Of a stretch of DNA of 64,000 bases, positions 1-64,000 are shown piece by piece (the first letter of the stretch is position 1; each line of letters begins with the position of its first letter). Origin of the DNA: Carnobacterium divergens (GTDB taxonomy: Bacteria > Bacillota > Bacilli > Lactobacillales > Carnobacteriaceae); contig NZ_LT992558.1 of NCBI RefSeq assembly GCF_900258435.1, forward strand, positions 1,579,518 through 1,643,517. The letters are read 5' to 3'. The notes below the pieces were generated by a model that was not told the DNA's origin, ran no database searches, and saw only the letters and a program-made list of their open reading frames with translations. The position numbers and the translations under genes are program-made.

Positions 1-2
1 GC

Positions 3-65
3 GAATCCTGGGAAATTGAGATTATTCAGTCCGACTTAAATACTGATCCGTACCGTTTTAAATAA
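3..65 (+). CDS. 3' end of an unidentified protein (partial)
   Basis: Frame 3 is open from the window edge through 20 codons to a TAA at 63-65, and the tail is polar and ends in DPYRFK. The stop lies just ahead of the pepT ribosome binding site. The piece is too short to assign to a family. It is called only because the frame is open and fits the tight gene spacing here; frames 1 and 2 close sooner. Confidence 0.4.
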
Positions 66-90
66 ACCAAATTTGAGAGGAAGTTTTCTT

Positions 91-1317
91 ATGTATCAAA
101 ATTTAGTGCCACGTTTTATAAGCTATGTTCAAACCGAAACTCGTTCAGATGAAACCAGTACAACTGTTCCTTCAACGCAAACACAAGTAGCGTTTGCAAA
201 AGTTTTAGTAAAGGAACTACAAGATATTGGCATGAGTGATGTTGCTTATAATGACCAAAATGGTTTTGTAACAGCGACACTGCCAAGTAATATCGAAAAA
301 GAAGTTCCAACCATTGGGTTTATTGCGCATATGGATACAGCAGATTTTAATGCTGAAAATGTTTCGCCACAATTTCATGAAAATTACGATGGCTCAGAGA
401 TTAAGTTAAATGAGGCTGAAAATATTGTTCTTTCGCCAATTGATTTTCCTAATTTAAAAAATTATCTTGGTCAAACTTTAATTACAACAGATGGAACAAC
501 CCTATTAGGTGCTGATGATAAAGCAGGTATTGCTGAAATTATGACAGCAATGGAAATTTTAATGAAGGATTCCTCCATTCCTCACGGCACAATTCGCGTA
601 GCTTTTGGACCAGATGAAGAGATTGGTGTTGGAGCAGATCGTTTTGATGTTGCAGGCTTTCATGCAGATTTTGCATATACGATGGATGGCGGTCCTGTGG
701 GTGAATTGGAATATGAAAGTTTTAATGCAGCACAAGCAATCGTGACGATTCAAGGGAAAAATGTACATCCGGGAACAGCCAAAAATACCATGGTTAATGC
801 GTTGAAAATTGCGTTAGCATTCGATGCTGCTTTGCCACAAAATGAAGTACCTGAGGAAACGGATGGAAGTGAAGGGTTCTATCATTTATATGATTTAAGT
901 GGAGAAGTAGAAGAAGCTAAAATGGTTTATATTATTCGTGACCACGATCATGATAAATTTATAGCACGTAAAGAAATGATTCAAGGAATAGCAACGAAAC
1001 TTAATGAAAAATATCAAACAGAACGCGTAACAGTTGAATTAAAAGATCAATATTATAACATGAAAGATATTATTGAAAAAGATTTATCAATTGTTACTTT
1101 AGCGAAAACAGCCATGGAAAATCTTTCTATTAAACCTATTATTGAACCAATTCGTGGTGGAACAGATGGATCAAAATTATCCTTTATGGGTCTGCCAACA
1201 CCAAATATTTTTGCAGGTGGCGAAAATTTCCACGGTCGATATGAATTTGTTGCGGTTGAAAGCATGGAGAAAGCGACAAATGTAATTGTTGAAATCGCTA
1301 AGTTAAATGCCCAATGA
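91..1317 (+). CDS. pepT: Peptidase T (tripeptide aminopeptidase)
   Basis: This is a cytoplasmic M20-family zinc aminopeptidase that releases the N-terminal residue of tripeptides, the last step of peptide use. The ATG at 91 is chosen because GAGAGG (75-80) sits 10 bases upstream; an in-frame TTG at 73 lies upstream of that site. The 408-residue length fits PepT. The metal-site residues are all visible: H80 in HMDTAD, D142 in GADDKAG, E176/E177 in DEEIG, D199 in MDGG and H381 in ENFHG. The next gene starts on an ATGA overlap, so the two are probably co-transcribed. The di/tripeptide transporter at 10.7-12.2 kb could supply its substrates. Confidence 0.95.
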
Positions 1318-1604
1318 TGATGGAAGATCGTTTAATCGCACTTCTCTATTTTGGATCGGTCAATGCAATTTTATTTGTTTTAATGGGCATTGATAAATAC
1401 CGTGCAAAGAAAAAAATGTGGCGTATACCTGAAAAAACATTGCTTTCATTTGGTATTTTAGGCGGCGGTTTAGGTGGTATTTTAGGAATGGTTCTCTTCC
1501 ATCATAAAATCCGAGTGACAAAATTTAAAGTTATTTATTTATTAGGGTTAGTCCTAATGTTAGGCATGCTTTATTTTTTATTTGACCGTCTTACTTTTAG
1601 ATAA
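1314..1604 (+). CDS. Small DUF1294-family membrane protein
   Basis: The protein has 96 residues and two or three hydrophobic segments. The pattern [17 protein letters not shown], then [11 protein letters not shown], then HHKIRVTKF, is typical of DUF1294, whose function is unknown. The start overlaps the pepT stop by four bases (ATGA). ATGs at 1317 and 1320 are equally possible in frame. Translational coupling to pepT is likely, but a functional link is not implied. Confidence 0.85.
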
Positions 1605-1636
1605 GGGCTTGTGATTGAGTTTAAGGATGTGTTTTT

Positions 1637-2179
1637 TTGGAGAATTATGTCGTTTTATTACGAGGAATCAATGTCGGGAAAGCTCATCAGCTTAAAATGA
1701 GCGATTTGAAAGAAGCACTTGAAACATTGGGTTTCAAATCTGTCAAAACAGTATTGCGCAGCGGAAATGTTGTGATGCAAGGAGAACTGCAAGAAGTTAA
1801 GGGGATTGCCAAAAAAATTGAAGAAAAATTAGCAACGATTGTTGATTTTCCTATTCCAGTGATGGTAGTAGAAGCACAAACTTTTATTCGGAATTTAGAA
1901 AAGTGTTCTTTTGATACGTTTGAACTAAAAGCTCATGAAGAAATACTTATGGTGTATCGGAAATCACCATTTTCAATAGACGAACTGCCCAATTTTCAAT
2001 CGCCTAATGAACAGTGGGAAATAATCGGAAATTGTTTATTTATTCAAATTTATGGCAATCAATTAACGTCTCCGTTGTTAAAGAAATTAACGCCATACTT
2101 AAACAAAGAGCAGGCTACTACGAGAAACTGGCGAACAGCGACAAAATTAAGAACGTTACTTGATGAATGGACAAAATAA
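1637..2179 (+). CDS. DUF1697 family protein
   Basis: The protein has 180 residues and opens with MENYVVLLRGINVGK, the family hallmark (xLLRGINVG). It goes on with the usual LKxxLExLGFxxVKTxLxSGNVV block. The start is a TTG at 1637, supported by AAGGA at 1623-1627 upstream and by the family N-terminus. The function of DUF1697 is not established. The gene ends just before a terminator-like hairpin. Confidence 0.85.
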   Translation: MENYVVLLRGINVGKAHQLKMSDLKEALETLGFKSVKTVLRSGNVVMQGELQEVKGIAKKIEEKLATIVDFPIPVMVVEAQTFIRNLEKCSFDTFELKAHEEILMVYRKSPFSIDELPNFQSPNEQWEIIGNCLFIQIYGNQLTSPLLKKLTPYLNKEQATTRNWRTATKLRTLLDEWTK

Positions 2180-2190
2180 AACGTGATTTG

Positions 2191-2236
2191 GGATAAAAGG
2201 AGAAGAGGTAAGTTGCTTCCTTTTATCCTCTTTTTT
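2191..2236 (+). terminator. Hairpin with T-run before rexB (terminator or attenuator)
   Basis: GGATAAAAGGA at 2191-2201 pairs with TCCTTTTATCC at 2218-2228, followed by CTCTTTTTT. The form is that of an intrinsic terminator. Only about 15 bases separate the T-run from the rexB ribosome binding site, so no promoter fits downstream. rexBA transcription must therefore pass through this hairpin. Confidence 0.75.
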
Positions 2237-2266
2237 AGAAAAGACATTTTTAAAGAAAGGATGTGA
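2213..2266 (+). CDS. Possible 17-codon leader ORF coupled to rexB
   Basis: A TTG at 2213 follows GAGG at about 2205-2208 and opens a 17-codon frame (MLPFILFFRKDIFKERM). The frame runs through the right arm and T-run of the hairpin and stops at TGA 2264-2266, which overlaps a candidate rexB ATG at 2266 (TGATG). The start is weak and the ORF may be chance. If translated, it would couple to rexB and could open or bypass the hairpin. Confidence 0.2.
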   Translation: MLPFILFFRKDIFKERM

Positions 2267-5200
2267 TGATTGCGATGCGTTTACAGTTTGTGTTAGGAAG
2301 AGGCAATACAGCAAAACAAAGCTATTTACTAGACGAGATTGGTGAAACGTTAACAGCAGATCCCACAGCCAAGCTACTTTATTTGATTCCAGAGCATATG
2401 TCTTTTCAAACAGAAATGTCTGTACTTGAAGGATTAGGTAAAATGCCTGCTTTTCAAGATCAAAAATTAATCGGGATGATGAATTTACAAGTCTTTAGCT
2501 TTAGACGTTTAGCTTGGTATTTTTTACAAGATTCATCCCTTTACCACAAGCCTCAATTGACGAATACAGGATTAACGATGCTTGTCCGAAAGTTACTGTT
2601 ACAATATGAAAATGAGTTAACCATTTATCGTGGAGAAGTCAAAAAAAGTGGTTTTGTAGAAAAATTAACGGAATTATTTTTGGAATTACGAAGTGGGAAA
2701 ATTACGGAATCTGATTTACAAGAGTTATTAAAACAGCCAGGAAATTCACCAAAAGAAGCAGATTTAAAATTAAAATTGCAGGATATTGTGTTACTGTATC
2801 ATGCTTTTGAGAATGCACTATTAGGTAAATACTTGGAAAAAGAAGATATTTTAACGGCTTTAGCAACTAAAATTGAAACGGTTGATTTATCAAATACATC
2901 CATTTATATTGACGGGTACACAAGGTTTAATGCTCAAGAGCAAGCATTAATAGTAGCTTTAATGAAAGCTTCTAAAAAAGTGACCATCGCTTTGACTTTA
3001 GATAAAGGCTATCCAACTGAAAAACCGTCTATGTTTGAACTTTTTCAAGCAACGGGAGAAACTTACTATCAACTTTATCAAGCTGCCAGAGGACATGGGA
3101 TTCAAGTGGAACACGATAAGATTTTAAAAGAGTCAGATGCCCGCTACAGTGAAGAAATCAATCAATTAGAAGATTTTTGGATTGAAACAAGTAAACTCTT
3201 ACCGATAGATTACCGAAAAAAACAAGAACGAATTCCGATGGCTAATTGTGTGGAGGTTTGGCAAGCGAGCAACAAGCAAGTTGAAGTGACACATATTGCT
3301 AAAGAAATCCGTCGTTTGATTGCTTCAAAAGAATATCGTTATCAGGATATATTAGTATTGGCAAGAGATATGAGTGAATACCAATCTATTTTGGAACCTA
3401 TTTTTAAAGAAAATGAATTAGAAGTATTTACAGATGATGCGGCGGTGATGAGTCATCACCCTTTAGCTGAATTTTTAGTAGCGATGCTAGCAATTAAGAA
3501 AAACAATTGGCGTTACCAAGACGTGATGCGCTTACTTCGAACTGAACTATTGTTGCCATTTCAACAAGTAGAAGAATCAGTGGACCGTACAACTAGGGTA
3601 TTGATGAAACAAAACCACATAAACAACTTTCGAAATAAGATTGATATTACTGAAAATGTGGTTTTAATGTATGGTTACGAAGGTTTTTATTGGACGCAAA
3701 AAAAACCATGGCATTATAGTCGCTTTGTACAAGAAGAAACAGCAGGACAAACGACGGAAGATCAACGGATTGAAGGCATTGCCAATGAAGTTAGAGATTT
3801 TTTACAAAAAACCTTATTGCCGTTTTTTAAAAAATTGGATCAAGCAACAAATGGCTTAAGCTTTGCTAAAGAGCTTTATGAATTTTTAGAAAAAAGTGGC
3901 GTTAGCCAACAGCTTTCTTTTTGGCGTGACCAAGAAATTGAAAAAAATAATTTAGAAGTAGCCAAACAGCATGAGCAAACATGGGATGTTTTACTACAAT
4001 TATTAGATGAATACGTTGAAATTTTAGGTACTGAATCTGTCGATTTAGATGCCTTTAATGACATTTTAATTGCTGGATTTGAGGGAGCAAGTTACCATCT
4101 AGTCCCCCCTACAATTGACCAAATCATGTTCTCTTCTTTTGATACAACCAGAAGAAATGCAACCAAAATCACCTTTATTTTAGGAATGACGGATAAGAAT
4201 TTACCAGCAAAAATTGAGAATAAAAGTGTTTTAACGCAAGAAGATCGCACTTATTTTTCTGAATTTTTACCAGAAGATAAATTTTTAGCGCCATCGGTTG
4301 AGTCTTTAACAGCAACAGAACCGCTGCAAGCTTATCTTGCCTTTCTTTCATCAACAGAGCGCTTGATTTTTTCTTATTCAAAAAATGACGATTCAAAACA
4401 GAGTGCGCAACTGTCTTCTTATATTCAACGAATTGTCACAGGCTTAGACATTCCTATTCAAACGAAAGTAGAAGATAGTACAACTGTTTTAGAAGAGCAA
4501 GAAGAAGCCTTAACGTTTATTGGTTCAAAAAGAAGTACCTTAAGTCAGTTGTTAGTTGTTTTAAGAAAATCTCAAGAAGATAATAGTCCTTTAAATCATT
4601 TTTGGTATGGCATCTATCACTATTTAATGGGCTCTGAAGGAATGAAAGAGCTAACCAAACAGGTGTTAAAAAGTTTAACGTATAAAAATGTTCCTAAACC
4701 GTTAAAGCCAGAAATTGTCTCGGAGTTATACGGAAAAGAGCTCTATACATCTGTTTCACGAATGGAAAATTTTTATTCTTGTCACTATAAACATTTTGTC
4801 ACGTATGGATTAGGTTTAAAAGAGCGTGAAGTTTTTGGACTCTCGCCAGCAGGAACTGGGGAATTTTTCCATGATGCGTTAGACCAACTTTTTAAATCCC
4901 TTCATAGTCAAAACCTATTGTTAAGTGAATTAACAGAAGAAACTCTAAGTAAAGTTACCGATGATGTGTTGCAAGTGATTTATGGAAAACCAAAATTTTC
5001 GATTTTAACTGTTTCTAACCGAATGAATTACATTCGATACCAACTCAGCCAAACGATTCAACGGGTGGCTTGGGCGTTATCCAATCAAAGTCGGAAGACC
5101 GGTATGTCTACAATTGAAACGGAAGTTTTATTTGGTCAGATTGCCAGTCAAAAAGGAATTGAAGGATTAGAAATACCACTAAAAAATGATGGGAAACTTC

Positions 5201-5889
5201 ATGTACGTGGGAAAATTGACCGAGTTGATGGTATGGAAGTTGATGGCAATCATTATTTAAGCGTTGTTGATTATAAATCAAGTGCCCATACATTTGATTA
5301 CCGTGATGCGTATTATGGTTTAGCAATGCAAATGATTACTTATTTAGATACTGCATTAATGAATGCAGCAAGTTTAGTCGGTCACGAAGCAAAACCAGCA
5401 GGAGCGTTTTATTTACATGTAAAAAATCCATTTATTACTGACGAGGATGCCATTGATGAGGAACACTACCAAGACGCTCTTTTAAAAAACTTTAAGTTAG
5501 ATGGCATTTTATTAGAAGACGATCCCATGTTGCGAAAATTAGATCAGTCATTAGAGCCAACGAATAGTTCTCTGGTCTATCCTTACCGAGAATTAAAGGA
5601 TGAAACTTTAAAATCAGCTAAATTTGTAACAAACGATGAGATGGCAGCTTTAAGAAATCATAACAAACGTTTGTTTAAAAAAGCAGGAGATAAAATGATT
5701 AGTGGGGACACCGATTTAAATCCCTATTACAAAGACAAACAGCGAATTGCGTGTGGAATGTGTCCGTTTCGTTCGATTTGTGAATTTGATGTGATGTTAC
5801 CAGAAAATAATTACCACCGTGTCGATCCTTTAAGTCAAAAAGATGCTTTGGAACGGATGTTAAAAGAAGAAGGTGAAAAAGATGAATAA
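2266..5889 (+). CDS. rexB: ATP-dependent nuclease subunit B (RexB/AddB)
   Basis: This is the second subunit of the RexAB helicase-nuclease, which resects double-strand breaks for RecA recombination. It has about 1207 residues. The N-terminal P-loop is degenerate (GRGNTAKQ, no GKT), as I recall for other lactic-acid-bacterial RexB. The C-terminal nuclease motif VDYKSSA is present. Iron-sulphur cysteines are visible at about residues 840, 1164, 1167 and 1173 counted from codon 2263, with C-x2-C-x5-C spacing at the end. Candidate starts are GTG 2263, ATG 2266 and ATG 2275. AAAGG at 2256-2260 and a TGATG overlap favour 2266, while the family N-terminus (MRLQFVLGR) would fit 2275. rexA overlaps by eight bases. 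Confidence 0.93.
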   Translation: MIAMRLQFVLGRGNTAKQSYLLDEIGETLTADPTAKLLYLIPEHMSFQTEMSVLEGLGKMPAFQDQKLIGMMNLQVFSFRRLAWYFLQDSSLYHKPQLTNTGLTMLVRKLLLQYENELTIYRGEVKKSGFVEKLTELFLELRSGKITESDLQELLKQPGNSPKEADLKLKLQDIVLLYHAFENALLGKYLEKEDILTALATKIETVDLSNTSIYIDGYTRFNAQEQALIVALMKASKKVTIALTLDKGYPTEKPSMFELFQATGETYYQLYQAARGHGIQVEHDKILKESDARYSEEINQLEDFWIETSKLLPIDYRKKQERIPMANCVEVWQASNKQVEVTHIAKEIRRLIASKEYRYQDILVLARDMSEYQSILEPIFKENELEVFTDDAAVMSHHPLAEFLVAMLAIKKNNWRYQDVMRLLRTELLLPFQQVEESVDRTTRVLMKQNHINNFRNKIDITENVVLMYGYEGFYWTQKKPWHYSRFVQEETAGQTTEDQRIEGIANEVRDFLQKTLLPFFKKLDQATNGLSFAKELYEFLEKSGVSQQLSFWRDQEIEKNNLEVAKQHEQTWDVLLQLLDEYVEILGTESVDLDAFNDILIAGFEGASYHLVPPTIDQIMFSSFDTTRRNATKITFILGMTDKNLPAKIENKSVLTQEDRTYFSEFLPEDKFLAPSVESLTATEPLQAYLAFLSSTERLIFSYSKNDDSKQSAQLSSYIQRIVTGLDIPIQTKVEDSTTVLEEQEEALTFIGSKRSTLSQLLVVLRKSQEDNSPLNHFWYGIYHYLMGSEGMKELTKQVLKSLTYKNVPKPLKPEIVSELYGKELYTSVSRMENFYSCHYKHFVTYGLGLKEREVFGLSPAGTGEFFHDALDQLFKSLHSQNLLLSELTEETLSKVTDDVLQVIYGKPKFSILTVSNRMNYIRYQLSQTIQRVAWALSNQSRKTGMSTIETEVLFGQIASQKGIEGLEIPLKNDGKLHVRGKIDRVDGMEVDGNHYLSVVDYKSSAHTFDYRDAYYGLAMQMITYLDTALMNAASLVGHEAKPAGAFYLHVKNPFITDEDAIDEEHYQDALLKNFKLDGILLEDDPMLRKLDQSLEPTNSSLVYPYRELKDETLKSAKFVTNDEMAALRNHNKRLFKKAGDKMISGDTDLNPYYKDKQRIACGMCPFRSICEFDVMLPENNYHRVDPLSQKDALERMLKEEGEKDE

Positions 5890-8800
5890 TGATTTACCTG
5901 TCAAGCCATTAAACAGTCGTTTTACAGATGGTCAATGGCAAGCTGTCTATGAAGAGGGACACAATATTTTAGTTTCGGCTTCCGCTGGCTCAGGAAAAAC
6001 CACTGTCTTAGTGCAACGAGTGATTGAAAAAATTAAAAGTGGAGTGAATGTAGATGAACTTTTAATTGTCACCTATACGGAAAGCGCTGCAAGAGAAATG
6101 AAAGAACGTATTCAAATAGCGATTCAAAAAGCCATTACACAAGAAGGCGAAGCGGAATTAAAACGTCACTTGGTTAAACAGGTTTCCTTACTTTCACAGG
6201 CTTCTATCAGCACGTTACATGCTTTTTGTTTACAAGTAATTAGACGCTATTACTATCTAATTGATTTAGATCCGGTGTTTCGTTTGCTAACGGATGAAAC
6301 AGAAATGTTGTTATTGAAGGAAGATGTTTGGGAAGAACTTAGAGAAGAACTTTACGGAGAAGAAAAAAATGCTTTTTATGAGCTAACAGCGAATTATTCT
6401 GGAGATCGAAATGATGATGGGTTAACAAAGTTGATTTTTTCTTTATATGAATTTTCAAGAGCAAATCCAAACCCAGCTTTATGGTTAACTCAATTATCTG
6501 ATTTGTATCGGATCACTTCAACTGATATTGGAGAATCTAAACTTTTCTTAGAATTACTAAAGCCACAAATTCTTGAAATTCTTAAAAGCTTGATTCAAGT
6601 AAGCCGTTCAGCGGTCGTTTTAGCCGATGGAACGGAAGAATTAAAAAAACATTACGACTTAGTAGCAAGTGAAGCAGTCTTTTTTGAAGAGTTAGTTGAA
6701 TTAGTTGATACCAATAACTATAATGCTGCGTTTCAATTTATCTCTGACTTTAGTTTTGGTCGGATTCCTACTGTTAAAAAATCAGCAGATGAGGCGATTA
6801 AAGAAGTTGGGAAAGAGATAAAAATATTACGGGATCAGTATAAAAAAAGGTTTGGCGAATTAAAAGAGAGCTATTTTTACACAAAACCGATTAATATGTT
6901 GGAGATTATGGCAAGTGCAGCACCGTTAGTTGATGAAATGGCACGAGTAACCCAACTATTTACAGATGCCTATCGCAAAGAAAAAGCGAAACGAAATGTA
7001 CTGGATTTCAATGATTTGGAACATTTAACACATCAAATTTTAGCGACATTTACGGATGAACAGTGGACAGGGACAACAGCTTCTGATTATTACCGTGAGA
7101 AATTTCAAGAAGTCTTAGTAGACGAATATCAAGATGTCAATAAGTTACAAGAAAGTATTGTTTATTGGTTGACGAAGCATGGCGAGGAAGATGCGGGAAA
7201 TTTATTTATGGTAGGAGACGTTAAACAATCGATTTATTCCTTCCGATTAGCAGATCCGTCCTTGTTTTTAACTAAATATGAACAGTTTGGTCAACATCAA
7301 AATGGAGAGCGGATTATTCTAGCAGAAAATTTTCGTTCACGAGGAGAAGTACTGCATTTTACCAATTTGATTTTTCAACAATTAATGGATAAAAGCGTTG
7401 GTCAAATGGTTTACGATGAAGCTGCAAAATTAATTCACGGTTTTCCAAATTTTCCTGAAAGCACGATTCATCAACCAGAGGTATTAATTTTTGAAAAAGG
7501 CGCAAGTACATCAGAAGAAGAGGAAACAGAAGTTGAATCCCTTGAATGGAACATGCGAATTGATGATAAAACAGAAGGGGAACTATTAATGGTTGGACAA
7601 AAAATCCAGCAATTAATTGCTAGTGAATTTCCAATCTATGATAAAGAGTTAAAACAAAATCGCCCAATTCATTACCACGATATTGTTCTGTTAACCCCAA
7701 CGAAAAAAAATAATTTAGTATTACTTGATATTTTTAAGCGTTTAGCGATTCCTATTCATGTCAATGATACACAAAATTATTTTCAAACAACTGAAATCAA
7801 GATTATGATGTCTTTACTAAAAGTGATTGACAATCCTTATCAAGATATTCCACTGGCGGCTGTTTTAAGATCACCAATTGTGGGGCTAGATGAAAATGAA
7901 TTGGCGTCCATCCGGATTACCAAGAAAACAGGCGAGTATTATGAAGCGTTAGAATCTTTTTATCAACAGTATGAAGGACGAGATAAAGCTAGTCATTTTA
8001 CGACTGAACTTTATGAAAAAATTGCGAAGTTTCGTAGCCAATTGCTAAGCTGGCGAGAGATGGCGAGACGAGAAGAATTGGTTCGCTTAATTTGGCGTAT
8101 TTATGAAGAAACTGGCTTTTTAGATTACGTTGGTGGGATGAGTGCCGGAAAACAAAGACAAGCCAATCTTCATGCTTTGTATGAGCGGGCAAGTCGTTAT
8201 GAGGCAAGTAGTTTTAAAGGACTCTTTCAATTTGTCCGTTTTATTGAAAAAATGCAAGAAAAAGATAAAGATTTAGCGGAGCCGACGGCTGTTGCACCAG
8301 ATGAAAAAGCAGTTCGTGTGATGACGATTCATGCAAGTAAAGGGTTAGAATTTCCCGTTGTATTTGTCTTAGATTTAACCAAACGTTTTAATTTACAAGA
8401 TACAAGAAGCGCTTATGTATTCAATGAGGAATACGGTGTTGGGACGAATTATAAAGATTTAGAAAAACGCATCACCTATCGAACCTTGCCAGAAGTCGCT
8501 TTGAAAATAGAAAAAAAGAAAAAGCTTTTAGCAGAAGAAATGCGCAAGTTATATGTAGCCTTAACAAGAGCTGAAGAAAAATTATTTCTGGTGGGTTCGT
8601 ACGCGAGTCAAGAGGCCGCTTGGAAAGAATGGGGAGCGGTCAGTAGCCATAAGGAAACGGTTTTACCTGGGGATATGAGATTGACTGCCAGTCATATGAT
8701 GAAATGGATTGGTTCAGCGCTTGTTCGCCATCCCAATAGTCAAAATGATTACGTAACAGAGATAGCCCCCATTGGAGATATTAGCCAGCATCCAGCCTCT

Positions 8801-9676
8801 TTTTCGATTGAATTCAAAAATGAAGAGCAAATTCAAGCCTCAATGAATCAAAAGGAAAATGAATCTGAAGGGAATATTTTAATCGAGTTGGCCAACCAAA
8901 CGTATAAAAGTCAAGAAGGTGATGAGGATCAAAAACTCCAAACTGCCATCCAATTAATGGCGTTCAATTATCCATATGAAAGCGCAACTAGGACAACTAG
9001 TTACCAATCAGTTTCAGAAATCAAACGACTATTTGAAGAACCAGAGGACACTCGAATGGTTAAAATTGATATTAACCAACCACGAAATCGATTTGTCGAA
9101 CAAAAATTGGCTCGTCCTAAATTTATGCAAGAGTTAACAGAACCAACAGCAGCTGAAATCGGAACTGCGACACATTTAGTGATGCAATCAATTGATTTGA
9201 CGGAAAAACCAACAATTCAATCTTTAGAACTGCTCATTAAAAAATTAGTTAAGGAAGAGTTGCTAACGCCTCAACTTGAGCAAAAGCTATCGCTTAATCA
9301 ACTGGTGCAATTTTTTGAGACGGATCTGGGACAGCAATTAATTACACATCATGATTTGGTGCGACGCGAACAACCTTTTTCATTGCTAATGAAAGCAGAA
9401 GATATCTTCCAGGATATGGAAGAACACGGGGAGGACAATATTTTAATTCACGGAATCGTCGATGGATTTATTGAATTTCCTGACTATATTGTATTGTATG
9501 ATTTTAAAACAGATTCCGTTCCTAAAAATGGAACGGAAAAAATAATTCAAAAATACCGGGGTCAGTTAAATTTGTATCAAGAAGCGTTAGCTTCAATTTT
9601 AGGAAAACCCGTTAAGGAAAGCTACATCTGTTTGTTATCAATTGGAGAAGTTTTTCAAATTAAAAAGAGTGTTTGA
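5882..9676 (+). CDS. rexA: ATP-dependent helicase/nuclease subunit A (RexA/AddA)
   Basis: This UvrD-type helicase with a C-terminal RecB nuclease is the motor subunit of RexAB. The protein has 1264 residues. Walker A (SASAGSGKTT) is at about residues 33-41, the Walker B box VDEYQDVN is near residue 414, and the late helicase motif HASKGLEF is near residue 817. The nuclease residues are D1194 (GIVDGF) and DFKTD with D1207 and K1209, followed by GQLNLYQ. The ATG at 5882 is chosen over an in-frame GTG at 5873 because AAGGTG at 5870-5875 is well spaced for it. The eight-base overlap with rexB implies coupled translation and a stoichiometric complex. Confidence 0.95.
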   Translation: MNNDLPVKPLNSRFTDGQWQAVYEEGHNILVSASAGSGKTTVLVQRVIEKIKSGVNVDELLIVTYTESAAREMKERIQIAIQKAITQEGEAELKRHLVKQVSLLSQASISTLHAFCLQVIRRYYYLIDLDPVFRLLTDETEMLLLKEDVWEELREELYGEEKNAFYELTANYSGDRNDDGLTKLIFSLYEFSRANPNPALWLTQLSDLYRITSTDIGESKLFLELLKPQILEILKSLIQVSRSAVVLADGTEELKKHYDLVASEAVFFEELVELVDTNNYNAAFQFISDFSFGRIPTVKKSADEAIKEVGKEIKILRDQYKKRFGELKESYFYTKPINMLEIMASAAPLVDEMARVTQLFTDAYRKEKAKRNVLDFNDLEHLTHQILATFTDEQWTGTTASDYYREKFQEVLVDEYQDVNKLQESIVYWLTKHGEEDAGNLFMVGDVKQSIYSFRLADPSLFLTKYEQFGQHQNGERIILAENFRSRGEVLHFTNLIFQQLMDKSVGQMVYDEAAKLIHGFPNFPESTIHQPEVLIFEKGASTSEEEETEVESLEWNMRIDDKTEGELLMVGQKIQQLIASEFPIYDKELKQNRPIHYHDIVLLTPTKKNNLVLLDIFKRLAIPIHVNDTQNYFQTTEIKIMMSLLKVIDNPYQDIPLAAVLRSPIVGLDENELASIRITKKTGEYYEALESFYQQYEGRDKASHFTTELYEKIAKFRSQLLSWREMARREELVRLIWRIYEETGFLDYVGGMSAGKQRQANLHALYERASRYEASSFKGLFQFVRFIEKMQEKDKDLAEPTAVAPDEKAVRVMTIHASKGLEFPVVFVLDLTKRFNLQDTRSAYVFNEEYGVGTNYKDLEKRITYRTLPEVALKIEKKKKLLAEEMRKLYVALTRAEEKLFLVGSYASQEAAWKEWGAVSSHKETVLPGDMRLTASHMMKWIGSALVRHPNSQNDYVTEIAPIGDISQHPASFSIEFKNEEQIQASMNQKENESEGNILIELANQTYKSQEGDEDQKLQTAIQLMAFNYPYESATRTTSYQSVSEIKRLFEEPEDTRMVKIDINQPRNRFVEQKLARPKFMQELTEPTAAEIGTATHLVMQSIDLTEKPTIQSLELLIKKLVKEELLTPQLEQKLSLNQLVQFFETDLGQQLITHHDLVRREQPFSLLMKAEDIFQDMEEHGEDNILIHGIVDGFIEFPDYIVLYDFKTDSVPKNGTEKIIQKYRGQLNLYQEALASILGKPVKESYICLLSIGEVFQIKKSV

Positions 9677-9726
9677 AAACTTTTGAGCGATTACTAGGAT
9701 GTCTGTACTAAAAATTTCAGAAGAAA

Positions 9727-9760
9727 AAAAGCCTAAAAATCAATTGATTTTTAGGCTTTT
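9727..9760. terminator. Bidirectional terminator between rexA and the C39-like gene
   Basis: This is a perfect 17+17 inverted repeat centred at 9743/9744 (AAAAGCCTAAAAATCAA mirrored). It has an A-run on the left and a T-run on the right, so it can stop transcripts from both convergent genes. Confidence 0.9.
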
Positions 9761-9763
9761 GGT

Positions 9764-10519
9764 TTATAAATCAAAATAAACGGCTTGGCTTCCCATTTGC
9801 TCGTAGGCAGCAACAAATGTTTCTCGATCCATTGCTGAATCTTTTTCACCATAGGGGTCATTGAAATAAATCATTTCACTATCATAACCAGTAATTGCAA
9901 CGCTATGCATACTGTAAGTCACATCTAAGTCACCTTCTGTTGTGTCCCATGTTACAAAGTCATCAACCGGCCCAAAGCTAGCTGTTGTAATCGTCCATAC
10001 AGGGTGGCCACTAGATAATGCTGCAAGAACTTCGTTAAAGTCACTGCCACTTAAATCAATTATCTTATCTTTTGCTACATATTTTTTTGCAAGTTTCACA
10101 ATTGGCTCGTGGTAAACACCTAAGCCTGGTTCTTCGCCACTGATACTTCCAACAAATCCCTTATGAGGATTGCCATACTCATCCTCGTCGTTTAATAAAG
10201 GAACTGTTTTAATCTCATCAGCTAATTCGTTTTTGGTGACGTCTATATCATAGTAATTTAAAATCATTGCTAATGAAGTCACCTCACATCCATTATAAAG
10301 ACTAGGCTCATCAAACTGGTACAATAAAGGAACATCCAGCTGGATAGATTCTTTTATCGGTACAGCTAAAGCCGATGGCTTCTTTTTTTGAAGGGACTCA
10401 TTTTCAAGAACATCGTTTTTTTGATCTGCCTTGATGTAACGTTCATTGATAAATAAGATTCCAATAATGAGTGTTGCTAATAGTAAACCTAACTTTATCC
10501 ATCTTTTGCTAAAAGGCAT
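9764..10519 (-). CDS. Membrane-anchored C39-like cysteine peptidase family protein
   Basis: The 251-residue protein has an N-terminal hydrophobic segment (residues about 9-25) after a basic start, so it is probably a surface protein anchored or secreted by that helix. The rest matches Peptidase_C39_2. Cys in YNGCEVTS, His in YSMHSVAITGYD and Asn/Asp in YFNDPYG form the papain-like triad. The family includes predicted extracellular peptidases and peptidase-like domains of uncertain substrate. There is no lipobox and no cell-wall anchor. The gene stands alone, with an extended -10 upstream and terminators at both ends. Confidence 0.8.
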   Translation of the reverse strand: MPFSKRWIKLGLLLATLIIGILFINERYIKADQKNDVLENESLQKKKPSALAVPIKESIQLDVPLLYQFDEPSLYNGCEVTSLAMILNYYDIDVTKNELADEIKTVPLLNDEDEYGNPHKGFVGSISGEEPGLGVYHEPIVKLAKKYVAKDKIIDLSGSDFNEVLAALSSGHPVWTITTASFGPVDDFVTWDTTEGDLDVTYSMHSVAITGYDSEMIYFNDPYGEKDSAMDRETFVAAYEQMGSQAVYFDL

Positions 10520-10552
10520 ATTTATTCCTAACTTTCTGTAAGTATTTTTTTA

Positions 10553-10561
10553 ACTATAACA
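10553..10561 (-). promoter_or_regulatory. Extended -10 promoter of the C39-like gene
   Basis: Read on the minus strand this is TGT-TATAGT, a TGn extended -10, about 35 bases upstream of the start codon. I see no good -35 element at 17 bases. Confidence 0.4.
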
Positions 10562-10666
10562 CGCTAGAAATGTAAATAGGGGGATTGGTAGAAACTTTAA
10601 TGTTTTATTAACGGAACTGTTACTTTGTAATGATTACATAATTTAATTATGGTAAACTAAATAATC

Positions 10667-10710
10667 AAGTAAAAAAAGAGACCTTATTAAAAGGCCCTCT
10701 TTTTTTACTT
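10667..10710 (-). terminator. Terminator of the peptide transporter gene
   Basis: AAGTAAAAAAAGAG (10667-10680) pairs with CTCTTTTTTTACTT (10697-10710), and the inner CCTT/AAGG pair extends the stem. The A-run on the left is the T-run of minus-strand transcripts. The right arm overlaps the stop codon of the transporter. Confidence 0.8.
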
Positions 10711-12169
10711 AATTTAACCCACGCATTAATGTTTTGATTCTCGGATTCATAAAGGATAACAATAATCCAACTACTACCGTAAAGCCACCCACAGCTGCAA
10801 AGTAGACAATTTCATTGTTTGGATTATAGAGTGATACGATTTGAGCATTAATTGCTTGCGCTGCAGCATCTCCAAGGAACCACATGCTCATCATTTGAGA
10901 TTGGAAAGCACGAGGAGCTAATTTAGTAGTAACACTTAAACCGACAGGAGAAAGGCACATTTCCCCGATAATAACTAAGAAGAAACTTAAAACTAACCAC
11001 ATTGGATTTACACGTGTATCAACGCCATGCATCATAGCAGGAATCACCATAACGACGAATGACAGTCCGGCAAAAACAATCCCTACTGAAAATTTAATTG
11101 TCGTAGAAGGTTGACGTCTACCCAACTTGGTCCATAACCATGCGAAGATAGGTGACATTAAAATAACAAATAATGGATTTAACGATTGGAACCAGCTTGA
11201 CATTAAGTGAACACCCATAAAGTCTAAGTTTGTACGTTTATCTGCATAAATTGCTAAAATAACTGATCCTTGTTCTTCAATTGACCAAAAGAAAATACTG
11301 GCAATGAATAGTGGGATATAAGCCCATATTCTTGAACGCTCTGTATCGTCAACATCTTTACTGCGAATCATCTTCGTAAAGTAAAAGACAGGTAAAGCAA
11401 CACCCATAATACTTAGTAATAAGATAACGAATTCAATCGTAAGTTGTCCCGTTAAGAACGCTATAACAAAGACTGCAACTACCACAATCCCGCCAATAAC
11501 AAGATTTTTAAAAAGTTGTTTCTTTTCGTTTTCATTGATAGGATTCGTTGGTTTCATTCCTAACTCACCAAGATATTTTTTTCCTTGGAAATGGAATTGA
11601 ATCAATCCTACAAACATTCCGACTGCAGCAATGGAAAAACCTAGATGATAATTATACGTTTGACCGATTGTTCCTACAATATAAGGAGCTAAAAATGATC
11701 CGATATTGATCCCCATTACAAAGATACTAAAACCTGCATCACGGCGATTGTCTTTTTTATCGTAAAGACCGCCAACAATCTCTGAAACATTTGGTTTTAA
11801 CATCCCGGTTCCAAGAACGATAATGGCGATTGAGGCAAACAAAGCACCGGCACCAAATGGCGTTGCTAAGACAATATGACCAACCATAATTAACACACCG
11901 CCATAAAAGATGGTCTTACGGCTACCTAGAAGTCGATCGCTTACCCAACCTCCAATGACACTGGACATATAAACTAACGACCCATAAATGGCCATAATCG
12001 AAGCAGCTAGTGTTTGAGAAAACCCAAGTCCACCATTTGCAACAGTATCGTAAATATAATAGATTAAAATTGCACGCATGCCATAATAACTAAATCGTTC
12101 CCACATTTCAGTAAAGAAGAGAGTGGATAATCCTCTTGGTTGACCAAAGAAGGTCTTTTCTTTTTTCAC
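10709..12169 (-). CDS. dtpT: Proton-dependent di/tripeptide transporter (POT/PTR2 family)
   Basis: The protein has 486 residues and is strongly hydrophobic, with about 14 possible transmembrane segments. The POT signature ExxERFxYYG is present near the N-terminus (FTEMWERFSYYGMRA), and a PTR2-type block GTGMLKPNVSEIVG lies further on. The family brings di- and tripeptides into the cell with protons; DtpT is the lactococcal member. A TATAAT-like -10 lies upstream on the minus strand at 12253-12258. The gene is monocistronic with its own terminator. Intracellular PepT (91-1317) would act on its substrates. Confidence 0.93.
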   Translation of the reverse strand: MKKEKTFFGQPRGLSTLFFTEMWERFSYYGMRAILIYYIYDTVANGGLGFSQTLAASIMAIYGSLVYMSSVIGGWVSDRLLGSRKTIFYGGVLIMVGHIVLATPFGAGALFASIAIIVLGTGMLKPNVSEIVGGLYDKKDNRRDAGFSIFVMGINIGSFLAPYIVGTIGQTYNYHLGFSIAAVGMFVGLIQFHFQGKKYLGELGMKPTNPINENEKKQLFKNLVIGGIVVVAVFVIAFLTGQLTIEFVILLLSIMGVALPVFYFTKMIRSKDVDDTERSRIWAYIPLFIASIFFWSIEEQGSVILAIYADKRTNLDFMGVHLMSSWFQSLNPLFVILMSPIFAWLWTKLGRRQPSTTIKFSVGIVFAGLSFVVMVIPAMMHGVDTRVNPMWLVLSFFLVIIGEMCLSPVGLSVTTKLAPRAFQSQMMSMWFLGDAAAQAINAQIVSLYNPNNEIVYFAAVGGFTVVVGLLLSFMNPRIKTLMRGLN

Positions 12170-12252
12170 TTGAATTCATCCTCCAATATCGCTTGAATTT
12201 GAAATATTCTAACAATTCATTCTTATCAAATCTAAGCGTTCTATAAAGTAAG

Positions 12253-12258
12253 ATTATA
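12253..12258 (-). promoter_or_regulatory. -10 element of the peptide transporter gene
   Basis: The minus strand reads TATAAT here, about 84 bases upstream of the transporter start. No convincing -35 sits 16-18 bases upstream. The long 5' leader is AT-rich and I see no riboswitch in it. Confidence 0.35.
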
Positions 12259-12295
12259 CTCTAAAATTTCAATAATTGAATAGTAAAACAACGAT

Positions 12296-12309
12296 TGATA
12301 GCGTTTTCC
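12296..12309. promoter_or_regulatory. Weak cre-like site upstream of the peptide transporter
   Basis: TGATAGCGTTTTCC matches 12 of 14 positions of the CcpA site consensus TGWAANCGNTNWCA. It lies upstream of the -10 on the minus strand. A two-mismatch site in AT-rich DNA is weak evidence alone. Confidence 0.25.
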
Positions 12310-12413
12310 ACATAATAAATTAATAATTCGAGATTATTTTAATTTTTTTTTAATCTAAAGTATTAAATTTACTTCAAGATTTTCTTAAATTTGTAAAGTT
12401 GTATCATTTGAAA

Positions 12414-12422
12414 TGGTATACT
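12414..12422 (+). promoter_or_regulatory. Extended -10 promoter of the 99-residue protein
   Basis: TGG-TATACT is a TGn extended -10. The start codon lies about 40 bases downstream. Confidence 0.5.
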
Positions 12423-12461
12423 TAACAGGATTTGGAATGCAATGTTAGGAGTTGTTTTATT

Positions 12462-12761
12462 TTGAAAAAAGATTTAAATGTGAGCCAATTTTCAACTGCC
12501 ACTTTTAAAGTACGAAAAATTGAATCAGTAAGCGAAGAAACAATGAATATGCGTGTTAATTTTTATCATAAAAGTATTGTAGATGAAAACAATGAAGGAA
12601 GCGTACGTTTGACGATTCCTATAGATTATTTAGAAGAAATAGAAGAAATTGCCATCGATCAATTAATAGAATGTTATTTTGAAGAAGGGCCTTTGCTCAC
12701 GACACGCTCTTATCCATGCCAAGTGATTAATAAATTGATGGGTATTCAATTACAAGATTGA
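12462..12761 (+). CDS. Hypothetical protein, 99 residues
   Basis: I do not recognise this gene. The TTG at 12462 is chosen because TTAGGAG (12445-12451) sits 10 bases upstream; the frame extends further up only through a second TTG with no binding site. The product (MKKDLNVSQFSTATFKVRK at the start) is soluble and acidic, with alternating beta-like stretches and an acidic run around IDYLEEIEEIAID. It could be a small single-domain protein with a beta-barrel-like fold, but nothing shows its function. It has its own promoter and lies just upstream of the rbs promoter. Confidence 0.65.
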   Translation: MKKDLNVSQFSTATFKVRKIESVSEETMNMRVNFYHKSIVDENNEGSVRLTIPIDYLEEIEEIAIDQLIECYFEEGPLLTTRSYPCQVINKLMGIQLQD

Positions 12762-12775
12762 TTTTATAAAAAAAC

Positions 12776-12823
12776 TTGCTAATCAAAAATATGCGTGTTA
12801 CTATAGTTGTGTAATCGGTTACA
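12776..12823 (+). promoter_or_regulatory. rbs operon promoter and LacI-type operator
   Basis: The -35 TTGCTA (12776-12781), a 17-base spacer and the -10 TACTAT (12799-12804) are followed at the expected start site by the near-palindrome TGTAATCGGTTACA (12810-12823). This site matches all 14 positions of the cre consensus TGWAANCGNTNWCA and is also what a LacI-family RbsR would bind. It may serve RbsR, CcpA or both. Confidence 0.8.
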
Positions 12824-12848
12824 TGTTTTTGATAGAAAGGAGAATCCA

Positions 12849-13832
12849 ATGATGACAACCATTAAAGATGTTGCAAAATTAGCAGGGGTTTCAGTCGCGA
12901 CTGTATCAAGAGCCATCAATCAAAGTGGCTATGTCGGAGTTGACTCGGCAAAAAAAATTGAAAAAGCCATCAAACAATTGGATTTTCACCCAAGCGAAGT
13001 AGCTCGGTCTCTCTATCAAAAAAAATCGAAATTAGTTGGATTGTTGTTGCCAGATATCTCCAATCCTTTTTTTCCATTATTAGCAAAAGGCGTAGAAGAT
13101 AAAATGAATGAAGCTGGCTATCATTTAATTCTAGGAAATGTTCAAGAAGACATGGCAAAAGAACAAGATTATTTAAAGGCGTTTATGCAAAATAATGTGG
13201 CGGGTATCTTATCGGCTGTTGACGGAGGGGCAAGTAACTTAAAAGAAATCCCTTTTGTTTTACTTGATCGCGTAGCAACAAAAAAGGAATATGTCGTTCA
13301 TGGCAATGATTTTGAAGGAGGAATTCTTGCAGCAAAAGCGATTGCGGAAGGGAACCCAAAAGAAATCGTTTTATTAGTAGGACCAAAGTCAATCAAAGGG
13401 TCTTTAGAACGATTAAGAGGCAGTGTTTCTATTTTGAACGAGAAGAATTTAACGTATCATCTACTACAAACAGACTCTTTTCAATTTGATTCAGCTAAAA
13501 AAGCTTCTTTAGAATTATTTGAGCAGTTTCCAGCTGTTGATAGCGTGATTGCTTCAAATGATGTTCATGGGTTAGCTATTTTAAAAGAAGCTTTACGTCG
13601 TGGAATTAGGGTTCCAGAAGAACTTCAAATTATTGGATATGATGATATTCCCTTTAGTCAAATGGTTTATCCCAGTTTAACTACAATTGCTCAGCCAGCC
13701 TATGAGATGGGCTACCAAGGTGCTGAATTATTATGCCGTTGTATGGAAAATCAACCAATAGACAAAAAAATCATTCAATTACCAGTTTTATTAAAAGAAA
13801 GAGAAACTTTAAGAAAGAAGGAATCATTGTGA
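12849..13832 (+). CDS. rbsR: Ribose operon repressor, LacI family
   Basis: This is a LacI/GalR regulator with an N-terminal helix-turn-helix (TIKDVAKLAGVSVATVSRA) and a periplasmic-binding-protein-like sensor domain (GLLLPDISNPFFPLLAKGVE onwards). It has about 327 residues. The ATG at 12849 or the in-frame ATG at 12852 follows GAAAGGAGA; the upstream open frame has no binding site and no family match. It is the first gene of the ribose operon and overlaps rbsK by four bases (GTGA). It probably represses its own operon at the operator just upstream and is released by ribose or a phosphorylated derivative. Confidence 0.9.
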   Translation: MMTTIKDVAKLAGVSVATVSRAINQSGYVGVDSAKKIEKAIKQLDFHPSEVARSLYQKKSKLVGLLLPDISNPFFPLLAKGVEDKMNEAGYHLILGNVQEDMAKEQDYLKAFMQNNVAGILSAVDGGASNLKEIPFVLLDRVATKKEYVVHGNDFEGGILAAKAIAEGNPKEIVLLVGPKSIKGSLERLRGSVSILNEKNLTYHLLQTDSFQFDSAKKASLELFEQFPAVDSVIASNDVHGLAILKEALRRGIRVPEELQIIGYDDIPFSQMVYPSLTTIAQPAYEMGYQGAELLCRCMENQPIDKKIIQLPVLLKERETLRKKESL

Positions 13833-14734
13833 AACGAATCGTTGTTATTGGAAGTGCCTCAACCGATTTTGTTGTAAAAACCGAAATACGTCCCAAAAGT
13901 GGCGAAACCTTAATAGGACAAGACTTTCAAACTACATTTGGAGGGAAAGGAGCGAATCAGGCTGTTGCTGCTGCAAGATTAGGCGCAAATGTTAAGATGA
14001 TTGGAGCCGTTGGAATAGATAGTTATGGAAATGATATAATTGCTAATTTAATCAATGAAAAAATTGATGTATCAAATGTGGAACGGGTTACACATTTAGG
14101 AACAGGATCGGCTCACATTACGTTAGCTGAAGGGGACAATAGCATTGTTGTAATTCCTGGTGCTAACAATGGGGTGAATGAACAGATGATTCAGCCCTTG
14201 CTTGCTACAATTCATAAGGAAGATATCGTGATAGTACAACAAGAAATTCCTAGTCAAACAGTGGAGATTATTATAGATTATTGTTTTGATCATGAGATTC
14301 AAACCATTTTAAATCCAGCTCCTGCTCGCCAAATTGCAAAAAAAACGATTGAAAAAGTCACCTATCTTACACCCAATGAACATGAATTTGATTTACTATT
14401 TCCTAATCAGACTCTTGAAGCAGGGTTGGCAAAGTATCCCAATAAATTACTGGTTACGTTAGGAAGTAAAGGGGTTGCGTACAACAATGGGGAAGAACAA
14501 CTAATAGTTCCAGGTTATCAAGTTACTCCAACAGATACAACCGGTGCGGGGGACACATTTAACGGGGCATTTGTAGTGGGATTGATTAATCAACTGTCGA
14601 TTAAAGAAAGCATTCGTTTTGGAAATTTGGCAGCATCATTATCAATTCAAAAATTTGGTGCACAAGGTGGAATGCCTACGTTAGAAGAGTTGAAAGGAAG
14701 TGAACATTATGAAAAAGAATGGGATTTTAAATAG
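13829..14734 (+). CDS. rbsK: Ribokinase
   Basis: This PfkB-family kinase phosphorylates D-ribose to ribose 5-phosphate. It has 301 residues. The GGKGANQAVAAARLGA sugar-binding block is near the N-terminus, and the anion-hole/catalytic motif DTTGAGDTFNGAF lies near the C-terminus. The GTG at 13829 is chosen because AAGAAGGA (13816-13821) precedes it and the family begins with xxVVGSxSTD. The open frame further up (to 13733) overlaps rbsR and is spurious. Overlap with rbsR at one end and rbsD at the other implies coupled translation. Confidence 0.93.
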   Translation: MKRIVVIGSASTDFVVKTEIRPKSGETLIGQDFQTTFGGKGANQAVAAARLGANVKMIGAVGIDSYGNDIIANLINEKIDVSNVERVTHLGTGSAHITLAEGDNSIVVIPGANNGVNEQMIQPLLATIHKEDIVIVQQEIPSQTVEIIIDYCFDHEIQTILNPAPARQIAKKTIEKVTYLTPNEHEFDLLFPNQTLEAGLAKYPNKLLVTLGSKGVAYNNGEEQLIVPGYQVTPTDTTGAGDTFNGAFVVGLINQLSIKESIRFGNLAASLSIQKFGAQGGMPTLEELKGSEHYEKEWDFK

Positions 14735-15104
14735 CGAGATTGCCAAAGTATTGGCCGATTTAGGGCACACCGATCAAATTGTGATTGCCGATGCAGGACT
14801 TCCGATTCCTAAAGGAGTTGCTAAAATAGATTTAGCTCTTAGTCTACAAGACCCTCCTTTTCAAAAAATACTGGCGCTTCTTCTTCAAGAAATGGAGGTG
14901 GAATCAGCTATTTTAGCAGATGAGATTCAACAAATGAATGTGCCACAGTTAAAGTCAATCCATGCTTTAATGTTAGACCGACCACTGACATTTGTAAGCC
15001 ATGAAGCGTTTAAAGAACGAACTAAAGAAGCAAAAGTCATTATCAGAACTGGTGAAGCCACACCATATTCAAATATCATACTAGAAGCAGGGGTTATTTT
15101 TTAG
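14709..15104 (+). CDS. rbsD: D-ribose pyranase
   Basis: This enzyme interconverts the pyranose and furanose forms of ribose before phosphorylation. It has 131 residues. The N-terminus MKKNGILNSEIAKVLADLGH includes the catalytic His of the family, followed by DxIVIADAGLPIPKG. The ATG at 14709 is set by AAAGGAAG (14693-14700) and the family N-terminus. It overlaps the end of rbsK by 26 bases. Confidence 0.92.
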   Translation: MKKNGILNSEIAKVLADLGHTDQIVIADAGLPIPKGVAKIDLALSLQDPPFQKILALLLQEMEVESAILADEIQQMNVPQLKSIHALMLDRPLTFVSHEAFKERTKEAKVIIRTGEATPYSNIILEAGVIF

Positions 15105-15115
15105 GAGGAATCAGA

Positions 15116-16597
15116 ATGAATATTTTATTACAAGGAATATCAAAAGCATTTGGAGAAAATAAGGTACTTGTCAATGTTGATTTTGATTGTGTTGGCGGAG
15201 AAGTCCATGCGCTGATGGGAGAAAATGGCGCAGGAAAATCCACATTAATGAATATTCTAACAGGACTGCATAAAAAAGATCAAGGGACTATTTTTATAGA
15301 TGGCAAGGAGCGTTACTTTAGTAATCCTAAAGAAGCAGAGGAATACGGCATTAGTTTTATCCATCAAGAGATGAACACATGGTCAGAGATGACCGTTTTA
15401 GAAAATCTTTTTATTGGAAAAGAGTTAAAAAATAAATTTGGAATCATTCAAAACAAGAAAATGGAAGCGTTAGCAAAATCTATTTTTGAAGAATTAACCA
15501 TCGAATTAGATTTGTCAGAAAATGTCAGCGAGTTATCTGTCGGTCAACAGCAAATGATTGAAATTGCTAAGGCCTTAATGACAGATGCTAAAGTACTCAT
15601 TATGGATGAGCCAACTGCTGCTTTAACGGAACGAGAGATTCTTGCTTTATTTAAAATGATTGAGTTGCTAAAACAAAAAAATGTCGCAATTGTTTATATT
15701 TCTCATAGAATGGAAGAAATTTTTCAAATTAGCGATCGCATCACAGTGATGCGAGATGGTTTGACAGTTGGCACAATGCGAGTGGCAGAAACGGACGTTG
15801 ACGATGTGGTGCGTAAAATGGTTGGTCGTGAGTTAAGTGACTATTATCCCCAAAAAAATGCACGAATTGGCGAAGTTCGATTTGAAGTTAAAAATATCTC
15901 TAGTAAAGGGAAATTCGATCAGATTTCTTTTGCTGTAAGATCAGGTGAAATAGTAGGGTTTTCCGGTTTAATGGGAGCGGGACGAACTGAAATTATGCGA
16001 GGTATATTTGGGATTGATCCCATCGACTCAGGAAAAATTTATATTGAAAGAAAAGAAGTCGCATTGAAGAATCCAAGCACGGCTATTTTAAATGGCGTTG
16101 GCTTTTTAACGGAAGATCGTAAATCAGAAGGGTTAATTTTAGATTTTTCAATAGAAGACAATATTAGTTTACCAAGTATTGACGGTTTTACGGTGAAGGG
16201 AATTATTGACGAAAAAGCGGAAGATGAATTTACAGAGTTACTAATGAAGCGATTAACGGTAAAAGCACAAAATAAAGACATCTCTGTAGGAAGTTTATCT
16301 GGTGGGAATCAACAAAAAGTGGTATTAGCCAAATGGATTGGCATCGGTCCTAAAATATTGATTTTAGATGAACCTACTCGTGGCGTGGATGTGGGAGCTA
16401 AACGCGAGATTTATCAGTTAATGAATGAACTAGCAGAACGTGGTGTTGCCATTGTGATGGTATCCAGCGATTTACCTGAAATACTGGGTGTAAGTGATCG
16501 CGTTATTGTGATTCATGAAGGGAAAATTGCCGGAGAATACCCAAAATCAGAAGCGACTCAAGAAAATATTATGAAACTTGCAACTGGAGGCTATTAA
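15116..16597 (+). CDS. rbsA: Ribose ABC transporter ATP-binding protein
   Basis: This is the tandem ATPase of the ribose importer, 493 residues. The first domain has a full Walker A (GENGAGKST), signature (LSVGQQQ) and Walker B (VLIMDEPTAAL). The second has the usual degenerate P-loop (GLMGAGRTE) with signature LSGGNQQK and Walker B LILDEPTRGVD. The binding site is TTAGGAGGAATC before ATG 15116. It works with RbsC and RbsB. Confidence 0.94.
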   Translation: MNILLQGISKAFGENKVLVNVDFDCVGGEVHALMGENGAGKSTLMNILTGLHKKDQGTIFIDGKERYFSNPKEAEEYGISFIHQEMNTWSEMTVLENLFIGKELKNKFGIIQNKKMEALAKSIFEELTIELDLSENVSELSVGQQQMIEIAKALMTDAKVLIMDEPTAALTEREILALFKMIELLKQKNVAIVYISHRMEEIFQISDRITVMRDGLTVGTMRVAETDVDDVVRKMVGRELSDYYPQKNARIGEVRFEVKNISSKGKFDQISFAVRSGEIVGFSGLMGAGRTEIMRGIFGIDPIDSGKIYIERKEVALKNPSTAILNGVGFLTEDRKSEGLILDFSIEDNISLPSIDGFTVKGIIDEKAEDEFTELLMKRLTVKAQNKDISVGSLSGGNQQKVVLAKWIGIGPKILILDEPTRGVDVGAKREIYQLMNELAERGVAIVMVSSDLPEILGVSDRVIVIHEGKIAGEYPKSEATQENIMKLATGGY

Positions 16598-16598
16598 A

Positions 16599-17549
16599 AT
16601 GGAAAATACAATGAAAAAAAATCAGTTAAAAGAGTTATTAGGAAAACTAGGTCCGGTTCTTGCACTACTTGTTTTAATGGTCATTGTCACCATTTTAAAC
16701 CCGAATTTTATAGCACCTATTAACTTGTTGAATTTATTACGACAAGTATCGGTAAATGCGTTGATTGCTTTTGGTATGACCTTTGTCATCTTGACAGGAG
16801 GGATTGATTTATCTGTTGGGTCAACATTAGCATTAAGTGGAGCATTAGTGGCTGGCATGATTGCCAGCGGTTTAGATCCGATATTAGCGATGATTATTGG
16901 AGTAGTTATAGGTGGCGTTTTAGGTGCAGTCAATGGCTTGTTAATTACTAAAGGCAAAATGGCTCCTTTTATTGCAACGTTAGCAACAATGACGATTTAC
17001 CGTGGGGCAACACTAGTCTATACCGACGGAAACCCAATTACGGGAATTGGCGATAGCTTTATTTTCAAATTTATTGGACGTGGTTACTTATTTAATATCC
17101 CAGTTCCTGTTATTTTAATGGCAATTGCTTTTATTCTATTATATGTCTTATTACACAAAATGACATTCGGTCGTAAAACCTATGCAATCGGTGGGAATGA
17201 AAAAGCTTCTTATATTGCGGGAATTAAAATTGATAAAGTTAAAACATTGATTTATTCATTATCAGGAATGATGGCTTCAGTTGCTGGAATTATCATCACA
17301 TCACGTTTAAACTCAGCCCAGCCTACTGCGGGACAAGCCTATGAAATGGATGCTATTGCTGCAGTCGTATTAGGAGGAACCAGTCTTTCTGGCGGGAAGG
17401 GACGTATTTTTGGGACATTGATCGGTGCGTTGATTATTGGAACGTTAAATAATGGTCTGAATTTGTTAGGTGTTTCTAGCTTTTACCAACAAATTGTTAA
17501 AGGTATTGTGATTATCATCGCGGTTTTATTGGATAGAAAGAAAAAATAA
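16599..17549 (+). CDS. rbsC: Ribose ABC transporter permease
   Basis: This is the membrane channel of the importer, with 316 residues and about eight to ten hydrophobic segments. The family motifs GGIDLSVGS and GGTSLSGGKGRI are present. The ATG at 16599 follows GGAGG (16586-16590) inside the end of rbsA; longer in-frame starts overlap rbsA and lack a binding site. Confidence 0.94.
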   Translation: MENTMKKNQLKELLGKLGPVLALLVLMVIVTILNPNFIAPINLLNLLRQVSVNALIAFGMTFVILTGGIDLSVGSTLALSGALVAGMIASGLDPILAMIIGVVIGGVLGAVNGLLITKGKMAPFIATLATMTIYRGATLVYTDGNPITGIGDSFIFKFIGRGYLFNIPVPVILMAIAFILLYVLLHKMTFGRKTYAIGGNEKASYIAGIKIDKVKTLIYSLSGMMASVAGIIITSRLNSAQPTAGQAYEMDAIAAVVLGGTSLSGGKGRIFGTLIGALIIGTLNNGLNLLGVSSFYQQIVKGIVIIIAVLLDRKKK

Positions 17550-17563
17550 CGGAGGGATAACAA

Positions 17564-18496
17564 ATGAAAAAAACAATCGCATTATTCCTTGTCAGTATGC
17601 TGGTTTTGTCAGGTTGTAAAATAGCAACCTTAGAAGGCGAAAATGTGAAGGAGCTTAAACCTGTAAAGAAAGCTGAAAATCAATTGGTTGTGGGGGTTTC
17701 TTTATCAACCTTGAATAATCCGTTTTTCGTTTCTGTTAAAGAAGGGATTAGTGACTTGGCAAAGGAACATGATACGACAGTAAAAATAGTCGATGCCCAA
17801 GATGACTCAGTTAAACAAAGCAACGATATTACCGATTTGATTCAACAAAATGTAGATGTCCTTTTGATTAATCCCGTAGATTCTTTTGCAATTGCTCCAG
17901 CTGTTGAATCTGCGAATCAAGCCAATATTCCTGTCATTGCTATTGATCGAAGCAGTGAATCAGGCAAGTTGTTAAGTCTTGTGGCTTCGAATAATAGCGA
18001 AGGCGGCAAGATGGCTGGGGAGTATCTTGAAAGAGTGAGTGGCAAAAAAGCATTAGTTGGAGAATTACAGGGCGTGCCAGGAGCTTCAGCGACCAGAGAG
18101 CGAGGCAAAGGGTTTGAAGATTATGCAAAAGAACATTTAACCGTTGTTGCCAAACAAACAGCTAACTTTGACCGAGCAAAAGGGTTAACGGTTATGGAAA
18201 ATATGCTCCAATCAAATCCTGAAGTAACGGCTATTTTTGCTCAAAATGATGAAATGGCGCTAGGAGCAATCGAGGCGATTGAAGCAGCAGGAAAAAAAGA
18301 GATTAAAGTGATTGGTTTTGATGGAACAGAAGATGGTTTAAAAGCCATTAAATCTGGAAAATTAGATGCGACCGTCGCTCAAAAGCCAACTGAAATGGGG
18401 CGTCTTGCCTTGCAAACGGCCTATGATTTCTTTAATTTAAAAGACGTTCAAGCAAAAGTAGACTCACCGCTTGAATTAATTGAAAAAAGTAAATAA
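17564..18496 (+). CDS. rbsB: Ribose ABC transporter substrate-binding lipoprotein
   Basis: The protein has 310 residues and a type II signal peptide ending in the lipobox LSGC (Cys about residue 19). It is therefore anchored to the outer face of the membrane. The mature part is a type I sugar-binding protein (VGVSLSTLNNPFFVSVKEGI; later VIGFDGTEDGLKAI). GGAGGG precedes the ATG. It is the last gene of the operon and is followed by a terminator. Confidence 0.94.
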   Translation: MKKTIALFLVSMLVLSGCKIATLEGENVKELKPVKKAENQLVVGVSLSTLNNPFFVSVKEGISDLAKEHDTTVKIVDAQDDSVKQSNDITDLIQQNVDVLLINPVDSFAIAPAVESANQANIPVIAIDRSSESGKLLSLVASNNSEGGKMAGEYLERVSGKKALVGELQGVPGASATRERGKGFEDYAKEHLTVVAKQTANFDRAKGLTVMENMLQSNPEVTAIFAQNDEMALGAIEAIEAAGKKEIKVIGFDGTEDGLKAIKSGKLDATVAQKPTEMGRLALQTAYDFFNLKDVQAKVDSPLELIEKSK

Positions 18497-18501
18497 GATT
18501 C

Positions 18502-18533
18502 AAAAGGATTCTATTCAGTTAGAATCCTTTTTT
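18502..18533. terminator. Terminator of the rbs operon, shared with the convergent gene
   Basis: AAAAGGATTCTA (18502-18513) pairs with TAGAATCCTTTT (18520-18531) and a T-run follows. The minus-strand hydrolase stop codon lies in the loop (18515-18517), so its stop and last codons sit inside the structure. Confidence 0.9.
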
Positions 18534-19384
18534 ATTTCATGAGAGGTTAACCATTGAATCAACTGATGATAAACCGCTAATGCTTTTGAATTTTTAGGGT
18601 TTTTATCAAAATCATGAGGTTCATTTTCAACAGATACAAATTGATTTATTGGGATTTTTTTAGCTAAGGATTCTCCAATTTCATAAGGAACATCCTCGTC
18701 AGTAGTACTTTGAGCTAAAAAGGTCGGAGGCAATGACAGAAGATCCGTATCGGTTAGAGAATAGTTTTTTGCTTGTAAAATTGCTGGTAAAACCATGTCT
18801 AACCAACGACCAGACTGTCTTGCGTACATATAAATTCCATAACGCTCTTCAATTGCACCAAAAGCAAGAGGTTTATTTCCAATAATTGCATTTTTTAGTT
18901 CCACTGAAACTGTAGGGAAATGCAAATAGTACGGGCTTGGTTTTGAGTAAAAAGAAGCATTAATTGATTCATACCCGTAAAAACTAATTAACGTTTTAGG
19001 CTGAGGGAGCGTTTGATCTTTGCAAACTAAAAAAGCTAGATAAGCGCCGGCTGAGCGACCGAATAAATGAAAATCCGAAAAAGAAAGCTTTAACTCTGAA
19101 GCTGCAACCTTATGGAACCATTGAATTCCTTGCTTGATGGAGGCTACTATTTCAGGTAAAGTGGTTTCAGGTGCCAATGGATAGTCAAAAGTTAAAAAAT
19201 TGTATCCAGCTTTATGAAAAAGGTCGATATAATCAGCAGGCAAATCCTTGCGACTGCCCCAAACAAGCCCACCACCATGAATGTAAAGAATGGTTTGACT
19301 GTCTTTAGAATGTGTTGCTGGGTAGAAAGTAGCCATTAAAGGAAGTCCTTGTAAGGTACTATACGTAAATTCTTGATAATCCAT
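18515..19384 (-). CDS. Alpha/beta hydrolase (esterase/lipase-like, HSL type)
   Basis: The protein has 289 residues and no signal peptide, so it is probably cytoplasmic. The oxyanion-hole motif HGGGLVWGS and the nucleophile elbow GRSAGA (Ser about residue 113) place it in the hormone-sensitive-lipase-like group. An Asp in TTDEDVPYE and a His in NEPHDFDKN can complete the triad. The start codon follows AAGGAGGAAAATAA. The substrate is unknown; carboxylesterase or acetyl-hydrolase activity on small esters is most likely. It is monocistronic between the ribose and allantoin loci and not clearly tied to either. Confidence 0.8.
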   Translation of the reverse strand: MDYQEFTYSTLQGLPLMATFYPATHSKDSQTILYIHGGGLVWGSRKDLPADYIDLFHKAGYNFLTFDYPLAPETTLPEIVASIKQGIQWFHKVAASELKLSFSDFHLFGRSAGAYLAFLVCKDQTLPQPKTLISFYGYESINASFYSKPSPYYLHFPTVSVELKNAIIGNKPLAFGAIEERYGIYMYARQSGRWLDMVLPAILQAKNYSLTDTDLLSLPPTFLAQSTTDEDVPYEIGESLAKKIPINQFVSVENEPHDFDKNPKNSKALAVYHQLIQWLTSHEIKKDSN

Positions 19385-19479
19385 TTATTTTCCTCCTTAA
19401 GAATCATTCTATCTTTATTGTAAAGGATGGGAGAAAAGGAATGATATAGCAACAATATCTAAAAAAGAGAAGATAATTG

Positions 19480-19552
19480 TTTGTTATGAACAAAAAGACA
19501 TAAGACTATTTAGCGTGTTTATACAATGTAATTCAATTGATAAGCGCTTACA
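19480..19552 (+). promoter_or_regulatory. Control region of the allantoin operon: palindrome, promoter and cre-like site
   Basis: TTTGTT-ATG-AACAAA (19480-19494) is an inverted repeat that overlaps a possible -35 TTGTTA (19481-19486), with a -10 GACTAT (19504-19509) 17 bases on. A TACAAT at 19522-19527 is an alternative -10. GATAAGCGCTTACA (19539-19552) matches 12 of 14 cre positions and contains the perfect palindrome TAAGCGCTTA. CcpA repression plus a pathway regulator is the likely logic. Confidence 0.5.
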
Positions 19553-19599
19553 ATAAGAAGTGTAGTAAGAAAGCTTATAAAAGAAAGGATAGATGATAG

Positions 19600-20832
19600 A
19601 TGATGGATTTAACAAAAGAAGTGGCAGAAAATGTTAAATGGCTTTCAAATATAGGAGCAGATCCAACTGGAGGAACCACGCGCTTGTTGTATTCTGATTT
19701 CTGGTTAGAAGCTCAAAATGGTGTAAAACAAAAGCTTTCTGATATTGGAATGGTCACAAGTTTTGATGCAATAGGCAATCTTTTCGGTCGTTTGGAAGGA
19801 AGCAAGTATCCAAATGAAACCATTTTAACAGGCTCACATATTGACACTGTGGTAAATGGTGGGAAATTAGATGGACAATTTGGTGTGATTTCTTCTTATT
19901 TGGCAGTTAAGTATTTAAAAGAACAATACGGAACACCTCTTCGTTCGCTTGAAGTGATTTCAATGGCAGAAGAAGAAGGAAGCCGTTTTCCATTTGCTTT
20001 TTGGGGAAGTAAAAATTTGATGGGTCTTGCAAAAAAAGAAGACGTATCTGAAATAGCCGATTTTAATGGAGTGAAATTTGTTGAGGCTATGAGAAACGCT
20101 GGTTTTGATTTTAAAGATGAAGAAGAAACGCTTCGTAAAGATATTAAAGCCTTCTTGGAAATTCATATCGAACAAGGAAATGTATTAGAATTAGAAAATA
20201 AATCAGTCGGCGTGGTGACAAGCATCGTCGGTCAAAAGCGCTATACAATGATTTTAAAAGGTCAAGCAAATCATGCCGGAACCACTCCAATGAAGTATCG
20301 AAAAGACGCGATTTATGGATTTAGTAAAATCTGTTCCCAATCCATTGATAAAGCACGATTAGTTGGAGAACCATTGGTACTGACTTTTGGAAAAGTAGAG
20401 CCAAAACCCAATACTGTGAATGTTGTTCCTGGAGAAGTTTTGTTCACAATGGATTGCCGTCATACAGATCAAAACGTTCTAAATGACTTTACAGCGGAGA
20501 TTGAAGAAGATATGCACCAAATTGCTGATGAATTAGGTTTAGAGTTAACCGTGGATTTATGGATGGACGAAACACCGATTCCAATGGATAAAAAAATGAT
20601 TGAGGTTATTAAAAAGGTAGCTGAAAAAGAAGGCATCAATTATCGTATGATGCACAGTGGCGCGGGTCATGATTCTCAAATTATTGCCCCTCAAATACCA
20701 ACAGGTATGATTTTTGTACCAAGTATTGATGGCATTAGTCACAATCCAGCAGAAGACACGAAATTAGAAGATTTAGTTGAAGGTGTTAAAACAATGGCGT
20801 TAGCTTTGTATGAGCTAGCTTACGTAGATTAA
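19600..20832 (+). CDS. allC: Allantoate amidohydrolase
   Basis: This M20-type metal-dependent amidohydrolase converts allantoate to ureidoglycine, CO2 and ammonia. It has 410 residues. The metal-binding pattern is complete: GSHIDTV, then LDGQFGV, AEEEGSRF, LEIHIEQG and a C-terminal SGAGHDSQ. Related hydantoinase/carbamoylases (N-carbamoyl amino acid hydrolases) share these motifs; the neighbours AllE, AllD and AllF-K make AllC the best call. AGAAAGGAT precedes the ATG. It is the first gene of a nine-gene unit. Confidence 0.88.
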   Translation: MMDLTKEVAENVKWLSNIGADPTGGTTRLLYSDFWLEAQNGVKQKLSDIGMVTSFDAIGNLFGRLEGSKYPNETILTGSHIDTVVNGGKLDGQFGVISSYLAVKYLKEQYGTPLRSLEVISMAEEEGSRFPFAFWGSKNLMGLAKKEDVSEIADFNGVKFVEAMRNAGFDFKDEEETLRKDIKAFLEIHIEQGNVLELENKSVGVVTSIVGQKRYTMILKGQANHAGTTPMKYRKDAIYGFSKICSQSIDKARLVGEPLVLTFGKVEPKPNTVNVVPGEVLFTMDCRHTDQNVLNDFTAEIEEDMHQIADELGLELTVDLWMDETPIPMDKKMIEVIKKVAEKEGINYRMMHSGAGHDSQIIAPQIPTGMIFVPSIDGISHNPAEDTKLEDLVEGVKTMALALYELAYVD

Positions 20833-20846
20833 AAGGAGTGAAGGGT

Positions 20847-22100
20847 ATGGAGAATAGTCAAGCAATCAAACAAAAAGGAATGGAATACTGGAAACAAATC
20901 ATTGTCATGTTGTGTTTAGGGTGGGCCATTATTTGGGTATATCGTTCAGCACTATCCCCAATTTTCCCAGAGTTAAATGCTTCATTAGGTGGTGGAATTA
21001 GTGATGCTTCACTAGGAGCCATCTCAAGTTTTTATTTCTTTGGCTATACAGGAATGCAAATTCCAGCTGGGATTTTAGTTGATAAATTTGGTAAGAAAAT
21101 GGTCTTGATTCCAGGGTTTACGTTATTTGCTTTAGCAGCTATTTTAATAGCAAATGCCAATGGGATTACGATGGTTTATGCAGGTAGTTTGTTAGCTGGG
21201 ATTGGTTGTGGCTCTTACTATGGGTCAGCATACTCGTTATCATCAGAAAGTATCCCCGCAGAACGTCGTGGTCTTTCAACCGCAATTATTAATAGTGGTT
21301 CAGCAATCGGAATGGGTATTGGTTTAATTTTATCAAGTTTACTAGTAAAACAATTGCATTTGCCTTGGCAAATTATGATGTATTTAGTGGCTGGTCTTGT
21401 TATTTTAATTATGATTGCCTTTGTTAAAGTCATTCGTTCAACACCAGATGAGGTAATTCAAAAAAGTTCTAAAACAAAAATTGAACATGCACCAGAAGAC
21501 AAAGTTTCAATGAAACGTCTATTTGCACCTAATATGATTGCTTCTTATATTTTATATTTTGCAACTTGTTATGGTTACTATATGGTTGTTACCTGGTTGC
21601 CATCTTTCTTACAACAAGAGCGCGGATTCCAAGGCGTTGCAATTGGTTTTTCAGCAGCATTAGTGGCTTTTTCAGCAATTCCAGGAGCGCTATTTTTCAG
21701 TCGCCTATCCGATAAGTTTCAATCTAAAAAAATTCATTTTATTGTTGTGTTGGAGTTATTAGCTGCAGTTATGCTTGTTTTAACTGTTTTAGCACCAACT
21801 TCAGGGATTTTATTAGTGGGCTTAATTTTGTATGGATTACTTGGAAAATTAGCTGTAGAACCCATTATTATTTCGTATATTGCGGATACAGCACCTAAAA
21901 AAGGCTATGGAACAACTTTTGGCGTCTTCAACTTCTTCGGAATGAGTTCATCTGTACTAGCTCCTTGGGTAACAGGATTGATTTCGGATGCTACTGGATC
22001 TAAAGTAAATGGATTTTATTTATCAGCCTTAATCATGGTTGTAGGAACTGTTTTATTCTTAGTAGCTAATTTAATGATGCGTAATAAAGAAAATGCTTAA
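20847..22100 (+). CDS. MFS transporter of the allantoin locus
   Basis: The protein has 417 residues and about 12 transmembrane segments. The MFS loop motif GxLVDKFGKK lies after the second helix. The ATG at 20847 is placed by AAAAGGAG (20831-20838). The family assignment is clear but the substrate is not. Its place between allC and allE suggests uptake or export of an allantoin-pathway compound such as allantoate, ureidoglycolate or oxamate. A separate NCS1 permease (34581-36047) already covers allantoin. Oxamate export would fit a pathway that ends there, but this is inference. Confidence 0.8.
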   Translation: MENSQAIKQKGMEYWKQIIVMLCLGWAIIWVYRSALSPIFPELNASLGGGISDASLGAISSFYFFGYTGMQIPAGILVDKFGKKMVLIPGFTLFALAAILIANANGITMVYAGSLLAGIGCGSYYGSAYSLSSESIPAERRGLSTAIINSGSAIGMGIGLILSSLLVKQLHLPWQIMMYLVAGLVILIMIAFVKVIRSTPDEVIQKSSKTKIEHAPEDKVSMKRLFAPNMIASYILYFATCYGYYMVVTWLPSFLQQERGFQGVAIGFSAALVAFSAIPGALFFSRLSDKFQSKKIHFIVVLELLAAVMLVLTVLAPTSGILLVGLILYGLLGKLAVEPIIISYIADTAPKKGYGTTFGVFNFFGMSSSVLAPWVTGLISDATGSKVNGFYLSALIMVVGTVLFLVANLMMRNKENA

Positions 22101-22102
22101 CT

Positions 22103-22135
22103 GGAATGGATGACTAAAAATAGTCGTCCATTTCC
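22103..22135 (+). other. Intercistronic stem-loop between the MFS gene and allE
   Basis: GGAATGGATGACTA and TAGTCGTCCATTTCC pair with one bulged base and one G-U pair around an AAAA loop. No T-run follows, so it is not a standard terminator. It could stabilise or process the operon mRNA. Confidence 0.55.
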
Positions 22136-22167
22136 TAATCAAAAAATAACAAAGTGAGGTTTTTAAA

Positions 22168-22953
22168 GTGGGTTATAAAAATAATCGGATTGGTTATAGT
22201 GATGAATTATTAGCATCACGTTCAATTATTAGAAGAGGAAATTTTGCATTGATTCCACCAGACGGACTAGTAAAAAATACAGTTCCTGGTTTTGAAGACT
22301 GTGAGTTATCTATTCTTTCAACACCAAAATTAGGCGCAACCTTTGTAGACTATATTGTAACAATGTTGCCAAATGGTAGAAATGAACTAGGATTTGGAGA
22401 AGAAGGTGTTGAAACCTTTGTTTACGTGTTAGATGGAAAAGTTAAAATAAGCGATGGTGAAACCGAATACATTCATACAACTGGTGGTTATGTTTATCTA
22501 CCAGCGGGTAAAAAAATGTATTTAGAAAACGTAAATGGAGCAAATAGTGAATTATTTTTATATAAAAAGCGTTACGAAGCGATTGCTGGTCATACAGCCC
22601 ATGTGGTGAGTGGCAATACAAATGAAATGGCAGCAGAACATTATGAAGGAATGTCAGATGTTTTATTAACGGATTTATTGCCAAAAGAGTTAGGTTTTGA
22701 TATGAATTTCCATATTCTTTCATTTAAACCAGGAGCAAGTCATGGTTATATTGAAACGCATGTTCAAGAACATGGCGCATATATGTTATCAGGTTCAGGT
22801 GTTTATGTACTGGATAATGAATGGATTCCAATTCAAAAAGGCGATTATTTATTTATGGGCGCATACGTGCCACAAGCAACATATGCAGTAGGACGTGACG
22901 AAAGCTTTAGTTATTTATACTCAAAAGATTGCAATCGTGATGCACAAATTTAA
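22168..22953 (+). CDS. allE: (S)-ureidoglycine aminohydrolase
   Basis: This double-cupin enzyme removes ammonia from (S)-ureidoglycine to give (S)-ureidoglycolate. It has 261 residues. The first cupin carries EEGVETFVYVLDGKV and the second has ETHVQEHGAYMLSGSGVY with metal-binding His and Glu. The start is a GTG at 22168 preceded by GTGAGG. It stands between AllC, which makes its substrate, and AllD, which uses its product. Confidence 0.9.
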   Translation: MGYKNNRIGYSDELLASRSIIRRGNFALIPPDGLVKNTVPGFEDCELSILSTPKLGATFVDYIVTMLPNGRNELGFGEEGVETFVYVLDGKVKISDGETEYIHTTGGYVYLPAGKKMYLENVNGANSELFLYKKRYEAIAGHTAHVVSGNTNEMAAEHYEGMSDVLLTDLLPKELGFDMNFHILSFKPGASHGYIETHVQEHGAYMLSGSGVYVLDNEWIPIQKGDYLFMGAYVPQATYAVGRDESFSYLYSKDCNRDAQI

Positions 22954-22975
22954 TTAAAGAAGGCGGATTTTTGAC

Positions 22976-24052
22976 ATGACAGAATTAGAAATGGTAAAAA
23001 TAACAAAAGAGGAACTTCACCAGTTGATTCAAAAAAAATTAGAAAAAGCAGGCTTATCCAGTATTCATGCGGATACTGTAGCAGATACACTAGCTTTCGC
23101 TGATTCAAGAGGAATCCATTCTCATGGCGCAGTTCGTGTCGATTATTATGCAGAACGCATTGCAAAAGGTGGGACGAATTTAGCGCCTAAATTTAAATTT
23201 AATCAAACCGGACCAAGTGTCGGTGTTTTTGAAGCAGATAATGGAGTCGGTCATTTTGCAGCAAATGAGGCTTTAAAAGAAGCGATTACTCTTGCAAAAG
23301 AAACAGGTATCGGAGTTGTCGGTGTCCATCAAATGGGACATAGTGGGGCCTTAGCTTATTTTGTTAAACAAGCTGCTGAACAAGACATGATTGCCCTATC
23401 TGTTTGTCAATCCGATCCGATGGTGGTTCCTTTTGGCGGGGCAGAGCCGTATTTTGGAACAAATCCGATTGCATTTGCAACGCCGCGCTTTGGTCATTCA
23501 CCAGTCGTATTTGATATGGCGACAACCGTTCAAGCGTGGGGTAAAATTTTAGATGCTCGTTCAAGAAATGTTGATATTCCAGATACGTGGGCAGTGGACG
23601 GTGAAGGAAATGCGACAACAAATCCACATGAAGTGAAAGCGCTATTGCCAATTGCTGGACCAAAAGGCTATGGCTTGATGATGATGGTGGATATTTTATC
23701 GGGTACATTATTAGGTTTGCCATTTGGGAAACATGTTTCGTCGATGTATACCGATATTACCGCGGGTAGAAACTTAGGTCAACTCCATATTGTAATCAAT
23801 CCAAGCTTTTTCACTGACTTAGAGCAATTTAAAAAAGACATTAATCAAATGGTGGAAGAACTTCACGAATCAAAACCAGCTAATGGTTTTGATCAAGTGC
23901 TTTATCCAGGTGAATTGTCAGAAATTATTGAAGCTAAATATGAAAAAGAAGGCATTCCAATCGTTAAATCGATTTATGATTATTTACAAAGTGATACGAT
24001 TCATTTTGATCAATACAACAAAGCAAGTGCTTTTGGTGAAAAAGTCCAATAA
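22976..24052 (+). CDS. allD: Ureidoglycolate dehydrogenase (NAD+), copy 1
   Basis: This member of the LDH2/MDH2 oxidoreductase family oxidises (S)-ureidoglycolate to oxalurate with NAD. It has 358 residues. Family motifs include FADSRGIHSHGAVRV, the HSGALAYFV block and LPIAGPKGYGLMMMVDILSG. An in-frame ATG at 22991 (MVKITKEEL) aligns with copy 2 and is an alternative start. The next gene is a close paralogue, about two thirds identical by eye. Confidence 0.85.
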   Translation: MTELEMVKITKEELHQLIQKKLEKAGLSSIHADTVADTLAFADSRGIHSHGAVRVDYYAERIAKGGTNLAPKFKFNQTGPSVGVFEADNGVGHFAANEALKEAITLAKETGIGVVGVHQMGHSGALAYFVKQAAEQDMIALSVCQSDPMVVPFGGAEPYFGTNPIAFATPRFGHSPVVFDMATTVQAWGKILDARSRNVDIPDTWAVDGEGNATTNPHEVKALLPIAGPKGYGLMMMVDILSGTLLGLPFGKHVSSMYTDITAGRNLGQLHIVINPSFFTDLEQFKKDINQMVEELHESKPANGFDQVLYPGELSEIIEAKYEKEGIPIVKSIYDYLQSDTIHFDQYNKASAFGEKVQ

Positions 24053-24073
24053 AAGGACTAAAGGAGGGTTTCT

Positions 24074-25123
24074 TTGAAACTATCAAAAAAAGAACTACAT
24101 CAATTGATTCAAACTAAAATTCAACGAGCGGGTTTAAGTAAAGAACAGGCTGAAATTGTTAGTGATGTTTTAACCTTTGCAGATGCTAGAGGCATTCATT
24201 CTCATGGAGCAGTTCGGGTGGAATATTATGCGGAACGCATTGCAAAAGGTGGGATTACCAATCAACCTCATTTTGAATTCAAAAAAATAGCTCCGAGTTG
24301 TGGGATTTTTGAAGCAGACAACGGCTCAGGTCATGTAGCTGCTACTAAAGCAATGAGTGAAGCAATGAAGATGGCAAAAGAAACTGGCATAGGTGCAGTT
24401 GGTATTCGTAATATGTCTCATAGTGGGGCCTTGGCTTACTTTGTTGAAATGGCGGCTCAAGAAGATTTAGTTGCTTTGTCAGTCTGTCAGTCAGATCCAA
24501 TGGTGGTTCCTTTTGGTGGTAGTGAAGCCTACTACGGGACTAATCCAATTGCATTTGCAGCACCATCAGCAGATGAACGGATGATTACTTTTGATATGGC
24601 GACAACGGTTCAAGCATGGGGAAAAGTGTTACATGCTCGATCTAAAAAAGAACCGATACCCAATACGTGGGCAGTAGATGAAACTGGCGAACCAACCACA
24701 GATCCAACCAAAGTCAATGCTTTGCTTCCAATTGCTGGACCAAAAGGATCTGGCTTAATGATGATGGTAGATATTTTATCAGGTGTTTTATTGGGTTTAC
24801 CTTTTGGCAAACATGTTTCATCAATGTATCATGACTTATCCAAAGGGCGTGAATTAGGACAACTGCATATAGTGTTCAATCCAGCATTTTTTACTGATTT
24901 AACAGAATTTAAGCAAAATATCTCACAGATGTTAGATGAATTAAAAGAAATCCCTCCTGCTAATGGCTTTACTGAGGTGAATTTCCCAGGAGAACGTGGT
25001 CGTTTAAGAGAAGCGCGCTATGAAGAGTTGGGAATTGAATTAGTAGATGACATTTACACTTATTTAATCAGTAACACAATCCATGAGAATAAATACGACC
25101 ATAAAAATAAATTTGCTGAGTAA
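24074..25123 (+). CDS. allD: Ureidoglycolate dehydrogenase family protein, copy 2
   Basis: The 349-residue paralogue of the gene upstream keeps the key blocks (FADARGIHSHGAVRV, HSGALAYFV, LPIAGPKGSGLMMM). It starts at a TTG, 24074, with AAGGAGGG (24061-24068) five to six bases upstream. The copies differ most in the middle (residues about 165-210) and at the C-terminus. Tandem duplication is clear. Whether the copies share a substrate, form a mixed oligomer, or one acts on a related 2-hydroxy acid cannot be told from sequence. Confidence 0.85.
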   Translation: MKLSKKELHQLIQTKIQRAGLSKEQAEIVSDVLTFADARGIHSHGAVRVEYYAERIAKGGITNQPHFEFKKIAPSCGIFEADNGSGHVAATKAMSEAMKMAKETGIGAVGIRNMSHSGALAYFVEMAAQEDLVALSVCQSDPMVVPFGGSEAYYGTNPIAFAAPSADERMITFDMATTVQAWGKVLHARSKKEPIPNTWAVDETGEPTTDPTKVNALLPIAGPKGSGLMMMVDILSGVLLGLPFGKHVSSMYHDLSKGRELGQLHIVFNPAFFTDLTEFKQNISQMLDELKEIPPANGFTEVNFPGERGRLREARYEELGIELVDDIYTYLISNTIHENKYDHKNKFAE

Positions 25124-25163
25124 CTCACTCAATTAAAATGATAAGATTGCGAGGAAATAGGAT

Positions 25164-26918
25164 ATGTTACACACAATAATTAAAGAAAATGCTTATCAAG
25201 ATTCAGTTGTATTAATGCTATTAACGAACAAAATCAATACGATGGACGGAATCAACCGTGTGTCCATAATGATGGCAACACCAGCGAATAAAGATATTTT
25301 TGGTGGCAGCGGTCTTAGAACCCCAGAATTAGAAGCAGCATCGGCTAACGATATGGCAATTGTATTAGACATTGAAAGTGAAGAAATTGTTCCTACTGTT
25401 TTAGAGGAAATCGATGCCTTCCTACTTTCTCAAGCAACTTCAAGCAATGAGGCTGCAGAAGAAACGATTCATACATGGGATAAAGCCATGAAAATTGGTA
25501 AGGATGCAACTATCGCAATGCTTTCTATTCCTGGAACCTATGCTGCTCTTGAAGCAGAAACCGCTCTTGATGAAGGACTAAACGTTTTTATTTTCAGTGA
25601 TAATGTATCGATTGAAGATGAATTGCATTTAAAACAAAAAGCCCATGAAAAAGGCCTACTTGTTATGGGGCCAGATTGTGGTACAGGAATTATCAATGGT
25701 GTACCAATGGCATTTACAAATATTGTTCGACCAGGAAAAATCGGGATTGTTGGTGCTTCAGGAACAGGTATACAAGAAGTATCTACTTTAATTGATAAAT
25801 TAGGTGCAGGTGTTACAAATGCAATCGGAACAGGTGGACGCGATTTATCAGAAAAAATTGGCGGCATCACGATGTTAGATAGCATTGCAGCTTTAGAAAA
25901 AGATGCTAATACTGAAGTAATCGTAGTTATTTCAAAACCGCCTGCAAAAGCTGTTCGTGATAAAGTTTTAGCAGCCCTTCGTAATGTGACAAAGCCTGTT
26001 GTAACGATTTTCTTAGGTGAAAAACCAACGTATCATGAAGAAAATTTATATCATGCTTATACATTAGAAGAGACCGCAAGAATTGCTGTGGACCTCTTAA
26101 ATCATCAACCAATCGAAGTGATGTCTGAAGAAATTGAAATTCCAACGGTTCACTTACAGGATAGTCAAAAACACATTAAAGGGTATTATTCAGGTGGAAC
26201 ATTGGCTAGTGAAACCGCAATGTTGATTGCAGATGCAATGAAATTAGAAAATGGCTTAATTAAAAAAGATGGTTTTGTATTAAAAACGGATGGAAATGAA
26301 GTCATTGATTTAGGAGATGATATGTACACTCAAGGGAAACCCCATCCAATGATTGATCCAGAAAAACGAATTGAAATGATTCAGCAAGCAGCCGATGATG
26401 AAACAACTGCGATTATTTTGCTAGATGTTGTTTTAGGCTATGGTGCTCATGACGATATGGCGACAGCCTTAGCACCGACCATCAAAGAAACAATTGCAAA
26501 GGCGAAAGCAAAAGGTAGAGAATTAATTGTAATTGGTACTGTTGTGGGTACTACAAGTGATCCACAAAATTTCTTCCATCAAAAACAACTCTTAGAAGAA
26601 GCTGGCGTTTTGGTATGTGATAGCAACAATCAAGCTGTTCGTACGGCACTTGGCATCTTAGGCTTAAAAATTAATGATAGTCATAAAGAAATAAAAACAA
26701 TAGAAAAAGAAACAACAAGTGAAGAATATACGCCATCTGAAAGAGTGTTAGACATGTTATCTGAAAAACCATATGTTATCAACTTGGGTTTAAAGAGCTT
26801 TTCAGATGCAATTCGTGAAAAAGGTGGGCAAGCACTTCAATTTAATTGGAAACCAGTTGCTGGTGGCGATCTTAAATTACAAAAAGTATTATACTTCTTA
26901 AATCATTACCATGCATAA
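25164..26918 (+). CDS. allF: Oxamic transcarbamylase subunit AllF (FdrA)
   Basis: This protein resembles the alpha and beta chains of succinyl-CoA synthetase and has 584 residues. The nucleotide-fold motif GIVGASGTGIQEVSTLID is near residue 195-210, followed by GTGGRDLSEKIGG. In E. coli the homologue FdrA was shown to work with YlbE and YlbF (now AllFGH) as the oxamic transcarbamylase, which turns oxalurate and phosphate into oxamate and carbamoyl phosphate. Here the three genes are adjacent in the same order and are followed by a carbamate kinase, which supports that role. Confidence 0.88.
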   Translation: MLHTIIKENAYQDSVVLMLLTNKINTMDGINRVSIMMATPANKDIFGGSGLRTPELEAASANDMAIVLDIESEEIVPTVLEEIDAFLLSQATSSNEAAEETIHTWDKAMKIGKDATIAMLSIPGTYAALEAETALDEGLNVFIFSDNVSIEDELHLKQKAHEKGLLVMGPDCGTGIINGVPMAFTNIVRPGKIGIVGASGTGIQEVSTLIDKLGAGVTNAIGTGGRDLSEKIGGITMLDSIAALEKDANTEVIVVISKPPAKAVRDKVLAALRNVTKPVVTIFLGEKPTYHEENLYHAYTLEETARIAVDLLNHQPIEVMSEEIEIPTVHLQDSQKHIKGYYSGGTLASETAMLIADAMKLENGLIKKDGFVLKTDGNEVIDLGDDMYTQGKPHPMIDPEKRIEMIQQAADDETTAIILLDVVLGYGAHDDMATALAPTIKETIAKAKAKGRELIVIGTVVGTTSDPQNFFHQKQLLEEAGVLVCDSNNQAVRTALGILGLKINDSHKEIKTIEKETTSEEYTPSERVLDMLSEKPYVINLGLKSFSDAIREKGGQALQFNWKPVAGGDLKLQKVLYFLNHYHA

Positions 26919-26973
26919 GAAAAAGAAACAATCAAAAATGAATCTAGGTTAAATTATTTAGGAGGTAAAGGAT

Positions 26974-28239
26974 ATGATGACTTATCAAACAATTGACGAA
27001 GCAAATAAAGCAGTTGCTGCTAAAGTAGTGGCATCTTCTCCCTTTTTATTAGATGTGGTACCAGCAAAAGAAGTGATTCCTGTATTAAATGGGAAAGTAT
27101 TGTTACACGCAGGGCCACCAATTAAATGGGGAAATATGCCAGATCCAATGAAGGGTTCTTGTATTGGAGCTGTTTTATTTGAAGAATGGGCAACAACGGA
27201 AGACGCAGCTCGCACCCTATTAGAAAGCGGACAGATTGAATTTATTCCGTGTCATCATGTGGACGCAGTAGGACCAATGGGGGGAATTACTTCTGGAAAT
27301 ATGCCCGTTTTTGTAGTCGAAAATAAAACGGATCATAATGTTGCATATTGTACGATGAATGAAGGCATCGGAGCTGTTTTACGTTTTGGCGCGTATTCAG
27401 ATGAAGTAATTACTCGTTTACGTTGGATGCGCGATGTGTTAGGTCCGATTTTAGGCAAAGCCATTCGCACTATTGACAACGGAATGAATTTAAATGTTTT
27501 AATCGCTAAAGCGATTGCAATGGGAGATGAATTCCATCAACGTAATATTGCTGCATCCCTTGCCTTCCTTAAAGAAATGGCGCCGATTATTGTCGGTTTA
27601 GAGATTGATGAAAAAGAACGTCAAGAAGTCATCAAGTTTTTAGCAGATACGGATCAATTTTTCTTAAATATCATGATGGCTGCTAGTAAAGCAATTATGG
27701 ATGGTGCCCGAATGATTCAAGAAGGTACGATTGTAACAGCGATGTGCCGAAATGGTGAAAATTTTGGTATCCGAATTAGTGGTATGGGAGATGAATGGTT
27801 TACAGGACCTGTTAATACCCCGCAAGGTCTCTACTTCACTGGTTTTTCAGGAGAAGATGCCAGCCCTGATATGGGAGATAGTGCGATTACTGAAACATTT
27901 GGAGTAGGAGGAATGGCAATGATTGCTGCTCCAGCAGTAACTCGTTTTGTCGGAACAGGTGGTTTTAACGACGCATTGGCCATCAGTAATGAAATGTTGG
28001 AAATTGTGATTGACCAAAACCCTAATTTCCCAGTACCAACTTGGGATTTCCAAGGGATTTGTCTCGGAATCGATGCTAGAAAAGTTGTTGAAACAGGGAT
28101 TACTCCTGTAATTAATACAGGCATTGCAAATATTAAAGCTGGAGCAGGTCAGATTGGAGCGGGTACCGTTCATCCACCCGTTGAATGTTTTGAAAAAGCA
28201 ATAGTTGCCTATGCTAAAAAACTTGGGATGGAAATTTAA
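26974..28239 (+). CDS. allG: Oxamic transcarbamylase subunit AllG (YlbE, DUF1116)
   Basis: The DUF1116 protein has 421 residues. Glycine-rich blocks such as GPMGGITSGNMPVFVVEN and FGVGGMAMIAAPAVTRFVG are conserved in the family. It is a subunit of the oxalurate-splitting enzyme by analogy with E. coli AllFGH. AGGAGGT precedes ATG 26974, with 26977 as an alternative start. It lies 55 bases after allF. Confidence 0.88.
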   Translation: MMTYQTIDEANKAVAAKVVASSPFLLDVVPAKEVIPVLNGKVLLHAGPPIKWGNMPDPMKGSCIGAVLFEEWATTEDAARTLLESGQIEFIPCHHVDAVGPMGGITSGNMPVFVVENKTDHNVAYCTMNEGIGAVLRFGAYSDEVITRLRWMRDVLGPILGKAIRTIDNGMNLNVLIAKAIAMGDEFHQRNIAASLAFLKEMAPIIVGLEIDEKERQEVIKFLADTDQFFLNIMMAASKAIMDGARMIQEGTIVTAMCRNGENFGIRISGMGDEWFTGPVNTPQGLYFTGFSGEDASPDMGDSAITETFGVGGMAMIAAPAVTRFVGTGGFNDALAISNEMLEIVIDQNPNFPVPTWDFQGICLGIDARKVVETGITPVINTGIANIKAGAGQIGAGTVHPPVECFEKAIVAYAKKLGMEI

Positions 28240-28257
28240 AAAAGCGAGGTTCTTTAG

Positions 28258-29133
28258 ATGAATGTAGTTTACCCACAAAAAAAATCAAGTTATCTAGGAA
28301 CGTTCTTACATGAACCCTCCGTTTGGTATGTTCATAGTCTGTTTAAAAATGGTGTTAATCTATCAAATGGGACGGATCTCCTTTTTATTGGAACGGATAA
28401 AAATGGAGAATTGCCCTTTGCAGTTCATTTGAGCCAGTTTCAACTTCAAAATTTGATCCCTAAACTACGTTTAAACCAAGCTTTTACATTTCAGCAGAAT
28501 GAATGGTTTAGTGAAGATCAGACCATTAGAATTTCCTTAGATTTTGCCATTGATTTTTGCTCGACAGGTACAGTACAGCCCTTCTTTAGTTCCAAGCGGT
28601 TCACTGAGTTGATGGGTAAAGCAACATTATTGACAGCGTTTAATGGTTTTGAATGTCCTCTTCCTGACACTAAAGAATTAACAGGCTACAATCAAACTTT
28701 TATCCATGCGTTTAAGCAGCTACAAACAAATGAAGAAAAGGAAATAGAATCAGGTTTACGTTATTTTATAGGTCGTGGTAAAGGGGAAACGCCATCTGGA
28801 GATGATTTGTTAGTGGGATTATTAAGTGTTGATACCGCATACCCAATCTTATCCACTAAGGTTAGAAGGATGCTAATGAAACTAATCATGAATGAAAACC
28901 TAACGACGGATATTAGCAACGCCTATTTAAAGGTGGCGTTATCTCATCAATTTAGCACCTCAATAAATGGCTTGCTAAAAGAATTGACAAAAAACAAAAC
29001 AACAACATCTGAAATGGGACATTTCCTAACGGCGTTATCTAAAACAGGACATACCTCTGGTTTGGATACACTTACAGGAATGATCCTTGGTTTATTTATT
29101 AAAGAAAAACAAGTATCTGAGGAGGAAAAATAG
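28258..29133 (+). CDS. allH: Oxamic transcarbamylase subunit AllH (YlbF, DUF2877)
   Basis: The DUF2877 protein has 291 residues. The most conserved stretch is GRGKGETPSGDDLLVG (about residues 173-188), with a second block KTGHTSGLDTLTGMI near the C-terminus. It is the third subunit in the AllFGH set. GCGAGGT precedes the ATG, and the stop overlaps the start of the kinase gene by one base. Confidence 0.85.
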   Translation: MNVVYPQKKSSYLGTFLHEPSVWYVHSLFKNGVNLSNGTDLLFIGTDKNGELPFAVHLSQFQLQNLIPKLRLNQAFTFQQNEWFSEDQTIRISLDFAIDFCSTGTVQPFFSSKRFTELMGKATLLTAFNGFECPLPDTKELTGYNQTFIHAFKQLQTNEEKEIESGLRYFIGRGKGETPSGDDLLVGLLSVDTAYPILSTKVRRMLMKLIMNENLTTDISNAYLKVALSHQFSTSINGLLKELTKNKTTTSEMGHFLTALSKTGHTSGLDTLTGMILGLFIKEKQVSEEEK

Positions 29134-30077
29134 TGGGGAAACGCGTAGTCATCGCTCTTGGAGGAAATGCTATTTTACGTCCGAATCAAGAAGCAACTTA
29201 TGAAAATCAGTTAAAAAATGTACAGATTAGTTCAGATTTAATTGCAAAAGTTAAAAAAGCAGGACATAAGGTAATCGTGACTCATGGAAATGGTCCACAA
29301 GTTGGGAATATTTTGCGCCAAAATGAAGAAGCAAAAGAAGTTGTTCCTGCGCTACCAATTGATGTATGTAGTGCTGAATCCCAGGGGTTTATCGGATATA
29401 TGATGGAGCAAACATTGAAGAATGCATTGCAATCAAGTGGTGAAACGGCTGGGGTTGTAACGCTGGTTACTGAAACAGAAGTGGATCCTAAAGATCCGGC
29501 ATTTAATGATCCAACGAAACCGATTGGAGTCTTTTTTACAAAAGAAGAAAGCAAGCGATTAATCGCAGAAAAAAATTGGGTTATGGGAGAAGATGCGGGT
29601 CGAGGGTATCGTCGTTTAGTTCCTTCACCTAAACCAATGACTATTCATGGGGTTGAGGCCATCAAAACACTTGTTGAGCAGAATCAAATTGTTATTTGTG
29701 CAGGTGGCGGTGGAATTCCAGTAATTCGCAATCAAGATCATTTACTGGAAGGTGTCGAGGCAGTGATAGATAAAGATCGTTCTGCATTGACCTTGTCTCA
29801 ACAAACCAATGCAGATGTATTTATGATTTTAACCGATGTTCCAAATGTTTATTTACATTATGGAAAGCCAAATCAATTGAAATTAGAAGAAGTAACGTTA
29901 GCAGATGCGGAAACGTATATGAGCGAAGGGCATTTTGCAGATGGCAGTATGGGACCTAAGATGGAAGCAGCGATTGCATTTGCTGCTAGTGGAAAAGAAG
30001 CCATTATTTGTTCCTTAGATGAGGCAGTTGCAGCATTAGCAGGAAATGCGGGAACTCGAATTTTACCAATTAAATAA
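29133..30077 (+). CDS. allK: Carbamate kinase of the allantoin pathway
   Basis: This amino-acid-kinase-fold enzyme makes ATP from carbamoyl phosphate and ADP and releases ammonia and CO2. It has 314 residues. Motifs are VVIALGGNAIL at the N-terminus, THGNGPQVGNI, and ICAGGGGIPV. It starts at GTG 29133 on a TAGTG overlap, with GAGGAGG upstream. The enzyme is of the ArcC type. No arginine deiminase genes are nearby and it follows allFGH, so AllK (E. coli YbcF) is the better name. It is the energy-yielding last step. Confidence 0.92.
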   Translation: MGKRVVIALGGNAILRPNQEATYENQLKNVQISSDLIAKVKKAGHKVIVTHGNGPQVGNILRQNEEAKEVVPALPIDVCSAESQGFIGYMMEQTLKNALQSSGETAGVVTLVTETEVDPKDPAFNDPTKPIGVFFTKEESKRLIAEKNWVMGEDAGRGYRRLVPSPKPMTIHGVEAIKTLVEQNQIVICAGGGGIPVIRNQDHLLEGVEAVIDKDRSALTLSQQTNADVFMILTDVPNVYLHYGKPNQLKLEEVTLADAETYMSEGHFADGSMGPKMEAAIAFAASGKEAIICSLDEAVAALAGNAGTRILPIK

Positions 30078-30080
30078 ACG

Positions 30081-30119
30081 TTAAAACCTCCATCATCTTT
30101 AATGGAGGTTTTAACATTT
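30081..30119 (+). terminator. Terminator of the allC-allK operon
   Basis: TTAAAACCTCCAT (30081-30093) pairs with ATGGAGGTTTTAA (30102-30114), followed by CATTTTT. It lies between convergent allK and pucR. Confidence 0.9.
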
Positions 30120-30127
30120 TTCTAGAA

Positions 30128-31753
30128 CTACTCATTTTTAGGTTCAGATAAGACGAGAGCAAGACGCACCTTTAAGGAAAAGTCAGGATCATTAATCGGC
30201 ATTTGAAACAAATCTTCACATTTAGCAATGCGATATTTAACAGTATTTCGATGAATAAATAAACGTTTTGAGGTTTCCGTAATTTCACATTGACATTCTA
30301 AATAAATCTTTAAGGTTTTTCGTAGTTCAATCAAGGTGTCTTCCTTAGGGAAAGCCAGAGTCTTCAAGTAAATAGTACAAAAATGGTCAATTTCATTTTT
30401 GGGAACATAGTCTAACAACTTATTGATTCCTTTTAATTGATAATAGTTCAATATGGAAGAATGTGGTCGTGCCCCGTCCTGTTGTTGAAAAATTTCTAAT
30501 GCTTCGTTGTAAGAAAAATGGAGTGCGTTTAGATCAGAGACAGTATTGCCAATAAAGAAATGAAGCTCTAGAGGCAAGAGTTTTTTTAAGTGATAGTGAA
30601 TTTCTTCTAGTTGCTTTGTTAGTAGATTCGTGGAGTCTTGTAAGAGAATTCCATAATAATTAGAATTTTTAATAGGAAATAAAAGTGCATTAGGAATGAG
30701 GTTTGAAAGTTGTTTTTCTAACCATTCATAAGCTAAATAGGACTGATTTTTTAGTGGCGTCTGGTTTTCAAGCGTTAGTTGAAGCGTAGCTAGTACGACT
30801 TGGTAGGCATTCGAGTCCTTAAGACCGTAATCATTTCCATAGTCTAATACATTTAAGCGTTTCTCCTCAGAAGTGGCTTCAAGAAGTTGCTGAAAAAAGT
30901 CTTCCCGCAATAGAAGGTTGCCTTCTAATAATTTTTGGTTTTTATATAACGTGTAAGATAGTACGATATTGGCTTGTTCGATTGCAAACTGAGAAAAAGG
31001 ATAAGGGATTTGGTCGGCCTTAAAAATCACTAGCAAATAAGGAAAATAAGAACCCGTTTGAACAGGAAAGACTGAGACTAACAGTTGTTGTTCGGCATCG
31101 CTCTCTAAAATAAATGAGTATTCTTTTCCTAATTTTTGAGCTTCTTTAAGCTTTGGAATCATTTTCTCAAAATGAGCCGCCAAAATATGAGGCTGTTGTT
31201 TTAAATGTCTTGATTCTGCAACAACTTCCATAAAAGAGTCTACCAATAAAACCGGACGCTTTAAAATGGAGCCTAAATGTCGAATTAAAGAAGACAGCGT
31301 GGCATCTTTAATCATCATATTTGCAAATTTCTTTTGAATATCTAAGGCATAATTCAGCTTTTCTGTTTGTTGATCCCAAATGTAAGACAGCAGTTGATGG
31401 GAAATCGTTCCCAACGTAACCGTACTTGGAATTTGAAGAATTGGAAATTGAAGGTTGTCTGCAAAGGCTAAGACCATTGGATCAATATCATCTAGAAAAC
31501 GACCTAATTTAATTCCAATTCCAGCAGCAGGAAGATCGTGTAGGCTTTGAATCATCTCACATAGACCAACAGGGTCATTTTCAAAGACCATTGCGGTTGT
31601 AAGTAAAAAAGAATTTTTAGGTAAAAAAAGCGCCACATCCGGCGTTTCTGAAATTTCAATGGTATCCACTACTTTGGATAAATCGGCTTGTTTATTTAAT
31701 GTATGAATGGTTGAAAAACGTGGAATCGTCAAAATTTCTCCAAGAGTCGTCAT
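30128..31753 (-). CDS. pucR: PucR-family purine catabolism regulator
   Basis: The protein has 541 residues. The N-terminal PucR domain (about residues 1-125, with LFLPKNSFLLTTAMVF and AAGIGIKLGRFLDD) precedes a GGDEF-like middle region and a C-terminal PucR-type helix-turn-helix (ETSKRLFIHRNTVKYRIAKC). In Bacillus the homologue activates purine degradation genes, with allantoin-pathway intermediates as effectors. Here it lies between the allC-K, pucG and pucI-allB units and is the likely local regulator. There is no E. coli-type AllR or AllS. It has a consensus promoter. Confidence 0.88.
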   Translation of the reverse strand: MTTLGEILTIPRFSTIHTLNKQADLSKVVDTIEISETPDVALFLPKNSFLLTTAMVFENDPVGLCEMIQSLHDLPAAGIGIKLGRFLDDIDPMVLAFADNLQFPILQIPSTVTLGTISHQLLSYIWDQQTEKLNYALDIQKKFANMMIKDATLSSLIRHLGSILKRPVLLVDSFMEVVAESRHLKQQPHILAAHFEKMIPKLKEAQKLGKEYSFILESDAEQQLLVSVFPVQTGSYFPYLLVIFKADQIPYPFSQFAIEQANIVLSYTLYKNQKLLEGNLLLREDFFQQLLEATSEEKRLNVLDYGNDYGLKDSNAYQVVLATLQLTLENQTPLKNQSYLAYEWLEKQLSNLIPNALLFPIKNSNYYGILLQDSTNLLTKQLEEIHYHLKKLLPLELHFFIGNTVSDLNALHFSYNEALEIFQQQDGARPHSSILNYYQLKGINKLLDYVPKNEIDHFCTIYLKTLAFPKEDTLIELRKTLKIYLECQCEITETSKRLFIHRNTVKYRIAKCEDLFQMPINDPDFSLKVRLALVLSEPKNE

Positions 31754-31791
31754 AAAAGTAGTCCTCCAATCGTAAATGAATCCGTAATTTC

Positions 31792-31820
31792 ATTCTAGCG
31801 ATAGTAAATTAAAATGTCAA
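31792..31820 (-). promoter_or_regulatory. pucR promoter
   Basis: On the minus strand, -35 TTGACA (31815-31820), a 17-base spacer and -10 TAGAAT (31792-31797) lie about 40 bases before the pucR start. This near-consensus promoter suggests basal expression of the regulator. Confidence 0.85.
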
Positions 31821-31859
31821 TCGTTATTTAGTTGTTTTGAATATAATGAACACGATTGA
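31817..31859. promoter_or_regulatory. Inverted repeat in the pucR-pucG divergent region
   Basis: TCAATCGT (31817-31824) and ACGATTGA (31852-31859) form an 8-base inverted repeat spaced by 27 bases. The first arm overlaps the -35 of pucR, so it is a candidate site for autoregulation or pucG activation. I do not see it upstream of the other allantoin units. Confidence 0.35.
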
Positions 31860-31944
31860 TTGTATACTTTGAATAAAGAATCACAAAGTAGGTTGTTTTA
31901 TAATAGAAAGTAGTTAATCTTGTCTAAAATCGGGAGGTAGAACA

Positions 31945-33156
31945 ATGATGAATGAAATTACAGTACCAAAAAGGACCATTATGACACCAGGTCCTGTTGA
32001 AGCAGAGCCAAGAGTTTTAAGAGCGCTTGCAACACCAATTTTAGGGCAATACGACCCTGCTTTTTTTGAAATTATGGGGGAAGTATCCACATTATTAAAA
32101 TATCCTTTTGAAACTAAAAATAAACAAGCCTTTGTTGTAGATGGCACTTCAAGATCTGGTTTGGAAGCAGCGATGTTTGGCTTAATTGAAAAAGGAGACC
32201 GCGTATTGATTCCAGCATATGGTCGTTTTGGCTATTTATTTGTAGAATTGGCGGAACGCGCTGGGGCTGAGATTCAACTGATTGAAAAGGAATGGGGAGA
32301 AACCTTTGAACCCATTGAAGTTATTGAAGCCATTAAAACATTTAAGCCTAAGATTGTGGCGATGGTTCATGGGGAAACGTCAACAGGTCAAATTCAAGAA
32401 TTAAAGGAAATAGGTCACTTTTGTCGAAAACAGGGCTGTCTGTTTTTAGTAGACGCAGTTGCCACCTTTGCAGGAGCGCCTGTTAAGGTAGACGAATGGT
32501 GTATCGATGTTGCCATCGGGGGTACGCAAAAATGTTTAAGTGTTCCATCAGGAATGGCTCCTATTACCTATAATAAACGAGTGGAAGCATGTTTAACTAA
32601 GCGTTATCAAATGGAACTGGGGTTGTCAGACCAATTTAGAAATGATCATTTTATTCAAAGTAATTATTTGGATTTAAGCCAAATTCAACGGTATTGGGGA
32701 GCAGAACGAATCAACCATCATACAGAAATGACTTCTATGATTTATGGGATTCATGAAGGCTTGCGAATTGTACAACAAGAAGGTCTTACTCAACGTTATG
32801 CACGACATCAATTAAATGAAAGAGCGATGATGGAGGGCTTGGTTGCAATGGGGCTTACTTTATTTGGCAACCCGAAAACGAAGATGGTCACTGTGACTTG
32901 TGTGGAAATTCCTTTTGGAGTCGATGGGGAAGCAGTTAGGGAAACGTTACTAACAGATTTTGGTGTTGAAATTGCCAGTTCGTTTGGTTCATTAAAAGGA
33001 AAAATTTGGCGGATTGGCAATATGGGTTACAGCAGTCAAAAAGCTAATGTACTTCAAACGCTAGGAGCCCTTGAAGCAGCAATTCTTTTACACGGGGGCA
33101 AGATTGAGGTCGGAAAAGCAGTTGCAAAAGCATTAGAAGTTTATCACCAATCGTAA
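31945..33156 (+). CDS. pucG: (S)-ureidoglycine-glyoxylate aminotransferase
   Basis: This class V PLP aminotransferase of 403 residues opens with the family block MTPGPVEAEPRVLRAL. It carries the PLP-lysine region VAIGGTQKCLSVPSGMAP after VDAVATFAGAPV. In B. subtilis PucG transfers the amino group of ureidoglycine to glyoxylate, giving oxalurate and glycine. Alanine-glyoxylate aminotransferases share the fold, but context favours PucG. GGGAGG precedes ATG 31945, with 31948 as an alternative. It has its own transcription unit, with TATAAT at 31899-31904 but no good -35, as expected for an activated promoter. Confidence 0.85.
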   Translation: MMNEITVPKRTIMTPGPVEAEPRVLRALATPILGQYDPAFFEIMGEVSTLLKYPFETKNKQAFVVDGTSRSGLEAAMFGLIEKGDRVLIPAYGRFGYLFVELAERAGAEIQLIEKEWGETFEPIEVIEAIKTFKPKIVAMVHGETSTGQIQELKEIGHFCRKQGCLFLVDAVATFAGAPVKVDEWCIDVAIGGTQKCLSVPSGMAPITYNKRVEACLTKRYQMELGLSDQFRNDHFIQSNYLDLSQIQRYWGAERINHHTEMTSMIYGIHEGLRIVQQEGLTQRYARHQLNERAMMEGLVAMGLTLFGNPKTKMVTVTCVEIPFGVDGEAVRETLLTDFGVEIASSFGSLKGKIWRIGNMGYSSQKANVLQTLGALEAAILLHGGKIEVGKAVAKALEVYHQS

Positions 33157-33165
33157 TAAAAGAAG

Positions 33166-33189
33166 AGCCTTTTTAAGGCTTTTTTTTTT
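33166..33189 (+). terminator. pucG terminator
   Basis: AGCCTT (33166-33171) and AAGGCT (33175-33180) form a short stem followed by nine T. Confidence 0.85.
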
Positions 33190-33190
33190 G

Positions 33191-33222
33191 AAAAAAAGAA
33201 ACACTTTATAAAAAGTATTTCT
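33191..33222 (-). terminator. Terminator of the pucI-allB operon
   Basis: On the minus strand, an 11-base stem with one mismatch (arms 33212-33222 and 33197-33207) is followed by a run of seven T (33191-33197). Confidence 0.75.
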
Positions 33223-33231
33223 TTTTAACTC

Positions 33232-34584
33232 TTATTTTAATAGAAAATGACCAGTCGCTTCTTTAAATTCTTTTGTTTGTTTGTCATAAATGGTTTCACC
33301 CCGTAAAATGGTACGTACTACTTGGCAACCAATTTCTCGTCCAATATAAGGACTGATTTTATTCTTATATTCCAAGTCTGATTCCTTTAAGGTATACGGT
33401 GCTTTTGGTTTAATAAAAGCAAAGTCGGCGTCTTTTCCAATGGCGATGCTGCCTTTTGTTTTCAGTTGATACAAAGCTGCAGGAGCTGTCGCAATTAAAT
33501 CAGCAAATTGCGTTAAAGACATCCCTCGCTTTTGTACTGCTTCATCAAAAAGGATGTCTACATTGTTTTGTAGACCAGAGATTCCGCCCCAAGCAGTAAA
33601 GGCATTTCCTATTTTCATTTCAGGAGGACAAGGGGAGTGATCCGAAGTAACAAAATCAATTTCTCCATTAAAAAGCTTTTCCCAAAGCAATTCTTGATTG
33701 GTTTGATCTCTTAATGGAGGGGCGCATTTAGCACTCATTCCAATTTCAGCAAATTGTGCTTGATTAAGAGCAAAATAGTGAGTGCAAGATTCACAAGTGA
33801 CACGTTGTCCCGCTTGTTTGGCTTTTGTAACTTTGGAAATGGCTTCAGGGGTACTTAGATGACAAATATGAATTTGACAATCAGCAATTTTGGCTAAATA
33901 AATTGCTCTACGAACAGCTTCAACTTCAGTAAAAGGAGGTCTTGAAGCTACATAATCATCTGTTGAAGTTTGTCCCTGTTCTTGTAAAACTTTCCCCAAC
34001 TCATCACAGATTAAGGCATTTTCTGCATGAATAGCCAATAAACTATCCATTTTTGCAATTTTTTTCATTCCTGCAAAGAAGGAATAATCGTCGACATTTT
34101 GAAAATCTGTTGGTTCATCAGGAAAGCCGCAAGTTGCTAGAAAACATTTAAAAGCAACAACGCCTTCTTCATTTAAATCCTCCAAGTCGTCTAAATTATA
34201 AGGGACAAGACCTCCAAATAACGCAACATCCATTGAGAGTTTGCCTTTTGCTGCATCAAACTTTAACTGCAAGGTATCACGACTAGTTGTTGCCGGCAAT
34301 TGATTTAAGGGCATTTCAATAAAGGTAGTCACGCCTCCTTTTGCAGCAGCTTTAGTTCCTGTTCGATAACCTTCCCAGTGAGTTCTACCTGGTTCTGAAA
34401 TATGAACATGCGCGTCGACCATGCCAGGAGAGACAATTAACGTTCGTGCATCAATCGTTTCTCTTGCTTGCGACAAATCGGCTCCGATGGCAGCAATTTT
34501 ACCATCTTTAACGGCAATAGTTGTTACAATTGCTTGGTCTTCTAAAATAACCGTTCCATTTTTGATTAATAAGTCATAATTCAT
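33232..34584 (-). CDS. allB: Allantoinase
   Basis: This cyclic amidohydrolase opens allantoin to allantoate. It has 450 residues. The metal-binding [14 protein letters not shown] motif and [11 protein letters not shown] are those of allantoinase rather than dihydroorotase; the pyr-linked PyrC at 42 kb has HVHLREPG and ATDHAPH for comparison. The start overlaps the stop of the permease gene by four bases (ATGA), so uptake and the first reaction are translated together. Confidence 0.92.
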
Positions 34585-36047
34585 TTTGTTTCCTCCTTTA
34601 GAGTAGATGATGATTTAAATAATAAAAATGCTAAACAATAAAGAATAAAGGCAGAGAAGCTGCCAATCATCCATGAAAAACCAGATAGAACAGCTAAGCT
34701 TGGTATTAATTTTCCAATAAATGATAACAGTGTAGCAACTAAGGTTACGGCTAAAGCGAACCAATTCACGCCATTTTTGTAATAGCCTGTTTTTCCTTTT
34801 GCAAGATATAATTTATCAAGAGACAGTGTCTGTTTCATTGCTACGAAGTAATGAGCCAACATCACACCTAAAACAGGTCCTAAAATTCCACCGATAATTT
34901 CTAAAAAAGTATAAATACTTACTTGATTTTCCATTAATTTCCATGGACAAATTAGAAAGCTGAGTACACTTGCAATTAAAACACCTTGCTTATACGAAAT
35001 TTTTTTGGGAAAAGTTGCCGCTAATTGGTAACCTGCTGGAATAATATTACCAGTTGCATTTGTTGAAATCGTCGTCAATAGCAAGACAAGTGTCGCAAAT
35101 GCAGTTGCAGCTAGATGATCCCATTTTGTAACGATATCTAAAATATTCCACGTATCCACACCATAATGAATGCTTGCACCCGCTAAAATTGTCACACTTG
35201 AAAAGGCAAATAGACTATAAGAAAGAACTAAGCCAGTAAATTGCCCCAGCGCTTGACTTTTAAAATTTTTAGCATGTTGAGTAAAATCCGATGCACTTAC
35301 CCCAGGTGCTGCCCAAACGGCCAAATTCGCATTGACAATCATAAAGAAAACAATCAAAGAAGAATGTTCGTTTGAAATTTGTTGTGGAAGATACATTAAA
35401 ATAGCCCGTAATCCACCACCAATTGACAATGCCCAAATCGTCATCCCACCAAACAAAATATAAATCAATGGATTAAGCAGAGCCGTAAATTTAGTTAAAA
35501 TGGAACCCCCACCTAAACCGATTAGTAAATTTAAGACCCAAAAAATAATAAAAGCAATCAACCCTGGTAAGGAAATGCCTAGAAACTGAAAATTACCACC
35601 GATGTGAAGAGAAGCAGGCCAAATTTTTCCAATTAAAATCAATAAAGCAAGAGAACCTGTGTAAGTTTGCAATCCATACCACATAATTGCTGCGATACAT
35701 CCTCTTAAAATTCCTGGTAGTAGAGCTCCTTTTTCTCCATAAGAAGCACGAAGCGACATAGCAAATGGAATGCCATAACGAGAACCCGCTTTCCCATTTA
35801 AAATCATTATTCCTGCAATCATAATTGAGCTAAAGAAAATGGCCAATAGAATATATTGAGGAGCAATTCCTAAAAAGAAAAAGCCGCCGACTGCAACATA
35901 ATTTGGGACATTATGTACGGATCCCATCCATAATGTAAAATAATTAAAGGTTCCCCATGTTTGTTGTTTTTTCGTTTTAGGTAGTAAATCTGCTTGATAG
36001 CCTCGATCTTTAAAACGTTGCAACTGTTTATCTTGTTCAATTGACAT
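34581..36047 (-). CDS. pucI: Allantoin permease, NCS1 family
   Basis: This nucleobase:cation symporter-1 family protein has 488 residues and about 12 transmembrane segments. The N-terminal NCS1 region ([20 protein letters not shown], then [14 protein letters not shown]) is clear. Its operon with allantoinase points to allantoin as the substrate, as for PucI of B. subtilis. TAGGAGGGATGCT precedes the ATG. Confidence 0.9.
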
Positions 36048-36060
36048 AGCATCCCTCCTA

Positions 36061-36093
36061 AGTAAGCGTTATCATCCTAAATATAGCATGCTA
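36061..36093 (-). promoter_or_regulatory. Cre-like site and palindrome upstream of pucI
   Basis: On the minus strand, TGATAACGCTTACT (36061-36074) matches 12 of 14 cre positions. TAGCATGCTA (36084-36093) is a perfect 10-base palindrome next to a possible -10 TATATT. The allC promoter region has a similar GATAAGCGCTTACA. Confidence 0.45.
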
Positions 36094-36204
36094 AATCGCT
36101 GAATTCTTTAGATGAAGCGAACAAAAGAAAAAAAACACTTTAGTTAGAATGAATAGTTTTTATAAAAAGAAGAGGTAGGTATAAAAGGTTAGTGACGTAT
36201 CCAT

Positions 36205-36231
36205 AAAAAAAGCCCCTAACTGAATAGGGGC
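36205..36231 (-). terminator. Terminator of the LssY_C-domain gene
   Basis: GCCCCTA (36212-36218) and TAGGGGC (36225-36231) form the stem. The A-run at 36205-36211 is the T-run of the minus-strand transcript. Confidence 0.9.
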
Positions 36232-36246
36232 AAAGTTATACGCTAA

Positions 36247-37065
36247 TCACACACTAGAGGAGTCAACTTGTTTAGAGGCAACGGTAACAAAAGGCAATGC
36301 GCCATCGGTATGAATTCGATCGCCACCACCATTACGAGCATGATAACTACTTGTAAAGTGAGGAACGATATCTACCTTTTGAACAAAAGAGCCTTTCTGC
36401 AATTCAGCAATCACAAAATCTCTTTCATGATCGACATCTGCATCAATTTTATGGGTAATTTGACCTGTAAACAAAGACAAACCAACGTGCTTGTCATACG
36501 TAGCAGCAGCTAACCAATCTGTTCTTCTACCACCTGGTAAATGCCAACCATCAGGTGTTTGCCAAATACGAATATGATGTCTTTTACGAGGATTTCCATC
36601 AATTTCCATTTCAAATGCAAGATCTTGCTTCCTTGAAAATAAAAACAAAGAACTAACAGGTGCAGTGGGGTACGATTTTCCAAAGACACTTGAATAGGTG
36701 ATTTTCCACGAGCTATTTAAGGAAAGAGGATCCGCAATATGCCAACCACATTCTTTAAAAGCGTTTATAAGAGCTTCTTTAGATCCGTCGAAAGCTAAAT
36801 TAATGGGATCACCTAATAGACCATCATTTGTTTTAGTCCGGCCAATAAAATAATCTGGGACATAAAATTTGGTTAACAATCGATTTAACCAAGGTAAGAA
36901 GAAATAGGCGGTAAACACCCAAAAGACAATGTAAATAAAAAAATGGATTTTTTTCGTAAAGATAGTTGCAAATAAATTTTGATAAATCAAAAAAGCCAGC
37001 ACACATACAAGCATAAATTTAATTGCTCTAAGGCAACTATTTAGACTATTTTCAGACCATTTCAA
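36247..37065 (-). CDS. LssY C-terminal domain membrane protein
   Basis: The protein has 272 residues. It has two hydrophobic N-terminal segments (about residues 13-32 and 40-58), then a soluble domain with SKEALINAFKECGWHIADPL, RKRHHIRIWQTP and HKIDADVDHERDFVIAEL that matches LssY_C (PF14067). The domain occurs alone or fused to PAP2 phosphatases and its role is unknown. The start is a TTG at 37065, with AGGAGG upstream. It is monocistronic and not obviously tied to allantoin use. Confidence 0.75.
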   Translation of the reverse strand: MKWSENSLNSCLRAIKFMLVCVLAFLIYQNLFATIFTKKIHFFIYIVFWVFTAYFFLPWLNRLLTKFYVPDYFIGRTKTNDGLLGDPINLAFDGSKEALINAFKECGWHIADPLSLNSSWKITYSSVFGKSYPTAPVSSLFLFSRKQDLAFEMEIDGNPRKRHHIRIWQTPDGWHLPGGRRTDWLAAATYDKHVGLSLFTGQITHKIDADVDHERDFVIAELQKGSFVQKVDIVPHFTSSYHARNGGGDRIHTDGALPFVTVASKQVDSSSV

Positions 37066-37105
37066 TTTGAAAACCTCCTATGGAATTGTCGTCTTGTTAT
37101 CATTT

Positions 37106-37111
37106 AGTATA
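37106..37111 (-). promoter_or_regulatory. -10 element of the LssY_C-domain gene
   Basis: The minus strand reads TATACT about 40 bases upstream of the start. The matching -35 (TTTAAA) is poor. Confidence 0.3.
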
Positions 37112-37305
37112 CCTCATTCTACGAAGCATTTAAAAGCAATAGCCCATCACGCATTTTGACTGAAACTTAAAAAGGCCACAAAGAAACTAAGAATTTTAAT
37201 CTCTTCCTGATAAAAAACTATCCCTAAGGCAATTAATAAGGTAGAATAAGGAGGATAGAAACAAATTAACGTTTTAAATGAGCGCTTATAAAGTGAGGTT
37301 AAAAA

Positions 37306-37764
37306 ATGATTTATTATTATCTATTAGCCCTTGTGGTCCTGATAGTAGATCAAGTGACAAAATATTTGGTCGTACAAAACATTGAATTATACCAAGTAAA
37401 AGCTTTTTTACCCGGTGTTTTATCTTGGATGTACATTCAAAATACAGGAGCTGCATGGAGTATTTTAGAAGGACAAATGTGGTTTTTTTACGTGATTACA
37501 ACCGTCGTGATCATTGGTGTTCTCTATATCATGCAAAAGTACGCTAAAGAAAGTCGCTTATTTTCAATGGGATTAGCCTTGATATTAGCAGGCGCTTTAG
37601 GAAACTTTATTGACCGCATTCGATTAGGATACGTAGTGGACATGGTTCGTATTGAACTAATTGATTTTCCGATTTTTAATGTAGCGGATATGTCGCTTAG
37701 TATTGGAGTAGCCTTGATTATCGTCTATGTTTTATTAGATGAGAAAAATAAAAAATTAGCTTAA
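37306..37764 (+). CDS. lspA: Lipoprotein signal peptidase (signal peptidase II)
   Basis: This membrane aspartic protease cleaves lipoprotein signal peptides before the lipobox cysteine, for example in RbsB of this window. It has 152 residues and four hydrophobic segments. The conserved QNTGAAWSIL block, the catalytic Asp in GNFIDRIRLGYVVDM and the second in FNVADMSLSIG are present. AAGTGAGG precedes the ATG. rluD follows after 21 bases, the classic lspA-rluD pair. Confidence 0.95.
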   Translation: MIYYYLLALVVLIVDQVTKYLVVQNIELYQVKAFLPGVLSWMYIQNTGAAWSILEGQMWFFYVITTVVIIGVLYIMQKYAKESRLFSMGLALILAGALGNFIDRIRLGYVVDMVRIELIDFPIFNVADMSLSIGVALIIVYVLLDEKNKKLA

Positions 37765-37785
37765 TGGAATGAGGAAAAGAAGCAC

Positions 37786-38694
37786 ATGACACAAATTTAT
37801 ACATTTACAATTAACGAAGAAAAAGGTAGAATCGATAAAGTTTTAGCAGAATTACTTCCCACTCATAGTCGTTCACAAATCCAACAATGGGTAAAAGAGG
37901 GAGCCGTTTATGTAAATGATGAAGCGGTAAAACAGAATTATAAAGTCAAATCAGGGGACCTTATTCAAGCAACAGAGCCAGATGCGGTTCCTTTAGAGAT
38001 TATTGCAGAAGATATTCCTCTTGATATTGTCTATGAAGACGAAGATGTGATGGTTGTGAACAAACCTCAAGGAATGGTGGTTCACCCATCAGCAGGCCAC
38101 ATGACAGGAACCTTAGTAAACGCCTTGATGTATCACGTAAAAGACTTGTCTGGAATCAATGGTGTGATTCGTCCAGGGATTGTCCACCGTATTGACAAGG
38201 ATACCTCTGGCTTGTTAATGGTTGCTAAAAACGATCAAGCTCATGAAAAATTAGCTGCACAATTAAAAGATAAAACTTCTCTGAGAGAATACGTAGCGTT
38301 GGTTCATGGCGAAATTCCACATGAAAAAGGAACCATTGATGCACCCATTGGCAGAGCAAAGGAAGATCGTAAAAAGCAGGCAATAATTGACGATGGCAGA
38401 CCAGCTGTGACCCATTTTACAGTTATTGAACAATTTAGTGATTTTACTTTAGTCACATTGAAATTGGAAACAGGAAGAACCCATCAAATTCGTGTTCATA
38501 TGCGTTATATTGGGTACCCTATTGCAGGAGATCCAACTTATGGGCCAAAGAAAACCTTAAAAGGGAACGGGCAGTTTTTACATGCGAAAACATTAGGCTT
38601 TAAACACCCTACAACAGGTGAATTTTTAACCTTTGAAGCACCGCTACCAACAATATTTGAAAATACTTTAGAAGAATTAAGAAATAACAATTGA
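37786..38694 (+). CDS. rluD: 23S rRNA pseudouridine synthase, RluD type
   Basis: The protein has 302 residues with an N-terminal S4 RNA-binding domain (SRSQIQQWVKEGAVYVNDEA) and a RluA-type catalytic domain with HRIDKDTSGLLMVAKN, whose Asp is catalytic. It modifies uridines in large-subunit rRNA. The stop codon overlaps the -35 box of the pyr operon promoter, which makes rluD the immediate upstream neighbour of pyrR as in many Firmicutes. Confidence 0.92.
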   Translation: MTQIYTFTINEEKGRIDKVLAELLPTHSRSQIQQWVKEGAVYVNDEAVKQNYKVKSGDLIQATEPDAVPLEIIAEDIPLDIVYEDEDVMVVNKPQGMVVHPSAGHMTGTLVNALMYHVKDLSGINGVIRPGIVHRIDKDTSGLLMVAKNDQAHEKLAAQLKDKTSLREYVALVHGEIPHEKGTIDAPIGRAKEDRKKQAIIDDGRPAVTHFTVIEQFSDFTLVTLKLETGRTHQIRVHMRYIGYPIAGDPTYGPKKTLKGNGQFLHAKTLGFKHPTTGEFLTFEAPLPTIFENTLEELRNNN

Positions 38695-38719
38695 CATCTC
38701 CTTTAAAATTAGGTATTCT
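38691..38719 (+). promoter_or_regulatory. pyr operon promoter
   Basis: TTGACA (38691-38696), a 17-base spacer and TATTCT (38714-38719). The -35 box overlaps the rluD stop codon. Confidence 0.88.
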
Positions 38720-38740
38720 TAATTCAGTTAAAAATTTAAT

Positions 38741-38785
38741 ACTTTCCTTTAACAATAGTCCTGTGAGGCTAAGAAGGAGCATAAG
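38741..38785 (+). promoter_or_regulatory. PyrR-binding loop, first pyr attenuator
   Basis: The conserved AGTCCTGTGAGGCTAAGAAGG lies in a hairpin with TCCTT/AAGGA and ACTT/AAGT stems. PyrR bound with UMP holds this anti-antiterminator and so favours the terminator just downstream. Confidence 0.92.
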
Positions 38786-38827
38786 TAAAACTAGGAATAG
38801 TTTTACACCTCAAAGATAACATTGTGC

Positions 38828-39432
<605 letters not shown>

Positions 39433-39453
39433 CAAATCGAATAAAAAAGAATC

Positions 39454-39493
39454 GTGAAACTTTAACTGAGTCCAGAGAGGCACAGAAGGTCAC
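39454..39493 (+). promoter_or_regulatory. PyrR-binding loop, second pyr attenuator
   Basis: GAGTCCAGAGAGGCACAGAAGG sits in a hairpin closed by GTGA/TCAC. The AGAGAGG loop is the second classic PyrR-site form. It lies in the 237-base gap between pyrR and pyrP. Confidence 0.9.
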
Positions 39494-39567
39494 CATAATG
39501 AATTGAATGTTTTGGAATCTCTCGTTTTAGATGAAAACAGGGAAACTTTAGCAAATTCAATGATTTA

Positions 39568-39611
39568 AAGAACCTGGAAGTCTCACATAGACTTTCAGGT
39601 TCTTTTTCTTT
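39568..39611 (+). terminator. Attenuator terminator upstream of pyrP
   Basis: A 16-base stem (39568-39583 with 39589-39604, one mismatch) is followed by TCTTTTTCTTT. It is the terminator half of the second PyrR attenuator. Confidence 0.9.
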
Positions 39612-39669
39612 ACAAAAAATGCATTGAAGTCACTTAATGTTGACTTTTAAAAACGAGGAGCAATTAAAA

Positions 39670-40971
39670 ATGTCAGTTAAAGAAGTTAAAAGAAATCCAG
39701 ATGTTGTCTTAGATATTCATGAAAAACCACCGGGGATTCAATGGTTTGGGTTAAGTTTGCAACACTTGTTTACCATGTTCGGAGCAACCGTATTAGTGCC
39801 CATCTTAGTTGGCTTAAATCCAGGAATTGCTTTAGTAACATCAGGATTAGGAACGTTACTTTATATCGGAATCACAAAAGGAAAAATTCCTGCCTATTTG
39901 GGAAGTAGCTTTGCTTTTATTACACCTATGCTTATGGTAATTAAAAATGGAGGGGGCTATCCTGCAGCCTTCCAAGGAGCCCTTTATGCTGGACTCGTTT
40001 ACTGGATTGTTGCTTTAGTCATCAAAATGATCGGATCGGATTGGTTAGACAAAGTTCTACCACCAATCGTTGTAGGCCCTGTTGTGATGGTAATCGGATT
40101 AAGTCTTTCAGGTACAGCGGCAAACCAAGCCATGTATATTGGAGCCACAGCTGCTCCTGAAAATTATAGTGTGACTTACATTTTAGTCGCACTTGCAACA
40201 CTAGCGATTACCATTATTTGCAACATGTATTTAAAAGGATTTCTAAGTTTAATTCCGATTTTAATCGGTATTGTTTCAGGCTACGTCATCTCGTTAATGG
40301 TTGGAATTGTCGACTTATCAGGAGTCGAAGCAGCCGCATGGTTCCAAGTTCCAAATTTCCAAATCCCATTTGTTTCATATAAACCAGCCTTTTCACTAGC
40401 TGCTCTAGCTACGATGGCGCCAATCGCCTTTGTCACAATGAGTGAACATATCGGTCATCTGATGGTATTAAATAAAATCACCACACGCAACTTTTTTAAG
40501 AAACCAGGATTATCAAGAACGATCTTTGCTGACGGTTCTGCAACAATTCTAGCTTCACTACTTGGTGGACCACCTGCAACGAGTTATGGAGAAAACATTG
40601 GTGTCTTAGCATTAACAAGAGTGCACAGTGTCTTCGTTATCGGAGGAGCTGCAACTTTAGCCATCCTCTTTGGATTTATCGGCAAGGTTAGCGCCGTTAT
40701 CTTAAGTATACCGGGGCCAGTTATTGGCGGCATCAGCTTCCTATTATTCGGAGTCATCGCTTCAAGCGGCTTAAGAATCTTGATTGACAACAAAATTGAT
40801 TTTGATAAAAAACGCAACTTGATTATCGCTTCAGTTATCTTAGTCATTGGAATTGGCGGTGCGTTCCTAGAATTTGGTTCGCTAACCCTTTCTGGTATGA
40901 GTTTAGCAACAGTCGTAGGAATTATTTTAAACTTAGTATTGCCACATCAAGCAAAAAGTGAAACCAATTAA
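39670..40971 (+). CDS. pyrP: Uracil permease, NCS2 family
   Basis: This uracil:proton symporter has 433 residues and about 14 hydrophobic segments. The family block GLSLQHLFTMFGATVLVPIL is near the N-terminus, with NCS2 substrate-site stretches GGPPATSYGENIGV and MSEHIGHLMVLN. The ATG at 39670 is set by GAGGAG (39654-39659); an upstream in-frame ATG at 39637 has no binding site. Control by the second attenuator lets uracil salvage be tuned apart from pyrR. Confidence 0.93.
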   Translation: MSVKEVKRNPDVVLDIHEKPPGIQWFGLSLQHLFTMFGATVLVPILVGLNPGIALVTSGLGTLLYIGITKGKIPAYLGSSFAFITPMLMVIKNGGGYPAAFQGALYAGLVYWIVALVIKMIGSDWLDKVLPPIVVGPVVMVIGLSLSGTAANQAMYIGATAAPENYSVTYILVALATLAITIICNMYLKGFLSLIPILIGIVSGYVISLMVGIVDLSGVEAAAWFQVPNFQIPFVSYKPAFSLAALATMAPIAFVTMSEHIGHLMVLNKITTRNFFKKPGLSRTIFADGSATILASLLGGPPATSYGENIGVLALTRVHSVFVIGGAATLAILFGFIGKVSAVILSIPGPVIGGISFLLFGVIASSGLRILIDNKIDFDKKRNLIIASVILVIGIGGAFLEFGSLTLSGMSLATVVGIILNLVLPHQAKSETN

Positions 40972-41016
40972 TACAGTCTAACAGCAAGCAAAACATTTAA
41001 TGGAGGGGAAAATCAT

Positions 41017-41928
41017 ATGACAACAACTATTCAAAAATTACATTTAGAGAATCTTGTATCTGTTGAAGCACTATCAAATAAAGAGGTAATGGCCTTAATC
41101 AAACGCGCTGGAGAATTTAAAAAAGGTGCCGTATACGCGCCGCCAGAGCAAAAATATGCAGTCAACCTTTTTTTTGAAAATAGTACCCGAACCCATAAAA
41201 GTTTTGAAATGGCTGAAAAAAAATTAGGCATCGATATCATTGATTTTGAAGTTTCTACTAGTAGTGTGAATAAAGGAGAAACGCTGTATGATACCGTCTT
41301 AACAATGGATGCCTTAGGAGTGGACGTCGCTGTTATTCGACACGGAGACGAAGCTTATTACGAAGAATTGATTGCTAGTACTGGAATTAAATTAGCCGTC
41401 GTAAACGGCGGTGATGGAAGTGGACAACACCCAAGCCAGTGTCTACTAGATTTGATGACAATTTATGAAGAATTCGGTCGTTTTGAAGGATTAAAAGTAG
41501 CCATCGTAGGCGATTTAACGCATTCAAGAGTAGCCAATTCTAACATGCAAATGTTAAAACGACTAGGAGCAGAAGTCTATTTTTCAGGTCCAGAAGAATG
41601 GTATGATCCAGCTTTTGACGAATTTGGCACCTATCTTCCAATAGATGAACTTGCACCACTTGTTGACGTCATGATGTTGTTACGTGTTCAACACGAACGC
41701 CATGAATATTATGGCAACTTTTCAAAAGAAAAATACCTTGCAATGCACGGATTAACAGAAGAAAGAGAACAAAAAATGAAAGAAATGGCGATTATCATGC
41801 ACCCAGCGCCTGTTAATCGCGATGTTGAACTGCAAGGAACGTTAGTCGAGTGTGAGCGTTCACGTATTGTTCAACAAATGACTAATGGTGTATACACAAG
41901 AATGGCAATTTTAGAAGCAGTTTTATAA
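41017..41928 (+). CDS. pyrB: Aspartate carbamoyltransferase catalytic chain
   Basis: PyrB joins carbamoyl phosphate and aspartate, the first committed step of pyrimidine synthesis. It has 303 residues. The carbamoyl-phosphate motif [13 protein letters not shown] and the aspartate-side [11 protein letters not shown] are intact. No PyrI regulatory chain is seen, as usual in this group. GGAGGGG precedes the ATG. The 45-base gap from pyrP holds no attenuator. Confidence 0.96.
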
Positions 41929-41935
41929 AGAGATG

Positions 41936-41976
41936 AATCAGCAACAGGTTCGATGGTTGAATTTGTTGCTGATTTT
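41936..41976 (+). other. Stem-loop between pyrB and pyrC
   Basis: AATCAGCAACA (41936-41946) and TGTTGCTGATT (41964-41974) form a perfect 11-base stem with a 17-base loop and only four T after it. It could be a weak internal terminator or an mRNA-stabilising element. Confidence 0.5.
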
Positions 41977-42018
41977 ATGCGAATAAAAAAATTTGGAATG
42001 GAAAGAGGCGGTTTAAAA

Positions 42019-43305
42019 ATGATCACATGGATAAAAAATGCAAAAATGCTAACTCATAAGGATACATTAGAACCTATTGAATTGCTAATTAAAGACACTA
42101 AAATCGAGGCAATCGGGCTAGAGTTAGAAAAAATAGGCTTAACAGCCGATAAAATCATTGACGCTAAGGGAAGTCTAGTGACGCCCGGCTTAGTAGACGT
42201 CCATGTTCATTTAAGAGAACCAGGATTCACGTATAAAGAAACCGTTGCCTCAGGAAGTTTAGCGGCTGCACGAGGAGGATTTACAACGGTGTGTGCCATG
42301 CCGAATACCAATCCGGTTCCAGATACACCAGGAAAATTCGCTGCCATACAACAAAAAATTAAAGACGATGCGGTCATAAAGGTGTTGCAATATGCACCCA
42401 TTACAACCGGTTTAAAAAGTGAAGAGCTTGTAGACCAAGCAGCATTAATTAAAGAAGGCGCATTTGCCTTTACAAATGATGGCGTTGGAGTTCAAACGGC
42501 AGGTACAATGTATTTAGCCATGCAAGAAGCCGCCAAAAATAACGTAGCCATTGTCGCTCACACAGAAGATGATTCCTTATTATTTGGAGGCGTCATGCAT
42601 CAAGGTGGCATGTCTGAAAAACTAAATTTACCAGGGATTTTAAGCATTACTGAAGCGTCTCAAATTGCTCGAGATGTGTTATTAAGTGAAGCAACTGGGG
42701 CTCATTATCATGTCTGTCATGTTTCAACAAAAGAAAGTGTGCGGGTTATTCGCGATGCTAAACGAGCAGGAATTCACGTAACTGCAGAGGTTACTCCTCA
42801 TCATTTACTACTCTGTGAAGACGATATCCCTGGAGACACTGGCATTTATAAAATGAATCCACCACTGAGAGGTGAAGACGATCAAGCAGCTTTACTTGAA
42901 GGATTATTAGATGGAACACTTGATTTTATTGCAACGGACCATGCCCCCCACGGCAAGGAAGAAAAAGAAGCTTCTATGTTAACTTCCCCCTTTGGAATTG
43001 TCGGTATCGAAACGGCTTTTGCTTTAATGTATACCCATTTTGTAAAAACGGGAATTGTAACCTTCACTCAACTGATTGAATGGATGAGCACCAAACCAAG
43101 CGACGTTTTCCAATTAAATTCAGGAAGAATCGCTGTTGGCGAAACAGCCGACTTGGCCTTTTTCAATCTTGAAGAAGAAGAAGTCATCGATGCAGCTGAT
43201 TTTAAATCACTAGCAAGCAACACACCATTTATTGGATGGACGGTATCAGGCTTAACAGAAATGACCATAGTTGACGGAAAACTAGTCTATTCGAAAGGGG
43301 CATAA
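42019..43305 (+). CDS. pyrC: Dihydroorotase
   Basis: This zinc amidohydrolase cyclises carbamoyl aspartate to dihydroorotate. It has 428 residues. Metal-site blocks are HVHLREPGFTYKE and ATDHAPHGKEEKE. The ATG at 42019 follows AGAGGCGG; a longer open frame from 41953 runs through the upstream stem-loop and has no family match. The stop is three bases from carA. Confidence 0.95.
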   Translation: MITWIKNAKMLTHKDTLEPIELLIKDTKIEAIGLELEKIGLTADKIIDAKGSLVTPGLVDVHVHLREPGFTYKETVASGSLAAARGGFTTVCAMPNTNPVPDTPGKFAAIQQKIKDDAVIKVLQYAPITTGLKSEELVDQAALIKEGAFAFTNDGVGVQTAGTMYLAMQEAAKNNVAIVAHTEDDSLLFGGVMHQGGMSEKLNLPGILSITEASQIARDVLLSEATGAHYHVCHVSTKESVRVIRDAKRAGIHVTAEVTPHHLLLCEDDIPGDTGIYKMNPPLRGEDDQAALLEGLLDGTLDFIATDHAPHGKEEKEASMLTSPFGIVGIETAFALMYTHFVKTGIVTFTQLIEWMSTKPSDVFQLNSGRIAVGETADLAFFNLEEEEVIDAADFKSLASNTPFIGWTVSGLTEMTIVDGKLVYSKGA

Positions 43306-43308
43306 TCA

Positions 43309-44397
43309 ATGGATCGCTTATTATTACTAGAAGATGGCACAATATTTAAAGGCAAAGGATTTGGAGCACCGCAAGAAGTAACCGGAGAAGTAGTCTTTAC
43401 AACCGGGATGACAGGTTACCAAGAAACGATTACGGATCAGTCCTACAATGGTCAAATGATTGCTTTTACATTTCCACTTGTAGGCAATTACGGCATTAAT
43501 CGGGACGATTTCGAGTCCATTGAACCTACTTGTAAAGGTGTTATTGTAAAGGAGCATGCGCGAGTTGCATCGAATTGGCGTAACCAAATGACCCTAGACG
43601 AATTTCTAAAAAAACGCAACATCCCAGGGATATCTGGAATTGATACAAGAAAATTAACCCGACTTCTAAGAGATAAAGGAACGATTAAGGGCATGATTAC
43701 GAATGATACAAAAGACCTAGAACATGCTTTTGATCAGTTAAGAGCGATTGTCTTGCCAACGAATCAAGTCGCTCAAGTGTCAACTACAAAAGCATACCCA
43801 AGTCCAGGGAACGGTCGAAATATTGTTGTAATTGATTTTGGCCTAAAGCACAGTATTTTAAGAGAATTAAGCAACCGAAATTGTCACTTAACGGTTTTAC
43901 CCTACGATACAGACAGCCAAACTATTTTAGATTTACAACCGGATGGCGTGATGTTAACAAACGGTCCTGGAGATCCAAAAGATGTCCCAACAGCGCTAGA
44001 GATGATTCGAGGGATTCAAGGAAAGGTGCCGATTTTCGGTATCTGTTTAGGGCACCAACTGATTGCACTGGCAAATGGAGCCGATACGTTTAAATTAAAA
44101 TTTGGTCATCGTGGTTTTAATCATCCAGTAAAAGAGATTGCGACTGGACGCATTGACTTCACCTCTCAAAATCATGGGTACGCAGTAGATCATAAAACAA
44201 TAGCGGGAACCGATTTAATTGTGACTCATACTGAATTAAACGATGGAACCGTTGAAGGAATCAAACACCGGGATCATCCAGTTTTCAGTGTTCAATTTCA
44301 TCCAGATGCAGCACCGGGCCCACATGATGCGGTTCATTTATTTGATCAATTTATGGAATTAATCGACGCTGGAAAGGAGCAACAATCGGATGCCTAA
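43309..44397 (+). CDS. carA: Carbamoyl-phosphate synthase small (glutaminase) chain
   Basis: CarA hydrolyses glutamine and passes ammonia to CarB. It has 362 residues. The nucleophile Cys246 is in [12 protein letters not shown] and His331 in [13 protein letters not shown]. The usual triad Glu two residues after this His is Asp333 here (HPDA rather than HPEA), a conservative change I believe also occurs in other lactic acid bacteria. It overlaps carB by eight bases. Confidence 0.95.
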
Positions 44398-47300
44398 AAG
44401 AAGTGATTTAAAGAAAATATTAGTAATCGGTTCCGGACCAATTGTCATTGGACAAGCGGCCGAATTTGATTATGCCGGCACACAAGCCTGTTTAGCATTA
44501 AAAGAAGAGGGATATGAAGTTGTTTTAATCAACTCAAATCCAGCAACTATTATGACGGATCAAGAGATTGCAGATAAAGTTTACATTGAACCGATTACCT
44601 TGGAATTTGTATCTAGTATCCTTAGAAAAGAGTTGCCTGACGCAATCGTACCAACCTTAGGAGGGCAAACGGGCTTAAATATGGCCATGGAATTAGCCAA
44701 CTCTGGCATCTTAGAAGAGTTGTCCATCGAATTGTTGGGGACAAAATTAAGTGCAATTGACCAAGCGGAAGACCGCGATTTATTTAGGCAATTAATGCAT
44801 CAACTTGGCGAGCCCGTTCCTGAAAGTGACATTGTTCATACGGTTGCTGAAGCGGTTAAATTTTCAGAACAAGTTGGATTTCCATTAATTGTTCGACCTG
44901 CTTTTACCTTAGGGGGAACAGGTGGCGGAATTTGTGACAACTTAAAAGAACTGGAAGAAATCGTAGCTAATGGATTAAAGCTTTCACCTGCTAATCAATG
45001 TTTAGTCGAAATGAGCATTGCAGGCTTTAAAGAAATCGAATATGAAGTGATGCGAGACAGTCATGACAATGCGATGGTTGTGTGCAACATGGAAAATTTT
45101 GATCCAGTTGGGATTCACACAGGGGATTCGATTGTGGTTGCTCCAAGTCAAACGTTATCTGATGTCGAGTACCAGATGTTACGAGATTCTTCCCTAAAAA
45201 TTATTCGTGCCTTGGGAATTGAGGGAGGATGTAATGTTCAGTTAGCCCTTGATCCAAATAGCTTCCAATATTATATTATCGAAGTTAATCCAAGAGTGAG
45301 TCGTTCTTCCGCACTTGCAAGTAAAGCTACGGGTTACCCAATTGCTAAGCTAGCAGCCAAAATTGCAGTTGGCTTAACATTGGATGAAATGAAAAACCCA
45401 GTGACTGGAACAACCTATGCGCAATTTGAACCGGCTTTAGATTATGTGGTAACCAAAATCCCAAGATGGCCTTTTGATAAATTTGAAAATGGCGATCGTA
45501 AACTAGGAACCCAAATGAAAGCAACTGGCGAGGTAATGGCGATTGGTCGAACAATTGAAGAGTCCCTTTTAAAAGCCGTGCGCTCTTTAGAAATTGGAGC
45601 CCTTCATGTTTCAATCCCTGCTGCCAAAAAAGTCAGTGATGAAGCATTAGTTGAAAAAATGATTAAAGCTCAAGACGATCGTTTGTTTTATTTAGTAGAA
45701 GGAATTAGACGAGGCTACACAATTGAAGAATTAGCCGAATTAACAAAAATTGATTTGTTTTTCTTAGACAAATTGTTGCATATTGTAGAAATTGAAAACG
45801 AACTACAAGCCCAACCAGAAAATATCGCTACTTTGAAAATGGCAAAAGAGTATGGTTTTTCAGATAGCGTCATTGCAGAGTTATGGCAGAAAAAAACGAA
45901 TGAAGTAGCCGAATTACGCTACCAAAATGAGATTGTTCCTGTTTACAAAATGGTTGATACTTGTGCAGCGGAGTTTGAATCTACAACGCCTTATTTTTAC
46001 AGCACCTACGAAGAAGAAAATGAGAGCATCGTTACTGAAAAAGAATCCATTTTGATTATTGGATCAGGTCCCATTCGAATTGGGCAAGGAGTTGAATTTG
46101 ACTACGCTACCGTTCATTCGGTTAAAGCTATCCAGAAATTAGGCTATGAAGCCATTATTATGAATAGCAATCCCGAAACCGTTTCAACAGATTTCTCAAT
46201 TTCAGATAAATTGTATTTTGAACCCTTAACAGTCGAAGACGTGATGCATGTTATTCGGTTGGAAAAACCAAAAGGCGTTATCGTTCAATTTGGCGGACAA
46301 ACGGCCATTAATCTTGCTGAACCCTTAACCAAATTAGGCATTCATATTTTAGGAACAAGTGTGGAAGATCTAGATCGAGCTGAAAATCGAGATTTATTCG
46401 AGCAAGCCCTACAAGAACTAAACATACCACAACCACTTGGTGCAACTGCCTTAAGTACAACGGAAGCTGTCACGATAGCCAATGAAATTGGGTATCCTGT
46501 TTTGGTTCGACCAAGCTACGTCTTAGGTGGACGAGGAATGGAAATTGTTGAAAATCAAAAAGACTTAGAAAACTATATGGGAAATGCTGTAAAATCTTCT
46601 CCCGAGCATCCCGTTTTAATCGACCGTTATTTACTTGGAAAAGAATGCGAAGTCGATGCCATTAGTGATGGAACAGACGTATTGATTCCAGGAATTATGG
46701 AGCATATCGAGCGAGCTGGCGTCCATTCTGGAGATTCGATGGCCGTTTACCCGCCACAACAATTAAGCGAAGAGCTAAAACAAAAAATCGTTGATTATAC
46801 CAAGCGATTGGCACTTGGATTAAATTGTATCGGCATGATGAATATCCAATTTGTTATTTTTGAAGAAGAAGTTTATGTCATAGAAGTAAACCCACGAGCA
46901 AGCCGAACCGTGCCTTTCTTAAGTAAAGTCACAGGTATTCCGATGGCACAAGTAGCAACCCATTGTATCTTAGGAGAGTCCTTAGCTAAACAAGGCTACC
47001 AAAGCGGTTTATACCCAGAATCGAATCGCGTCCATGTAAAAGCGCCTGTCTTCTCATTCGCCAAATTGCTTAGTGTGGATACAAACTTAGGACCTGAAAT
47101 GAAATCTACTGGCGAAGTAATGGGAACAGATAAAACACTAGAAAAAGCCTTGTACAAAGCTTTTGAGGGAAGCAACCTTCATTTAGCTGATTACGGAACC
47201 GTCCTATTCACCATTGCGGATGAAGACAAAGAAGAAGCTGTCTTATTAGCCAAACGTTTTAATGCAATTGGGTACCAAATTATGGCAACTACAGGAACTG

Positions 47301-47572
47301 CTAATTATTTCAAACACAAAGGCATTCAAGTAAAAGAAGTGGATAAAATCTCAGCAAATGAAGACGAAAAAAATGTGTTAAATGCCATCAGACAAAATCG
47401 TTTGCAAGTGGTTGTAAACACAATGGGACGGGATAAAGAAGTGCAAACCGACGGATTTTTAATTCGCCGTGAAGCAGTTGAACATGGTGTACCGTTGTTC
47501 ACCTCGTTAGATACAGCGAATGCGATTTTAAAAGTCTTAGAATCACGCTCATTCGATACAGCACCCTTATAG
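44390..47572 (+). CDS. carB: Carbamoyl-phosphate synthase large chain
   Basis: This 1060-residue enzyme makes carbamoyl phosphate from ammonia, bicarbonate and two ATP. It has two ATP-grasp halves. The matching blocks [20 protein letters not shown] and [18 protein letters not shown] open each half, and a methylglyoxal-synthase-like allosteric domain ([18 protein letters not shown]) closes the protein. Overlap with carA implies coupled translation. It supplies PyrB; the allantoin pathway is a second possible source of carbamoyl phosphate. Confidence 0.96.
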
Positions 47573-47595
47573 TCAAACTTGTTAGGAGGAATTTT

Positions 47596-49286
<1,691 letters not shown>

Positions 49287-49287
49287 C

Positions 49288-50004
49288 ATGCAAACAAAAC
49301 CAATTATCGCATTGGATTTTTCAACAAGCGAAGAAATAAAAAATTTTTTAACCCATTTTAAGGATGAACAACTATTTGTTAAAGTTGGAATGGAATTGTA
49401 TTACCAGAACGGACCAGAAGTCGTTAAATGGATGAAAAGCTTAGGTCATCAAATTTTCTTAGATTTAAAATTACATGATATTCCAAATACAGTTGAACGT
49501 TCAATGAAAGGTTTGGCCGCATTGGATGTCGATATGATTAATGTCCATGCTGCTGGAGGAAAACAAATGATGGAAGCTGCTATGAGTGGGATAATAGCTG
49601 GTACGCCGACTGGAAGCCAACGCCCTAGTTTGATTGCCGTAACACAATTAACCTCTACGACACAAGAAGCTATGCGGACAGAACAATTAATTCAAGTACC
49701 CTTGCTTCAAAGCGTGATTCATTATGCTAAATTAACTCAAAGTGCAGGACTCGATGGCGTGGTTTGTTCAGCTTTAGAAGCTCAACTGATTAAAGAAAAT
49801 ACATCAAATGAATTCTTATGTGTAACACCTGGAATTCGTCCAAGTGGGGATGAAAAAGGCGATCAAAAACGTGTTGCAACACCAAGTCGTGCAAGGGAAG
49901 CAGGTTCGAGTTTTATCGTGGTAGGTCGCCCTATTACCCAAGCAGCAGATCCTGTTAAAAGCTATCATACAATAAAAAATCAATGGAATGGAGTCGAAGC
50001 ATAA
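49288..50004 (+). CDS. pyrF: Orotidine 5'-phosphate decarboxylase
   Basis: PyrF makes UMP from OMP. It has 238 residues. The catalytic Lys-Asp motif [13 protein letters not shown] and the C-terminal phosphate-binding block [12 protein letters not shown] are intact. It starts two bases after pyrD and abuts pyrE. Confidence 0.96.
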
Positions 50005-50634
50005 ATGTCGATTGAAAAAAAGATTGCCCAAGATTTATTAGAAATAAAAGCAGTAAGTTTAAGTCCAAATGAACCATATACATGGGCAAGTGGGATTAAA
50101 AGCCCTATTTATTGCGATAACCGAATTACGATGAGCTACCCAAGCGTACGACGTGAAATTGCAAGGGGCTTAGCAGAACTGATTAAGCGTGATTATCCTG
50201 AAGCAGAAGTAATTGCTGGTACGGCTACAGCTGGAATTCCTCACGCTGCATGGGTTGCAGAGCTATTAGATTTGCCAATGGTGTACATTCGTGGCAAAGC
50301 AAAAGACCACGGCAAAGGCAATCAAATCGAGGGACGCATTACTAAAAACCAAAAAATGGTCATCATTGAAGACTTGATTTCCACTGGTGGAAGTGTGATT
50401 GATGCGGCTGTGGCTGCAAAAAATGAAGGTGCAGATGTAATAGGGGCAGCCGCCATCTTTACATACGAATTGCCAAAAGGGATTGAAAATTTTAAAAAGC
50501 ATCAATTATCCTTTGCAACCTTAACCAATTATTCTACTCTGATTGACGTTGCGTTAGAGCTTGGAACGATTGAAGCGAATGACTTAAATTTATTAAAAGA
50601 GTGGAAGCAAGATCCAACTAATTGGAAAAAATAA
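50005..50634 (+). CDS. pyrE: Orotate phosphoribosyltransferase
   Basis: PyrE joins orotate and PRPP to give OMP. It has 209 residues. The PRPP loop [14 protein letters not shown] is clear. The ATG directly follows the pyrF stop (TAAATG). It is the last pyr gene, and I see no strong terminator behind it before the next promoter at 50671. Confidence 0.95.
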
Positions 50635-50670
50635 GAAGAGCCCGTCACTTAAATTAGTTGAGATACTAGA

Positions 50671-50699
50671 TTGTTCCTGATGAAAAAATATGGTAAACT
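50671..50699 (+). promoter_or_regulatory. Promoter of the efflux-transporter leader
   Basis: TTGTTC (50671-50676), a 17-base spacer and TAAACT (50694-50699) with an upstream TGG that makes an extended -10. The transcript would start near 50706, with a leader of about 130 bases. Confidence 0.75.
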
Positions 50700-50739
50700 A
50701 GCTAATAATTAAAATAAAAAGAGCAAAGAGGTGAGTGAG

Positions 50740-50817
50740 ATGATGAATACCTATAAGTTAATATTAATTATGCTCCCGCCGCTTCCCGCAGTGAGATGTT
50801 TTTTTTCAACCCTTTAA
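50740..50817 (+). CDS. Leader peptide upstream of the MFS efflux gene (25 codons)
   Basis: GAGGTGAGTGAG precedes two in-frame ATGs (50740, 50743). The frame encodes MMNTYKLILIMLPPLPAVRC then FFSTL and stops at 50817, 21 bases before the MFS start. The GC-rich CTCCCGCCGCTTCCC segment encodes LPPLP, a ribosome-slowing proline pattern, in otherwise AT-rich DNA. Its CTCC can pair with GGAG of the downstream ribosome binding site. An eight-T run lies inside the ORF. The place and form fit drug-responsive leader peptides, but this is inference. Confidence 0.5.
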   Translation: MMNTYKLILIMLPPLPAVRCFFSTL

Positions 50818-50838
50818 TCATTATTAGGAGGAGTTATT

Positions 50839-52026
50839 TTGAAAAAAAGCATCACAACTCAAGCACCATCTTTATTATTACTCATTGTTTTAGTTGGTTT
50901 TCCACAAATCAGCGAAACGATTTTTACACCTTCCTTGCCAGACATCGCAAGTGATTTTGAGACGACACTAGGAACGGTACAGCTAACCTTAAGTATTTAT
51001 TTTTTAGCTTTTGCCTTAGGAGTCTTTTGCTGGGGAATTGTTTCTGATTTTATTGGACGTCGCCCTGCAATTCTATATGGTGTGATTCTTTACGGAATTG
51101 GTAGTTTGCTATGTTTTCAAGCAAAATCAATTGAATTCTTATTAGCTGCCCGTTTTATACAAGCTTTTGGAGCAAGCACAGGTTCAGTTGTTACCCAAAC
51201 CATTTTAAGAGAAAGCACAAATGGTTTGAGACGACATACTTTATTTGCTCAAATTTCTGCAGCACTAGCCTTTACACCTGCTATTGGTCCTTTAATTGGT
51301 GGAGTAGTAGACCAATTTTGGGGATTTCGAGCTGTCTTTTTTGGATTGGTTATAATGAGTCTTTTCGTTTTTAGCTATGCTTATTTTCGCTTAGGCGAGA
51401 CCTATGATGTTAAGCAACGATCAAAAGTGAAATTGCTTCCTATTGTAAAACGCTTTTTAAAAAACCAACACGTTTTGATTTATGGTTTTTTGATTGGAAC
51501 AATCAATGGCATTTTATTTAGTTACTATGCAGAAGCGCCATTTATTTTTATTGAGTATTTTCATTTTTCAACAGCTAGCTATGGCTTCCTTGGAATGATT
51601 GTCGCAGTAGCAAGTATTTTAGGTTCACTTTTGTCAAAGCGTTTAGTCACAAGTAGACAACCAGAAAAAATTATTTTAGATGGAATCAAAATAATGCTGG
51701 TAGGCATAAGTATTCTTTTAGCTGTTAGTGTGTCAACTTTTTTTGTTCCAGAATGGCAATGGATCATGTTGCTAGTGGGGATTTTTATCACGTTACTTGG
51801 AACAGGAACGGCTTTACCTAATTGTTTAAGTCTTGCGTTAGTGGATTTTCAGGATGTCATTGGATCTGCTGGTGGATTGTTTAGTTTAGGATACTATCTA
51901 TTGGTCAGTATGGTTACGTTTGGCATGAGCTTTGTTCACAATGGAACGCTCTGGGCAATGCCTTGCTATTTTTTGCTAATTGGTCTCATGATGTTGAAAT
52001 TAGCAAAAAAGTTGACTAGCAAGTAG
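50839..52026 (+). CDS. Bcr/CflA-type multidrug efflux MFS transporter
   Basis: The protein has 395 residues and about 12 transmembrane segments. The motif after helix 2 (WGIVSDFIGRRPAILYGV) and the helix 5 region (AFTPAIGPLIGGVVDQFWGF) fit the Bcr/CflA drug:proton antiporter group. The N-terminal TIFTPSLPDIASDF block is typical. The start is TTG 50839 after AGGAGGAG. The drug substrate cannot be told. Expression is probably controlled through the leader ORF. Confidence 0.85.
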   Translation: MKKSITTQAPSLLLLIVLVGFPQISETIFTPSLPDIASDFETTLGTVQLTLSIYFLAFALGVFCWGIVSDFIGRRPAILYGVILYGIGSLLCFQAKSIEFLLAARFIQAFGASTGSVVTQTILRESTNGLRRHTLFAQISAALAFTPAIGPLIGGVVDQFWGFRAVFFGLVIMSLFVFSYAYFRLGETYDVKQRSKVKLLPIVKRFLKNQHVLIYGFLIGTINGILFSYYAEAPFIFIEYFHFSTASYGFLGMIVAVASILGSLLSKRLVTSRQPEKIILDGIKIMLVGISILLAVSVSTFFVPEWQWIMLLVGIFITLLGTGTALPNCLSLALVDFQDVIGSAGGLFSLGYYLLVSMVTFGMSFVHNGTLWAMPCYFLLIGLMMLKLAKKLTSK

Positions 52027-52051
52027 TTTAGATTATGTTTTAAGAATAACT

Positions 52052-52091
52052 AAAAAACGATCGAAATCACCTAAGATTTTGATCGTTTTTT
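52052..52091. terminator. Bidirectional terminator between the MFS and GDPD genes
   Basis: AAAAAACGATC (52052-52062) pairs with GATCGTTTTTT (52081-52091), and the inner AAATC/GATTT extends the stem. A-runs and T-runs lie at both sides. Confidence 0.9.
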
Positions 52092-52094
52092 CTA

Positions 52095-53021
52095 TCATAT
52101 TTCATTTTTTTGAATCACATCAATATAAGAAGTCATCATAGCATTCATCGTCCCTCGCTGTTCCATCGAATTAGCCATCAACGCATTGTCTGTAATGATG
52201 CCATGGGCCGTAGTTGATAAATACTGATTAAATTCAGCTGGTTCGTCAACAGTCCACAAAAAGATCGGTTGTTTGCTTTCAAAAAATTCAGGAGCTGCCA
52301 TAGTATGTTTTAAGGTTAAAAATTGGAAAGCTGGATATTCTTTACTAGGTAACATTGAAACAATCATGCCAACTTGTATATCGTGATTGACTTCTTTAAC
52401 CTGATTCAAAAAAGCTTCATTGGTGGATTGGATCAAATAGGAATCAACAACGTCTTTTTCTGCCAATAAATCAGCTAATTGTTTAGGCATATCTAAACTG
52501 TCTTGTTTACTTGTTTTAATATCTAATAAAAGAGGTTGCTTCGCAGTTTTAGCTAAGTCAATTGCTTCTTCCAATGTTGCAATCGGCGCTTGAAAATTAT
52601 TTTGTTTCAACGTCAGTTTATTTAATTCTGCAAGTGTTAATTGATGAACTTTTTTCTTTTTACGCGCTAACCGTTTCAAACTTGCATCATGCATTAAAAT
52701 AAAATGTTCATCTTTTGTTTGCCGAACATCTAATTCAATATAGGCAGGCTTATAAGGGAGGGCTGCTTGAATGGATGAAAGTGTATTTTCAACGCCTCCA
52801 GCTTTGTAGCCCCTGTGGGCAATTATTTTCGAATTGGATTTAGGCACGCCCAATACTCCTTGTGGAAAGCTAAGTGGGGCAGTGTTGGACGGAATCCGAG
52901 ATTCAATTTTGACATTTTTCGATCTAGGACCATCTAGAGGTGAAAAAAAGAAACATAAGAAAAAAAATAAAAAGAGTAGCTTTAAAATAACAAGCCCCCA
53001 AGTGTAAAATAAGACTTTCAT
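52095..53021 (-). CDS. Membrane-anchored glycerophosphodiester phosphodiesterase family protein
   Basis: The protein has 308 residues. The first about 26 are very hydrophobic and anchor an extracellular GDPD domain. The catalytic residues are visible: IIAHRG, then GGVENTL, the metal-binding ELDVRQTKD and LMHD. The family cleaves glycerophosphodiesters such as teichoic-acid or lipid head groups. The ATG at 53021 is chosen because GGAAGG is eight bases upstream; an upstream in-frame ATG at 53036 overlaps that site. The C-terminal part (GIITDNALMANS) completes the barrel. Confidence 0.87.
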   Translation of the reverse strand: MKVLFYTWGLVILKLLFLFFFLCFFFSPLDGPRSKNVKIESRIPSNTAPLSFPQGVLGVPKSNSKIIAHRGYKAGGVENTLSSIQAALPYKPAYIELDVRQTKDEHFILMHDASLKRLARKKKKVHQLTLAELNKLTLKQNNFQAPIATLEEAIDLAKTAKQPLLLDIKTSKQDSLDMPKQLADLLAEKDVVDSYLIQSTNEAFLNQVKEVNHDIQVGMIVSMLPSKEYPAFQFLTLKHTMAAPEFFESKQPIFLWTVDEPAEFNQYLSTTAHGIITDNALMANSMEQRGTMNAMMTSYIDVIQKNEI

Positions 53022-53098
53022 TTGATCACCTTCCATTAGAATAGTGTAACAAAAAAAAGATAAAAAAAGAAGTTACTGTTTTTTAAATAAAAGTTAAG

Positions 53099-53104
53099 TA
53101 TACT
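53099..53104 (+). promoter_or_regulatory. -10 element of the GyrI-like gene
   Basis: TATACT about 58 bases upstream of the start; the -35 is poor. Confidence 0.35.
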
Positions 53105-53161
53105 GGTAAGAGTTATTCTTCGATAAGAAATAACCCATTTAACCAAAAAGGAGACGATAAA

Positions 53162-53743
53162 GTGACCTACTACGACTGGCGTAAGGTAGAAAAACAATTT
53201 TATTTCCCAACAACGGATCCCTATATTCTAAAAAAACCTGCTTTTCAATATTTGATAATTAAGCGATCAAACCCACTTCAAAAAGAAAGCTTTATTGAAG
53301 AAATGGAATGGGTGCTTGCCGTTTCAAAAGCAATCAAATTGAAATCAAATCAAACAAATAAAAATCCAGATTATCAACTTTTTCCAATTGAATGTCGTTG
53401 GATTCAATCGGATGTTGGCGAACAAATTGATTTTCAATTGATGATTCGTCAACCTCGGTTTATCAATGAAAAACTACTTCAGCAAGCCGTGTTAAGTAAA
53501 AATAATTTAACGCATCAGTTCTTTTTAGAACAACCCGAACCCACGTTACGTGTTTTTTGTCTACATAAAGGTTCTTACCACACAGAAGAAGATTGTTTAA
53601 ACAAAATGACACACTATTGTCAAAGTAAAGGATACCAACGAGTTGGAAAAGATTACGAAGAGATTTATGTAGCTGATTTTAGAAATCATACTCCTGAACA
53701 ATTAAAAACCGTTCTATCTTTTGAAATAGAAAAAACGACCTAA
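53162..53743 (+). CDS. GyrI-like small-molecule-binding domain protein
   Basis: This is a stand-alone GyrI-like/SOUL-type protein of 193 residues. The C-terminal hallmark is visible: LHKGSYHTEEDCLNKM, then EEIYVADFRNHTPEQLKTVL. The family binds or hydrolyses small hydrophobic or cyclic compounds, or acts as a drug-binding domain of regulators; this copy has no DNA-binding domain. It starts at GTG 53162 after AAAGGAGACGATAAA. The gene is monocistronic. Confidence 0.8.
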   Translation: MTYYDWRKVEKQFYFPTTDPYILKKPAFQYLIIKRSNPLQKESFIEEMEWVLAVSKAIKLKSNQTNKNPDYQLFPIECRWIQSDVGEQIDFQLMIRQPRFINEKLLQQAVLSKNNLTHQFFLEQPEPTLRVFCLHKGSYHTEEDCLNKMTHYCQSKGYQRVGKDYEEIYVADFRNHTPEQLKTVLSFEIEKTT

Positions 53744-53768
53744 TTTAACTAATTAGGTCGTTTTTTTT
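53732..53768. terminator. Bidirectional terminator between the GyrI-like gene and rqcH
   Basis: AAAACGACCTAATT (53732-53745) and AATTAGGTCGTTTT (53751-53764) form a perfect stem, followed by more T. The GyrI-like stop codon lies in the left arm. Confidence 0.9.
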
Positions 53769-55473
53769 AATTTACACGCAATGATTCAACCAGTTCCTTA
53801 TCAGGCGTTACATAGACCGTCTTTTGACCTTCGTAAATCACAAAGCCAGGTTTGGCTCCATTTGGTTTCCGAATGGCTTTAACGGGTACGTAATCGACTG
53901 GTACAAGTGCTGAAAGTTGTGACTTCGAATAGTAAGCCGCAATATTGGCAGCTTCAAGAATGGTTTCTTCACTAGGGTCTGCATGTTGAATAATGACATG
54001 AGAACCGGGAATGTTTTTTGTGTGAAGCCAAATATCACTTTTTCTTGCCAATTTAAGTGTTAATTCGTCATTTTGTAAATTGTTTTTCCCGACTAAAATG
54101 ACGGTTCCATCTGTTGCATGGTATTTTTCAGGCTTGCTTTTTTGTGCTTTCATTTGTTTTTTCTTAGTTTTTTTCTTTTTAAGATAACCAACCTGCGTCA
54201 ATTCTTCCTTAATTTCAGCCACATCTTTTGGCGTTGCTAAAGATAACTGAGTAGAAACCGATTCTAAATAATCAATTTCTCCCATCGTTAAATCAATTTG
54301 CTCGGTCACATAAGCAATGGCATTTTTAAGTTTTTGATATTTTGCAAAATATTTTTGTGCATTTTGAGAAGGATTTTTTCGAATATCCAATTTGATTGTA
54401 ATAGGAGCATCTTCTTCATAGAAGTTGGGCAGTTTAATCTCTGGTGCCCCGCGTTTAAATTCATGAAGATAGGCGGTTAAAATTTCACCTTTAATTCGAT
54501 AATCATCTGCCAATTCCGTTTCAGCCATTGTTTTATGCAATTTTTCTAACTTTTTCACATTTTTTTGCAATTCATTGTTTACCAATCGAATCAATTCAGA
54601 TCCTTGCTGGTGAACACGATCCTTTTCAGCTTTCCCGCCATAGTAAGCATCTAATAATTCACTTAGTAACGGAAAGGTTTTTTGTTCCCCCTCCAAACTT
54701 AAAAATGGGGTAGGGGTAAAGAAATCTTTTTGTGTGTTAGTCGTTAATGTTGGTGTTGCATTGCCATCTTTAACTTCGCTAATTAAACTTACAAAAACCT
54801 CCGGTAATAAAGCTAGATTACTTTCACTTCGAAAAATTATTTCAGCGGCTGTATCTCCGCCAATTCCTTGATACGTCGTTTGAAGTTGTCTTTGAATGGA
54901 CAATTCTGAAGCTGAATCTAACGTTTCGCTAATTTCTTGTTTCGTAACGGTAAAAGGGTTTAATTTATCTTGATGAGGTGGATTTAGATAGGTAGCACCC
55001 GGCATAACAGATCGGTAGCTATTTAAGCTTGCTGGGACATGTTTAATACAGTCAATAATACGTTTTGATTCTTGGTCGATTAAGAAAATATTACTATGGC
55101 GTCCCATTAACTCAACAATTAAAACAACGTTATGGATATCGCCAATTTCATCCCGACTTTTAAAGGTAAAATGAATAATCCGGTCATTGCCAATTTGCTG
55201 GATATCCTCTAAAATTGCTCCTTCTAATTGCTTTCTCAATAACATACAAAAATTAGGCGGTGTATTTGGGTTTTCATATGGAATCTGTGTAACTTGTATT
55301 CTTGCGTAACTTGGATGAGCAGACAATAACACACGGTGGTTTTTACCGTTTGCGCGCATCACTAAAATAATTTCACTTTGATAAGGTTGATGAATTTTTG
55401 ACAAGCGTCCGTTTTTTAACAAACTCTTTAATTCATCGACCATGGCATGAGTGAAAATTCCATCAAATGACAT
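53767..55473 (-). CDS. rqcH: Ribosome-associated quality control protein RqcH (NFACT/FbpA family)
   Basis: RqcH binds stalled 50S subunits with peptidyl-tRNA and adds C-terminal alanine tails that mark the peptide for degradation. Older annotations call it a fibronectin-binding protein. It has 568 residues. The NFACT-N domain opens with FDGIFTHAMVDEL and contains NDRIIHF, whose Asp-Arg pair is needed for tRNA binding. Helical coiled-coil segments follow (about residues 285-435), then NFACT-R with DIWLHTKNIPGSHVI. It is monocistronic. Confidence 0.92.
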   Translation of the reverse strand: MSFDGIFTHAMVDELKSLLKNGRLSKIHQPYQSEIILVMRANGKNHRVLLSAHPSYARIQVTQIPYENPNTPPNFCMLLRKQLEGAILEDIQQIGNDRIIHFTFKSRDEIGDIHNVVLIVELMGRHSNIFLIDQESKRIIDCIKHVPASLNSYRSVMPGATYLNPPHQDKLNPFTVTKQEISETLDSASELSIQRQLQTTYQGIGGDTAAEIIFRSESNLALLPEVFVSLISEVKDGNATPTLTTNTQKDFFTPTPFLSLEGEQKTFPLLSELLDAYYGGKAEKDRVHQQGSELIRLVNNELQKNVKKLEKLHKTMAETELADDYRIKGEILTAYLHEFKRGAPEIKLPNFYEEDAPITIKLDIRKNPSQNAQKYFAKYQKLKNAIAYVTEQIDLTMGEIDYLESVSTQLSLATPKDVAEIKEELTQVGYLKKKKTKKKQMKAQKSKPEKYHATDGTVILVGKNNLQNDELTLKLARKSDIWLHTKNIPGSHVIIQHADPSEETILEAANIAAYYSKSQLSALVPVDYVPVKAIRKPNGAKPGFVIYEGQKTVYVTPDKELVESLRVN

Positions 55474-55647
55474 AGGATTTCCTCACTTTCATTAATTGAA
55501 TAGGCATAAATAACAATCAAAAAAAATTTCTTTTTTTGTCGCCAACACTCTTATTATAACGTTTATTTCACTAAAAGTATATGGAGGATAAAAATGCCTT
55601 ACTTCTTATGATAAAGAAAAAATAAGAGAGTCTTCAAACAATATTAG

Positions 55648-55677
55648 TTGACTTTTTTTTTGTAAAAAAGGTAAAAT
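55648..55677 (+). promoter_or_regulatory. Carbonic anhydrase promoter
   Basis: TTGACT (55648-55653), an 18-base spacer and TAAAAT (55672-55677), about 35 bases before the start. Confidence 0.75.
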
Positions 55678-55711
55678 AAACGAAAGTTTGTGTATTTTAG
55701 GAGGAATGATT

Positions 55712-56413
55712 TTGGATTGGTTCTACGAAGAAGGCCCCAGAGGTCCTGAAAATTGGAAAAATATCTGTGCGATTTTTCATAAAGCTGAAAATGAAAGTTT
55801 ACAATCGCCTATTAATTTAAAAGAAGCAGAGGTTACAGCTGCGATGGATGGAAATCTACTTGATTTTGATTACCACGCAACAAATTTTAGATCCTCCTTT
55901 TTTAATCATACGGTCCATTTAAATCCTGTGGCAGGAGAAAAAATCAATCACGTAGTCTTTAATCATAAACGTTATACATTAGAAGATATCCATTTTCATC
56001 TACCTAGCGAACATTTGATTAACAGTCAGCAATTTCCTTTAGAAATGCACCTTGTTCATCGTTCAGCAAAAAACGAGTTGCTCGTTATTGGCGTCGTAGC
56101 AGAACCTACTCAAGTGCCCTTAAATAAAAAATTAGCGAAAATTGATAACATTGCATTAAATCCAAGAAATGCAGCTAGAGGATTTATAGTTCCTATTCTG
56201 TTAACACAATTGTTGCCTGAAAAACGTACTTTTTTTAATTATAGTGGGTCCCTTACAACACCGCCAACAGAAGGTCCCGTTGAATGGCTTGTATTTAAAA
56301 TGCCCGTTTACATGCGCCAAGGACTTTTAAAAGCTTTTGAGGAGCAGATTGGCAAAACCAATCGTCCTGTTCAAGAAAGAAAAGGGCGGCCCGTTTATTT
56401 AGCAGACAACTAG
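55712..56413 (+). CDS. Alpha-class carbonic anhydrase without signal peptide
   Basis: This enzyme interconverts CO2 and bicarbonate. It has 233 residues. The alpha-class features are clear: QSPINL, the zinc ligands in DIHFHLPSEH and EMHLVH, and NYSGSLTTPPTEGPVEW. The TTG at 55712 is chosen because TAGGAGG (55698-55704) is seven bases upstream. The product begins MDWFYEEGPRGPENW and has no signal peptide, and no longer start would add one. Bacterial alpha enzymes are usually exported, so a cytoplasmic place is unusual. It could supply bicarbonate for carboxylations such as CarB, though it is not in that operon. Confidence 0.9.
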   Translation: MDWFYEEGPRGPENWKNICAIFHKAENESLQSPINLKEAEVTAAMDGNLLDFDYHATNFRSSFFNHTVHLNPVAGEKINHVVFNHKRYTLEDIHFHLPSEHLINSQQFPLEMHLVHRSAKNELLVIGVVAEPTQVPLNKKLAKIDNIALNPRNAARGFIVPILLTQLLPEKRTFFNYSGSLTTPPTEGPVEWLVFKMPVYMRQGLLKAFEEQIGKTNRPVQERKGRPVYLADN

Positions 56414-56433
56414 CCTTAATTAGTGAAATCTGC

Positions 56434-56463
56434 TTGACAAATAAGATTGAAACATAGTAAGAT
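56434..56463 (+). promoter_or_regulatory. trpXYZ promoter with direct repeats
   Basis: TTGACA (56434-56439), an 18-base spacer and TAAGAT (56458-56463). The 9-base direct repeat TAAGATTGA occurs at 56442-56450 and 56458-56466, 16 bases apart. The second copy overlaps the -10, so it may bind a regulator. Confidence 0.75.
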
Positions 56464-56496
56464 TGATTTATCAAAGAAAACAAAGGAGTGCCACAC

Positions 56497-56559
56497 ATGA
56501 AAACAACACCAACGAATCTAAAACAATTAAATCGCAATTGGCAAAGCCAAAATAGATAG
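56497..56559 (+). CDS. Trp-containing leader peptide 1 of the trpXYZ operon (20 residues)
   Basis: AAAGGAG (56482-56488) precedes an ATG at 56497. The frame encodes 20 residues ending NRNWQSQNR and stops at TAG 56557-56559. It has a single Trp codon (56539-56541) and no homology to a structural protein. It lies 18 bases ahead of RNA segment 1 of a terminator/antiterminator fold, so it is probably the sensor ORF of an attenuator. The stretch TGGCAAAGCnAAAA is repeated in leader ORF 2. Confidence 0.6.
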   Translation: MKTTPTNLKQLNRNWQSQNR

Positions 56560-56580
56560 GTTGGATTTCATGAGAGTACT

Positions 56581-56700
56581 CATAGATGCAGCCTTCAGAC
56601 AGACTTTCTGAACTTGTATCTATGTTGGTTTATTTGAGAATTTACATTAAAATTCCACCGCATAGAAACGGATACCCTGATTCTATGTGGTTTTTGTTTT
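56581..56700 (+). promoter_or_regulatory. Four-segment attenuator of the trpXYZ operon
   Basis: Four RNA segments share the core CATAGA/TCTATG. Segment 1 is CATAGATGCA (56581-56590), segment 2 TGTATCTATG (56615-56624), segment 3 CCGCATAGAA (56658-56667) and segment 4 TTCTATGTGG (56681-56690). Pair 1:2 is a 10-base stem. Pair 2:3 (56619-56628 with 56658-56666, one bulged U) is an antiterminator. Pair 3:4, followed by TTTTTGTTTT, is an intrinsic terminator. This is the logic of a classic attenuator. Confidence 0.65.
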
Positions 56701-56706
56701 GCTAAA

Positions 56707-56750
56707 AACAGCTTCCACAATGGTTCTATTCATTGGGAAGCTGTTTTTTT
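56707..56750 (+). terminator. Second terminator in the trpXYZ leader
   Basis: AACAGCTTCC (56707-56716) plus CAATG pairs with CATTG plus GGAAGCTG (right arm 56731-56745), followed by a T-run to 56750. It lies between the first attenuator and leader ORF 2. CCACA in its left arm (56715-56719) can also pair with TGTGG of segment 4 (56686-56690), so it too may be conditional. Confidence 0.8.
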
Positions 56751-56780
56751 ATTCATAAAATAGGTAGAGGAGTTTTATAA

Positions 56781-56933
56781 ATGAGACAATGGACTAGTCA
56801 ACGATGGCAAAGCAAAAAGACGATATCAAACAATGAAATAATAATTTATTGGAGGAAAAACAATGAAAAAAATGATTGGTTTTATTACCGTATTGGTTAT
56901 TCTGTTAAGCGTTGCGTTTGTAACAGAAACTAA
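56781..56933 (+). CDS. Trp-containing leader ORF 2, overlapping trpX (50 codons)
   Basis: AGAGGAG (56766-56772) precedes an ATG at 56781. The frame begins MRQWTSQRWQSKK and runs 50 codons to TAA 56931-56933, overlapping trpX out of frame by 71 bases. Trp codons are at 56790-56792 and 56805-56807. A third (56850-56852) lies within the TTGGAGG ribosome binding site of trpX. Ribosomes translating this ORF would cover the trpX start, while ribosomes stalled at the first Trp codons would leave it free. Confidence 0.45.
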   Translation: MRQWTSQRWQSKKTISNNEIIIYWRKNNEKNDWFYYRIGYSVKRCVCNRN

Positions 56934-57846
56934 AAAACAAGCAACAAAAGAAAAAGAGATTCCAATTGTAGGAATTTTACAACTAACGAGCCATCCAGCA
57001 CTGGATAAGATTTATGAAGGCATCATGGATGCTCTAAAAGAAGAAGGGTTTGTCGATAAAAAAAATATCAAAATTGATTTTCAAAATGCACAAGGAGATC
57101 AAAGCAATTTAAAAACAATGAGTGAACGTTTTGCCAATGAACAAGCTGCTGTAATGGTAGGAATTGCTACACCTTCAGCACAAGCATTAGCAAATGCTTC
57201 AAAAGAAATCCCAATTGTTTTAGGTGCTGTAACAGATCCAAAAGGTGCAGGATTAGTGGCAGACAATCAGCATCCAGGAGGTAACATTACTGGTGTAAGT
57301 GATTTAACGCCAATCAAAGCACAGTTTAACTTAATCAAAACCCTTCTTCCAAACGCTAAAAAAATAGGCATTATCTATTCATCAAGTGAAGATAATTCAG
57401 TTGTTCAAGGCAAACAAGCAGAAGAAGAAGCCAAAAAATCGGGTTTAGAACCTATTACAGCAACGGTTTCTTCAACTAATGATGTTAATCAAGTAGCCAC
57501 TAACTTAGCTGAAAAAGTTGATGCTATCTATGTTCCCGCTGATAATACCGTGGCTAGTGCCATGAATACTTTAATTTCAGTCACAGATGCCAAAGGAATT
57601 CCTGTATTTCCAGCTGTCGATACAATGGTAGCTGAAGGTGGGTTAGCAACCGTTGGATTAAACCAATACGAACTAGGAAAAATGACGGGGAAAATGACGG
57701 CTGATTTATTAAAAGGGAAGAAAAAAGCAGCAACTACACCGATTGAATATTTAAAACATGGAGATACCATTATTAATCCTAAAAAAGCAGAAAAACTAGG
57801 CATCACCATTCCGAAAGAAATGTTAGATCACGCAATCATCAATTAA
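56863..57846 (+). CDS. trpX: Tryptophan-type ABC transporter substrate-binding protein
   Basis: This ABC_sub_bind (DUF534) family protein of 327 residues has an N-terminal hydrophobic segment (about residues 5-21). It lacks a lipobox cysteine, so it is probably tethered by that helix or secreted. Core blocks are VGILQLTSHPALDKIYEGI, GAVTDPKGAGLV and LNQYELGKMTG. The family was named TrpX in streptococci and relatives. The Trp-coded leader ORFs upstream support tryptophan as the ligand. TTGGAGG precedes the ATG. Confidence 0.8.
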   Translation: MKKMIGFITVLVILLSVAFVTETKKQATKEKEIPIVGILQLTSHPALDKIYEGIMDALKEEGFVDKKNIKIDFQNAQGDQSNLKTMSERFANEQAAVMVGIATPSAQALANASKEIPIVLGAVTDPKGAGLVADNQHPGGNITGVSDLTPIKAQFNLIKTLLPNAKKIGIIYSSSEDNSVVQGKQAEEEAKKSGLEPITATVSSTNDVNQVATNLAEKVDAIYVPADNTVASAMNTLISVTDAKGIPVFPAVDTMVAEGGLATVGLNQYELGKMTGKMTADLLKGKKKAATTPIEYLKHGDTIINPKKAEKLGITIPKEMLDHAIIN

Positions 57847-57867
57847 TGAGTATTGGAGGAAGAATAA

Positions 57868-58758
57868 ATGAATTTAATCGTTACAGCAACTTCACAAGGA
57901 TTATTATGGGGCGTAATGGCGCTAGGAATTTTTATTACCTTTAGAATTTTAGATTTACCTGATATGACAGCAGAAGGGTCCTTTCCTTTAGGTGCTGCCG
58001 TTTGTACCAAGTTAATATTATCAGGTGTTCATCCAATAGTGGCAACACTAGTCGCATTTATTAGTGGCATGTTGGCAGGGGCCATCACAGGATTTTTAAT
58101 TACAAAATGCAACATTCCAGGATTACTAGCTGGAATTTTAACGATGACGGGTTTGTATTCCATTAATCTTCGAATTATGGGACGTGCTAATTTAAGCCTA
58201 CTTGGCAAGGAAAAGCTTAATGATCTGCTTCGCCCCTTACAGTTACCAGCGCAATTTGATACGATTTTAATTGGTTTGATTATCGTAGTGGTCGTTATTC
58301 TTTTATTGATCCTCTTTTTTAACACAGAATTAGGTCAAGCCTTAATTGCTACTGGAGACAATGAAATCATGGCTCGTTCACTAGGTGTTTCTACAAATAA
58401 AACTAAAATTTTAGCGTTAATGTTATCCAACGGCATGATTGCTTTTGCTGGCGGGTTAATCACACAAGATAACGGCTATGCAGATATCAGCATGGGGATT
58501 GGGACCATAGTTATTGGATTAGCTTCAGTTATCATCGGAGAAGTCGTTTTTGGCAACCTCTCATTAGGAAATCGATTGATTTGTGTGATTCTTGGAGCGA
58601 TTATCTACCGTTTGATTATTACTTTCGTGTTAGTTATTGGCTTACAACCAAATGATTTGAAACTCTTTTCAGCTATCATTTTAGCTGTTTGTTTGGCACT
58701 CCCAAGCCTACGCTTAAAACTAAACTTAAATTTCTTTGCTAAAAAGGAGGAAGCCTAA
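57868..58758 (+). CDS. trpY: Tryptophan-type ABC transporter permease
   Basis: The membrane subunit has 296 residues and about eight hydrophobic segments, and belongs to the BPD_transp_2 (branched-chain/ribose-like) permease group. It opens with ATSQGLLWGVMALGIFITFR and later has FAGGLITQDNGYADISMGIG. TTGGAGG precedes the ATG. Its stop overlaps the ATPase start by one base (TAATG). Confidence 0.82.
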   Translation: MNLIVTATSQGLLWGVMALGIFITFRILDLPDMTAEGSFPLGAAVCTKLILSGVHPIVATLVAFISGMLAGAITGFLITKCNIPGLLAGILTMTGLYSINLRIMGRANLSLLGKEKLNDLLRPLQLPAQFDTILIGLIIVVVVILLLILFFNTELGQALIATGDNEIMARSLGVSTNKTKILALMLSNGMIAFAGGLITQDNGYADISMGIGTIVIGLASVIIGEVVFGNLSLGNRLICVILGAIIYRLIITFVLVIGLQPNDLKLFSAIILAVCLALPSLRLKLNLNFFAKKEEA

Positions 58759-59567
58759 TGACTCAAGAAATTCTAACCTTATCACATATCGAAAAAACAT
58801 TTAATAAAGGAACGATTAATCAAAATCAAGTTTTAAAAGGCATTGATTTAACTGTTAATGAAGGCGACTTTATCACCATTATCGGTGGAAACGGTGCTGG
58901 TAAATCCACACTGCTTAATAGTATCGCTGGAAATTTTTTACCTGACGCAGGACGCATTTCTATCGAAGGCAATGATGTAACAAAATTAAAAGAGCACCAA
59001 CGAGCAGCATTGGTTGGTAGAGTATTCCAAGACCCAAGAATGGGGACAGCTTCGCGAATGACGGTTGGAGAAAATATGTCGATGGCTTACCGCAGAGGTC
59101 AAAAAAGAACGTTGCGTAAAGGCAATACTCAAAAAGAGCGAACTTATTTTAAAGAGCAACTAGCCCAATTAGGATTAGGTTTAGAAAATAGAATTGATAG
59201 TGAAATCGGATTGCTTTCAGGTGGGCAACGACAGGCGATTACGTTATTGATGGCTACTTTGAAAAAACCAGCTATTTTACTATTAGATGAACACACAGCC
59301 GCATTAGATCCAAAGACAGCAAAAGTAGTACTGGACTTAACGAATCAACGCATTCAAAATGAGGGGTTAACTACGCTGATGATTACGCATAATATGAAAG
59401 ACGCGTTGACCTATGGCAATCGTTTAATTATGTTAGACTATGGCAAAGTAGTTGTGGATATTACTGGGGATAAAAAATCCCAACTTTCTGTAAATGATGT
59501 GATGAACCTGTTCCAAACGGCGACGAAAGATGGGCATTTAAAAGACGATATGCTTTTAGGAAGTTAA
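58758..59567 (+). CDS. trpZ: Tryptophan-type ABC transporter ATP-binding protein
   Basis: The ATPase has 269 residues. Walker A is GGNGAGKST, the signature is LSGGQRQA, and the Walker B region is LLLDEHTAALDP. His replaces the more common Pro after DE, as in DUF534-linked ATPases. It drives the TrpXYZ importer. The operon ends at the palindrome before the MarR gene. Confidence 0.85.
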   Translation: MTQEILTLSHIEKTFNKGTINQNQVLKGIDLTVNEGDFITIIGGNGAGKSTLLNSIAGNFLPDAGRISIEGNDVTKLKEHQRAALVGRVFQDPRMGTASRMTVGENMSMAYRRGQKRTLRKGNTQKERTYFKEQLAQLGLGLENRIDSEIGLLSGGQRQAITLLMATLKKPAILLLDEHTAALDPKTAKVVLDLTNQRIQNEGLTTLMITHNMKDALTYGNRLIMLDYGKVVVDITGDKKSQLSVNDVMNLFQTATKDGHLKDDMLLGS

Positions 59568-59572
59568 AAAAA

Positions 59573-59642
59573 TTGTATTTAAAGAGGTTTTAGAATATAG
59601 TTGCATAATACAACGGATATCGTTGTGTTATGCAACTATATT
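59573..59642 (+). promoter_or_regulatory. MarR gene promoter with double operator; possible trpZ terminator
   Basis: The promoter is TTGTAT (59573-59578), a 17-base spacer and TATAGT (59596-59601). GTTGCATAATACAAC (59600-59614) and GTTGTGTTATGCAAC (59622-59636) are two GTTG-N7-CAAC palindromes, 22 bases apart centre to centre (two helical turns). Together they make an about 22+22-base inverted repeat with one mismatch, centred near 59618, and TTTTT follows. As RNA it could also end the trpXYZ transcript. Confidence 0.75.
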
Positions 59643-59660
59643 TTTATTAGGAGGAATTTC

Positions 59661-60089
59661 ATGCCAAATCAATCTCAAAATAATGAAATTAAAGCGCAAT
59701 TGGAAGATTTTCATACGCTCTATAAACAATTTGAAACAAACGTGTTAAAAAAGCATATTCTAACAAAATCATCCCTTTCATTGCTGAATCACCTAGATAG
59801 TAATCCAAAAACAATTAAAGAACTCTCTCATGACACAAATTTAGATAAATCAACTTTAAGCCGTCAAGTAGACACTTTAATCAAAAAAAATTTAGCGATG
59901 GAGATTGAACATCTTGATCGTCGTTTAAGGACTGTTCAAATAAGTGATTATGGTCAAGAATTACAAAAGCAAATCCATCAACAATTGGATGAAAAATGGG
60001 ACACTCTCTTTCAGTTATGGTCTAATGAAGAAAAACAATTATTAATGGTTTTATTAGGCAGAATGAACCGGTCTTTTCAGTTAAATTAA
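59661..60089 (+). CDS. MarR family transcriptional regulator
   Basis: This is a winged-helix regulator of 142 residues. The recognition region is TIKELSHDTNLDKSTLSRQV, followed by a wing with EHLDRRLRTVQISDYG. The ATG at 59661 is chosen by TAGGAGGAATTTC; an open frame from 59601 is spurious because it runs through the operator. It probably represses itself at the double operator upstream. No target gene is obvious: trpXYZ lies upstream and an LCP gene with separate control lies downstream. The ligand is unknown. Confidence 0.88.
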   Translation: MPNQSQNNEIKAQLEDFHTLYKQFETNVLKKHILTKSSLSLLNHLDSNPKTIKELSHDTNLDKSTLSRQVDTLIKKNLAMEIEHLDRRLRTVQISDYGQELQKQIHQQLDEKWDTLFQLWSNEEKQLLMVLLGRMNRSFQLN

Positions 60090-60105
60090 GAGTCATTGTA
60101 AAATA

Positions 60106-60148
60106 TTTTAATTTCCTTTAAGATTCCTTAATCTCTTTATGTTTTAAT
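60106..60148 (+). promoter_or_regulatory. Direct-repeat box and -10 upstream of the LCP gene
   Basis: TTTTAATTTCC (60106-60116), TTTAAGATTCC (60117-60127) and TTAATCTCTTT (60128-60138) form three imperfect 11-base direct repeats, followed by TTTAAT (60143-60148) as a possible -10. Tandem 11-base T-rich repeats next to a -10 are the usual form of OmpR/PhoB-family response regulator sites. Confidence 0.4.
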
Positions 60149-60209
60149 AAGAAAGGATTATGAAAAGAAACTACTTATAAAAACAAAAAAAGATGAAAGA
60201 AGGCAAACT

Positions 60210-61139
60210 ATGAGAAATCAACACAAGAAAAAACGCCATATTTTTCGAAATAGCGTACTTATCCTACTAATTTTATTGATAGCAGGAGGCGGCTTTGCTT
60301 ATGCAAGCTATCGCAATAGCTTGAAAGAAGCTCGATCTGATCAAAATTTACCTGATAAATCGGATATTACTTTTAATGGAGAAAAAGCAGAAGATTTAAA
60401 TGACGTCAATATTTTATTTATTGGGAGTGATTCTAGGGGCGATGACCAAGGTCGTTCTGATTCTTTAATGATTGCCCATTACGATTCAAAATCAAAGCAA
60501 CCCAAATTAATTTCTCTAATGAGAGATATGTATGTAGATATCCCCGGTCACGATAAAGATAAAATCAACGCTGCCTATTCATACGGCGGACCTGAATTAT
60601 TAAGAAAAACTATCAGCGAAAACTTTGGCATTGGGATTGAGTATTTTGTAATTGTTGATTTTGATAGTTTCCCCAAAATTATTGATACATTACTACCAGA
60701 CGGTGTTCAAATTGACGCCGAAAAAGATATGTCTGAATATATCGAAGCTTCTATTAAAAAAGGACCTCAAAAAATGGATGGCGAAACCTTACTTCAATAC
60801 GCTCGCTTTAGACATGATGCTGAGAGTGACTTTGGACGTGTAAGAAGACAACAACAAGTATTGAATGCTGTTGCTGAACAAGGTGTTAAAGTCACAAATC
60901 TTACTAAGTTACCAAGTGTGTTAGGGAAAATCGAAGGCTATTCGGTTACTAACTTGCCAAGTAGCTTGTTGCTATCTGCAGGAACAGACTTTGTATTAGG
61001 GAAAACAAAACCGATTGAAACCTTAACCTTACCTGTTGAAGGATCATGGGAAAATGGCTACTACGAACATGCAGGAAGCGTTCTTGAAATTAATACAGCC
61101 AAAAATAAAACAGAATTAAATAAATTTTTAGAAGATTAA
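60210..61139 (+). CDS. LytR-CpsA-Psr (LCP) family cell-wall ligase
   Basis: The family moves teichoic acid or capsule polymers from lipid carriers to peptidoglycan. The protein has 309 residues: a short basic cytoplasmic start, one transmembrane helix (about residues 14-31), then the extracellular LCP domain. Blocks are ILFIGSDSRGDDQGRSDSL, SLMRDMYVDIPG, INAAYSYGG and ARFRHDAESDFGRVRRQQQ, which carry the Arg and Asp residues that bind pyrophosphate. AAGAAGG precedes the ATG. It is monocistronic, ended by a strong terminator. Confidence 0.9.
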   Translation: MRNQHKKKRHIFRNSVLILLILLIAGGGFAYASYRNSLKEARSDQNLPDKSDITFNGEKAEDLNDVNILFIGSDSRGDDQGRSDSLMIAHYDSKSKQPKLISLMRDMYVDIPGHDKDKINAAYSYGGPELLRKTISENFGIGIEYFVIVDFDSFPKIIDTLLPDGVQIDAEKDMSEYIEASIKKGPQKMDGETLLQYARFRHDAESDFGRVRRQQQVLNAVAEQGVKVTNLTKLPSVLGKIEGYSVTNLPSSLLLSAGTDFVLGKTKPIETLTLPVEGSWENGYYEHAGSVLEINTAKNKTELNKFLED

Positions 61140-61145
61140 AAAGTT

Positions 61146-61190
61146 CCTTGCACTGTTAGAAATTAGTCTAATAGCTGCAAGGCTTTTTTT
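61146..61190 (+). terminator. LCP gene terminator
   Basis: CCTTGCA (61146-61152) pairs with TGCAAGG (61176-61182), and inner TTAGA/TCTAA extends the stem. C and seven T follow. Confidence 0.88.
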
Positions 61191-61205
61191 ATAAAAGCAA
61201 ATAAG

Positions 61206-61235
61206 TTTACAGAGGAATCCATTCACTGTTAAACT
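61206..61235 (+). promoter_or_regulatory. Promoter of the DJ-1/PfpI gene
   Basis: TTTACA (61206-61211), an 18-base spacer and TAAACT (61230-61235), about 31 bases before the start. Confidence 0.55.
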
Positions 61236-61265
61236 GAGGGTAATCTATTTTAGGAGGGCATCCCA

Positions 61266-61784
61266 TTGACAGTAAAAAATAAAATAATTATTGCGTTAGT
61301 TAGTGATGATTTTGAAGATTTAGAATTATGGTATCCGGTTATGCGTGTGAGAGAGGCCGGTGGAATCGTGCATTTGGTTGGAGAAGAAAAAAACCACACC
61401 TATATCGGAAAATATGGCGTTCCAGCAACTAGTGATTACGCATTTGAAGAAATTGACTTAGCGGACTATGCTGGAATTTTAGTTCCAGGTGGTTGGGCAC
61501 CTGATAAATTGAGACGTTTTCCAAAAGTAATTGAATTCGTCCAACATTTTAATACGAAACAACAACCAATTGGACAAATTTGTCATGCGGGATGGGTGCT
61601 TGCTTCAGCAGGGATTCTAACAGGCATCAATGTTACCAGCACACCTGGTATTAAGGACGATTTAACGAATGCAGGGGCAATTTGGCACGATACTCCGGCA
61701 ATTACCGACGGACATATCATTTCAAGCCGTAGACCACCTGATTTGCCAGAATACATGATTCATTTCTTAGCAGCATTTGACTAA
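61266..61784 (+). CDS. DJ-1/PfpI family protein
   Basis: The protein has 172 residues. The nucleophile Cys lies in GQICHAGWVL (about residue 107) and the supporting Glu in DDFEDLELW. Many members are deglycase/glyoxalase-like stress proteins or PfpI peptidase relatives; the exact reaction cannot be told. It starts at TTG 61266 with TAGGAGGG upstream. The C-terminal SRRPPDLPEYM is typical of the PfpI branch. Confidence 0.87.
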   Translation: MTVKNKIIIALVSDDFEDLELWYPVMRVREAGGIVHLVGEEKNHTYIGKYGVPATSDYAFEEIDLADYAGILVPGGWAPDKLRRFPKVIEFVQHFNTKQQPIGQICHAGWVLASAGILTGINVTSTPGIKDDLTNAGAIWHDTPAITDGHIISSRRPPDLPEYMIHFLAAFD

Positions 61785-61789
61785 AAAAA

Positions 61790-61818
61790 AGTCTCAGTTA
61801 AACTGGGGCTTTTTTTTT
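61790..61818 (+). terminator. Terminator of the DJ-1/PfpI gene
   Basis: AGTCTCAGT (61790-61798) pairs with ACTGGGGCT (61802-61810), with G-U pairs, followed by eight T. Confidence 0.85.
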
Positions 61819-61839
61819 ATAGGAAGAAAACCATAAAAA

Positions 61840-61848
61840 TGGTAAAAT
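61840..61848 (+). promoter_or_regulatory. Extended -10 promoter of the LD-carboxypeptidase gene
   Basis: TGG-TAAAAT, 24 bases before the start codon. No clear -35. Confidence 0.45.
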
Positions 61849-61871
61849 GAACAATAGAAGTAGGTGAGAAG

Positions 61872-62732
61872 ATGTTAAAAATTGGCGATTCAATCGGATT
61901 AATTGCTTGTTCAAATGGGAAATCACAAGCAGAGCGTCCATTAATTGAAGCTTTAAAAACAAAATTAAACCATCAATTCGGTATTCAAACGATAGAAGCG
62001 AGTACACTTTACCAAAAACCCTCTTCGCTCTTTAGTGGTACCAAACAAGAACGAAGCAACGCATTAATGAAGCTCTACATGGATTCGACTGTTAAAATGA
62101 TTTTTGATTTATCAGGTGGAGACGTAGCAAACGAATTGCTGCCTTTATTAGATTTTAACTGCATTCAAAAATCAAATAAACCCTTTGTTGGTTACAGTGA
62201 CTTAACTGTTTTAATAAATGCAATTTTTCATAAAACTGGTGTACCTGGTTATAACTATCAATTATTAAACCTAGTAGGCAAAGAGGCTGATTTACAAGAA
62301 GAGTATTTTTCACAAGTATTTATTGAAAATAAATCAGTTGGGATAAATTTAACCTGGGGAACAGTCGACAAAATAGCGCTAGATGAATCCTTGATTGGTG
62401 GAAATATTCGCTGTTTATTAAAATTAGCTGGCACACCCTTTTTACCTTCCGTCAAAGGCACATGGTTATTGCTAGAAGCTCGTAGTGGCGACATCACTAC
62501 TATTAGCAGTTATTTTGCACAATTAGAACAAATTGGTTATTTAGAAGATTGTAAAGGCCTATTGTTAGGCGAGTTTACTGAGCTAAAGGAAAAACAACAA
62601 CTTTATCAATTGAAAGAATTGATTTTATCGTATATGTCTCACTATTCTTTTTTTGTTGCCCAAACTGAAGAAGTGGGGCATTCTAGCATTTCAAAGCCTA
62701 TTTTCATTGGAACACGATCAAAAGCGTTGTGA
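61872..62732 (+). CDS. S66 family LD-carboxypeptidase / MccF-like protein
   Basis: The protein has 286 residues and no signal peptide. The catalytic Ser is in GYSDLTVLI, Glu in LLLEARSGD, and His in EEVGHSS. S66 peptidases either trim the terminal D-Ala from tetrapeptide muropeptides (LdcA) or inactivate microcin C-like toxins (MccF). No recycling or toxin genes nearby decide which. Its stop codon overlaps the -35 of the next promoter. Confidence 0.85.
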   Translation: MLKIGDSIGLIACSNGKSQAERPLIEALKTKLNHQFGIQTIEASTLYQKPSSLFSGTKQERSNALMKLYMDSTVKMIFDLSGGDVANELLPLLDFNCIQKSNKPFVGYSDLTVLINAIFHKTGVPGYNYQLLNLVGKEADLQEEYFSQVFIENKSVGINLTWGTVDKIALDESLIGGNIRCLLKLAGTPFLPSVKGTWLLLEARSGDITTISSYFAQLEQIGYLEDCKGLLLGEFTELKEKQQLYQLKELILSYMSHYSFFVAQTEEVGHSSISKPIFIGTRSKAL

Positions 62733-62755
62733 ATCTCTTTAAAACATGCTATTCT
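62727..62755 (+). promoter_or_regulatory. Promoter of ECF S component gene 1
   Basis: TTGTGA (62727-62732), a 17-base spacer and TATTCT (62750-62755). The CATGCTATTCTTT around the -10 is repeated before gene 2. Confidence 0.65.
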
Positions 62756-62783
62756 TTAAAAAATAAAAGAGAGTAGGAAGACT

Positions 62784-63380
62784 ATGTTAAATCAATCAAA
62801 AAAAACCTATCAAATTGCAATTTTAGGGATGCTAACAGCTATTGTGCTGATTCAAAATTTTGTGCCGGTTGTAGGCTATATTCCGATTCCGCCAATTAAT
62901 CCTACGATTATCCACATTACCGTTATTATTGCGGCGTTAACATTGGGGTATAAAAACGGGATGATTTTAGGTCTAGTGTGGGGCGTTGCTTGTATTATTC
63001 GTGCCTTTACAACACCTACAAGCCCATTAGATATTTTATTTTTCACAAATCCTGTTATTGCGATTGTTCCTAGAATATTAGTGGGTTTTGTTGCTGGATA
63101 TGTGTATCAGTTACTCAAAAAAACGAAATTATTGGATAGCTTCTCAATGATTATTTCATCCGTATTAGCCTCATTAACGAATACCATTTTTGTATTGTTG
63201 TTCATTTACCTATTTTACCGTGGGGAATACGCAAGTTTCCTAAATGTTGATCAAGGGAAGTTAATTGGTATTATGGGAATTATTATCATTACTAGCGGAT
63301 TAGCGGAAGCTGTTGCTGCAGGGATTATTGCTCCTATCGTTGCAAAAGCACTAAAACGATTTGTTCCTACTAAAAATTAA
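62784..63380 (+). CDS. ECF transporter S component, copy 1 (possibly pantothenate type)
   Basis: This is the vitamin-binding membrane subunit of an energy-coupling-factor importer, which works with shared EcfAA'T proteins encoded elsewhere. It has 198 residues and about six hydrophobic segments. The block GYIPIPPINPTIIHITVIIA after the first helix, the GMILGLVWG helix and LFFTNPVIAIVPRILVGFVAG are typical of this S family (ECF_trnsprt, PanT-like in lactic acid bacteria). The vitamin is not certain. A close paralogue follows. Confidence 0.8.
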   Translation: MLNQSKKTYQIAILGMLTAIVLIQNFVPVVGYIPIPPINPTIIHITVIIAALTLGYKNGMILGLVWGVACIIRAFTTPTSPLDILFFTNPVIAIVPRILVGFVAGYVYQLLKKTKLLDSFSMIISSVLASLTNTIFVLLFIYLFYRGEYASFLNVDQGKLIGIMGIIIITSGLAEAVAAGIIAPIVAKALKRFVPTKN

Positions 63381-63381
63381 T

Positions 63382-63410
63382 TTGTCAGAAATAAAAAAGC
63401 ATGCTATTCT
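63382..63410 (+). promoter_or_regulatory. Promoter of ECF S component gene 2
   Basis: TTGTCA (63382-63387), a 17-base spacer and TATTCT (63405-63410), with the same GCATGCTATTCTTT context as gene 1. Confidence 0.65.
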
Positions 63411-63465
63411 TTTAAAAGCATCTTGCTCGTCGAGATGTAATTGATATTCGGAGAGTGAACCTTTT

Positions 63466-64000
63466 ATGCAAAATCGTCCCAATAAAACTTATCGTATTGC
63501 AATTTTAGGAATTTTAACAGGAATTATATTGATTCAAAATTTTGTGCCATTTTTAGGTTATATCCCAATTCCACCTTTAAATCCTACCATTATCCATATT
63601 ACAGTAATTGTAGCAGCCTTAACTCTAGGAGTAAAAGATGGTATGATTGTCGGAGCAGTGTGGGGTGTTATTCGTTTGATAAAAGCCTTTATTATGCCAA
63701 GTAGCCCATTAGATTTATTACTTTTTACCAATCCGGTGATTTCAATCGTACCAAGAATTTTAGTCGGTTTTGTAGCAGGGTATGTTTTCTTTAAGCTGAA
63801 GAAGCGTTTGAAAACAACAACAGCCATGACGATTGCCTCTGTTTTAGCTTCGTTAACGAATACAATTTTAGTGTTGTTTTTCATTTATGTTTTTTATAAA
63901 GAAGACTACGCTACTGCAATGAAAGTGGATATGTCAAATTTAGTTAAGTTCTTAGGTACCATTGTTTTAACAAATGGGGTAGCAGAAGCCATTGCTGCGG
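63466..64000 (+). CDS. ECF transporter S component, copy 2 (partial, runs off the window)
   Basis: An ATG at 63466 after GGAGAGTG opens a frame that stays open to the window end (178 codons). It begins MQNRPNKTYRIAILGILTG and keeps the paralogous blocks IPIPPLNPTIIHITVIVAAL, LLFTNPVISIVPRILVGFVA and SVLASLTNTILVLFF. It is clearly a tandem duplicate of the gene upstream, with most change at the N-terminus and in loops. Its 3' end lies beyond 64000. Confidence 0.85.
   Translation, partial: MQNRPNKTYRIAILGILTGIILIQNFVPFLGYIPIPPLNPTIIHITVIVAALTLGVKDGMIVGAVWGVIRLIKAFIMPSSPLDLLLFTNPVISIVPRILVGFVAGYVFFKLKKRLKTTTAMTIASVLASLTNTILVLFFIYVFYKEDYATAMKVDMSNLVKFLGTIVLTNGVAEAIAA

Follow-up and report, generated by a model that had tools for sequence, protein, structure and literature searches.

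How could a ribosome that waits at the single Trp codon (56539) of a 20-residue leader ORF control an RNA segment that begins at 56581? This question is raised by the 449-base leader of a tryptophan-importer operon in Carnobacterium divergens (NCBI RefSeq assembly GCF_900258435.1, contig NZ_LT992558.1), which lies in the 64,000-nucleotide stretch of DNA analysed here (positions 1,579,518 to 1,643,517 of the forward strand; hereafter the window). A preliminary description of the sequence proposed a peptide-sensed attenuator rather than a T-box, with four RNA segments sharing CATAGA/TCTATG, but noted that a ribosome stalled at the Trp codon would not reach segment 1, and suggested that stalling at the stop codon or an extra ATGAG/CTCAT hairpin might be part of the switch. 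Our analysis confirms what was observed there, whereas the interpretation placed on it is only partly supported: an attenuator rather than a T-box is supported, but the assignment of segments was incomplete. According to our prediction, the stalled ribosome need not reach segment 1, since ORF1 carries its own pairing segment (A), which is complementary to segment 2.

The leader lies between the stop of the upstream gene (56413) and the ATG of trpX (56863), whose product matches NCBIfam ABC_SBP_TrpX with 475.9 bits against a cut-off of 390. The window belongs to a 2.8 Mb genome, and its closest named TrpX matches are from Carnobacterium and Desemzia, both Carnobacteriaceae of the order Lactobacillales. 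CATAGA/TCTATG occurs at 56581, 56619, 56661 and 56682, and four copies were reached by 2 of 5000 dinucleotide shuffles of the leader. The leader folds at z = -6.6. The promoter-like site matches the consensus at 10 of 12 positions; such matches are not rare here (3 found, 2.3 expected in shuffles), although by eye the site recurs upstream of ORF1 in relatives. A simple terminator scan, which asks for a stem with a 3-8 base loop, reported no terminator in 56350-56900, and both terminator hairpins described below come from our own scripts. Four elements had been missed in the preliminary description: segment A inside ORF1, the GGTTG/CAGCC part of the 0:1 pairing (the ATGAG/CTCAT part had been noticed, and it is real), a second terminator hairpin that competes for the 3′ arm of the first, and a second Trp-containing uORF. 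The parts of the locus are as follows.

56434-56463, plus strand: promoter-like site, TTGACA-18-TAAGAT
56483-56488, plus strand: Shine-Dalgarno sequence of ORF1 (AAGGAG)
56497-56559, plus strand: ORF1, putative leader peptide MKTTPTNLKQLNRNWQSQNR, followed by a stop
56539-56541, plus strand: Trp codon, the predicted sensor codon
56543-56559, plus strand: segment A, last codons of ORF1, pairs with segment 2
56559-56574, plus strand: segment 0, pairs with segment 1 (GGTTG/CAGCC, ATGAG/CTCAT)
56579-56598, plus strand: segment 1, pairs with 0 or 2
56608-56632, plus strand: segment 2, pairs with A, 1 or 3
56655-56666, plus strand: segment 3, 5′ arm of terminator 1, pairs with 2 or 4
56657-56700, plus strand: predicted terminator 1 (3:4) with T-rich tail; hairpin 56657-56691, -16.9 kcal/mol
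56682-56701, plus strand: segment 4, 3′ arm of terminator 1, pairs with 3 or 5
56704-56718, plus strand: segment 5, 5′ arm of terminator 2, pairs with 4 or 6
56704-56750, plus strand: predicted terminator 2 (5:6) with T-run; hairpin 56704-56748, -24.4 kcal/mol
56781-56933, plus strand: uORF2, beginning MRQWTSQRWQSKK, overlaps the trpX start out of frame
56863-57846, plus strand: trpX, tryptophan ABC transporter substrate-binding protein
57868-58758, plus strand: ORF named trpY by gene order only
58758-59567, plus strand: ORF named trpZ by gene order only

Is this leader conserved? Homologues of TrpX at E<=1e-50, paralogues included, were found in 341 of 395 genomes of the order. We compared the upstream DNA of 83 trpX loci (18 of the window's family, 12 further loci of the order-wide search, 46 of its listed top places chosen for diversity, and 7 from the search for the closest named TrpX matches), which is not a sample of all 341 genomes; three duplicates of the same genomes (L004-L006; L numbers designate loci and G numbers genomes) and 13 paralogues were left out. 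A leader ORF of the form W(Q/R/H)x with a Shine-Dalgarno-like stretch was obtained in 78. Four of the five misses, due to our filter or to loci cut short, also have it on inspection (in L080 the Shine-Dalgarno is weak and in L105 it lies outside the stretch), giving 82 of 83, and only L007 has none. The C-termini vary, with WQSQDR, RWQSR, WQNWRR, RWQGQ and others before the stop. Among the 78, the Trp codon lies 4 to 10 codons before the stop, and 56 peptides have one Trp, 21 two and one three. Twelve of the 78 without a clean call of terminator 1 or 2, judged by eye, were left out of the tests on 66 leaders, and in 4 of the 66 terminator 2 was set by hand. Six close relatives of kept leaders were further left out of a 60-sequence alignment, in which TGG is invariant in 60 of 60, although these leaders had been chosen by a W pattern. 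Loss of the four segments or of ORF1 in relatives had been named beforehand as evidence against the attenuator; both the ORF and the alternative pairings proved to be conserved.

The codons that follow the Trp codon provide the missing segment. In the 60-sequence alignment, the 14 A:2 pairs are formed in 79.4% of cells, against 30.5-46.1% when slid by 1-3 columns. Changes on both sides occur in 56 cells against 12.3 in shuffles (0 of 500 reach it), and 10 of the 14 pairs have such a change against 6.0 (9 of 500 reach it). In the 66 leaders with cleanly called terminators, the best sites of A and of segment 3 on the intervening RNA overlap in 66 of 66, so that A:2 and 2:3 exclude each other. 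A ribosome waiting at the Trp codon would cover most of A, which answers how a ribosome at 56539 can matter to a segment at 56581. Left to itself, RNAalifold finds 1:2 and 3:4, with both-side changes in 16 of its 22 pairs, but not A:2; it also draws a small hairpin over the Trp codon without both-side changes, which is another possible reason for conservation there.

To ask which segments pair with which, duplex energies of true partners were compared with those of partners swapped between species (60 sequences, 2000 permutations). A:2 (-14.5 against -11.0 kcal/mol), 0:1 (-14.6 against -10.0), 1:2 (-15.5 against -12.3), 2:3 (-13.7 against -11.9) and 3:4 (-19.4 against -12.2) were reached by 0 of 2000 permutations, whereas A:1, 0:2, A:3, 0:3 and 1:3 showed nothing. 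A:4 and 1:4 were also reached by 0 of 2000, with smaller gains, as expected if segment 4 resembles segment 2, and 2:4 was reached by 77. The link between the 3′ arm of the first terminator and the 5′ arm of the second, 4:5, is supported in the 66 leaders (-13.6 against -9.0 kcal/mol, 0 of 2000). These permutations ignore relatedness and the counts are therefore not probabilities. With segment 3 held away, 4:5 had 5 or more expected pairs in 66 of 66 leaders; with segment 3 free it did so in 21 of 66, the window's leader among them (15.7 against 5.8 pairs), a point against the model favoured below.

Taken together, we favour with high confidence a model in which the trpXYZ leader is a ribosome-mediated transcription attenuator that senses charged tRNA-Trp. 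Comparison between species establishes the conserved ORF, the covarying pairings, the two terminator hairpins and the change of sensor codon with the operon, whereas the translation of ORF1, the dynamics of the switch and its response to tryptophan are inferred. When Trp is scarce, the ribosome would wait at the Trp codon of ORF1 and mask segment A, while segment 0 would stay free and sequester segment 1. Segment 2 would then be left to pair with 3 as an antiterminator, terminator 1 could not form, and its freed 3′ arm (4) would pair with 5, which would also disable terminator 2 and leave the operon on. When Trp is plentiful, the ribosome would reach the stop codon and cover A and 0, so that segment 1 would be free to pair with 2, 3:4 would terminate transcription and 5:6 would catch polymerases that read through. 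In the absence of translation, A:2 plus 0:1 would form and 3:4 would terminate. Stalling at the stop codon is not needed in this view; the Trp-to-stop distance varies and the stop is displaced in the leaders L027, L028, L030 and L039.

The model was confronted with folding under a simulated ribosome mask, whose footprint limits were our assumption. At equilibrium, the expected number of 2:3 pairs over 66 leaders averaged 3.4 with no ribosome, 4.4 with the A site at Trp, 5.2 at Trp+2, 2.6 at the own stop codon and 4.0 at Trp-5. In a sequential model the values were 7.7 with no ribosome, 9.8 at Trp, 10.5 at Trp+2 and 8.1 at the stop (Trp against stop: higher in 29, lower in 10 of 66), and the no-ribosome state is not clearly off in this model. 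The direction fits, with the average peak at Trp to Trp+2, but the effect is modest and noisy: at equilibrium the best position was Trp+2 in 20 leaders but Trp-5 in 12, only 28 of 66 reach 5 pairs with the mask at Trp, and the leaders L008-L012 form almost no 2:3 under any mask. In the window's own leader the support is slighter still, since a mask at the Trp codon gives no gain over no ribosome (4.2 against 4.2 at equilibrium; 4.3 against 4.3 in the sequential model); gains appear at Trp-5 (8.6) and Trp-4 (6.2) at equilibrium and at Trp+2 (14.9), Trp-2 (9.1) and Trp-4 (6.4) in the sequential model.

If the leader reads codons, do these follow the operon? In the window's own genome there are two further copies. 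One, found through its gene and not by the RNA model, precedes a TrpX-like ABC gene (371 bits, below the TrpX cut-off) and its leader ends FFFSYFR, translated by eye. The other (L128, G000:C4:192255-192401, minus strand) precedes the aroE operon, with a leader ending RYFSYFR. Elsewhere, the leader before trpB ends TWQNWQR or SWQSWHR, and before aroE YYFSYFR. The hisZ leader (L186, G423:C19:14519-14626), in another order, has the scaffold of the trpB motif described below and ends FHHHHRFKGL, and the gene after hisZ looks by eye like hisG. A leader ending IRLRSR, with Arg codons in place of Trp on the same scaffold, precedes a lysine/arginine/ornithine-type binding protein (L174, G373:C1:1145587-1145725) in a genome that also has the Trp version. 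These families were assigned from partial proteins, and the scores are in consequence below curated cut-offs. A leader ending IFFNNHFR precedes a gene that looks by eye like a transporter, one ending QYWFSYFRESL, with Tyr, Trp and Phe codons, precedes a predicted aminotransferase (L129, G003:C1:507417-507572), and a Trp leader precedes a gene that looks like a binding lipoprotein but whose 84 residues tried gave no NCBIfam hit (L169, G348:C1:1281435-1281598). The His, Arg and transporter cases rest on one genome each; indeed, a covariance model of the 60 leaders (R1), searched in 5 genomes of the order of G423, matched only G423. In 26 leaders of other codon types, among them L129, a duplex of A with the downstream RNA was found in 26 of 26 (-8.6 to -23.0 kcal/mol), although A was located with patterns taken from those leaders and without a swap control, and in two of them (L022 and L023) the best partner was segment 4, not 2. 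Trp and Tyr/Phe versions share the scaffold codon by codon, as in CAA AGC CAA GAT AGA (L025) against TTT AGC TAT TTT AGA (L128).

The preliminary description knew of no described system of this form, which needs correcting. Segments 1-4 correspond to Rfam RF04312, the trpB motif (SRC-39-1; PMC11109978), which aligns over its full length (1-107) with window positions 56579-56702. The window's leader scores 53.1 bits, below the gathering threshold of 59, at which the motif is not reported in the window, and we treat it as a homologue below the cut-off; of its relatives, L091 (68.7) and L098 (59.5) pass, whereas L074 (47.1), L094 (42.5) and L107 (36.7) do not. The motif was published among strong riboswitch candidates, with more than 900 representatives in Firmicutes and Fusobacteria, most often before an ABC transporter and also before trpB, and its authors could not rule out classic attenuation. 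Their account mentions at least two hairpins and an antiterminator and, in the text consulted, no leader ORF, segment A, 0:1 or second terminator. RF04312 does not include ORF1, so its hits are not chosen by the ORF. Of 17 RF04312 places found in 15 of 299 genomes of the class, at least five of them loci already seen, 16 have a leader ORF with a Trp, or at least four Tyr/Phe, or at least three His codons near its end, against 110 of 3400 shuffles, a criterion set after seeing examples. The one miss is L192 (39.4 bits). A second family, RF02863 (Enterococcus sRNA 2410), matches the Tyr/Phe leaders L128 (70.7 bits) and L177 (68.0) above its gathering threshold of 61 and L045 (55.9) and L175 (48.0) below it, with a further match in L023; these are leaders of aroE and TrpX-like ABC operons. 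Its consensus structure is A:2 enclosing 0:1. Although catalogued as an sRNA, we read it as the terminated leader of aroE and related operons. The Enterococcus faecium RNA is reported as two transcripts on Northern blots (PMC5593968), which two terminators would give, a link that is our inference.

With respect to its distribution, R1 matched 268 of 395 genomes of the order and 67 of 80 genera at E<=0.001, the training sequences coming partly from these genomes. Outside the order, RF04312 matched 3 genomes at E<=0.001 in the search of the class, L192 being one of them, and one more in the search of the phylum, where 3 of 398 genomes matched at E<=1e-4, two of them already known.

How does this leader compare with other systems? 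As in the Escherichia coli trpL attenuator, there is a leader peptide with a Trp codon, a protector segment inside the ORF that pairs with the antiterminator segment, and an antiterminator exclusive with a terminator followed by a T-run. It differs from trpL in having mostly one Trp codon, a point against the model since classic attenuators have tandem control codons, a typical but not strictly defining feature (the Tyr/Phe and His versions found here are tandem), in the additional 0:1 hairpin, in a second terminator whose 5′ arm pairs with the 3′ arm of the first, and in its position before a transporter operon in Bacillota. In Streptococcus suis, trpX is subject to Trp-responsive transcription attenuation through an experimentally tested, tRNA-binding Trp T-box without a leader peptide (PMC9382623). 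Leader-peptide attenuation in Gram-positive bacteria has been described, operon by operon, for His leader peptides in Firmicutes (PMC2965389; PMC9413887). A literature search that rested mostly on titles and the beginnings of abstracts, and that did not cover subscription papers, showed no paper treating this leader as a leader-peptide attenuator beyond the trpB-motif paper; PMC3166299 and PMC7724050 gave no hit for the terms tried, and PMC11857589 was also considered.

We cannot exclude other explanations, although most appear remote. The published reading of the trpB motif, a riboswitch in which segments 1-2 form an aptamer for an amino-acid-related ligand, draws on the match of segments 1-4 to RF04312. 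Nevertheless, the conserved core is a simple hairpin plus terminator, sensor ORFs precede nearly all of the RF04312 places as counted above, the sensor codons change with the pathway while the core stays, and a covarying segment lies inside the ORF, so that we regard a ligand-binding element as very unlikely. Equally unlikely is TnaC-like sensing, in which free Trp would arrest the ribosome near the ORF1 stop codon, mask segment 0 and force termination. In its favour, the C-terminus is conserved within the window's family, mostly as WQSQ(D/N)R, and the stop codon lies next to segment 0. However, those residues are encoded by segment A, whose base pairing explains their conservation, arrest peptides of the TnaC type have conserved residues at a fixed distance from the arrest codon whereas here the distance is 4-10 codons, some leaders have a displaced stop, and Trp is replaced by Tyr/Phe, His or Arg on the same scaffold. 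A T-box reading tRNA-Trp, as in S. suis, is the least likely, since Rfam listed no T-box at the gathering threshold in the window or at E<=0.5 in the ten family loci searched.

A less remote, though still unlikely, alternative keeps the attenuator but takes terminator 2 as an independent terminator and 4:5 as non-functional. Terminator 2 is indeed the stronger hairpin in the window, and by eye no second terminator follows in L186 and in the locus L196. Against this, 4:5 complementarity changes in concert between species, and a constitutive terminator before trpX would silence the operon.

What would follow if our reading is right? An RNA class with over 900 published representatives, listed as a strong riboswitch candidate of unknown ligand, would get a mechanism in which it reads codons and not a ligand, an Enterococcus sRNA family would be recast as terminated leaders, leader-peptide attenuation would appear to be common in Lactobacillales, and a two-terminator relay would be at hand whose sensor codon has already been exchanged in nature. 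A more far-reaching possibility, which we consider about as likely as not, is that one ribosome decision travels down a domino chain of RNA segments (A, 0, 1, 2, 3, 4, 5, 6) and sets two intrinsic terminators in series, the 3′ arm of the first serving as antiterminator of the second. In this view, the trpB motif and Enterococcus sRNA 2410 would be one modular family of leaders with exchangeable sensor codons (Trp, Tyr/Phe, His, Arg), and in the window's family a third Trp checkpoint, uORF2, would follow.

In this respect, an ATG ORF with Arg-Trp lies between terminator 2 and trpX in 14 of 18 loci of the window's family, against 11 of 3600 shuffles (the criteria were set after seeing examples), and in 14 of 14 with the codons CGA TGG. 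In the window it runs about 70 nt into trpX out of frame, whereas in the sister genome G001 it stops after 12 residues. Folding gave no consistent sign that uORF2 exposes the trpX Shine-Dalgarno: over 14 leaders, masks at or after its Trp codon mostly changed accessibility little and in both directions (the largest changes were 0.54 to 0.74 in L026 and 0.62 to 0.34 in L031). Just 3′ of segment 2 (window 56629-56637), the motif TTNTTT, which could be a polymerase pause site, occurs in 19 of 60 leaders against 6.9 in shuffles, a count that is not corrected for relatedness and that we did not use as evidence. Elsewhere in the window, at 38742-38861, there is a PyrR binding site (RF00515, 55.5 bits), an ordinary pyrimidine element.
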